Part shown: positions 1-31,911 of the stretch, in pieces
How positions within the stretch are numbered: the first letter of the stretch is position 1
Layout of the letters: each line of letters begins with the position of its first letter
Virus record (IMG/VR): IMGVR_UViG_3300031772_002551
Location: 1 to 31,911 of that record
Reading direction: 5' to 3' (one strand)
Length of the DNA: 31,911 nt
Origin: a virus
Position numbers and translations under genes: made by a program
Notes under the pieces: generated by a model
What the model was told of the DNA's origin: nothing
Database searches by the model: none
Seen by the model: only the letters and a program-made list of their open reading frames with translations

Positions 1-2
1 TG

Positions 3-1346
3 ATCATCGACGAGTGCTTCCCCGCTGGGACGAGAGTCGGCGGCGTGCGGATCGAGGAGATCTGCGTCGGTGACAGCGTGCCATCTTTCGATCCCGTCAC
101 ACAGATCCGGTCGATGCGCCGCGTGTCGCGGCTGTGGGTCCGCCGGCCGTCAGCTTTGGTTCGCATCATTCTCGACGGTGGCCGCCGCGCGATCACCTGC
201 ACACCGAACCACCGATTCTGGACGACCTCTGGATGGGTGCCCGCAGGAGAATTGACAGGCGGTGTGAACGTGCTCTGCCTGTCTCATGAGGAAGCCGTTT
301 CCATGCGGACAGTGCGAAGTACCGGTGCTGGTCGAGACGACGCGCCGTGTGGATGGTCCGAGCCACTACGGGAAGCGCAAGGCGCAGGACGCGCGGCGGG
401 ACGGGCGACTTCGTGGAATCGGGTGGACAGTGTTGAGGTTCTGGAATCGGGTGGTGACGGAACGTTTGGAGGAGTGTGTCCAGACGGTCTTGTCTACAAC
501 CTCGAAGTAGAGGGGGAGCACACCTACTTCGCTGAAGGGCTCGGTGTGTCGAATTGCCATGTGCTGCCGGCCGACTCCTTCTGGCGCGTGGCCATGAAGG
601 CGTCGTCGGCCTACTTCCGCATCGGCATGTCCGGCACCCCGCTTGCGCGCGGTGACAAGCGCAGCCTGCTCGCGGTGGCGGCGACCGGGCCGGTGATCTT
701 CCGGCTCAAGCCCGACGTGTTGATCGAGCGTGGTGTGATCGCGCGCCCGCGCATCCGCATGCTGCCGTGCATGCAGGCGTCCGGTTTCACGCCGACGTGG
801 AACGATGCGTACCGCGATCTGGTCGTCAACTCCGTGCCGCGCAACCGGCTGGTCGTCGAGGCCACGCGGCGCGCCGCGAAGCCGGCGCTGGTGTTCGTCA
901 AGGAGGTCGACCACGGGCGACTGCTTGCGGTCGCGCTCAACAAGGCCGGCGTCCGCACGGAGTTCGTGTTCGGTGCCGACGACACTGACGAGCGGCGCGC
1001 GGCAACGGCGCGCCTGGAGCGCGGCGAGCTGGACGCGCTGATTGCCTCGGTGGTGTTCCAGCAGGGCGTGGACATTCCGTCGCTGGCCTCGGTGATCGTC
1101 GCAGCCGGGGGCAAGTCGACCATCGCCTCGCTCCAACGCATCGGCCGCGGCATGAGAACCGACGGCGGGAAAAAGGCTGAGTTCGAGGTCTACGACATCC
1201 TCGACAGGGGTAATAAGTGGTTGGAAAAGCACGCGAAAGCGCGCCAGCGTGCCTTCCTGAAGGAAGGGCATGAGGTCGTGGTCGAGTCGGCGGCGACCGG
1301 GCAGGTGACGATTTTAGGTGCTAACGGGTCGGCAATCGGGCAATAG
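3..1346 (+). CDS. SF2 DNA helicase (UvsW/XPB-like), C-terminal part, interrupted by an intein
   Basis: The reading frame is open at the left edge, so the N-terminus with helicase motif I lies outside the window. Removing the intein (15-554) joins IIDE to CHVLPADSFW, restoring the Walker B DECH box. Downstream are GMSGTP (motif III-like, about nt 624-641), QGVDIP (motif V, about 1062-1079) and QRIGRGMR (motif VI with arginine fingers, about 1134-1157). These are landmarks of superfamily 2 ATP-dependent helicases such as T4 UvsW, which remodel forks and recombination intermediates; that role here is inferred from family and from the adjoining replication block. The C-terminal tail after motif VI is basic. 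The gene ends with TAG at 1344-1346 and is followed by a non-coding leader. Family assignment is firm; the exact subfamily is not, because the N-terminal half is missing. Confidence 0.9.
   Translation: MIDECFPAGTRVGGVRIEEICVGDSVPSFDPVTQIRSMRRVSRLWVRRPSALVRIILDGGRRAITCTPNHRFWTTSGWVPAGELTGGVNVLCLSHEEAVSMRTVRSTGAGRDDAPCGWSEPLREAQGAGRAAGRATSWNRVDSVEVLESGGDGTFGGVCPDGLVYNLEVEGEHTYFAEGLGVSNCHVLPADSFWRVAMKASSAYFRIGMSGTPLARGDKRSLLAVAATGPVIFRLKPDVLIERGVIARPRIRMLPCMQASGFTPTWNDAYRDLVVNSVPRNRLVVEATRRAAKPALVFVKEVDHGRLLAVALNKAGVRTEFVFGADDTDERRAATARLERGELDALIASVVFQQGVDIPSLASVIVAAGGKSTIASLQRIGRGMRTDGGKKAEFEVYDILDRGNKWLEKHAKARQRAFLKEGHEVVVESAATGQVTILGANGSAIGQ
286..510 (+). CDS. Vsr/DUF559-like homing-endonuclease fragment, out of frame within the intein
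   Basis: A 74-codon ORF with ATG at 286 lies entirely within the intein but in another frame. It has an N-terminal CGQC zinc-knuckle-like motif, then VDGPSHYG, DARRDGRL and GWTVLRFWN. The order D-G-x-x-H, D-x-x-R-D-x-x-L, G-W-x-V-x-R-F-W matches the C-terminal half of Vsr/DUF559/EDxHD nucleases, a fold used by intein- and intron-linked homing endonucleases. The upstream strand carrying the first acidic catalytic residue is not visible, so this is either a decayed remnant or a minimal form. Its last 100 bases overlap the C-terminal intein coding sequence, so the DNA is apparently read in two frames. No Shine-Dalgarno sequence precedes ATG 286. Expression is unproven; the motif match is strong for so short a protein. 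Confidence 0.6.
   Translation: MRKPFPCGQCEVPVLVETTRRVDGPSHYGKRKAQDARRDGRLRGIGWTVLRFWNRVVTERLEECVQTVLSTTSK
414..454 (+). repeat. 13-bp direct repeat inside the intein
   Basis: TGGAATCGGGTGG occurs at 414-426 and again at 442-454, 28 bp apart. Because 28 is not a multiple of three, the first copy reads WNRV in the intein frame, at the start of the C-terminal splicing domain. The second copy reads WNRV in the nuclease frame, within its RFWNRVV motif. Confidence 0.85.
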
Positions 1347-1420
1347 ATTGATCGACGGCGGGCTAGGCAACTGCCGTCAAACATAGGTCGGGTCGCATTG
1401 GGGTGCGTCGCTGACTAAGA

Positions 1421-1500
1421 CTTTGGGTACTAAACCCTCCGCGGTTTTGCGGTGGGGGCGTGTTGGTTTCGTCCGGTCGTGCGCTTTGTAGTACCCAAGG
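1421..1500 (+). promoter_or_regulatory. Structured intergenic leader (nested inverted repeats)
   Basis: A perfect 10-bp inverted repeat, TTGGGTACTA at 1423-1432 and TAGTACCCAA at 1489-1498, brackets a second hairpin: CCC-T-CCGC at 1435-1442 pairs with GCGG-T-GGG at 1449-1456 across a GGTTTT loop. CCCAAGGTC, which overlaps the right arm, recurs at 1532-1540. The element sits in the 232-bp non-coding gap after the helicase. It could be an RNA leader structure, a weak terminator for the helicase gene or a protein-binding site. No U-tract follows the inner hairpin and no clear -35/-10 pair is visible. The rest of 1347-1578 shows no convincing gene. Confidence 0.5.
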
Positions 1501-1578
1501 TCGCGCACGCCTAGAAAGAACCGGCATACCCCCCAAGGTCCGACACGACCCCATCGCAAAGCATCGGAGGGTTTTCGC

Positions 1579-1632
1579 ATGTCCGCTGTTCGGCACACCT
1601 TCACACACAGCACGCGCGCCTGCATCCCATGA
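1579..1632 (+). CDS. 17-codon leader peptide ORF coupled to the initiator gene
   Basis: ATG 1579 follows a strong Shine-Dalgarno sequence, GGAGG at 1566-1570, with 8-nt spacing. The peptide is MSAVRHTFTHSTRACIP. Its TGA stop at 1630-1632 overlaps the ATG at 1629-1631 of the next gene in an ATGA junction. That downstream gene has no ribosome binding site of its own, so ribosomes finishing the short ORF probably reinitiate there. The peptide has three His and two Thr-rich stretches but no obvious run suggesting classical attenuation. It may be only a coupling device. An alternative is that translation of the downstream gene begins at some other codon, but none with a better SD is visible. Confidence 0.5.
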   Translation: MSAVRHTFTHSTRACIP

Positions 1633-3053
1633 GCGCGCTCGCCCGGCACTACCTCGGCGATGCTCTGGTCCAGCAGCTCGGCCTGAACCGCAAGCTGAAC
1701 ACCACACCCGAACCGCCGCGCAGGTTGTGGGCTGAAAGCCCTTGGAGCGGACAGGTTCCCGTCTCGGCTGCCTGGCTGCGCAAGGAGCTTGGACCGCTTG
1801 CCTGGCGCGCCTGGTGCCTTCAGTGCGAGGTCCGCGACAGCTCGCGGGCCGCCCGGCACACGGGCGTCCTTTGGAGCGGGGCGGGCTGGCTGGCGCGCAA
1901 GCTGCACTGCTCGTCTGCGCAGGCCAAGAGGGCCATCGCCCGGCTTCAGACCGCGCGCCTGCTCCGGCCGCTGGCTGAGCCCTGGAAGGTCATACGGCAG
2001 CGTGACGGGCAGGCCGTGCTCTGCTACCAGCGCAGGCTCTACGGCAGCCCGAAGCCTGATTTCCAGGGTGACGTGCGCGTGCCCGCGGTCACACGTAACT
2101 GGTTGACCGACAAGCCGAAGCGTGGCGGGGCGCGTCCTGGCGCTGGTCGACCCAGGAATTCAAAACCGATCCACCCCGAATTCAAACCCGATCCCAATCT
2201 CCCTACGGGAGAACAAGAGCAATCAAACATCCTAACGGATGTTGATAAGCGCGCCGAGGCCGGCGCGACCAATAACCCTCCGGGGGAGAACCGAGCCGAA
2301 GGCCACCCTGAAGCTGCGGCTGTCACCGGAGGAGGCGGTGGCGGGCCACCTGCCGGTCCCGACCCGCTGGCGGCTGCCGGCGTGCTGGCGCGGCCGGAGG
2401 AGAACCGTGGCGCGCAGGTCTACCTGGCGGCGGTTCCGCACCCTGGCCACCATGTCACACCCCCGGCGGTCGTGCCTGATCCGCCCAAGCTGAAGGCCGA
2501 CATGTCGGATGCCACGCTGGCCGGGCTGTTGGTCGCCGCCTACCGCGGGGCGGTTCAGGCGCGGTTCGGCAAGAAGTCTGGCGTGCTGACCGCGCGCGGG
2601 GCGGTCGAGAAGTCCAAGCTGTTCCCCGCGCTGGTCGCGGCAGCTCGGGCGCTGCGGGAAAAGCAGATCGCTCCGGTGGCTTGGGCTGCCTGGTCGTGCG
2701 CCGTGTGGTGCGACTACACGCCGAAGGGCCGTGCTGTCCAGCCACCAACGCTAACCTGGATGTTCCTCGAAGCACGCCTGGCGAAGTCGGGTTGGTTCGA
2801 GCAAGAGAGCGACAACGGGATGGGCGGTTCCCTGGTCATCGCGCCAGCCGCGCGCGAGCTGTCGGCGCGCTACTACGCGATGCGGTTTGAGATGGCCTGG
2901 GCGCAGTCGGTCGCGGAGATGCAGACCATCGCCGACCGGATCTTTCCGCCCGGCTTGTACGACGGGTTGGTGACAGAGGCGAAGGCGCAGACGCGCGAGA
3001 CGCAGGAGAGCCTGAACCGCGCTGCCGCAAACGGCGTGTGGATCTGGCAATAG
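1629..3053 (+). CDS. Putative phage replication initiator / helicase-loading protein
   Basis: A 474-residue protein directly upstream of the DnaB helicase. Residues about 50-115 look like a winged-helix DNA-binding region (AWLRKELGPLAWRAW, then WLARKLHCSSAQAKRAIARL). A basic AT-hook-like segment, KRGGARPGAGRPRNSK, lies near residue 160-178, followed by a low-complexity linker rich in Pro, Glu and Gly (about 175-290) and a helical C-terminal domain. This architecture, with an N-terminal DNA-binding domain, disordered middle and C-terminal domain next to dnaB, is that of lambda O or phage replisome-organiser proteins. The linker-coding DNA is AT-richer and carries iteron-like repeats (2156-2194), as in phages whose origin lies within the initiator gene. 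ATG 1629 overlaps the leader ORF stop. Function is inferred from context and layout; I do not recognise a specific family. Confidence 0.55.
   Translation: MSALARHYLGDALVQQLGLNRKLNTTPEPPRRLWAESPWSGQVPVSAAWLRKELGPLAWRAWCLQCEVRDSSRAARHTGVLWSGAGWLARKLHCSSAQAKRAIARLQTARLLRPLAEPWKVIRQRDGQAVLCYQRRLYGSPKPDFQGDVRVPAVTRNWLTDKPKRGGARPGAGRPRNSKPIHPEFKPDPNLPTGEQEQSNILTDVDKRAEAGATNNPPGENRAEGHPEAAAVTGGGGGGPPAGPDPLAAAGVLARPEENRGAQVYLAAVPHPGHHVTPPAVVPDPPKLKADMSDATLAGLLVAAYRGAVQARFGKKSGVLTARGAVEKSKLFPALVAAARALREKQIAPVAWAAWSCAVWCDYTPKGRAVQPPTLTWMFLEARLAKSGWFEQESDNGMGGSLVIAPAARELSARYYAMRFEMAWAQSVAEMQTIADRIFPPGLYDGLVTEAKAQTRETQESLNRAAANGVWIWQ
2156..2194 (+). repeat. Iteron-like 17-bp tandem repeats, candidate replication origin
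   Basis: GAATTCAAAACCGATCC at 2156-2172 and GAATTCAAACCCGATCC at 2178-2194 match at 16 of 17 positions and start 22 bp apart, about two helical turns. They lie in a locally AT-rich patch within the linker-coding part of the putative initiator gene. Confidence 0.55.
2198..2288 (+). repeat. Cluster of short palindromes beside the iteron-like repeats
   Basis: Three short inverted repeats follow the iteron-like pair: TCTCCC-TAC-GGGAGA (2198-2212), AACATCC-TAAC-GGATGTT (2226-2243, perfect 7-bp arms) and CTCC-GGG-GGAG (2278-2288). The stretch up to about 2276 is AT-richer than its surroundings. Together they resemble an origin with initiator sites and hairpins. They could instead be terminator-like or fortuitous structures in a poorly constrained linker. 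Confidence 0.45.
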
Positions 3054-3062
3054 GGGGATGGA

Positions 3063-4379
3063 GTGGCTGCTGATAAAAGACCCACCGTCGAGCCTTACCC
3101 ATTCACGCCCGCGTTCGAGCGCGCGGTCGTGTGGCTTGCTTGTACCAGTCCGGTGTTCTACGGCTCGACGGCGCACGTACTGGAGCCCGATGCCTTCGCT
3201 TCTGAGGCTGCGCGCCTTGCGGTGAGCGCGGCGCACGCCATCGCGCGTGACATCGGGCGCGGGCCGGCGAGCGCGTTGCTGGTGGTGCAGCGGCTTCGTC
3301 GCATGGTGGACGACGGCAAGATCACGTTCGAGCAGATGGGCGCGGTGTCCGACTTCCTCGATGCCGCCGAGGACAGCAAGCGATCCTCGACCGAGAGCAT
3401 CACGGCGGAGGTGTCACCGATCCTTCAGCGGCGCGCGCAGATGCGCGCCATCGTCACGGCGACCGACAAGTTTGCCAGCCACGGTGACTTCACGAAGGTC
3501 ACGGACATGCTTCAGCAGGCCGCGCAGATCGGCATCGCCGACACGACGGGCGGGGTGCTGATCGGCGCGGGTTCGTTCTCGTCCATCGAGCGCATCCGGC
3601 ACGCGACGCGTTGCCCGTGCGGCATTGCGGATCTCGACGACGCGCTCGACGGCGGGATGGCGCGGGGTCAGCTCGGATTCTTCATCGGCGGTTCGGGTGC
3701 CGGCAAGTCCATGGCTCTCGCGCATGCAGCCGGGACTGCGCTGCGCCTGGGCATGACCGTGGGCGTCGTTACGCTGGAGCTGGCCGAGCCCTACTGGTTG
3801 GCGCGCATCAAAGCCAATCTGACCGACCTGCCGATCAACGCGATCCTCGACGGCTCCATGGAGGAAGCGAAGCGTCGACTGATGACGATGAAGCTGGGCA
3901 TCGGCATCCTCAAGGAGATGACCCCGCACGTCACGACGGTCGACGACATCAAGCAGTGGGTGCGCTTCGAGGAGGAGCGGATGGGCCGCCCGATGGACGT
4001 GCTGATTGTCGACTACGCCGACAAGCTGACCGCGCCGAAGAAGGTCGGTGGCGCAGAGCACGGCGAGTACCAGGCGATGCGTGTGGTGTACGAAGGGCTG
4101 CGCGTCTACGCCATCGAGACAGGCAAGTGGGTGTGGACTGCTTCGCAGGCTTCACGCCCGAAGCGCGGTGACGCCGACGTGCTGGACCTTCAACACGTCT
4201 CCGACTCGATGCACAAGGTTCGTTCGGCCGACCTCGTGATCACCCTCAACCCAGGCGACGACGGCATGCGCTACTTCGTGGCCAAGAATCGGACGGGGCG
4301 CGGGCGCTTCACGGTCGGGCCGCTGCCTATCGAGTTCGCAACCGCGCGCATGGCCCCGGTGTCGGTGCAGACGTGGTAG
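3063..4379 (+). CDS. dnaB: DnaB-type replicative DNA helicase
   Basis: A 438-residue protein with an N-terminal helical domain (residues about 8-110) and a C-terminal RecA-like ATPase. Walker A is GGSGAGKS at residues 209-216. Walker B is VLIVDYADKL. A late KNRTGRGRFTVGPL segment matches the arginine-finger/DNA-loop region of the DnaB C-terminus. Family members form a hexamer that unwinds DNA 5' to 3' on the lagging strand and recruits primase. GTG 3063 is preceded by a GGGGGATGGAG Shine-Dalgarno stretch, 9 nt after the initiator gene stop. The neighbours (putative initiator upstream, primase downstream) complete a primosome. It is near the short end of the usual 430-470 residue length. Confidence 0.93.
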   Translation: MAADKRPTVEPYPFTPAFERAVVWLACTSPVFYGSTAHVLEPDAFASEAARLAVSAAHAIARDIGRGPASALLVVQRLRRMVDDGKITFEQMGAVSDFLDAAEDSKRSSTESITAEVSPILQRRAQMRAIVTATDKFASHGDFTKVTDMLQQAAQIGIADTTGGVLIGAGSFSSIERIRHATRCPCGIADLDDALDGGMARGQLGFFIGGSGAGKSMALAHAAGTALRLGMTVGVVTLELAEPYWLARIKANLTDLPINAILDGSMEEAKRRLMTMKLGIGILKEMTPHVTTVDDIKQWVRFEEERMGRPMDVLIVDYADKLTAPKKVGGAEHGEYQAMRVVYEGLRVYAIETGKWVWTASQASRPKRGDADVLDLQHVSDSMHKVRSADLVITLNPGDDGMRYFVAKNRTGRGRFTVGPLPIEFATARMAPVSVQTW

Positions 4380-4420
4380 TTGCGGTGGCCTGCCTGCCGG
4401 CGCTGCTGCCGACGCCGACG

Positions 4421-5047
4421 ATGGCCGAGCTGGGTCCGTGGCTGCGCTGCTCCGGTTGTGGCTGGCAACCTGTCGGGTCATTCTGGGCGGCACCTTCTCA
4501 GCGGCGCGGTTATGCGCAGCTCTGCAAGGCGTGCTCGACAAAGGCGAAAAAGGAATGGGCGCACCGCTCCGGTTACTGCCGCGCATTCGCGCGCCACAGG
4601 CCGCCGTCGCCGGATGGTGGGCAGTTCTTCTGCATGGGTCGGTGCGGGCTATGGCAGCCGCGCGCCGCGTTCTACCGGCATGCTGGGCGGCGTGACGGCG
4701 TACATCTGTACTGTCGGCCTTGCGAAGCCATCCGTGACCGCGAGTGGAACGCTAGGCGCGGCGTCCAAGAACGGGTGCATGTGCGTGGCGAGCGTTGCGA
4801 GTGCGGGCGTCGCAAGAAGGAGGCGCTCGCGTGCTTGCGCTGCCGCGCGATGGATGGTGAAGGCACAGCATCGATCCTCGTGTCTGCACTCCGACAGGCC
4901 GGCAGCTCGACGCTCGCGCAGCTCGTCGAGCTGACCGGCTACACCGACCGGCACATCCTGCGTGAGATCGCCAAGGCTGCTTCGCTGTTCGTCCGGCGGG
5001 AAGTGGAAGCCGATGGTTCGATGTGCGTGCTGTGGGGGCTGGCTTGA
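4421..5047 (+). CDS. Multi-zinc-finger protein with C-terminal winged helix
   Basis: The protein has two related CxxC...CxxC units: CSGCG...CKAC near the N-terminus, and a second around the CRPC motif containing FYRHAGRRDGVHLYCRPC. A third Cys group (CECGRR...CLRC) follows, then a C-terminal helix-turn-helix (LAQLVELTGYTDRHILREI). The repeated C..C, Phe, Gly, C..C pattern is common in small phage zinc-finger proteins whose function is unknown; DNA binding is likely. It sits between helicase and primase, so a role in replication or replication control is plausible. I chose ATG 4421, right before the first finger; a GTG at 4373 overlapping the dnaB stop would add 16 mostly hydrophobic residues and is the main alternative. 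No good Shine-Dalgarno sequence is visible for either. Confidence 0.65.
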   Translation: MAELGPWLRCSGCGWQPVGSFWAAPSQRRGYAQLCKACSTKAKKEWAHRSGYCRAFARHRPPSPDGGQFFCMGRCGLWQPRAAFYRHAGRRDGVHLYCRPCEAIRDREWNARRGVQERVHVRGERCECGRRKKEALACLRCRAMDGEGTASILVSALRQAGSSTLAQLVELTGYTDRHILREIAKAASLFVRREVEADGSMCVLWGLA

Positions 5048-5925
5048 GCGGCGACGTTCACCGGCTGGTGCTTGAGGCGCTGCGCAGCGCAGGGCGCGCC
5101 GCGCCGAGTGGGTGGTTTCGTGTCCACTGCCCGGTCTGCGAGATCGCCACAGGCAAACCGGACAAGCGGCGGTCGCTCGGCATCAAGCCCCCGTTCTACC
5201 GCTGCTGGAAGTGCGATGCGAAGGGCCGGTTGCCCGACGATATGCTCGACGGGCTGGACACTGCGCCGGTGCCGGAGAAGGATGGGCCGCCACCGAACCT
5301 GGGACCGCCCGAGGGCTTCGTGTCACTGGCCGACCCGGAGGGACGAGAGGCGCTCTCGCTCGCGCCAGCGCGTGACTACCTGCTCGGGCGCAACGTCGGG
5401 CCGGACATGTGGTCGGCGGCCAGCATCGGGGCGTGTGCGTTCGGCCGGCACTACGGGCGCGTGATCGTACCGGTGCTGGACATGCAGGGTGGCTGGGTCG
5501 GCTGGGTTGGTCGTGCGTGGGAGAAGCGCGCCGAGCAGCCCTACCTCTACCCGCCCGGCATGAACCGCGGCGAGGTGCTGTACCACCACGGCGCGCTGCT
5601 GCTGGAGACGGACGAGCCGGTCATCGTGGTTGAGGGCGTAATGGATGCCATCGCGCTGTGGCCGCGCGCGGTCGCACTGCTGGGCAAGGCGAGCGAGTGG
5701 CAGGTGCAGGAGCTGCTTGCCGCGCCGCGCCCGGTCTGCGTGATCCTCGACGGCGACGCTTGGGCGGAAGGCTGGGCGCTTGCGATGCGCCTGCGCCTGG
5801 AAGGACAGCGCGCCGGCTCGGTGCGCCTCGGGCCAAGGGTTGATCCCGACGAGGTGCCGCGCGCGTGGTTGGAGGAGCAGGCGCTCGCGAGCCTGGAGAA
5901 CGCAAACGTCACACCTATCGGGTAA
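5044..5925 (+). CDS. DNA primase (CHC2-type zinc finger plus TOPRIM)
   Basis: The N-terminal zinc-binding region has CPVC at residues 29-32 and CWKC at 54-57. A TOPRIM domain follows with VVEGVMDA (catalytic Glu197) and ILDGDA (Asp236, Asp238), the metal-binding acidic residues. At 293 residues it is a compact DnaG-like primase lacking a C-terminal helicase-binding domain. It would synthesise RNA primers for lagging-strand replication together with the DnaB encoded upstream. TTG 5044 overlaps the TGA of the zinc-finger gene (TTGA) and has a GGGGG Shine-Dalgarno-like run just upstream; an in-frame GTG at 5023 is an alternative start. The stop TAA lies inside the CGGGTAAGAC element that precedes the next gene. 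Confidence 0.88.
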   Translation: MSGDVHRLVLEALRSAGRAAPSGWFRVHCPVCEIATGKPDKRRSLGIKPPFYRCWKCDAKGRLPDDMLDGLDTAPVPEKDGPPPNLGPPEGFVSLADPEGREALSLAPARDYLLGRNVGPDMWSAASIGACAFGRHYGRVIVPVLDMQGGWVGWVGRAWEKRAEQPYLYPPGMNRGEVLYHHGALLLETDEPVIVVEGVMDAIALWPRAVALLGKASEWQVQELLAAPRPVCVILDGDAWAEGWALAMRLRLEGQRAGSVRLGPRVDPDEVPRAWLEEQALASLENANVTPIG

Positions 5926-5937
5926 GACGGAGGGTAC
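5919..5937 (+). promoter_or_regulatory. CGGGYAAGAC element, copy 1, with RBS
   Basis: CGGGTAAGAC at 5919-5928 runs directly into the GGAGGG Shine-Dalgarno sequence of the gene starting at 5938. Close matches precede the genes at 9320, 17933 and 26827. Confidence 0.5.
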
Positions 5938-6633
5938 ATGGCGATCACAAAGCTGCACTCGTTCGAGGCCGATGCCGAAGTGCTCGGCCGCATCCACATG
6001 GTTCACTTTCAGGATGAGGAGCTGACCATCATCGGGCTCTCGTTGGAGGATGCGCATCGCGTGTTGGACGCGCTCTCGCTCGGCTCACTGGTGGCTGTCG
6101 CTGTTCCGCACGGCGAGCAGGCTGAACGCTACACGCCGATGCCGCACCGGAACGGCAACGTCCACCATGAGGAGCCACACCCCGCGGTCATGGCCGGCGC
6201 GCCGCTGCCGGAGATCGTGACCACGCCTGCGCCGGTCGAGCAGGTCGAGGCCGAGTTTGCTGACGCTTCGATGCCGGCTGGGCCGAGCGCCAAGCTGCCG
6301 GAGGATGATGATCCGTTCGGTCCCGCGCCCGACCCGCTGCCGACCTGGGCCGGCGGCACTGCGCCGAACCCGCCGCTGGTCCCGCCGACAAGCCGCGCGC
6401 CTGCACCGGCCGGTGAAGCTGGCGACCTGCCTGACGAGCTGTCGAAGGCCAAGACGGTCGTCGGCGCGCTGCACGCGCTGGCGCTGCTCAAGGGGTGCCA
6501 CGAGATCGAGGTGTTGATTGTCGAGGCCACGAAGCTGAAGGACCAAGTGCCGGCGCTGCGTGTGGTGGTCAACCTGGAGGACCGCATCCGGCGCACCGTC
6601 GAGGCGCACCCCGAGAAGGTGTGGCCGGCCTGA
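5938..6633 (+). CDS. Unknown protein with Pro-rich linker between two small domains
   Basis: I do not recognise this 231-residue protein. Residues 1-60 form a small mixed domain (MAITKLHSFEADAEVLG...). Residues about 65-165 are a low-complexity linker rich in Pro, Ala, Glu and Asp, with DDDPFGPAPDPLP. Residues about 170-231 are helical (KAKTVVGALHALALLKGCHEIEVLIVEATKL). The start ATG 5938 has a strong GGAGGG site. It lies between primase and polymerase, suggesting a replisome accessory role, but no catalytic motif is visible. The C-terminal segment resembles a protein-protein interaction module; that is a guess. Confidence 0.6.
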   Translation: MAITKLHSFEADAEVLGRIHMVHFQDEELTIIGLSLEDAHRVLDALSLGSLVAVAVPHGEQAERYTPMPHRNGNVHHEEPHPAVMAGAPLPEIVTTPAPVEQVEAEFADASMPAGPSAKLPEDDDPFGPAPDPLPTWAGGTAPNPPLVPPTSRAPAPAGEAGDLPDELSKAKTVVGALHALALLKGCHEIEVLIVEATKLKDQVPALRVVVNLEDRIRRTVEAHPEKVWPA

Positions 6634-6639
6634 TGGGAC

Positions 6640-9285
6640 GTGCCTTTGGCCATTGAGCACCTAGCCCTTTACCCCGACACGCCGCTTGCGGCGGTCGAGC
6701 GCGTCAAGCCGCTTGGCCTTGACCACTCGTGTCGGCGCTGCCCGTTGTCGGGGCAGAAAGGTATCCGCACGGTCTGCGTGCCGCCCGAGGGCGACCCTGG
6801 TGGGCTGCTGCTCGTGGGCGAGATGCCGGGCCGTGACGAGGATCTGGCGGGCCGGCCGATGATCGGCACGGCCGGCGGCTACCTGCGCCGGCTCGTGAGC
6901 AAGCTGTGGGCCGGGCCAGTGGCGTTCGACAATGGGCTGCGCTGCCACGGCGTGATGGCTAGCGACAAGGACCGGGTGAAGCTGCTCAAGTACACCGACG
7001 CCTGCCGCGGCTTCATGGCGCAGACGCTTCTCGAAGTGCAGCCCGAGCGCGTGGTGGCGCTCGGCAGCATCGCGGCCTACTCGCTGCTCGGGCGCGCGCC
7101 ACCGATGATGTCCGTGCGGCGCGGCTACGGCTGGCTGATGGGCGACACGCCGACGCCGGTCTACCTGCTGTCGAACCCGGCAGCCACGTCGCGCAATCGT
7201 TTCATCAAGGCGGCGTTCGAGGCCGACCTTCACTGGGCGCTCACGTCGCCTATCCCTCGGCCGCGGCACCAGCACGCCTTCGCCACGGTGCTGTCGACGG
7301 TCGACGAGGCGCGCCGCGCGCTCGCTTCGCTGGATGCCGCGCGCTACGTCCTGTTCGACGTGGAGACGGCCGGGCTTCTGTGGGAGCCAGAGTTCACGCT
7401 ACTGTGCGTGGCGTTCGCCTCGGTCGAAGCGCCTGAGCACGTCTACGTGTTCGACGGCGCAGCCGTCGAAGATCCCGCCATGCGCGAGGAGCTGCGCGCC
7501 TGGGTGACGACGCTCCCGCTCGCCGGGCAGCACGTCAAGTTCGACGTGAGCGCGATGGCGTGTGCGCTCGGGGTGGACCCGCTGAGCGTGCGGATCGAGT
7601 TCGACACCGGGCTCGTGCGCGCGCTGCTCGACTCCGGTTCGGACACGCGGCTGGAGGTCGTCACCGAGCTGGTCGGGATGGGCGGGCACAAGGAGGAAGC
7701 CGACGAGCTGATCCAGTCGGGTGCTGAGCAGGCCAGGGCGCAAGCCAAGGAGCTGCTGTCGGGGCAGGGCACGCTGTTCGGCGGGCCGCCACCGCTCGAC
7801 CCGCCTGTGGCGCGCGGCATCCGCGACGAGTGGCCGACCCGCTCGTGGGCGTTCGCGACCGTGCCGCGCGTCCCGTTGCTGCGGTACAACGCACGCGACA
7901 CGATGAGCGAGGCGCTGCTGGCCGAGCTGCTGGAGGCGCGGCTGGCCGGCGAGCCGAACCTCACGCGCGTGTGGCAGACCATCGTGAAGGACATCATCCC
8001 GACGTTCGCCTGCATGGAGCAGTGGGGCATCGGGGCCAGCCGGTCGGCTGCGGAAACGCTGGCGCGCTGGTGCGACACCAAGCAGCGCGCCGTACTCGCG
8101 CGGTTCCAGCCGTACAACATCCACCCCGGCTCACGCGATCAGGTGGCCGAGCTGCTGTTCAAGCGGCTCGGTCTGCCGTCGCAGCACGCCACGAAGACCG
8201 GCAAGGACTCGACCGACGCAGATGCGCTGGAGTCGATGCGCGGATTGCATCCGGTCATCGAGGACATGCTGGTGTGGCGCAAGTACGAGAAGCTGCGCGG
8301 CACCTACGCCGACGGCGGTGAGGCCGCGGTCGGCAAGCCGTTCAAGCTGGGTAAGGCCGGGCTCGTGCAGTGGATTCGGTCTGATGATCGCGTCCACCCG
8401 TCCATCAAGCCGCACGGCACGGAGACGGGTCGGCCATCATGCGAGAAGCCGAACCTCATGAACATCCCGCGCGCCGAGGACGAGGAGGGCGTGATGGCGC
8501 GCAACTGCTTCGCGGCCGAGGCGGGCTGGACGCTGGTCGAGTTCGACCAGTCGCAGATCGAGCTGCGCGTGATGGCGTCGCAGTCGGGCGACAAGAAGAT
8601 GATCGACATCTTCAGGTCGGGCGTGGATTTCCACTACCGCACCGCGCAGCTCGTCGCACCGACCGTGTGGCGGATGAAGCCCGAGGACGTGCCCAAGAAG
8701 GGCAAGGAGCGCAGCGCGGCGAAGACGGTGAACTTCGCCGTGGCCTACGGCAAGCACGCGCGCTCGCTGGCGTGCGACATCTTCAAGACGCAGAACCCCA
8801 CCGACGAGCAGGTGGCCATCGCGCAGGCGCTGATCGATGCCATCCTCGGGGAGTTCTCCACGCTGAACGCCTGGCTCAAGGGGCAGATCACGCACGCGCG
8901 CAAGCACGGCTTCGTGTGGGTGCCGCTGTTCGACCAGCTCGGGCGGCGTCGCTACCTGCACGGCGTGGCTGATCAGGATGACGGCCGGCGTGGGCACGCC
9001 GAGCGGGCCGCGATGAATAGTCCAGTGCAAGGAGGGGCGGCTGAGCTGACCCTGGCCAGCCTGACTGACGTGGTGCGCTGGGTGAAGCGGCACAAGCTGC
9101 CGGTGCGCGTCGGGCTCACCGTCTACGACTCCATCGTCATGGAGGTCCGCAACGACTTCGTGGCGACCGTACTGTCAGAGGTGCCTGGCATGATGACCCG
9201 GTGGAAGATCCCCAACGGGGTGCCGCTTGTGGCGGATGCCAAGGTCGGGCAGTCCTGGGGCGCGCTCGAAGAAGTGAAAACGTAA
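6640..9285 (+). CDS. Family A DNA polymerase with N-terminal uracil-DNA-glycosylase domain
   Basis: An 881-residue fusion. Residues about 1-205 resemble a family 4/5 uracil-DNA glycosylase: CRRC (C31, C34) and later C102 and C122 could hold a 4Fe-4S cluster, with GEMPGRDED and GRPMIGTAGGYL, then SNPAA. Residues about 235-430 are a DnaQ-like 3'-5' exonuclease (DVE with D240 and E242; YNARD). The C-terminal half is PolA: motif A EFDQSQIELR with D636, motif B KTVNFAVAYG, motif C VYDS with D830. SPO1-type phages are known for such glycosylase-polymerase fusions. Motif C is usually HDE; here it is YDS, keeping the aspartate. GTG 6640 is chosen as the first in-frame start after the previous gene. 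This is presumably the main replicative polymerase. Confidence 0.92.
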   Translation: MPLAIEHLALYPDTPLAAVERVKPLGLDHSCRRCPLSGQKGIRTVCVPPEGDPGGLLLVGEMPGRDEDLAGRPMIGTAGGYLRRLVSKLWAGPVAFDNGLRCHGVMASDKDRVKLLKYTDACRGFMAQTLLEVQPERVVALGSIAAYSLLGRAPPMMSVRRGYGWLMGDTPTPVYLLSNPAATSRNRFIKAAFEADLHWALTSPIPRPRHQHAFATVLSTVDEARRALASLDAARYVLFDVETAGLLWEPEFTLLCVAFASVEAPEHVYVFDGAAVEDPAMREELRAWVTTLPLAGQHVKFDVSAMACALGVDPLSVRIEFDTGLVRALLDSGSDTRLEVVTELVGMGGHKEEADELIQSGAEQARAQAKELLSGQGTLFGGPPPLDPPVARGIRDEWPTRSWAFATVPRVPLLRYNARDTMSEALLAELLEARLAGEPNLTRVWQTIVKDIIPTFACMEQWGIGASRSAAETLARWCDTKQRAVLARFQPYNIHPGSRDQVAELLFKRLGLPSQHATKTGKDSTDADALESMRGLHPVIEDMLVWRKYEKLRGTYADGGEAAVGKPFKLGKAGLVQWIRSDDRVHPSIKPHGTETGRPSCEKPNLMNIPRAEDEEGVMARNCFAAEAGWTLVEFDQSQIELRVMASQSGDKKMIDIFRSGVDFHYRTAQLVAPTVWRMKPEDVPKKGKERSAAKTVNFAVAYGKHARSLACDIFKTQNPTDEQVAIAQALIDAILGEFSTLNAWLKGQITHARKHGFVWVPLFDQLGRRRYLHGVADQDDGRRGHAERAAMNSPVQGGAAELTLASLTDVVRWVKRHKLPVRVGLTVYDSIVMEVRNDFVATVLSEVPGMMTRWKIPNGVPLVADAKVGQSWGALEEVKT

Positions 9286-9292
9286 ACCGAAC

Positions 9293-9319
9293 CGGGCAAG
9301 ACAGGGGTAGGGAGGCGTG
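9293..9319 (+). promoter_or_regulatory. CGGGYAAGAC element, copy 2, with RBS
   Basis: CGGGCAAGAC at 9293-9302 is followed by AGGGGTAGGGAGG, a strong Shine-Dalgarno stretch, before ATG 9320. ACCGGGCAAGACAGG, 15 bp, is identical at 26808-26822, also between a stop codon and the next start. Confidence 0.5.
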
Positions 9320-9781
9320 ATGGCCAAGCTGTTCGACATGGAGGTGGACGAGTTCCTACGCAAGAGCGTGAGCGTGGAGCCGCTCGCGATCAACGAGGAG
9401 TACGTCGAGCTGCCAGCCGCGCTGGCCTACTGGAACGCACGCTACGCCGACGCGCTGCGCGAGCACCTGAAGGCCAAGATGGTGCTGGACAGGACCGAGG
9501 CCAAGCTGCGCATCGAGTGCCGGGAAATGCTGGCTGCCGAGGGCAAGGTCACGGAGTCGATGATCGATGCGGCGGTCGAGCGGCACCCCGACTTAGAGAT
9601 CGCCAAGCTCACGTCCATCGAAGCCGAGGTCGAGAAGGTCCGTATCTCTGGCGTGGCCGAGGCGGTGCGTGCGAAGAAGGACATGCTGATCAGCCTGGGT
9701 GCGACCATGCGCGCCGAGATGGATGGCGACCCGAGCATCCGCAAGCAGCACAATGACGCCGAGTTTCTTCGGCGGAAGTAG
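9320..9781 (+). CDS. Helical protein, possible UvsY-like recombination mediator
   Basis: A 153-residue, mostly helical, highly charged protein: an N-terminal segment, then long helices (WNARYADALREHLKAKMVLDR and onward) and the C-terminal motif RAKKDMLISLGATMRAEMDGD. Its size, charge pattern and position immediately upstream of SSB and RecA suggest a recombination-mediator function of the T4 UvsY type, loading recombinase on SSB-coated DNA. The sequence alone is not enough for a firm family call. ATG 9320 is favoured over the overlapping GTG at 9317; a GGGAGG site precedes both. Confidence 0.6.
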   Translation: MAKLFDMEVDEFLRKSVSVEPLAINEEYVELPAALAYWNARYADALREHLKAKMVLDRTEAKLRIECREMLAAEGKVTESMIDAAVERHPDLEIAKLTSIEAEVEKVRISGVAEAVRAKKDMLISLGATMRAEMDGDPSIRKQHNDAEFLRRK

Positions 9782-9835
9782 TAGTACAACCCGAACCTGC
9801 AACCTGAACCCTGCATCGAGTGAAGGAGAAATGAC

Positions 9836-10606
9836 ATGAGCAATCTGGTGAAGCACGGTGGTTGGTCGATGGAAAACGCGGACAAGGAAGCCCAGGAGCT
9901 GAACACCGCGGACTACATGAAGCTGGTGGTGGGGCGCAACATCATCCGCGTTCTGCCGCCGAAGGATCCGTCGGCGGGTTCGCCGTTCGTGAAGACGAGC
10001 CAGCACTTCATCCGCATGCCGGGGCTGGCGCGGGCGACGGTGTTCGCGTGCCCGCGCCAGCTCGCCAAGCGTCCGTGCCCGGCGTGCGAGAAGGCCGAGA
10101 CGCTGAACCGCTCGGGTTCGTCCGCGGACAAGGCGCGCGCGTCGGAGCTGTGGCCCGGCCTGCGCATCTTCGTCAACGTGATCGACCGCAATAACCCCGA
10201 CCGCGGGCCGCGCGTGCTCGGCATCGGCAAGGGGATCTTCGAGGACTTGCTGAAGATCCGCAAGCAGTCGTCGTCGGAGTTCGGGCTGGGCGGTGACTTC
10301 ACCGATCCGGTCAACGGCTTCGACATCGCCATCGAGCGCGTGGGCACCGGCAAGGAGGACACGCGGTACAAGATTCTCGCGGCCAAGAAGCCCACGCCGC
10401 TGAACGTCGATGCCGCGACCACGACGCGCTGGATCGAGGAGCAGGCCGACACGGCGCAGTTCGCGCGCGTCCTGTCCCCCGAGGAGATCGCCGCGCTGTT
10501 CGGGCTCACGCCCGCGACGGGTGGCGACGCGGCTGGTGGTGCCGCGCCTGCGAGCGGGGCCACGGCGCGTGCGCAGGACTCCATCGACGCGGAGTTCACC
10601 GAGTAG
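9836..10606 (+). CDS. Phage single-stranded DNA-binding protein (gp32-like)
   Basis: A 256-residue protein with a central CPACE zinc-type motif at about residue 82-86, a conserved-looking stretch FVNVIDRNNPDRGPRVLGIG, and a segment FDIAIERVGTGKEDTRYKI that resembles the OB-fold region of phage gp32-like SSBs. The C-terminus is a low-complexity Ala/Gly linker ending in an acidic tail (DSIDAEFTE), the usual SSB partner-binding tip. It would coat ssDNA and bind recombination and replication partners. The start is well defined, with AAGGAG ahead of ATG 9836. It lies between the possible mediator and RecA, consistent with a recombination/replication cassette. Confidence 0.82.
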   Translation: MSNLVKHGGWSMENADKEAQELNTADYMKLVVGRNIIRVLPPKDPSAGSPFVKTSQHFIRMPGLARATVFACPRQLAKRPCPACEKAETLNRSGSSADKARASELWPGLRIFVNVIDRNNPDRGPRVLGIGKGIFEDLLKIRKQSSSEFGLGGDFTDPVNGFDIAIERVGTGKEDTRYKILAAKKPTPLNVDAATTTRWIEEQADTAQFARVLSPEEIAALFGLTPATGGDAAGGAAPASGATARAQDSIDAEFTE

Positions 10607-10711
10607 CCTGGCGCGTTGCCGCCTCCATTGCGGTGACGAGTGGTAACCAGTGTGGTCCCGGCTGGCGGGAATACGGGGCGCTTTTCTTTCGCGGTCGCAC
10701 CGGAGGACACG
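10607..10711 (+). promoter_or_regulatory. recA leader region with short palindromes
   Basis: The 105-bp gap contains TGGT-A-ACCA and, further on, TCCCG-GCTGG-CGGGA (10656-10670). A T-rich CTTTTCTTT follows about 12 nt later, too far for a standard terminator. No LexA-type box and no -35/-10 pair is evident. It may hold a regulatory site for recA; evidence is weak. Confidence 0.3.
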
Positions 10712-11713
10712 ATGGCTCGTGATGACGTAGCGCGCGTGCTTGACGTAGTACGCAAGGGGCTCGGCAAGGATCTCGCTGCGACGTTGCAGCGGCTAGGCGA
10801 TACCGAGATACAGCCGGTGGACGTGGTGAGCACGGGGTCAATGGCGCTCGACCATGCGCTCGGTGTCGGCGGCTTCCCGCTCGGGCGTATCGTGGAGGTG
10901 TACGGTCCTGAGTCCAGCGGCAAGACCACGCTGGCCCTGCATGCGATGGCCGAGGCGCAGAAGCGCGGGTTGGTCTGCGGCTTCGTCGATGCTGAGCATG
11001 CGCTCGACGTGGGCTACGCCAAGGCGCTCGGCGTGGTCACCGACGACCTTCTGTTGTCGCAACCCGACAACGGCGAGCAGGGGCTCGACATGGTGGAGCG
11101 GCTGATCGAAGCCGGGGCGGGCGTGGTCGTGGTCGACTCGGTGGCGGCGCTTGTGCCCAAGGCCGAGATCGACGGCGACATGGGCGACGCGCACATGGGG
11201 CTTCAGGCTCGGCTGATGTCGCAGGCCATGCGCAAGCTGACCGGCGTGACGTTCAAGTCCAACGCGCTGGTCATCTTCATCAACCAGATCCGCATGAAGA
11301 TCGGCGTGCTCTACGGCAGCCCGGAGACGACAAGCGGCGGCAACGCGCTCAAGTTCTACGCCAGCGTCCGCATCGACGTGCGCCGCATCGGCAAGGTCGG
11401 TGAGGACAAGGTTACGACCGGCGTCCACACGCGGGCCAAGGTGGTCAAGAACAAGCTGGCCCCGCCGTTTCGTGAGGCCGAGTTCGACATAACCTTTGGC
11501 AAGGGCATCGACCGGGACCTGGACCTGCTGGTCGTGGCCGAGGCGCTGGAGGTGGTCGACAAGGCCGGGTCGTGGTACTCGTTCGCCGGGGAGAAGCTGG
11601 CGCAGGGGCGTGAGGCGGTTGGTGCCGTGCTGGCCGGCAACCCGGAGCTGCGCGCCAAGTTGGAGGCGGCTGTGCGCGAGCGCGTGCGCAAGAAGCCTAC
11701 GGCTGCTGCATGA
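10712..11713 (+). CDS. recA: RecA recombinase
   Basis: 333 residues. Walker A is GPESSGKTT at about residues 65-73. VDAEHALD, the Walker [22 protein letters not shown], the L2 region [19 protein letters not shown] with [10 protein letters not shown], and the R-R-I-G segment are all standard for RecA. The protein forms filaments on ssDNA and catalyses strand exchange, probably with the SSB and possible mediator encoded just upstream. It ends soon after the core, with a short basic C-terminus rather than the long acidic tail of bacterial RecA. ATG 10712 is preceded by GGAGG at 10702-10706; an upstream in-frame GTG at 10640 would add 24 residues and lacks support. The stop overlaps the next start (ATGA). 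Confidence 0.95.
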
Positions 11714-12042
11714 CGCTGGTGCTGGTCAAGGTCGGGCTGGTAGCCGTGACGCTGGTGGTCTGCACGGCGGGCTACTACATCGTGCGCCCGCTGCCGCGTT
11801 GGCTGGTGCCGCACGAGCGGTACTACTGCGAGCACCCGACCTGCATCGCATCCTTCCTTGGCCCGGCCGGGCGCGCCATGCACGAGCTGGCCGAGCACGG
11901 GAAGGAGCAGCCGTGCGCGTTCAAGCTGCCACCGCGCAACCGAGAAATCTACAACCGCAAGGCCACGCGCATCGCACCCGCGCGCGAGGTCCGCACGGCG
12001 AACGGCGTGCGCCTACGCATCGTCACAGGGAGACGGGCATGA
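11710..12042 (+). CDS. Small membrane-anchored protein with C2H2-like motif
   Basis: A 110-residue protein of unknown function. One N-terminal hydrophobic segment (residues about 2-25, [20 protein letters not shown]) should span the membrane. It is followed by CEHPTC and HELAEH, a Cys-x4-Cys then His-x4-His arrangement that could bind zinc, and a basic C-terminus. ATG 11710 overlaps the recA stop in ATGA, and its own stop overlaps thyX, so it is cotranscribed and coupled with both. A cytoplasmic zinc module tethered to the membrane is a reasonable topology, but no role can be assigned. Confidence 0.65.
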
Positions 12043-12986
12043 GCGAGCATAGCCACGAGCGACGCGCGACCTTGGAGCCAGTGGACGGCTGCCCCGCTTG
12101 CATCGAAAATCTCTACAAGGAGGCCAACCACGACCGGCCAACCGTGCCGATGGACACCCAACCGGATGGGACCATCAAGTGCCTCGACCACGGCTTCGTC
12201 GAGCTGGTCGACTGCATGGGCGATGACCAGGCGATCTTGCAAGCTGCGCGCGTGAGCTACCAGCGTGACCGGCAGGAGCCGGATGAAGCGAAGGACCGGG
12301 CGCTCATCCGGTACCTCTACCGCAACCGGCACACCACTCCGTTCGAAATGGTCGAGTTTAAGTTCCACTGCCAGATGCCCATCTTCGTGGCGCGGCAGTG
12401 GATCAGGCACAGGACGGCCAGCGTGAACGAAGTCAGCGCGCGGTACACGGCATTGCCCGAGCTGTTCTACGTGCCCGAGCAGGAGCAGATCCAGTACCAG
12501 TCGGACGTGAACAAGCAGGGCCGGTCGGGCGTGATGGACGAGGGGGACATGCATCAGCGGGTCTTTCAACGCGAGGCAGCCGGCGCGTTCGCCATGTACA
12601 AGGCGCGCCTCGACAACGGCATGTCCAAGGAGCTGGCGCGCATCAACCTGCCGCTCTCGGCCTACACGCGCTGGTACTGGAAGATCGACCTACACAACCT
12701 GCTGCACTTCCTCTCGCTGCGGATGGACCGGCACGCACAGTACGAGATCCGGGTGTTCGCCGAGGCGATGGCGACCTTCGTCAAGGCGCGTTGCCCGCTC
12801 GCGTGGGAAGCCTTCGAGGACTTCCGGCTGAACGCGGTGACGTTCTCGGCGGTCGAGATGGAGGTCCTGTCGAGGATGCTGAAGTCGAGCGTCGGGAACC
12901 CGGCTGCGTGGAAGCACGAAGACACCTGGCCGACCAAGCGTGAGGGCGAGGAGTTCGTCGCCAAGATCGCGAAGCTGCTCAAGTGA
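12039..12986 (+). CDS. thyX: Flavin-dependent thymidylate synthase ThyX
   Basis: 315 residues. The ThyX signature RHRTASVNEVSARY begins at R123, matching RHRxxSxNExSxRY. It makes dTMP from dUMP using FAD and methylenetetrahydrofolate. The protein is longer than many ThyX enzymes because of about 50 extra N-terminal residues, including DGCPACIENLYKE with one Cys pair. ATG 12039 overlaps the upstream stop (ATGA); the frame stays open much further upstream, over recA, but those starts would overlap recA and are rejected. With Dcd and Tmk encoded downstream the phage has a near-complete route to dTTP. Confidence 0.95.
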   Translation: MSEHSHERRATLEPVDGCPACIENLYKEANHDRPTVPMDTQPDGTIKCLDHGFVELVDCMGDDQAILQAARVSYQRDRQEPDEAKDRALIRYLYRNRHTTPFEMVEFKFHCQMPIFVARQWIRHRTASVNEVSARYTALPELFYVPEQEQIQYQSDVNKQGRSGVMDEGDMHQRVFQREAAGAFAMYKARLDNGMSKELARINLPLSAYTRWYWKIDLHNLLHFLSLRMDRHAQYEIRVFAEAMATFVKARCPLAWEAFEDFRLNAVTFSAVEMEVLSRMLKSSVGNPAAWKHEDTWPTKREGEEFVAKIAKLLK

Positions 12987-14062
12987 GCAAGATTGCCTTC
13001 GTGGCCGATGTCCACTGCGCCAACCACGCGCGTTGGGGTGGGTCTGCACAGTCGGGGATCAACCGACGCTGCCGCCTGATCCTTGACGCGTTGCTGGCTG
13101 CGACAGATGCCGCGCGCAAGGCGGGCTGTGAGGCGTTCGTCGTGCTCGGCGACCTGTTCGACACGATGCGACCGGAGCCACAGGTGATCGCCGCGGTGCG
13201 CGATGCGCTCCTGAATTTCAACGGACCCGTGTTTCTGCTCGTCGGCAACCATGACCAGGCCAGCACTTCGCTTGGCGACCACGCGCTCGGGCCGCTTGCC
13301 GTCGAGGGCATCACCGTGGTGGAGAACCCGATGCCCTACCGGGTGGGTGACGTGCTGCTGTCGCTCGTGCCGTTCCGCCCTGGTGACGCGCGCGAGTGGT
13401 TACGCGCCGCGGTGCCGCCGGTGCCGTTCCCTTCCAAGCACCGAGTGCTCGGTATCCACTTGGGGGTCATCGACGAGAAGACGCCGCCTTGGCTGTTCGG
13501 CGCGCTCGATGCCATCCCGCTCATGGAGCTGGCCAGGGCGGCGACCGACTACGACGTGGTGGTGGCCGGCAACTGGCACGCTCGCAAGGAGTGGAAGATC
13601 AGCGAGGGGCAGCACGTCATGCAGGTGGGCACGCTCGCGCCGACCGGGTTCGACAACCCCGGTCCCGAGGGCTACGGCACGCTGGCCATCTACGACAGCG
13701 AGCGCGGCTTGTCGTGGCAGGAGATCCCTGGCCCACGCTTCGTGGCGCGTGACGAGGTGGCCAAGGTTGCGCCGGGCTGCACCGTGTTCGCGCGCGTGCG
13801 CGCCGCGCCCGATGACATGCCGTCGGCGATGGCCTGGCTCACCGAGGCGAAGGAGAGCGGCGGTGTGACTGACGGCGAGGTCCAGGCCGACAAGGGTGAG
13901 TCAGAAGCCGCGGCACGCTCGGCGGCGAGTGCAGCCGGCACGGCGTCCACGCTCGATGAGGCGGTGACTCGGTTCGTCAACGCCATGGAGTTGCCGATGG
14001 TGGACGGGCATCGAGACGCTGTGCTGGAGCGCGTGCGCGGGTATCTCAAGGAGGCCATGTGA
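12983..14062 (+). CDS. SbcD/Mre11-like metallophosphoesterase nuclease (gp47-like)
   Basis: 359 residues with the Mre11/SbcD phosphoesterase motifs: AD9VH11, GD57LFD60, GNH90D91, then GIHLG and a late AGNWHARKEW giving the final metal-binding His residues. These bind two Mn ions. With the SbcC-like ATPase two genes downstream it should form an ATP-dependent nuclease that processes ends and hairpins, equivalent to T4 gp46/gp47. The C-terminal 80 residues are charged and helical, probably the partner-binding region. GTG 12983 overlaps the thyX stop (GTGA). The partner gene is separated by an inserted methyltransferase gene. Confidence 0.9.
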   Translation: MSKIAFVADVHCANHARWGGSAQSGINRRCRLILDALLAATDAARKAGCEAFVVLGDLFDTMRPEPQVIAAVRDALLNFNGPVFLLVGNHDQASTSLGDHALGPLAVEGITVVENPMPYRVGDVLLSLVPFRPGDAREWLRAAVPPVPFPSKHRVLGIHLGVIDEKTPPWLFGALDAIPLMELARAATDYDVVVAGNWHARKEWKISEGQHVMQVGTLAPTGFDNPGPEGYGTLAIYDSERGLSWQEIPGPRFVARDEVAKVAPGCTVFARVRAAPDDMPSAMAWLTEAKESGGVTDGEVQADKGESEAAARSAASAAGTASTLDEAVTRFVNAMELPMVDGHRDAVLERVRGYLKEAM

Positions 14063-14673
14063 GCGCGACCAACCGCAGTGATGTGCGTCTGCCCGACGAC
14101 GCGTACATGACCCCGCCCTGGTGCGTGCGTCGGCTGCTGGAGGCGGTCGGCGGCGAGCTGCCGGGCGGGCGGTGGATCGAACCGGCGGCAGGCAACGGCT
14201 CGATCATCGCGCACACCATGCGCGGTGACGTGGAGTGGACCGCCGTCGAGAAGCGGGCCGAGTGTACGCAGGCGCTCGCGCCGCTGGTCACGCACCTGTT
14301 CTGTCCCGAGGACTTCCTTGGGCCGACCGGCCTGCACGACTTCAACGTGGCCATCACCAACCCGCCGTACTCGCTGGCGTTCGAGTTCTATAAGCAGTGC
14401 CGCGCCATCGCCGCTCACACGTTCCTGCTCTTGCGGATCAACTTCATCGCGAGTCAGGCGCGCTCGTTGGCCTTCCGTGAGGACACGCCGGACATCTTCG
14501 TGCTGCCCAACCGGCCGAGCTTCACGGGCGGTGGGACCGACGCTACCGAGTACGCCTGGTTCTACTTTCCTCCTGAACGCAGAAAGGTCGGGAGGATTCA
14601 GGTGCTCGCGTCGACCACGCCAGAGGAGCGCAAGTACGCAGGCACGGTGCGCGAGCTTGGGCCGACGCCATGA
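14059..14673 (+). CDS. DNA N6-adenine-type methyltransferase
   Basis: 204 residues with SAM-binding motif I EPAAGNGSI (E41-I49) and the catalytic motif NPPYS (N101-S105). N/D-PP-Y/F indicates amino-group methylation, normally of adenine N6. A TPPW segment lies near the N-terminus. No target-recognition domain is obvious beyond the core, as in small orphan phage methyltransferases. It probably protects phage DNA from restriction or marks it for another purpose; no cognate endonuclease is visible. GTG 14059 overlaps the SbcD-like stop, and its own stop overlaps the SbcC-like start, so it lies between two subunits of one complex. Confidence 0.85.
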   Translation: MSATNRSDVRLPDDAYMTPPWCVRRLLEAVGGELPGGRWIEPAAGNGSIIAHTMRGDVEWTAVEKRAECTQALAPLVTHLFCPEDFLGPTGLHDFNVAITNPPYSLAFEFYKQCRAIAAHTFLLLRINFIASQARSLAFREDTPDIFVLPNRPSFTGGGTDATEYAWFYFPPERRKVGRIQVLASTTPEERKYAGTVRELGPTP

Positions 14674-16295
14674 ACGTCCAGTCCATCCAGCTCGCCGGCT
14701 TCACCAGCTTCCAAGCAACGGCGCGGCTCAACTTGCCCGAGCGCGGCGTGGTGCTGATCACCGGAGCGAACGGTGCTGGCAAGTCGTCGACCGTCGAGGG
14801 CGTGGCTTGGGCGCTGTGGGGCAAGACGCTGCGCGGTGCCGACCCAACGCACGGCGACGAGCTGTGCCTTGTGTGCCTGACCTTGGCCCCTGGTCTGCTG
14901 GTCGAGCGTGCGCGGAAGAACGCCAAGACGGTCCTGTCGTGGGAGGGCGGGCCGGAGTACGAGAACGCGACCAAGGCACAAGCGGCACTGGAGCGGACGG
15001 TTGGATCGTTCGACGTGTGGCGGCGAGCGTGCGTGTTCAGCTCGGCGGACGCGGCGCACTTCACGCTGGCCACGGATGCCGAACGCAAACGCCTGCTGGA
15101 GACAGTGCTCGGGCTCGACCGCTTTGACGGCGCGCTCGATGCTTGTCGCGCTGACCTGCGTGGCGCGACGACCAAGCAGGAGGCCGCACGTCGGCAGGCC
15201 GAGGTACTTCAGGCGCGGCACCAGGAAGCCGAGAAGCGTGCGGCTGATGCACGCGAGGTGTTCAACGCTGTGCGCCCGACGGTGAAGGTGGACGCAGAGA
15301 AGACGGCGGGCCTGCGCCGGATGCTCGATGCTGCGCAGCGCGAGTCGAGTGCTCTGATCGACAAGCGCCGGCAGCTTGACCGGGCCGGCGGCGAGCAGGA
15401 GGCCAACGCGCGCAATGCGCAGGCGCGGCTGGCCAAGCTGGGTGAAGGTGCCGAGTGCCCATCATGCGGGCAGAAGGTGCCCGAGGCCAAGCGCGCGAAG
15501 CTGCGCGCCGAGGTCAGTGAGTGGGTCGAGCAAGCGCAGTCGGTCAAGGCTGCCGCGCGCGAGGAGATGACCCACATCGAGGCGGCGCTGTCCGAGCTGG
15601 ATGAGGAGCATGACGCGCTCCGCGCGAAGATGCGCGTGCAGGAAGAAGCCGCAGCCATCGCGGCGGCCACGATGCGGCAGGTGTCGCAGGCTGCCGACCA
15701 GCTCGCGCGCGCTGCGGCCGAGGTTGAGAAGCTGGCGGCCGACGTGGTGGACGCGGTGGCGAAGGCTGAGCAGGCATCCGGCGAGGTCATGGTGCTGCTG
15801 GCATGCGAGCGGGTGCTCGGCCTGAAGGGCGTGCGCGCGCACGTCTTGGCCGGCGCACTGTCAGGGCTGGAGGCCGCGGCGAACGCCTGGCTGTCGCGCG
15901 TGGCGGCACCAGGGCTGCGGCTCAAGCTGAACCCGTATACCGAGAAGAAGACCGGCGGCTTGGCCGACTCTCTCAGCCTGGACGTGATCGGTGCTGGTGG
16001 CGGGCGCGGGTACAAGGGTGCGAGCGCAGGCGAGCGGCGGCGCATCGACCTCGCGCTCATGCTCGCGCTGGCCGACGTGGCTGGCGCGGCGCACGGTGTC
16101 CACGCTGGCACGATGTTCTTCGACGAGGTAGCCGATGCGCTCGATGGCGACGGGCAGGTGGCAGCGGCCGAGGCGCTGCGTGACCTTGCGGCTGACCGCT
16201 GCGTGGTCGTGATCTCCCACAGCGATCAGCTCGCGTGGGCTCTCCAGCCGGCGATGCGCGTGCGCGTTGAGGCCGGCTGCTTTGTGGTAGGGTGA
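14670..16295 (+). CDS. SbcC/Rad50-like ATPase (gp46-like)
   Basis: 541 residues. Walker A is GANGAGKSS at residues 32-40. Two coiled-coil arms flank a zinc hook CPSC at 263-266. The ABC-type signature region GASAGERRRIDLALML begins at G450, and Walker B is MFFDE with D485 and E486, followed by a D-loop-like DALD. The coiled coil is short compared with cellular SbcC (about 1000 residues), as in phage gp46 proteins. It would pair with the SbcD-like nuclease. ATG 14670 overlaps the methyltransferase stop (ATGA). Confidence 0.92.
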   Translation: MNVQSIQLAGFTSFQATARLNLPERGVVLITGANGAGKSSTVEGVAWALWGKTLRGADPTHGDELCLVCLTLAPGLLVERARKNAKTVLSWEGGPEYENATKAQAALERTVGSFDVWRRACVFSSADAAHFTLATDAERKRLLETVLGLDRFDGALDACRADLRGATTKQEAARRQAEVLQARHQEAEKRAADAREVFNAVRPTVKVDAEKTAGLRRMLDAAQRESSALIDKRRQLDRAGGEQEANARNAQARLAKLGEGAECPSCGQKVPEAKRAKLRAEVSEWVEQAQSVKAAAREEMTHIEAALSELDEEHDALRAKMRVQEEAAAIAAATMRQVSQAADQLARAAAEVEKLAADVVDAVAKAEQASGEVMVLLACERVLGLKGVRAHVLAGALSGLEAAANAWLSRVAAPGLRLKLNPYTEKKTGGLADSLSLDVIGAGGGRGYKGASAGERRRIDLALMLALADVAGAAHGVHAGTMFFDEVADALDGDGQVAAAEALRDLAADRCVVVISHSDQLAWALQPAMRVRVEAGCFVVG

Positions 16296-16871
16296 ATGCC
16301 GATGAACGGGGAAATCAGGATTGAATATGTCCCGCTGGGGTCGGTAGCGCGTTGGCCGCGCAATCCCAAGTTGCATGACCACGATGCTTTGGGGGCCAGC
16401 GTTGATCGCTTCGGCTTCGTCCAGCCGCTCCTTGTGGACGAGCGCACGGGGCAGCTCGTCGCTGGCCACGGCCGGCTGGAGACGCTTCAGAAGCGGAAGG
16501 CCGAAGGCAAGCCACCGCCCGGTCGCGTGACGGTGGGGGCTGACGGCGAGTGGATGGTGCCGGTGATCCGCGGCGTCGCCTTCGGCAGTGAAGCCGAGGC
16601 CGAGGCGTACTTGCTGGCTGATAACCGGCTCGTGGAGATCGGTGGCTGGGACAACGATGTCTTGATCGCCATGCTCGACGCAGCACGCATGGACCCGACT
16701 GCTCTGCTCGGGACGGGCTTTTCGTCCGCGGAAGTCGAGCACTTGATCACGGCGCAAGCCATGCTGCATCCGCCGCCGCCTGCTGAGCCGCCGGAGTACG
16801 ACGAGGACATCGCGGCGGACGTGCCGATGTTGGAGTGCCCGGCCTGCCATCACCAGTGGCCGAAGAAGTGA
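16296..16871 (+). CDS. ParB/sulfiredoxin-fold domain protein with C-terminal zinc ribbon
   Basis: 191 residues. The N-terminal part has the ParB-like pattern NPKLHDHDALGASVDRFGF, QPLLVD and VAGHGRLE. A helical DNRLVEIGGWDNDVLIAML module follows, of the type often found in ParB-domain proteins joined to phage DNA methylases. The C-terminus has CPACHHQW, half of a zinc ribbon. ParB-fold proteins of this kind can hydrolyse nucleotides or nick DNA; activity here is unproven. It directly precedes a C5 methyltransferase and overlaps it, so the pair may act together. ATG 16296 comes straight after the SbcC stop; ATG 16302 is an alternative. Confidence 0.8.
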   Translation: MPMNGEIRIEYVPLGSVARWPRNPKLHDHDALGASVDRFGFVQPLLVDERTGQLVAGHGRLETLQKRKAEGKPPPGRVTVGADGEWMVPVIRGVAFGSEAEAEAYLLADNRLVEIGGWDNDVLIAMLDAARMDPTALLGTGFSSAEVEHLITAQAMLHPPPPAEPPEYDEDIAADVPMLECPACHHQWPKK

Positions 16872-17902
16872 GCTTCACGGTAGTCAGCTTATTCGCCGGC
16901 TGTGGCGGCTCGTCGCTCGGGTACAAAATGGCTGGAGGTGACGTGCGGTTGGCTGTCGAGTGGGATGACCACGCCGTCGCTTGCTACCAAGGGAACTTCC
17001 CGGCCACGCCGATCCACCACGGTGACGTGGCTGCGCTCATGCCGGAGGACGTACTCACGCGCGCCGGGCTTCAAGTTGGAGAGCTGGACGTACTCGATGG
17101 GTCGCCGCCGTGCCAAGGCTTCTCGACTTCAGGCAGTCGCCAGATCGATGACCCGCGCAACTCGCTATTCCGTGAGTTCGTTCGGCTACTCCGCGGACTA
17201 CGCCCGCGCGCGTTCGTGATGGAGAACGTGGGCGGCATGGTGCGTGGGAAGATGCGGCTCGTGTTCGCCGAGGCGCTGCGTGAGCTTCGCGCGAGCGGCT
17301 ACGCCGTGCGGTGCCGCCTTCTCAACGCTTGGTGGTACGGCGTCCCGCAGAGCAGGCAGCGTGTCTTCTTCATCGGTGCGCGTGATGACCTTGGTATTGA
17401 CCCGACGCATCCGGTCCCTGAGCGCGATACGCCGATCACGGCGCAGGAGGCGTTCACTGGTTTAGTTGAGACAGATGACGCGACCCGCCTGAGTTCGCAC
17501 GCTCTGCATATGTGGAGCCAGACGCTCCCCGGCTTCACCTTCAAAAAGGGGCATTCGAATCATACAGCGTGGCTCAACTGGAAGAAGATGCACCCCGATC
17601 AGCCGCCCCCCGCGAGGTTGCCAAACTCGTGGTTCAACTGGGCTAAGTTGCACCCCAACCGTCCGTCACCAACGCTATCGAAGACGATGACGCTGACCCA
17701 TTGGGCCGCGCCGCGACTACTATCCGTATCCGAGTGCTTGCGTATTTCCTCGTTCCCCGACTCCTTTGCGCTCTCGATGCCGGGCTCGACTCACGCGAAG
17801 TACGCGCGCATCGGCAACAGCGTGCCTCCGTTGCTCGCGCGCGCAGTCGCGGCGCACGTTCGTGACACTATCTTGACGCGCGCAAGCGTGCGCGCCGCGT
17901 AG
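16868..17902 (+). CDS. DNA (cytosine-5) methyltransferase
   Basis: 344 residues with motif I SLFAGCGGSSLG, motif IV GSPPCQGFS (catalytic Cys82), motif VI MENVGG, motif VIII QSRQRVFFIG, and the late motifs RPSPTL and IGNSVPP. It transfers methyl from SAM to cytosine C5. The target region contains a tandem duplicate of WxNWxKxHPxxPxP before motif IX. The gene has TTA leucine codons (LFAG and TGLV regions) that are otherwise rare here, and looks less GC-rich than its neighbours, suggesting recent acquisition. GTG 16868 overlaps the ParB-domain gene stop (GTGA); an extended start at 16835 is unlikely. No restriction partner is visible, so it is probably an orphan anti-restriction enzyme. Confidence 0.93.
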   Translation: MSFTVVSLFAGCGGSSLGYKMAGGDVRLAVEWDDHAVACYQGNFPATPIHHGDVAALMPEDVLTRAGLQVGELDVLDGSPPCQGFSTSGSRQIDDPRNSLFREFVRLLRGLRPRAFVMENVGGMVRGKMRLVFAEALRELRASGYAVRCRLLNAWWYGVPQSRQRVFFIGARDDLGIDPTHPVPERDTPITAQEAFTGLVETDDATRLSSHALHMWSQTLPGFTFKKGHSNHTAWLNWKKMHPDQPPPARLPNSWFNWAKLHPNRPSPTLSKTMTLTHWAAPRLLSVSECLRISSFPDSFALSMPGSTHAKYARIGNSVPPLLARAVAAHVRDTILTRASVRAA

Positions 17903-17914
17903 AAGCCCCGCGCG

Positions 17915-17932
17915 CGGGCAAGACGAGGAACG
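17915..17932 (+). promoter_or_regulatory. CGGGYAAGAC element, copy 3, with RBS
   Basis: CGGGCAAGAC at 17915-17924 is followed by GAGGA as the ribosome binding site of the gene starting at ATG 17933. Confidence 0.5.
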
Positions 17933-18250
17933 ATGAGCCAGGATACCTACGCACTCTGCTGCGTCTGCGGGGAGTCGACGCGCCACCGTATCGGCGGTGA
18001 GTCGGTGTGTCGTGCGCGGGCTTGTCGCGTGTCCGTGCTTGGCACGAACGAAGCCGACGCTGACTCACGCGCCTACCTGACCGGGCACGACGCAGATGAG
18101 GACGGCATCGGCGATCACACGCCACTGCCCGCGCGCTGCACACCCTTGCTGAACGCGAGCATCAACCTGCCCGATCTTGACTGCACCTGTAACCCGTCGC
18201 TGTCACACAATGGGCGCTGCGTGAACTGCGATGGGCTGGTGGACGAATGA
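17933..18250 (+). CDS. Small zinc-motif protein, unknown function
   Basis: 105 residues with two Cys clusters: CCVCG with CRARAC near the N-terminus, and CTCNPSLSHNGRCVNC near the C-terminus, separated by an acidic stretch (DADEDGIGD). These look like two zinc-binding sites. No enzyme motif is visible. It has its own ribosome binding site next to the CGGGCAAGAC element, and its stop overlaps the dcd start (ATGA), so it heads a small dCTP deaminase/dTMP kinase operon segment. Confidence 0.65.
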   Translation: MSQDTYALCCVCGESTRHRIGGESVCRARACRVSVLGTNEADADSRAYLTGHDADEDGIGDHTPLPARCTPLLNASINLPDLDCTCNPSLSHNGRCVNCDGLVDE

Positions 18251-18798
18251 TCCTCTCAGACGCCGACATCAGGCGCGAGCACGCGAATGGCTCCATCGTC
18301 ATCGAGCCGTTCCGCGCGGACGCGCTCGGCCCCAACAGCTACGACGTTCATCTCGGGCACACACTGCTCTACTACCAGCACGAGTACCTCGACGCGCGCG
18401 TCAACAACCCGGTGATCCGCATCTCGCTCGGGACCGCCGGCTTCGTGATGAAGCCGGGCCTGCTCTACCTAGCTGCGACGGAGGAGTACACGGAGACGCA
18501 CGCGCACGTTCCCTACCTTGACGGCAAGAGCAGCATCGGTCGGCTGGGCATCTTCATCCACGCGACAGCAGGCCGCGGTGACATCGGCTTCTGTGGGCAC
18601 TGGACGATGGAGCTGAGCTGCATCCAGCCGGTGAAAATCTATGCCGGCATGCCCATCGGCCAGCTCACCTACCACGTCCCGGCCTCGCTGCCTTCGGTCG
18701 ACTACGGCAAGCGCGCGCAGTCGAAGTACGGTGGCAACCGGAACCCCGAGCCGCAGCCGAGCGCGATGTGGCGCAACTTCACCAAGGAGAAGCCGTGA
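18247..18798 (+). CDS. dcd: dCTP deaminase (Dcd/DUT family)
   Basis: 183 residues. The core reads LDGKSSIGRLGIFIHATAG then GFCGHWTMELS, matching the Dcd signature with Glu122 as the likely catalytic base. The enzyme deaminates dCTP to dUTP; bifunctional members also release pyrophosphate to give dUMP directly. Which type this is cannot be decided by eye. Either way it feeds dUMP to ThyX. ATG 18247 overlaps the upstream stop and its own stop overlaps the dTMP kinase start (GTGA). Confidence 0.9.
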   Translation: MILSDADIRREHANGSIVIEPFRADALGPNSYDVHLGHTLLYYQHEYLDARVNNPVIRISLGTAGFVMKPGLLYLAATEEYTETHAHVPYLDGKSSIGRLGIFIHATAGRGDIGFCGHWTMELSCIQPVKIYAGMPIGQLTYHVPASLPSVDYGKRAQSKYGGNRNPEPQPSAMWRNFTKEKP

Positions 18799-19397
18799 CT
18801 CCGTACATTTGGTTCGAGGGCATGGACGGTTCCGGCAAGTCGTCGCTATGCCGGGCGGTGAGCGACGCGCTGTCGACGCACGGGCGCGCGCACGCACGCA
18901 TCGCGTTCCCTGGTCGGCACTCGATCATCGGCTCACTCATTCGCGACGTGTTCGACGGCAAGGTGGTCATCGACCCGAGTGCGATGCTGTGGCTGTTCGC
19001 TGCCGACGCACGCGACTGCGAGGCGCGCATCCGCCAGCACATCGCCGACGGTGCCGCCGTGCTCTGCGACCGACATACCGTGTTCAGCGCGCGCATCTAT
19101 CAGACGCGCGAGCACGGGATGGCTGCGGTGCGCGCGGTGCAAGACGCAGCGCGCTTGTCGATGCCTGACAGGATCTACATGCTCGACGTGCCCGCCGAGG
19201 TTGCGCTGGAGCGGCGCGCGGCGCGGCAGGAGAAGCGCAACGAGCTGTACGAGCCGGAGCAACTGGCCGAGGTCGAGCAGCAGCGCGCGGCCTACCGCAA
19301 CGTGGCCGAGGAGTTTCCGCAGGCGTGTATCCTCGACGGCCGGTACTCGCCGGCCGCGCTGCTTGCACATGTGCTCGACGACCTCGGGATTGGTTAA
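18795..19397 (+). CDS. tmk: dTMP (thymidylate) kinase
   Basis: 200 residues. P-loop EGMDGSGKSS at residues 8-17; FPGR; the DR motif CDRHTVFSARIYQ; and a late lid segment RRAARQEKRNELYEPEQL. It phosphorylates dTMP to dTDP. It completes, with Dcd and ThyX, a phage dTTP supply pathway. GTG 18795 is favoured because it overlaps the dcd stop and has AAGGAGA upstream; an in-frame start at 18768 would overlap dcd by 31 bp. The stop TAA overlaps the next ATG (TAATG). Confidence 0.9.
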   Translation: MTPYIWFEGMDGSGKSSLCRAVSDALSTHGRAHARIAFPGRHSIIGSLIRDVFDGKVVIDPSAMLWLFAADARDCEARIRQHIADGAAVLCDRHTVFSARIYQTREHGMAAVRAVQDAARLSMPDRIYMLDVPAEVALERRAARQEKRNELYEPEQLAEVEQQRAAYRNVAEEFPQACILDGRYSPAALLAHVLDDLGIG

Positions 19398-19642
19398 TGG
19401 GGCGCGGTGACGGGATGCGTCTGCGTCGCAGCGCACACGATCTTGCGGCGGCACCACCACCACCACATCCGGACGATGCTGCGCTGCTGGTGCAGGCCGA
19501 GCGTGCGCTGCTGGACATGGCGCGCCGACTCGCGATGCACACCCAACACGCCGACGCATGCGCGACCGCGCGCGCCATCGCCGAGCGGCTTCGTGACCGG
19601 GCCGCGGTCGCACCGGCACCGGCTGGCACCGTCGAGAAGTAG
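19397..19642 (+). CDS. Small helical protein, unknown
   Basis: 81 residues. A basic N-terminus (GRGDGMRLRRSAHDL) and a PPPP run are followed by one long amphipathic helix (ALLVQAERALLDMARRLAM and onward). No recognisable family. ATG 19397 overlaps the tmk stop in TAATG, and the stop is directly followed by an intrinsic terminator, so it is the last gene of the replication/nucleotide operon. Confidence 0.55.
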   Translation: MGRGDGMRLRRSAHDLAAAPPPPHPDDAALLVQAERALLDMARRLAMHTQHADACATARAIAERLRDRAAVAPAPAGTVEK

Positions 19643-19660
19643 GCGCGGGCCGCGCTTTTT
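19643..19660 (+). terminator. Intrinsic (rho-independent) terminator
   Basis: GCGCG at 19643-19647, GGC loop, CGCGC at 19651-19655, then TTTTT at 19656-19660: a perfect 5-bp GC stem with U-tract directly after the stop codon of the preceding gene. It closes the long upstream transcription unit. Confidence 0.85.
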
Positions 19661-19690
19661 CGTTAGTGGTTACGTGTGCTTACGAAACCA

Positions 19691-19739
19691 TAAAAAACAT
19701 GAAAAACATCGTTGACATTAATCCCATAAGGACTATGAT
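19691..19739 (+). promoter_or_regulatory. Strong sigma70-type promoter with A-rich upstream element
   Basis: TTGACA (-35) at 19712-19717, a 16-bp spacer, and TATGAT (-10) at 19734-19739. The 20 bp upstream are A-rich (TAAAAAACATGAAAAACATC), like an UP element, and stand out sharply from the GC-rich surroundings. Transcription would start near 19746 and drive the genes from 19776. Its near-consensus form suggests a strong early promoter read by the host RNA polymerase. Confidence 0.85.
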
Positions 19740-19743
19740 TGAT

Positions 19744-19766
19744 CTTGCTGGCGATTGACCAGCGAG
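19744..19766 (+). promoter_or_regulatory. Inverted repeat at the transcription start, candidate operator
   Basis: CTTGCTGG at 19744-19751 and CCAGCGAG at 19759-19766 are complementary at 7 of 8 positions across a 7-bp spacer. The site covers the expected +1 of the promoter and the right arm touches the ribosome binding site GAGGG. It could be a repressor operator or a hairpin in the mRNA leader that masks the RBS. Confidence 0.5.
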
Positions 19767-19775
19767 GGAACGACG

Positions 19776-20222
19776 ATGACGATGCGTACTGACTGCCACC
19801 GCCAGACCGCCCGCTATCTCGCCGCAGCGATCGCCGCCCTCGGGCAGGGCGCGGAAATCACCGACGAGGCCGCCCTCGTCGCCAGCCTGGCGCAGGAGTG
19901 CGACCGGCTGGAGGACCAGATCTGCCGCGACGCCGACGAGGGCGCGCGCCTCCTGCAGCGCACGGCGCAGCGCCTCGCCGCCGGCGGATGGGAGGGCAAC
20001 CCCATGACCTGCAGCGTCTTCAACGGCATCTCCGACGGGCTGGTCGCCTTGAAGGCGAAGGCCGAGGCGCTGCGCGCGATGGTCCGCGTCGCCGGCGGCC
20101 GCGATGCGCGTGACCGCTTTGACGAGTCGCTGGAGGCGCGCCGCGCCGCCGATCAGGCGGCCGCCGCTGCTGCCGAACAGTCCGTGATCGAGGCCGCGCA
20201 GGCCAGCAAGGCGGTGCGCTAG
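19776..20222 (+). CDS. Helical protein, unknown, first gene of the promoter-driven unit
   Basis: 148 residues, Ala-rich and largely helical, with a central GGWEGNPMTCSVFNGISDGL segment between two helical blocks. No known motif. The preferred start is ATG 19776, with GAGGG upstream; TTG 19755 in the same frame lies inside the operator-like repeat and is less likely. As the first gene after a near-consensus promoter it is probably expressed early. Confidence 0.65.
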   Translation: MTMRTDCHRQTARYLAAAIAALGQGAEITDEAALVASLAQECDRLEDQICRDADEGARLLQRTAQRLAAGGWEGNPMTCSVFNGISDGLVALKAKAEALRAMVRVAGGRDARDRFDESLEARRAADQAAAAAAEQSVIEAAQASKAVR

Positions 20223-20223
20223 C

Positions 20224-20886
20224 ATGAGCACACTGCATACCGCCTATCTCGCTGCCGTCGAGGCCGCGCGGATCGCCGAGCAGGCGTGGATGGACGGCGA
20301 CAGTGCCACCCAGGAGGATCTCACGCACCCCGCTCGCATCGCCACCGATGCTGCCGTCGAGGCCGCGCGGATCGCCGAGCAGGCGTGGATGGAGTCAGAC
20401 GAGCCGCGTGAGTGGGGACTCTACGAGGACGGCGACTGCTACGCGACTCACTGGGGAACACTGGAGGAGGCCATGGCGGCGGCGCGGTGCAACATCGATG
20501 CGGCCAACTACGAGGTGACCCAGACGATCTGGATCGACTACCGAGTGGTATGCAAGGAGTCTGGCGAAAAGGACGGTGGCCTCAAGCAGCTCGACCCCCC
20601 GGAGCCTGACTGCGCCAGCGGTCACGATCATGACTGGTGCGCGCCACACGAGGTCGTGGGTGGGTGCGAGAGCAACCCCGGTGTCCAAGGCCATGGCGGC
20701 GGCGTGGTGATCACGGATGTCTGCTCGCACTGCGGATGCTACCGCGTGACCGATACGTGGGCACAGCGCCCGGACACTGGGCAGCAGGGACTCACGTCTG
20801 TCGAGTACCGCGACGCCGATGACGCGTCTGCGGCGTGGGTCGGGGCGGAGTCCGAGGCCGTGCTCGCCACCACGGAGGTGCGCTAG
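20224..20886 (+). CDS. Unknown protein with perfect internal repeat and C-terminal zinc motif
   Basis: 220 residues. The peptide AAVEAARIAEQAWM occurs twice near the N-terminus, encoded by an exact 44-bp direct repeat (20251-20294, 20350-20393). A central region (WGLYEDGDCYATHWGTLEEAM) follows. Towards the C-terminus there is CASGHDHDWCAPH and then VCSHCGCYRVTDTW, two Cys/His clusters likely to bind zinc. No function is recognised. ATG 20224 follows the previous stop closely, and its stop overlaps the next GTG. Confidence 0.65.
   Translation: MSTLHTAYLAAVEAARIAEQAWMDGDSATQEDLTHPARIATDAAVEAARIAEQAWMESDEPREWGLYEDGDCYATHWGTLEEAMAAARCNIDAANYEVTQTIWIDYRVVCKESGEKDGGLKQLDPPEPDCASGHDHDWCAPHEVVGGCESNPGVQGHGGGVVITDVCSHCGCYRVTDTWAQRPDTGQQGLTSVEYRDADDASAAWVGAESEAVLATTEVR
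20251..20393 (+). repeat. 44-bp perfect direct repeat
   Basis: The 44 bp at 20251-20294 recur exactly at 20350-20393. The 99-bp offset is 33 codons, so the gene stays in frame. The rest of the two units is not similar. The complete identity suggests a recent duplication or gene conversion. Confidence 0.9.
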
Positions 20887-21161
20887 TGCGCGACCACTAC
20901 CGGCTGCGGCTGCCCGACGGCAGGACGCGCACCACGACCGTCGACGTACAGGCGTGGATCCCTGACCCGCGGGTGCTCGACGAGGTGCCGGCCGAGCAAC
21001 GGCTCGACCTGGCGATCGACTACGCCGAGGCAGCCGACGCGCTCCAGTCAGCCGCCCATTCCAGCGACGAGGAGGTCAGTGACTGCTGCCAGTGCGAGTG
21101 CTGGGTCACCCATCTCGACCAGGCCATGCTCGGACACCCGGCGCATCAGCGGGCGAGGTAA
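20886..21161 (+). CDS. Small protein of unknown function
   Basis: 91 residues: an N-terminal beta-rich segment (HYRLRLPDGRTRTTTVDVQAW), a helical middle (LDLAIDYAEAADALQSAAH) and a C-terminal CCQCECW cluster that may bind metal with later His residues. GTG 20886 overlaps the TAG of the preceding gene; a start at 20835 would overlap it by about 50 bp and is disfavoured. Unknown family. Confidence 0.55.
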   Translation: MRDHYRLRLPDGRTRTTTVDVQAWIPDPRVLDEVPAEQRLDLAIDYAEAADALQSAAHSSDEEVSDCCQCECWVTHLDQAMLGHPAHQRAR

Positions 21162-21163
21162 CC

Positions 21164-21253
21164 ATGCCGACCGACGCGCCCCGCGAGCACCTGTCCGAGA
21201 CGGGCACGGTCTATGTGACGATGGCCGCGACCGCGGCGCAGGCGGCGGTGTGA
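21164..21253 (+). CDS. 29-residue small ORF
   Basis: ATG 21164 follows GAGG and lies 2 bp after the previous stop; its TGA at 21251-21253 overlaps the next ATG (TGATG). The peptide begins MPTDAPREHLSETGTVYVTM and ends in an Ala-rich helix-like stretch. Its tight fit between neighbours, with a plausible ribosome binding site, argues that it is translated. Function is unknown. Confidence 0.45.
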   Translation: MPTDAPREHLSETGTVYVTMAATAAQAAV

Positions 21254-21663
21254 TGCGAACCAACGACGAGAGCAAGCTGCCACGGTGGGCGCAGCAAGAA
21301 ATGACCCGGCTGCGCGACCGGCTACGCGAGGACGTGGCGTACTGGAAGGCCAAGGCGCACCAGGCCACCACGCCGGGGGAGTCGGACACCATCCTCGTGG
21401 ATGGCATGGCCGAGCATGGCTTGCCGGCCGGCAGCCTCGTGCGCTTCATGCTGTGGTGCCTCGAACCGGAGGGCGCGCACACGCAGACCTTCATCGACGT
21501 GCGGGTCAAGGATGACCGACTGGAGCTGACGGCCGGTGACGTGGTCCCGGTCATCCGGCCGGCCGCGCCTACCATCTCGGGTGGCCTGGACGTAACTGGC
21601 TACCCGCCCGCGATGCAGGTCGAGCCACGCGCATCCAACACCATCTACGTTCGGGTGCGCTGA
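21253..21663 (+). CDS. Phage accessory protein with coiled-coil N-terminus
   Basis: 136 residues. The N-terminus (KLPRWAQQEMTRLRDRLRED) is a coiled-coil-like helix seen in many small phage proteins of unknown function. A beta-rich C-terminal half follows, ending PRASNTIYVRVR. The codons from about residue 104 to 120 fall within the 52-bp sequence that also occurs, in another frame, in the gene at 23734. ATG 21253 overlaps the preceding stop; the stop overlaps the next ATG. Confidence 0.65.
   Translation: MRTNDESKLPRWAQQEMTRLRDRLREDVAYWKAKAHQATTPGESDTILVDGMAEHGLPAGSLVRFMLWCLEPEGAHTQTFIDVRVKDDRLELTAGDVVPVIRPAAPTISGGLDVTGYPPAMQVEPRASNTIYVRVR
21562..21613 (+). repeat. 52-bp perfect direct repeat, copy 1
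   Basis: An exact 52-bp match to 23867-23918, same orientation, 2305 bp apart. Here it is read as PTISGGLDVTGYPPA. Flanking sequences on both sides are unrelated, so the identity is confined to this block. Confidence 0.95.
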
Positions 21664-22724
21664 TGGTCGCGGACAGCGCCAAGCCGATCCCCGAACGCGC
21701 GATGGGCTGCCTGCTCGGCGTGTCCGTGGGCGACCAGCTCGGCTACCCCATCGAGTTCCAGCGCGGACCCTTCCCGCCTGCGCCACCGGCCGCGGTCGGG
21801 CCGCACCATTCCGACGACACGCAGATGACCCTGTTCGTGGCCGAGGGGCTAGCGTACCGGGCCACGCTGCGCGGGCAAGCTGCCGCCATGCTGCGCTGGT
21901 ACTCGACGCAAGACCTGGCGCGCGTGGGCTCGCCGTTCTACTTCGGCGCGCTCGATGACGACCGCATCGTGCCCGGCCTGTCGCGCCGGCTGCTCGATGA
22001 CTCGCGTCTGCACGTCGACCGTGCGCCGGGCTCGACCTGCCTGATGTCCCTGGCCGCGCTCGCGCTGCGCGCCGACGGCCGACACCCGGCGGCCAACGAC
22101 TCGGCTGGCTGTGGCGTGGTCATGCGTTCAGCACCCTACGGCCTGGTGGCCGGGCTGCCGCGTCACGCGGCGTTCGACTTCGCCTGCGCATCCGGGCAGC
22201 TCACGCACGGCAACGTGCGCGGCTGGCTGCCGGGCGGGTTCCTGGCTGCGACTGTGTGGGGGCTGGTGCGTGGGGAGCCGCTGCCGGACGCGCTGCGCCT
22301 GGCCGAGCACCTGTGCGCTGAGCGAGCTGGCGACCAGCACGCGCTGCTTGGGCTGCTGAACGGGGCGGTCGCCTTGGGCGCAGCCACCGGGCCGGGCGGG
22401 TTCCTGGGCTCGGACGCGACCGCGGCCGACTTGTCCAGGCAGCTTGGTGGAGGCTGGGTGGGTGACCAGGCGCTCGCCTGGGGCATCGCCGCTGCCGCCT
22501 CGTGCTGGTGCGGGGGCGAGCTTCCAAGCCCGCAGCGGGTTGGCCTGGCGCTGTGGCGGGCCGCTGCGCACGCGGGCGACTCGGACAGCACGGCGTCGAT
22601 AGCCGGTGCCTTGATCGGAGCCATGGCCGGTGTGGACTGCCTACCGCCTGTCTGGGTGGCCGGAGTCGAGATGGGGCTGGAGCTGCGCGGGCTGGCCGGC
22701 GCGCTGTCGGGAGTGACCAGGTGA
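21663..22724 (+). CDS. ADP-ribosylglycohydrolase (DraG/ARH family)
   Basis: 353 residues. Family landmarks are all present: GCLLGVSVGDQLG at the N-terminus, SDDTQM at residues 50-55, GCGVVMRSAPYGL in the middle, and HAGDSDSTASIAGALIGAMAG starting at His303, with the acidic residues D51, D52, D306 and D308 that normally bind two Mg ions. These enzymes remove ADP-ribose from proteins or nucleic acids. In a phage this could reverse host ADP-ribosylating defence toxins or control modification of host targets. The target is not inferable from sequence. ATG 21663 overlaps the previous stop. The gene lies between the two copies of the 52-bp repeat. Confidence 0.9.
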   Translation: MVADSAKPIPERAMGCLLGVSVGDQLGYPIEFQRGPFPPAPPAAVGPHHSDDTQMTLFVAEGLAYRATLRGQAAAMLRWYSTQDLARVGSPFYFGALDDDRIVPGLSRRLLDDSRLHVDRAPGSTCLMSLAALALRADGRHPAANDSAGCGVVMRSAPYGLVAGLPRHAAFDFACASGQLTHGNVRGWLPGGFLAATVWGLVRGEPLPDALRLAEHLCAERAGDQHALLGLLNGAVALGAATGPGGFLGSDATAADLSRQLGGGWVGDQALAWGIAAAASCWCGGELPSPQRVGLALWRAAAHAGDSDSTASIAGALIGAMAGVDCLPPVWVAGVEMGLELRGLAGALSGVTR

Positions 22725-23050
22725 ACCAGGCACGCGCAGTGTACGTCTGCCAGTGGGGGCATCTCACCGAGACGCATGGCCGGCGCTTCATCCGGTCCTG
22801 TCCACGCAAGACGACGCACGCGGAACGCGGCTGCGTCGCGCGCCCTGGTCGGTTGACCTCGTGTCGCTACCCGGCGATGCGCTTGGCTCCAGCGGTCGCC
22901 ACCATGGTCGGGCTCGTCCAGCCGCGTAACCAGGCAGAGTGGGGTCAGGTAGCTTGGGACCGGGTAAACGATGCCGGGTTCGCCGTGCTGCGCGAGTTCG
23001 GCTGGCCGAGCGATGGTGCCTGGCAAGCGTCGTGGAAGGGTGGTCGCTGA
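22721..23050 (+). CDS. Small Cys/His-rich protein, unknown
   Basis: 109 residues. Cys and His residues in CQWGH, RSCPRK, RGCVAR and TSCRYP could form one or two zinc sites; the C-terminus is helical with several Trp. GTG 22721 overlaps the ADP-ribosylglycohydrolase stop (GTGA), so the two are translationally coupled; a longer in-frame version from 22502 would overlap that gene and is rejected. No family recognised. Confidence 0.6.
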   Translation: MNQARAVYVCQWGHLTETHGRRFIRSCPRKTTHAERGCVARPGRLTSCRYPAMRLAPAVATMVGLVQPRNQAEWGQVAWDRVNDAGFAVLREFGWPSDGAWQASWKGGR

Positions 23051-23329
23051 ATGATACTAGTTGTCTGTCCAGCGGGTCACGTTGACGCACTGTCCGCACT
23101 GTCCGACTTCGACTACTTACCCCGAGGAGTGATGTGCCCGCGCTGCTGTCGGGCTGGCATCATCCGAGGCTGCTACTTCGCGCGTTTGGCCGATCCGGCG
23201 GTGCTCACCGTGTTCGAGCTGGCGATGCGTGGGGGTAGCAGTTCGAGTGGTGAGCGCTGGTCGGCGCTCGCTGCCGCGCAGGAAGTCTGGGACGTGAGAC
23301 ACGGCGTGCTCGCCGAGATGTTGAAGTGA
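23051..23329 (+). CDS. Small protein with zinc-ribbon-like N-terminus, unknown
   Basis: 92 residues: CPAGH then MCPRCCRAG, a likely zinc site, followed by helices (VLTVFELAMRG, WSALAAAQEVWDV). ATG 23051 is immediately after the previous stop and the gene ends in a GTGA overlap with the next. Slightly less GC-rich at its start (ATGATACTAGTTG). Unknown function. Confidence 0.6.
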   Translation: MILVVCPAGHVDALSALSDFDYLPRGVMCPRCCRAGIIRGCYFARLADPAVLTVFELAMRGGSSSSGERWSALAAAQEVWDVRHGVLAEMLK

Positions 23330-23559
23330 AGAAGGGCCGGCGACACGTCAAGGGGAGCGACCAAGAGGTGCGGCTTTCCTGCGCTGAAAAGAGTTGCTGC
23401 TCCAAGAAGATTAAGGTCGAGGAGGCGCGTGTGATCGCCAACCTGCTCAAGACCAAGATCAACAAGATGGAGCTGGAGCTGGATCACGCCAAGCTGACCG
23501 GCCGGCTCAAGACGGGCAGTCCGAACCTGCCCAATTTCGTGCGCGTCAAGGCAACGTGA
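23326..23559 (+). CDS. Small Lys-rich protein, unknown
   Basis: 77 residues, strongly basic at the N-terminus (MKKGRRHVKGSDQ), with CAEKSCC and a long helix (VEEARVIANLLKTKINKMEL). Could bind nucleic acid, judging only from charge. GTG 23326 overlaps the previous stop. It has Lys codons in excess compared with its neighbours. Confidence 0.55.
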   Translation: MKKGRRHVKGSDQEVRLSCAEKSCCSKKIKVEEARVIANLLKTKINKMELELDHAKLTGRLKTGSPNLPNFVRVKAT

Positions 23560-23675
23560 CCACGCGGTCCTGGCTGGTCTGCCTATCCGACGTACTCGCC
23601 ACGCTCGCCGGTTACGCGCTCGTTCAAGCTGGTGTCCGTTGTGCTGAGGTCGTGCTCATTGAGCACCGCGGTTGA
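23556..23675 (+). CDS. 39-residue hydrophobic small ORF
   Basis: GTG 23556 overlaps the preceding TGA (GTGA), the same junction used throughout the operon. The peptide has a single hydrophobic stretch, WLVCLSDVLATLAGYALVQA, long enough to cross the membrane. An inverted repeat GTGCTC-ATT-GAGCAC (23652-23666) lies in its last codons. It may be a small membrane protein or simply an unread frame. Confidence 0.4.
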   Translation: MTTRSWLVCLSDVLATLAGYALVQAGVRCAEVVLIEHRG

Positions 23676-23733
23676 CCTTCCCGTCTGATGCTGTCAGCAT
23701 AAATCCCTGCGGTCCCACAAGCCGCTGAAATCC
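23652..23733 (+). promoter_or_regulatory. Junction region with two inverted repeats before the packaging genes
   Basis: GTGCTC-ATT-GAGCAC (23652-23666) and the perfect 13-bp palindrome ATGCTG-T-CAGCAT (23688-23700) lie in the gap before the packaging module. TTGACC at 23672-23677 resembles a -35, but no good -10 stands at 16-18 bp. The site is a candidate operator or late-gene control region. Confidence 0.35.
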
Positions 23734-24600
23734 ATGGGTCAAAGAGCAATCACCAGAGAGAACTACGACGCCATGCTGGCAGCCTTCCGGTCCATAGCTG
23801 CCGAAGGCAAGCAGATGAACTGGGAGGAAGCCGCAAGAAGGGCTGGCTGCGACAGCCGAACTGCCCGCCGCGCCTACCATCTCGGGTGGCCTGGACGTAA
23901 CTGGCTACCCGCCCGCGAGGTGCTGGCGGATGAGCAGTTCCACGCACGCGCTGCACGCATGGAGCTGGAGATCGCTGGGGTCATGGAGCAGCTCGGTCTG
24001 CTCACGGTCGAGCAGACCGAAGCCGCTGCCGCGCTGGCCGCGGCACGCCAGGCCGCGACCGACAAGCTGGAGCAGGCCGAGGTCGGTGCGCGCAGGCGCA
24101 TCGCCGACCTGTTCGAGAAGGCGCACATGGACGGGATGGAGCAGGCGGCGGATGAGGCGCTGCTCTCCAAGTCCGCACGCAAGAACGCGATGAACGCGCA
24201 GGGCTTCGTGGCGATGGCCTGGGGCACGGCCAAGGTGCTCGCCGAGAAGATCGGCAAGATGGTCCGCGAAGACAACCTGTCGCAGAAGAACATGCTGATG
24301 CTCATGAAGGAGCTGGTGCGTGCGACCCGCGAGGTGAACATGGCCTCACGCCTGGCCATCGAGCTGGAGCGGCTGCGCGTGGGCGACCCGACCGAGATCG
24401 TGGGCGTGAAGCTGGAGCCACCGTCCATCGAGGAAGCTGCGCGCGACATCGAGCACGCCGCTGAGCTGCTGGCCATGGCGCGCCGTCGGCATCCGCTGGC
24501 GCACCCGACCACGGGTGACACGGCGGTCGTCGTGGTGGACGGCGCTGGCGAAGGGCATGGCAGTAACGGCAACGGGAACGGAAACGGGCAAGTCCACTAG
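23734..24600 (+). CDS. HTH DNA-binding protein, possible small terminase subunit
   Basis: 288 residues. An N-terminal helix-turn-helix (NWEEAARRAGCDSRTARRAYHLGWP) is followed by long Ala-rich helices, a Met-rich helical block (MLMLMKELVRATREVNM) and a C-terminal Gly-Asn repeat tail. The GWP motif after the HTH, and the position two genes before the large terminase, fit a DNA-recognition role in packaging. The HTH coding region contains copy 2 of the 52-bp repeat. ATG 23734 has no evident Shine-Dalgarno sequence, which leaves the start uncertain. Could also be a regulator of the late genes. Confidence 0.6.
   Translation: MGQRAITRENYDAMLAAFRSIAAEGKQMNWEEAARRAGCDSRTARRAYHLGWPGRNWLPAREVLADEQFHARAARMELEIAGVMEQLGLLTVEQTEAAAALAAARQAATDKLEQAEVGARRRIADLFEKAHMDGMEQAADEALLSKSARKNAMNAQGFVAMAWGTAKVLAEKIGKMVREDNLSQKNMLMLMKELVRATREVNMASRLAIELERLRVGDPTEIVGVKLEPPSIEEAARDIEHAAELLAMARRRHPLAHPTTGDTAVVVVDGAGEGHGSNGNGNGNGQVH
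23867..23918 (+). repeat. 52-bp perfect direct repeat, copy 2
   Basis: Identical to 21562-21613. Here it is read as RRAYHLGWPGRNWLPAR, the second half of the HTH region, in a different frame from copy 1. Confidence 0.95.
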
Positions 24601-24601
24601 C

Positions 24602-25342
24602 ATGGTCGACTTCAGTGGAGAGCCTGGTGCGGGTAATGCGCCTGCTTGTCCGGCGTGCGGAGCGATGGTCGTCAAGCCCGGCCTGTGTCTGAACTGCGGG
24701 CTGGCCGTGACTATGACGGGCCGTCGCATCATGCAGGACGAAAAGGGCGTGCGCGAGCTGCCGCCTGAGCGTGAAGGGGGCGACCCGCGTGGTGAGGCCG
24801 GGCTGGCCATGCTGAGCGCGAAGTCCGCAGCCGAAGCCATCGTGCGGATTCGGATGGGGCCGGAGTGGCTGGAGATGCTGAAGGAGGACATGGGCGAGGA
24901 TGTTGCCCAGCAGGCGCTCGACTTCCAGGCGCAGGAGGAGGAGAAGGCCATCACGGCGCAGCGAGCCGCACACTACAAGCGCCTGTTGCCACCGACCTTG
25001 CGCGCGCACTACTGCCCCGAGTGCCGTGCGTTCGCCACCGCAGCGAACCGGCTTCAGGATGCTTGCCAGCAAGGGCACCGCGTGCCAGCCGGCGGCGTCG
25101 CGCGCGAGTACGTGCTGGCTGAATCGGTTGCCGAGGGCTACTGGCGCGAAGGTGTCCTCGCCGCCATCGCGCTCATGGTCCACTTCGACATGAACGGCAG
25201 CAGCGAGGGCGACTACGCTTCGGCCGCATCGCACCTGTCCGCGCTGCTCAACCGCGGGCGCGCGGCGTCCCAGCCGCAGCCCGAGCAGCCGATGATGGCC
25301 GTGTCGTTTCCGAGCGACGGGCCTGTCGTGCGGGACCTGTAG
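24602..25342 (+). CDS. Zinc-ribbon protein upstream of terminase, unknown
   Basis: 246 residues. An N-terminal zinc ribbon (CPACG...CLNCG) is followed by a helical region with GPEWLEMLKEDMGEDVAQQ, a second Cys group (YCPECRAF, then CQQGH) and a helical C-terminus. It ends in overlap with the terminase start (TAGTG), so the two are coupled. Position suggests a packaging accessory or terminase partner. ATG 24602 comes 1 bp after the preceding stop; longer in-frame starts at 24515 or 24557 overlap the previous gene. Family not recognised. Confidence 0.65.
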   Translation: MVDFSGEPGAGNAPACPACGAMVVKPGLCLNCGLAVTMTGRRIMQDEKGVRELPPEREGGDPRGEAGLAMLSAKSAAEAIVRIRMGPEWLEMLKEDMGEDVAQQALDFQAQEEEKAITAQRAAHYKRLLPPTLRAHYCPECRAFATAANRLQDACQQGHRVPAGGVAREYVLAESVAEGYWREGVLAAIALMVHFDMNGSSEGDYASAASHLSALLNRGRAASQPQPEQPMMAVSFPSDGPVVRDL

Positions 25343-26796
25343 TGCAGGGCGCGCCGGTACTCGAAGGCTGGCGACGCGCACGCGGCGGGCTCGACCGGCT
25401 GCGCCCGCTCGCACTCTCCGACCCGGCGCTGTTCAACGCCATGATCATCCGTGACGAGACGACGGGTGAGCCGATTCACCTGGCCCCGATGCACGAGGCT
25501 TGGCACGACCTGATTGACCAGCATGACCGCCTGGTGATCTGGTCGCACACCGAGGCAGGCAAGAGTCAGCAGGTGTCCATCGGCCGGACGCTCTACGAGC
25601 TGGGCCGCAACAACTCCTGCCGCGTGGCCATCGTGTCCAACACGCACGGGCAGGCAGCGAAGCTGATCAGGTCCATCTCGAAGTACATCGAGCAGTCGGA
25701 TGAGCTGCGCGCGATCACCGGGCTGCGCCCTGGCGACCCTTGGTCAGCCAACCAGCTCTACGTCCAGCGCCCGCTGATCTCCAAGGATCCGAGCGTGCAG
25801 GCGTGCGGCATCGGCGGCAACATCCTCGGCGCTCGCGTCGACTTCTTGATCCTCGATGACGTGCTCGACTACGAGAACTGCCGGACAGCCGACCAGCGCA
25901 AGAAGCTGATCGAGTGGTACGACGCCACGCTGGCCGGTCGCCTCACCGCGACTGCGCGCGTGTGCGTGGTCGGCACCGCGTTCAACCCGGATGACCTGCT
26001 GCACAACCTTGCTCGGCGACAGGGCTGGAAGGCCGTGCGCTACCCGGTCATCAACGAAACGACCGGCACGCCGCGCTGGCCCGAGCGTTGGCCACAGGAG
26101 CGCATCGAGCGCGCACGACAGGACCGTGGTCCCATCGAGTTCGCGCGGCAGATGCTCTGCAAGCCACGCACGGACGAGGAGGCTCGGTTCCGCTGGGAGT
26201 GGATCGCCAAGTGCCTTGCGCGCGGCAACGGTCGCCGGCTGGCCTACGGGCTTCAGTCCGTGCCGCCCGGCTGCCGCGTGGTCACGGGCGTTGACCTTGG
26301 TGTGCAGCAGCACAGCTCGGCCGACCTCACGGTGATGACGACGATCATCATCCACCCGAACGAGGACCGCGAGATCCTGAACATCGAGAGCGGGCGCTGG
26401 AGTGGCCCCGACATCGTGGGGCGCATCATCGACCAGCACCGGCGCTACCAGTCCATCGTGGTGGTCGAGAACAACGCGGCGCAGGACTATATCCGGCAGT
26501 TCGCACGCGGGCAGTCAGCCGTGCCCATCCGCGGCTACACGACCGGGCGCACGAAGGCGCACCCCGAGTTCGGCGTCGAGGGCATCGCCACCGAGCTGTC
26601 GATGGGCAAGTGGATCATTCCGTGCGATGGCGACCAGCGACACCCGGAGGTCGAGGCGCTGCTGAACGAGATGCTCTACTACGAACCGACCGCGCACACC
26701 GGCGACCGGTTGATGTCCCTGTTCTTCGCTCGTGAGGGCGCGCGCATGACCGGGGCGAAGGCGGCGACCGGCCGGCTGGACCTTCAGAGCCGGTAA
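25342..26796 (+). CDS. Terminase large subunit
   Basis: 484 residues. The ATPase has a Walker A variant SHTEAGKS (residues 68-75) and Walker B FLILDD (D172, D173) followed by VLDYEN. The RNase H-like nuclease domain has VDLG (D318), VVEN (E376) and HTGDRLMSL (D455), giving three acidic metal ligands. It pumps DNA into the prohead and cuts concatemers. GTG 25342 overlaps the previous stop. Length is typical. The presence of both domains intact supports a functional packaging motor. Confidence 0.93.
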   Translation: MQGAPVLEGWRRARGGLDRLRPLALSDPALFNAMIIRDETTGEPIHLAPMHEAWHDLIDQHDRLVIWSHTEAGKSQQVSIGRTLYELGRNNSCRVAIVSNTHGQAAKLIRSISKYIEQSDELRAITGLRPGDPWSANQLYVQRPLISKDPSVQACGIGGNILGARVDFLILDDVLDYENCRTADQRKKLIEWYDATLAGRLTATARVCVVGTAFNPDDLLHNLARRQGWKAVRYPVINETTGTPRWPERWPQERIERARQDRGPIEFARQMLCKPRTDEEARFRWEWIAKCLARGNGRRLAYGLQSVPPGCRVVTGVDLGVQQHSSADLTVMTTIIIHPNEDREILNIESGRWSGPDIVGRIIDQHRRYQSIVVVENNAAQDYIRQFARGQSAVPIRGYTTGRTKAHPEFGVEGIATELSMGKWIIPCDGDQRHPEVEALLNEMLYYEPTAHTGDRLMSLFFAREGARMTGAKAATGRLDLQSR

Positions 26797-26809
26797 ACAG
26801 GTAGCCGAC

Positions 26810-26826
26810 CGGGCAAGACAGGACGG
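26810..26826 (+). promoter_or_regulatory. CGGGYAAGAC element, copy 4, with RBS
   Basis: CGGGCAAGAC at 26810-26819 followed by AGGACGG before ATG 26827, in the gap after the terminase gene. Confidence 0.5.
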
Positions 26827-27258
26827 ATGGACACCAGGGATACCAGCGTTGAGGCGTACCAGCAGGCCGAGGCCGAAGGGCTGCTGACCAAGGAGCGGGC
26901 CGCGGTGTTCCGCGTGCTGCGTGAAGCCGTGACTTCCCTGAACGGCGATATGACCGGGCGCGAGGTTGATCAGGTGCTCGGCTCGGTGGACGCGCACAAG
27001 CGGCTGTCCGAGCTGCTGCGGCAAGGGCTGGCGGTCGATGCGATGACCCGCGCCTGCCGCGTGACCGGCCGGCGTGCGATTGCCTGGCGTGCCGTGCTCG
27101 GCGTCTACCCGCGCCCGCTCAAGGGGACGCGCAACGCGTGCCCACAGTGCAAGAGCGTGGTGACGGCGTGCGCCCACTGCGCGCGCTGCCCAGCATGCGG
27201 CGCATCCCGCGCCGCGCTTCCGGTGCCGACAGACAACGGGCCGCTGTTCAGCCGCTAG
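26827..27258 (+). CDS. Winged-helix protein with C-terminal triple CxxC
   Basis: 143 residues. The N-terminal half resembles a winged helix (AVFRVLREAV, MTGREVDQVLG, HKRLSELLRQG), a type often seen in small phage proteins starting DTS-x-x-AY. The C-terminus has CPQC, CAHC and CPAC in close succession, probably a zinc ribbon. It may be a transcription regulator of late genes. ATG 26827 has an AGGA site linked to the CGGGCAAGAC element. Confidence 0.65.
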   Translation: MDTRDTSVEAYQQAEAEGLLTKERAAVFRVLREAVTSLNGDMTGREVDQVLGSVDAHKRLSELLRQGLAVDAMTRACRVTGRRAIAWRAVLGVYPRPLKGTRNACPQCKSVVTACAHCARCPACGASRAALPVPTDNGPLFSR

Positions 27259-27275
27259 GGTAGAATCCAACCGTG

Positions 27276-27500
27276 ATGAGCAAGGTCGAGACAGAGCAGC
27301 GTGCGCGCGAGGAGCTTGGAGCCGTGCGCTTTACCTGCCTCGCATGCGAGCGCACGCACACGATCCACATCCAGGGTCGCGAGCTGTCCAAGGCTTACGT
27401 CTTCGCCATCCGCATGACCCCTTGTCCGTGCGGTGGGATCATCACCGCGCGCCGCGCCGGGTTCGACTTGGACGAGAACGGGCTGGAGGGGCGACTGTGA
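27276..27500 (+). CDS. Small zinc-motif protein
   Basis: 74 residues: CLAC near position 23 and CPCGG near 51, two Cys pairs fitting a zinc ribbon. ATG 27276 is preceded by GTAGAATCCAACC but by no Shine-Dalgarno sequence; GTG 27273 is an alternative. Stop overlaps the next gene (GTGA). Unknown function. Confidence 0.6.
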   Translation: MSKVETEQRAREELGAVRFTCLACERTHTIHIQGRELSKAYVFAIRMTPCPCGGIITARRAGFDLDENGLEGRL

Positions 27501-27868
27501 GCGAGACGGACGAGAAGCGGATGGTCGAGGTGCAGGAGCTAATCGACTCCGTGCCGATGCGCGTGGCGACTGAGCAGCCAGGTGGGCCGATGCGTGTGCC
27601 CAAGAAGGGCAAGCTGTCCTGCTCGTGCTGCGGTGCGTCGCAAGAGCTGGAGGAGGGCGACGAGGTGGCGCTGGAGCACGAGCCGAGCTGCCAGTACCAC
27701 GCGCGCTCGTTCGAGGAGGAAGTCGAGGCCGAAGCGCGTGAGCTGGCGTGGGCCGCGCTGCCAGAGATGAATCGGGCAGTCTTCCGCAAGGATGCGCAGC
27801 GCAAGGTGACGCGTACCCCGCGCAAGCAGGTCAAGCTGCCTGGCGTGGACGAGACGACCAAGCCGTGA
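27497..27868 (+). CDS. Small acidic protein with CSCCG motif
   Basis: 123 residues, Glu-rich. A CSCCG...SCQYH cluster (about residues 42-67) may bind one zinc; the C-terminus is basic. GTG 27497 overlaps the upstream stop; a longer reading from 27344 overlaps the upstream gene by half and is rejected. Stop overlaps the next gene (GTGA). No family recognised. Confidence 0.6.
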   Translation: MSETDEKRMVEVQELIDSVPMRVATEQPGGPMRVPKKGKLSCSCCGASQELEEGDEVALEHEPSCQYHARSFEEEVEAEARELAWAALPEMNRAVFRKDAQRKVTRTPRKQVKLPGVDETTKP

Positions 27869-28155
27869 AGATCCTGCTGACCACCGGGATGGTCACGCAC
27901 GCTGTCGGTGCGCCAGGTCCGGTGTCGGCCGCGCGCGGGCAGGACTTGGAGGTTTGGGTGCTCGGCGACGACGGCACGCGCATGAAGCTCAACAACGTGC
28001 TCTCGCTTACCATGCGCTGCGACGGTCGGCAGAACCGCCTCACGGTCGAGCTGGTGTTGCAAGGCGTCGAGGTCGAGAACGTGGTGGCCGAGCTGCGGGC
28101 GCTCGACACGTTCGACGAGCTGGCTGCGCGGGCACGTGATAGCGTGAAGCCATGA
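27865..28155 (+). CDS. Small head-region protein of unknown function
   Basis: 96 residues, mostly beta in the middle (RLTVELVLQGVEV) and ending LDTFDELAARARDSV. This ending resembles a TFxELxKR motif in the two proteins after the portal (30065 and 30564). GTG 27865 overlaps the preceding stop; its stop overlaps the portal start (ATGA), so it is coupled to portal synthesis. Confidence 0.6.
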   Translation: MKILLTTGMVTHAVGAPGPVSAARGQDLEVWVLGDDGTRMKLNNVLSLTMRCDGRQNRLTVELVLQGVEVENVVAELRALDTFDELAARARDSVKP

Positions 28156-30065
28156 GCCAGCCGGACGCCTGGAGAAACATGGCCGGAGCCATCGACTACA
28201 AAGTCTACGGCGACCGCATCGGCCGAATGGGCATGTCCCCGCGCCAGATGGAGATGAACCGCCGCTGGGCGGTCTACTGCTGCGCCAGCTACGACGCGCG
28301 CACCTGCGACTGGGACGGCACCAAGCGCGCCGACTCTGTGGAGCGCGAGGCCATCGCGCAGCAGGGCTTCATCCCGCCCGGCTTCTACGACGCGGGCGGG
28401 CAGATGGCCGACCTGCCGCTCAAGTTCCGCCGCCCAAGCGCGCCCTACCATCTCGGCAAGGTCATCACCGACCGCTTCACCGGGCTCCTGTTCAGCGAGC
28501 GTCGGCACCCACGCCTCGGGTCGACCGACCCGGTGACCGACGACTTCGCTGACGCGCTCGCCGAGGCCGCTCGCCTCTGGCCGGCGCTGATCAAGGCGCG
28601 TACCTACGGCGGTGCCACGGGTTCAGTTTGCACCAGCTTCCAGTTCTCCGCGGGCAAGCCTGTCGTCGAGGTCCATGACCCGCGGTGGGTGTTCCCCGAG
28701 TTCGAGGACCGCATCACGCACAAGCTGGCCAGCTTCGAGAAGCGGTACATGTACCCGCGCGAGATCCGCGACCCACAGACCGGGCGCTGGATCACGACGT
28801 GGTGGTGGTATCGCCGCGTGGTCGACTCGGCGCGCGACGTGGTGTTCGCACCTGTGCCGGTCGGCCGCGGCGAGGAGCCGCAGTGGATCGAGCTGTCGGT
28901 GGCTGAGCATGGGCTTGGCTACTGCCCTGCGGTCTGGACACAGAACCTTCCAGTCGATGACGACATCGACGGTGAGCCGGACATCCATGGGGTCTACGAC
29001 CTGCTCGAATCCATCGACACGCTGCTGTCCCAGGCACAGCGCGGCGTGGTCGCGAACTGCGACCCGACTGCCGTGCTCGAAGGCGTGGGCGACCTGGAGA
29101 TCCCGCAGCTTCGCAAGGGCAGCGGCAACGCCATCAAGCTGCCGCAGGGTACGTTTCGCTACGCCGAGATCACCGGCAGCGGGCCGCTGGCTGCACGCGA
29201 GATGGTCGGCGAGCTGCGTGGCTACGCGCTGGAGGTCGCGCAGTGCGTTCTGGAGCAGCCGGACATGGGGCAGGCTACGGCGACCGAGGTCAACAAGCGG
29301 TACGAGTCGATGCTGGCCAAGGCCGACGTGCTGCGCGAGCAGTACGGGCAGCGGCTCATTGCACCGCTCATGGACATGATGGTCACCGCCGCCACGCGCC
29401 TCGGCAAGAGTCGCGTCGAGGGTGACAGCCTGGTACGTTACGCTATCAAGTTGCCGCCGCGTATGGCCAAGGACGGCACGCGCGTTGAGCGCAAGCCGCC
29501 CGAGAACCCCGAAGCCGTGACGGTCCATTGGCCCGGCTACTTCGACACGTCCATCCAAGATGCGCAGACCGCGGCGACCGCCGTGGGTGCAGCCAAGGCA
29601 ACCGGCGTGCTCGACGACGAGAACGCAGCCAAGTTCCTGGCCCCTTACTTCCGGGTCGAGGACGTGGATGCCATGCTTGTCGCAGCGCGTCGTGAGTCGG
29701 GCATGTCCCAGGCTTCGGTCGACTCCGACCTGATGCGCCTGAACGGCGTGAGCGAGGACGACATGGGCGCGGGCGCGCGCCCGGCCGCAGCCGGTGCCAA
29801 CCTGCCGCCCGATGCGCAGGTGGCTTCCGCGTCACCGACTAACGCGGGCGTGCCGCTCGGCACCAAGTTCTTCCAGTACGAGATCGAGGGCGGGCTCGTG
29901 ACCATCAACGAGGTGCGCGCGTCCAAGGGGATGGGGCCGAAGGTCGATGGCGAGCTGACCTTGCCCGAGTACCGCGCCAAGTATCCGGCGGTGTTCGCTC
30001 CGATGGACGATTCTGGTGGGCCATCCATGAAAACCGGCGGGGAATCGGGCAAGCCTGGTGAGTGA
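28152..30065 (+). CDS. Portal protein
   Basis: 637 residues. The order of an acidic/aromatic N-terminal region, an HDPRWVFPEF core, a long Leu/Gln helical stretch (LLESIDTLLSQAQRG), and the QATATEVNKRYESMLAKADVLREQYGQRL helix is that of phage portal proteins (the dodecameric DNA gate at the head vertex). It is placed two to three genes after the large terminase, as expected. The C-terminal 100 residues are less conserved-looking and contain Pro/Ala linkers. ATG 28152 overlaps the previous stop. Confidence rests on layout and overall pattern. Confidence 0.82.
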   Translation: MSQPDAWRNMAGAIDYKVYGDRIGRMGMSPRQMEMNRRWAVYCCASYDARTCDWDGTKRADSVEREAIAQQGFIPPGFYDAGGQMADLPLKFRRPSAPYHLGKVITDRFTGLLFSERRHPRLGSTDPVTDDFADALAEAARLWPALIKARTYGGATGSVCTSFQFSAGKPVVEVHDPRWVFPEFEDRITHKLASFEKRYMYPREIRDPQTGRWITTWWWYRRVVDSARDVVFAPVPVGRGEEPQWIELSVAEHGLGYCPAVWTQNLPVDDDIDGEPDIHGVYDLLESIDTLLSQAQRGVVANCDPTAVLEGVGDLEIPQLRKGSGNAIKLPQGTFRYAEITGSGPLAAREMVGELRGYALEVAQCVLEQPDMGQATATEVNKRYESMLAKADVLREQYGQRLIAPLMDMMVTAATRLGKSRVEGDSLVRYAIKLPPRMAKDGTRVERKPPENPEAVTVHWPGYFDTSIQDAQTAATAVGAAKATGVLDDENAAKFLAPYFRVEDVDAMLVAARRESGMSQASVDSDLMRLNGVSEDDMGAGARPAAAGANLPPDAQVASASPTNAGVPLGTKFFQYEIEGGLVTINEVRASKGMGPKVDGELTLPEYRAKYPAVFAPMDDSGGPSMKTGGESGKPGE

Positions 30066-30556
30066 TGGGAAGACGCAGGCGCGCAGCCGAGGGCTGGCTC
30101 ACGGTCAGCGAGTTCGTCGAGCTGGTCGGCATCCATGGCCAGGGCAAGAACGCGGTCGACAACGCACGCGTACTGCTGGCCGAGTTCGCCTTCGAGGGTG
30201 AGGACGCCGCCATCGAGGTCGAGCGCGACGGTCGTCCGCTCACCGAGCTGGGCTTCCGTGCGGTGCCGACCGGCAGGCCGGCAGACGGGCATCGACCTGG
30301 CCTTGGCGGACTGGTCGAAATCCGCATCCGCGACCGCGCACGCTTTGACGAGGTGGTTGAGCGCATGCACGCAGCGGCCACGTTCACCGAGCTGGAGAAG
30401 CGCGCCGGTGGTGGCACCGTCACCACGTCCTTCGCGGAAGTGCTGCGCGCGCCCAAGGTGATCGACGCCATCCGCGAGAACAATATGCGTGAGGCGGTCA
30501 AGGCTGCCGGGTTCACCGAGCTGGAGAAGCGCGCTCCGGCCAAGCCGGCAACGTGA
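30065..30556 (+). CDS. Head-region protein with repeated FTELEKRA motif
   Basis: 163 residues. A basic start (MGRRRRAAEG) and an HTH-like stretch are followed by a beta segment (LVEIRIRDRARFDEVVERM) and two copies of FTELEKRA, encoded by an identical 23-bp sequence around 30384 and 30512. The function is unknown; the position right after the portal suggests a head or connector accessory. ATG 30065 overlaps the portal stop (TGATG); GTG 30062 is an alternative. Confidence 0.6.
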   Translation: MGRRRRAAEGWLTVSEFVELVGIHGQGKNAVDNARVLLAEFAFEGEDAAIEVERDGRPLTELGFRAVPTGRPADGHRPGLGGLVEIRIRDRARFDEVVERMHAAATFTELEKRAGGGTVTTSFAEVLRAPKVIDAIRENNMREAVKAAGFTELEKRAPAKPAT

Positions 30557-30563
30557 TGATCAC

Positions 30564-30788
30564 GTGAGCCGCGCGCGCGAGAACCGGGCGAAGGGTCGGA
30601 AGAACGGTGTCCGCCCGCGCACCGACCGGCAGCGTGCCGCGGCGACCTTCCGCGAGCTGGGCAAGCGCGGGACCGTTTCCAAAGGGAAGACCATCATTCG
30701 CGGTCGGGAAACCGAAGTCCAGTTGGTGCGTCCCGATGGCACGCTTGAACACTTCACCTACATGGACGACATTCTCGGGGAGTCATGA
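30564..30788 (+). CDS. Small basic protein
   Basis: 74 residues, very basic N-terminus (MSRARENRAKGRKNGVRPR) and a TFRELGKRG motif like that in the previous gene, then a beta region ending in HFTYMDDILGES. GTG 30564 lies 7 bp after the previous stop; longer frames from 30489 overlap it. The stop overlaps the next gene (ATGA). Nucleic-acid binding is possible from charge alone. Confidence 0.5.
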   Translation: MSRARENRAKGRKNGVRPRTDRQRAAATFRELGKRGTVSKGKTIIRGRETEVQLVRPDGTLEHFTYMDDILGES

Positions 30789-31246
30789 TCATCGCGGTCG
30801 ATTTCGACGGGACCATCGTGCAGCAGGACGGCCGGCGCTATGACGACGTGGAGACGCCGCTGGTGTTCATGCCCGGCGCGCGTGAGGCGCTGCAAGCGTT
30901 CAAGCGTGCGCGCCACACGCTCGTGCTCTGGTCGGGCCGAGCGCGCATGTCGCTGCGCGACCCGCTCTACCTCGACCCGCTCGTGCGCGCAGGCATCAAG
31001 ACGCCGCGCCCGCGCGTGCCCGAGGAGTACCGACTGAACGAGGCACGCTACAGGCAGATGCTCTCGTTCGTCACGCGCGAGCTAGCTGGCGTCTTCGACT
31101 ACATCTACCAGGGCGGCGAGATCGACAAGCCTGGCGTGGACCTGTTCATCGACGACATCGCCGTGCGCTTCGGTGCCGGGCTGGGTGGGCTGGCCTGGCG
31201 TGAGCTGTCGCGCGTGTACGGGCAGCCGGATGGGAGCGCGCGCTGA
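30785..31246 (+). CDS. HAD-superfamily phosphatase
   Basis: 153 residues with the HAD nucleophile motif DFDGT (Asp6, Asp8), motif II LWSGR, a Lys region (INKPGVD-like EIDKPGVD) and motif IV IDDIAVRFG. Such phosphatases act on small phosphorylated substrates or on nucleic-acid ends; the phage role here is unclear. It is a compact, capless form. ATG 30785 overlaps the preceding stop, and the stop overlaps the next start (TGATG). Confidence 0.85.
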   Translation: MIIAVDFDGTIVQQDGRRYDDVETPLVFMPGAREALQAFKRARHTLVLWSGRARMSLRDPLYLDPLVRAGIKTPRPRVPEEYRLNEARYRQMLSFVTRELAGVFDYIYQGGEIDKPGVDLFIDDIAVRFGAGLGGLAWRELSRVYGQPDGSAR

Positions 31247-31428
31247 TGAGCACGATTGACCGGATGATAGTGCTGGCAGCGGAGGAGTCGTTGCGCGGGG
31301 CGCGCAACGACGAGGACAACGCCTGGCTGGCCTGGCACAAGGCCAAGGAGGCGCGTCGGCTGGCCGAGGAGAACCTGCTACGGGTTCGGCGCATCGCGGC
31401 CGGGCCTCGTGTAGAATCGACGCCATGA
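31246..31428 (+). CDS. Small helical protein
   Basis: 60 residues, almost wholly one charged helix (LAWHKAKEARRLAEENLLRV), perhaps a coiled coil. ATG 31246 overlaps the HAD gene stop and its own TGA overlaps the next ATG. Unknown function. Confidence 0.55.
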   Translation: MSTIDRMIVLAAEESLRGARNDEDNAWLAWHKAKEARRLAEENLLRVRRIAAGPRVESTP

Positions 31429-31838
31429 GCAAGCCCGAGAACATCCACCGGCGACAGCTATTCGGTGGGCGCACCACGGCCGAGGAGGTCCACCGCTCAC
31501 ACTTCCCGCCCGACGCGCGTTGCCAGTGCGGCTCACGGAAGGTGGCCATTCGGGCGCGCACCTTCATGCCGCTGTTCGACTTCCTGAAGGACTACGCGCA
31601 GGCGGCCATGGCGCTGGCAGCGCAGCATGGCGGGCAGCTTCCTTGCGTGGACCTGCGCGGTCCGGGCAACCGCCCGGTCAAGCATGTCCGGCTCGGCGAG
31701 GTCTACGGCTGCGATGGCTGCAAGGCGCTGCTGGAGAAGACGCTGGCCAAGGGGCCGAGCTACGTGGTGGTCGACATCGAGCGCGGCCCTGGCCCCGAGC
31801 GGTCGATCATCCAGGTGCCTGGCGGGGTCGGTGACTGA
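31425..31838 (+). CDS. Small protein with two CxC/CxxC motifs
   Basis: 137 residues. CQCGS near residue 33 and CDGC near 95, with basic residues, suggest a zinc-binding fold; it ends in a beta-rich stretch (YVVVDIERGPGPERSIIQV). ATG 31425 overlaps the previous stop (ATGA). The stop overlaps the next ATG (TGATG). Not recognised. Confidence 0.6.
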   Translation: MSKPENIHRRQLFGGRTTAEEVHRSHFPPDARCQCGSRKVAIRARTFMPLFDFLKDYAQAAMALAAQHGGQLPCVDLRGPGNRPVKHVRLGEVYGCDGCKALLEKTLAKGPSYVVVDIERGPGPERSIIQVPGGVGD

Positions 31839-31911
31839 TGTCGGAGGTGCTCGCCAAGCACGTCAAGCTGAAGCGCGACATGGACGCCGAGCAGAAGGCG
31901 GACGAGGAAGA
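31838..31911 (+). CDS. Partial gene at right edge
   Basis: ATG 31838 opens a frame to the window edge, coding 24 charged residues (MSEVLAKHVKLKRDMDAEQK and onward), most likely a helix. It is incomplete, so no call is possible. The TGATG overlap with the previous gene supports the start. Confidence 0.45.
   Translation, partial: MSEVLAKHVKLKRDMDAEQKADEE

Follow-up and report, generated by a model that had tools for sequence, protein, structure and literature searches.

The 133-bp gap at 19643-19775 of this viral sequence is most readily explained as a terminator-promoter expression site, native and probably active early, in which the payload has been exchanged, a reading that we hold at a probability of roughly two in three. 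The parts of the site are ordinary. What is unexpected is their apparent role as the start region of a phage gene family that is widespread and whose body has apparently been swapped out here. Throughout, the window means the whole 31,911-nt stretch that was analysed.

In our gene model, which ends at 30065 of the window and runs on the + strand throughout, the gap is exactly the non-coding interval between an 81-aa ORF and the ORF starting at 19776 (Table 1). Only two other gaps, 1347-1628 and 23560-23733, exceed 60 bp. The gap also contains an AT-rich island: no 100 bp of the window are richer in A and T than 19656-19755, with a GC content of 0.36, against a mean of 0.675 (sd 0.048) for 100-bp stretches of the window. 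Genes recognised in the window include those for a family-A DNA polymerase, ThyX and an SbcC-like protein. Rfam and tRNA searches gave no match, and a DNA search with 18700-21200 had no match in 50,697 phage records. TerL matches 141 phage records, the best 20 of which are 22.8-26.0% identical, and a prophage search for the host returned one gammaproteobacterial metagenome bin with 40% identity over part of TerL, which is too little to name a host. As a separate observation, the ORF at 45-1346, a helicase by its PHROG hits, is intein-like over its first part, with a Pfam Intein_splicing match that stays below cut-off. At 4799-5841 of another locus (L009), about 1 kb separates the two matching pieces of the terminase large subunit gene, as would be the case with an intein or intron.

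Table 1. Features in and around the 19643-19775 gap (window coordinates).
Feature	Position	Strand	Basis
Last ORF of upstream replication/nucleotide unit, 81 aa, no assigned function, 3' of thymidylate kinase	19397..19642	+	start chosen by analyst
Intrinsic terminator, GC hairpin then TTTTT	19641..19660	+	hairpin folding, U-tail score
Imperfect dyad TGGTTACGT-N6-ACGAAACCA, putative protein-binding site	19667..19690	.	dyad search
Two A-tracts 10 bp apart, UP-element position	19692..19706	+	sequence; position after PMC2613000
-35 element TTGACA	19712..19717	+	promoter scan
-10 element TATGAT, spacer 16	19734..19739	+	promoter scan
Dyad over predicted start site; candidate 5' mRNA hairpin or operator	19744..19766	+	folding, dyad search
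Shine-Dalgarno-like GAGG, 8 nt before ATG 19776	19764..19767	+	direct reading
Retained leader, first 9 codons (MTMRTDCHR) of displaced HRPSAIIP-family gene	19776..19803	+	comparison with L004 and family
Chimeric 148-aa ORF, leader in frame with new, mostly helical body	19776..20222	+	low-confidence model
Exchanged cassette; L004 has a single 300-aa family gene here	19804..21221	+	L004 alignment
220-aa ORF; residues 123-206 68% identical to a stretch of L045	20224..20886	+	
91-aa ORF, no assigned function	20886..21161	+	start chosen inside longer ORF
29-aa ORF ending in displaced gene's last 9 codons (AATAAQAAV)	21164..21253	+	
DUF7239 protein	21253..21663	+	PF23886 (scanned as 21229-21663)
ADP-ribosylglycohydrolase	21663..22724	+	PF03747

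At the upstream edge of the gap, a GC hairpin is followed directly by a U-tract, as expected of an intrinsic terminator. The stem (19642-19656, loop of 3) is touched by the stop codon of the 81-aa ORF, and the TTTTT at 19656-19660 is the only one on the + strand of the window. The U-tail score of this site, 4.12, is the highest among 25 + strand candidates, the runner-up, with 4.08, lying at 10682, close to where the RecA ORF begins. The hairpin energy is ordinary. An earlier sequence-only reading of this region had called the terminator perfect; the hairpin and its TTTTT tract are indeed there, but the word overstates the case, because the stem is short and its energy of -8.5 kcal/mol is matched by 58 of 200 shuffles. 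In a sister contig introduced below (L004), one C of the stem is a T, the hairpin is weaker (-5.9), and over 53 nt a different fold wins. The true start of RecA may lie further on than the ORF start that the terminator-like site at 10682 adjoins (10640-10712).

The promoter that follows has hexamers near the sigma70 consensus within the usual 16-18 bp of each other. Scored at 11/12, with a spacer of 16 rather than 17, TTGACA-16-TATGAT is the sole + strand site of at least 9/12 under the scanner's rules, in scans that jointly cover the window. When the 133-bp gap was shuffled by dinucleotides, 11/12 was reached in 2 of 2000 shuffles, and thus AT-richness alone does not explain the promoter. Upstream of it lie A-tracts at 19692-19697, the window's only + strand AAAAAA, and at 19702-19706, in the position that the relevant part of PMC2613000 gives for UP elements. 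The predicted transcription start is at about 19746-19747. Within IMG/VR the exact promoter pattern recurs in the sister contig alone, and no 11/12 site occurs in the other 37 loci that share TerL. The results agree with the sequence-only reading on the AT-rich island, on the near-consensus promoter with A-rich upstream sequence, and on the coupling of a terminator to a strong promoter, here of sigma70 type and at a boundary behind replication and nucleotide genes.

An AT-rich island that is unique in the window and carries short A-rich repeats (19685-19709) could instead be a replication origin or an attachment site, with no promoter function. We regard this as very improbable, as no clear turn in GC skew occurs there, the DnaA box TTATNCACA is absent from the window, no integrase was recognised among the genes examined, and the layout of promoter and ribosome-binding site is complete. 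An AT island at 6306 of a further locus (L005) was considered as a positional analogue and rejected; it has a TTGACA but a poor -10 element, and lies between divergent ORFs.

The inverted repeat over +1 described in the sequence-only reading is also present, with 7 of 8 bases pairing between 19744-19751 and 19759-19766. Folded as RNA from 19744, it reaches -12.5 kcal/mol, a value equalled by 0 of 200 shuffles; for a start at 19747 the figure is -8.1 kcal/mol (12 of 200), and for the wider 19740-19800 segment -14.1 kcal/mol (23 of 200). A role as a hairpin at the 5' end of the mRNA is possible for this dyad. The same reading had gone further and proposed a switch with an operator. One dyad does lie across the predicted start and another, which that reading had not mentioned, upstream of the -35 element, so that either or both could be operators for a phage or host repressor. 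With arms of 8 bp, three dyad calls fall in the gap and two of these overlap (shuffling P = 0.037; P = 0.085 for 9-bp arms), which makes its dyads only mildly unexpected and suggestive only: such calls average 0.94 per 133 bp across the window, and the gap is no denser than the window at large. The two dyads are unlike in sequence, and no second copy was listed for the upstream dyad at fewer than 4 mismatches or for the +1 dyad at fewer than 3, which leaves the site without the repeated similar dyads of a repressor-operator system. No repressor or regulator gene was recognised among the subset of ORFs scanned in this partial genome, although one could sit outside the 31.9 kb, and the +1 dyad is equally an RNA hairpin. 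Repressor control of the site is accordingly improbable in our view, and the terms switch and operator are not supported.

A comparison for what the promoter drives comes from the sister contig, IMG/VR contig 3300031999_004053 (L004). It is 99.6% identical to the window over 17508-19810 (2303 bp), loses register after 19810 and regains it at 21222 with 99.0% identity. The promoter, the untranslated leader and the first nine codons are common to both. Beyond these codons, L004 encodes one 300-aa protein of a family marked by RTDxHRPSAIIPxDY, whereas in the window they are fused to an unrelated ORF, which makes a 148-aa ORF, and ORFs of 220, 91 and 29 aa follow. We place the exchange junctions at 19803/19804 and 21221/21222. 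With the family protein as tblastn query against the window, residues 1-11 hit the leader (E 0.038), and the four other hits have E values of at least 0.7. The L004 gene is a full HRPSAIIP-family member by alignment; the ORF at 19776 shares the first nine codons only. As only the leader matches the family in the window, the window represents the derived state, with the old promoter and start and a new body. Most likely, the family gene kept nine codons at each end and lost everything between them to about 1.4 kb of other ORFs, in what looks like a recent exchange. Neither the swap nor the retained leader had been part of the sequence-only reading.

The comparison involves two contigs, the window and L004, both of them IMG/VR virus records and both compared as assembled sequence. 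A wrong join in either one could therefore produce the difference in payload beside a promoter site that is nonetheless real. Such an assembly chimera seems to us an improbable source of the pattern: the two junctions are clean and both lie in coding frame with the ends of the same gene, the L004 version aligns with the family over its full length, and the chimeric ORF of the window retains a phage-like codon composition, with a third-position GC of 0.91. Ten records were searched for the family gene, and it is present in that of L004 alone. The two contigs also differ at 30413-30499, where 85 bp in the window and 52 bp in L004 separate matching blocks.

The payload itself yielded few clues. 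Ten proteins had no match in a defence library, the 148- and 220-aa ORFs had NCBIfam hits that fell well short of the cut-offs and were treated as noise, and the structure model of the 148-aa ORF (pLDDT 64.5) was too low in confidence for a fold search. The payload may nevertheless have an anti-defence role.

The displaced gene belongs to a family whose hallmarks are the N-terminus RTDxHRPSAIIPxDY, cysteine motifs and a C-terminal domain with relatives among proteins annotated as ssDNA-binding. In Pseudomonas phage pf16, ARTDIHRPSAIIPEDY is encoded close to the end of the record, at a start that lacks annotation and is preceded by TTTACA-17-TATAAT; the family gene of this phage appears to span the ends of the deposited linear record, which would leave the N-terminus unannotated. 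R-D-HRPSAI-P is common to 14 aligned members, L004 included. Because pf16 and these aligned members share the N-terminal region of the leader, we assign the leader to the L004 gene. A motif scan found 18 stretches, L004 and pf16 among them, all of which read as family N-termini; the scan required HRPSA..P, and members found with another pattern show the same region with variants. A profile-guided scan raised the number to 42 family loci, and the stretches fetched from family contigs range from 33% to 69% GC.

A query with the C-terminal part of one member (L051) found matching proteins in 406 phage records; among the best 40 of these matches most are hypothetical and three are annotated as ssDNA-binding. 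A relative in S-CBWM1, considered by its annotation, was set aside; the match lacks the N-terminus. Pfam gave no match above cut-off in 14 members, NCBIfam none for the L004 member, and the PHROG matches of the family are without function. Folding the 300-aa L004 protein alone produced no usable model (pLDDT 33.8). In the open-licence literature we found no paper containing the family motif strings, although protein strings seldom appear in text, and none on conserved-promoter cassettes. The family is a candidate for host takeover or DNA handling.

Promoters were surveyed upstream of the family members as well. We clustered the 260-bp upstream regions of the 42 loci into 35 non-redundant ones, which include the index contig L004 (as L066) and leave out seven redundant regions. 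Sigma70-like sites of at least 11/12, 10/12 and 9/12 occur in 6, 12 and 19 of the 35 regions, compared with shuffle means of 0.05, 1.28 and 8.43 and maxima over 100 shuffles of 1, 5 and 15. For other ORFs in the same loci the counts are 15, 30 and 83 of 306 (Fisher p 0.013, 0.00027 and 0.0013), these controls taking the longest start, so that their upstream windows may be slightly misplaced. Without L004, 5, 11 and 18 of 34 regions remain (p 0.038, 0.0008 and 0.0024). If in addition two loci (L084/L085) are merged and L086, where the promoter hit coincides in part with a terminator hairpin and is likely to be false, is counted as having none, the counts become 5, 9 and 16 of 33 (p 0.034, 0.007 and 0.011). 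No site of even 9/12 precedes the gene in 16 of the 35 regions, and the promoter is thus common, not universal, before family genes. That 10% of neighbouring ORFs have sites of at least 10/12 indicates that these regions are promoter-rich.

Other elements of the layout recur as well. A run of at least 5 A within 30 bp before the -35 element is found in 6 of the 12 regions scoring at least 10/12 (5 of 11 without L004), a set that includes L004 and the doubtful L086, compared with 6.9% of random 30-mers. Terminators precede 7 of the 35 family genes and 16 of the 306 other ORFs (p 0.005; 6 of 34 and p 0.015 with L084/L085 merged), the hairpin of L004 itself falling below the threshold of this survey. 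In L084 and L085 a strong terminator is followed by a promoter and then by the family gene, and in L083 a 12/12 promoter lies within an AT-rich stretch. These results link the promoter of one phage record with a gene family whose members occur across viral contigs.

Downstream of the cassette, the DUF7239 and ADP-ribosylglycohydrolase genes are followed at 23734-24600 by a gene that directly precedes TerL and matched no Pfam or PHROG family; its label TerS-like comes from its position and from relatives in other loci. TerL and portal genes come after this block. The sequence-only reading saw at the gap the start of an accessory, probably early, module. A variable block does begin at the promoter, its first gene differing between near-identical contigs, but its accessory nature is weakly supported: eight tested block genes had no hit in the other 37 TerL-sharing loci (up to 10 kb upstream of TerL in each), a weak test because the upstream genes dcm and tmk likewise have no hits there. 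Early timing is suggested by the near-consensus host-type promoter and by promoters of the same type before relatives of the displaced gene, and we retain it as an inference.

The sequence-only reading also had the site divide the genome into two transcription units. No second + strand promoter was found, in line with this, but no convincing + strand terminator precedes the packaging genes, into which the transcript may run on, and another terminator-like site lies at 10682. All genes of the model lie on the + strand, and TerL and portal genes follow, so the promoter might mainly start a packaging and structural operon, with the first genes as passengers. This is unlikely in our judgement. Near-consensus host promoters are untypical for late phage genes, and a late promoter of another type could lie in the 174-bp gap (23560-23733) ahead of the gene that comes before TerL. 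That gap has no + strand sigma70-like site of 9/12 and is a candidate late promoter or packaging site. Independently of this, a 56-bp direct repeat (21558-21613 and 23863-23918, 98% identical) flanks the ADP-ribosylglycohydrolase block, with one copy in the DUF7239 ORF and the other, in a different reading frame, in the gene before TerL. Both copies are also in L004, and the repeat may be a sign that the block was inserted or duplicated, or that a packaging site was copied.

We then propose a model for a native expression site with an exchanged payload. The intrinsic terminator would end transcription coming from the replication and nucleotide genes, and the near-consensus sigma70-type promoter, aided by the two A-tracts, would start a new transcript at about the predicted position, with the host RNA polymerase in unmodified form and probably in the early phase of infection. 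This transcript would carry a short 5' hairpin and then immediately a ribosome-binding site, an arrangement from which strong expression is expected. The site would be native to the widespread gene family, a member of which L004 still carries there. With the body of the family gene replaced, the old promoter and translation start would now serve the new payload, presumably to the benefit of the phage.

It is tempting to extend this model, tentatively, to the family as a whole: strong-promoter sites of an early-gene family, found across very different phages, might serve as landing places for new genes. We consider this generalisation possible but doubtful. If true, payloads would be plugged in behind a promoter, a ribosome-binding site and first codons and made at once on infection, and such sites could lead to uncharacterised phage genes with host-takeover or anti-defence functions. 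Should the family prove to be immediate-early, the promoter and leader would provide a sequence handle for variable early genes.

Several known systems resemble the site in part. The SAS/ESAS repeats of cluster K mycobacteriophages, as far as PMC3203893 describes them, combine inverted repeats with conserved sequence near start codons and occur many times per genome, whereas the site here is single and promoter-centred. In archaeal viruses, strong early promoters have been used to find anti-defence genes, according to the portion of PMC11065993 that treats them; the likeness lies in a conserved strong promoter as a marker of immediate-early genes, the difference in a sigma70-type site in a tailed phage with no anti-defence match in the defence library.

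The promoter-early stem-loop (PeSL) cassettes of T4-type phages come closer. In the accounts that PMC4503421 and PMC3950731 give in part, a host-like early promoter adjoins a stem-loop terminator between genes and is linked to exchange of neighbouring genes. The same layout of stem-loop and presumed early promoter between genes is found here. PeSLs exist in many copies in gene-shuffling regions, whereas this site is single-copy in the 31.9-kb window, the next-best matches being 12-19 nt long, and the family-A DNA polymerase, ThyX and SbcC-like genes do not suggest a T4-type phage. The site would work like a PeSL, but because repetition is not seen in the window and T4 kinship is conjectural, we do not file it as a PeSL member. 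It also differs in its exchange boundary, which falls nine codons into the coding sequence.

Phage morons, accessory genes that often have their own transcription signals as set out in part of PMC7067206, likewise show added genes after a terminator and behind a promoter of their own. No terminator closing the insert was found here. A further difference from morons is that one promoter here serves either of two payloads and retains the opening codons of the gene that was displaced.
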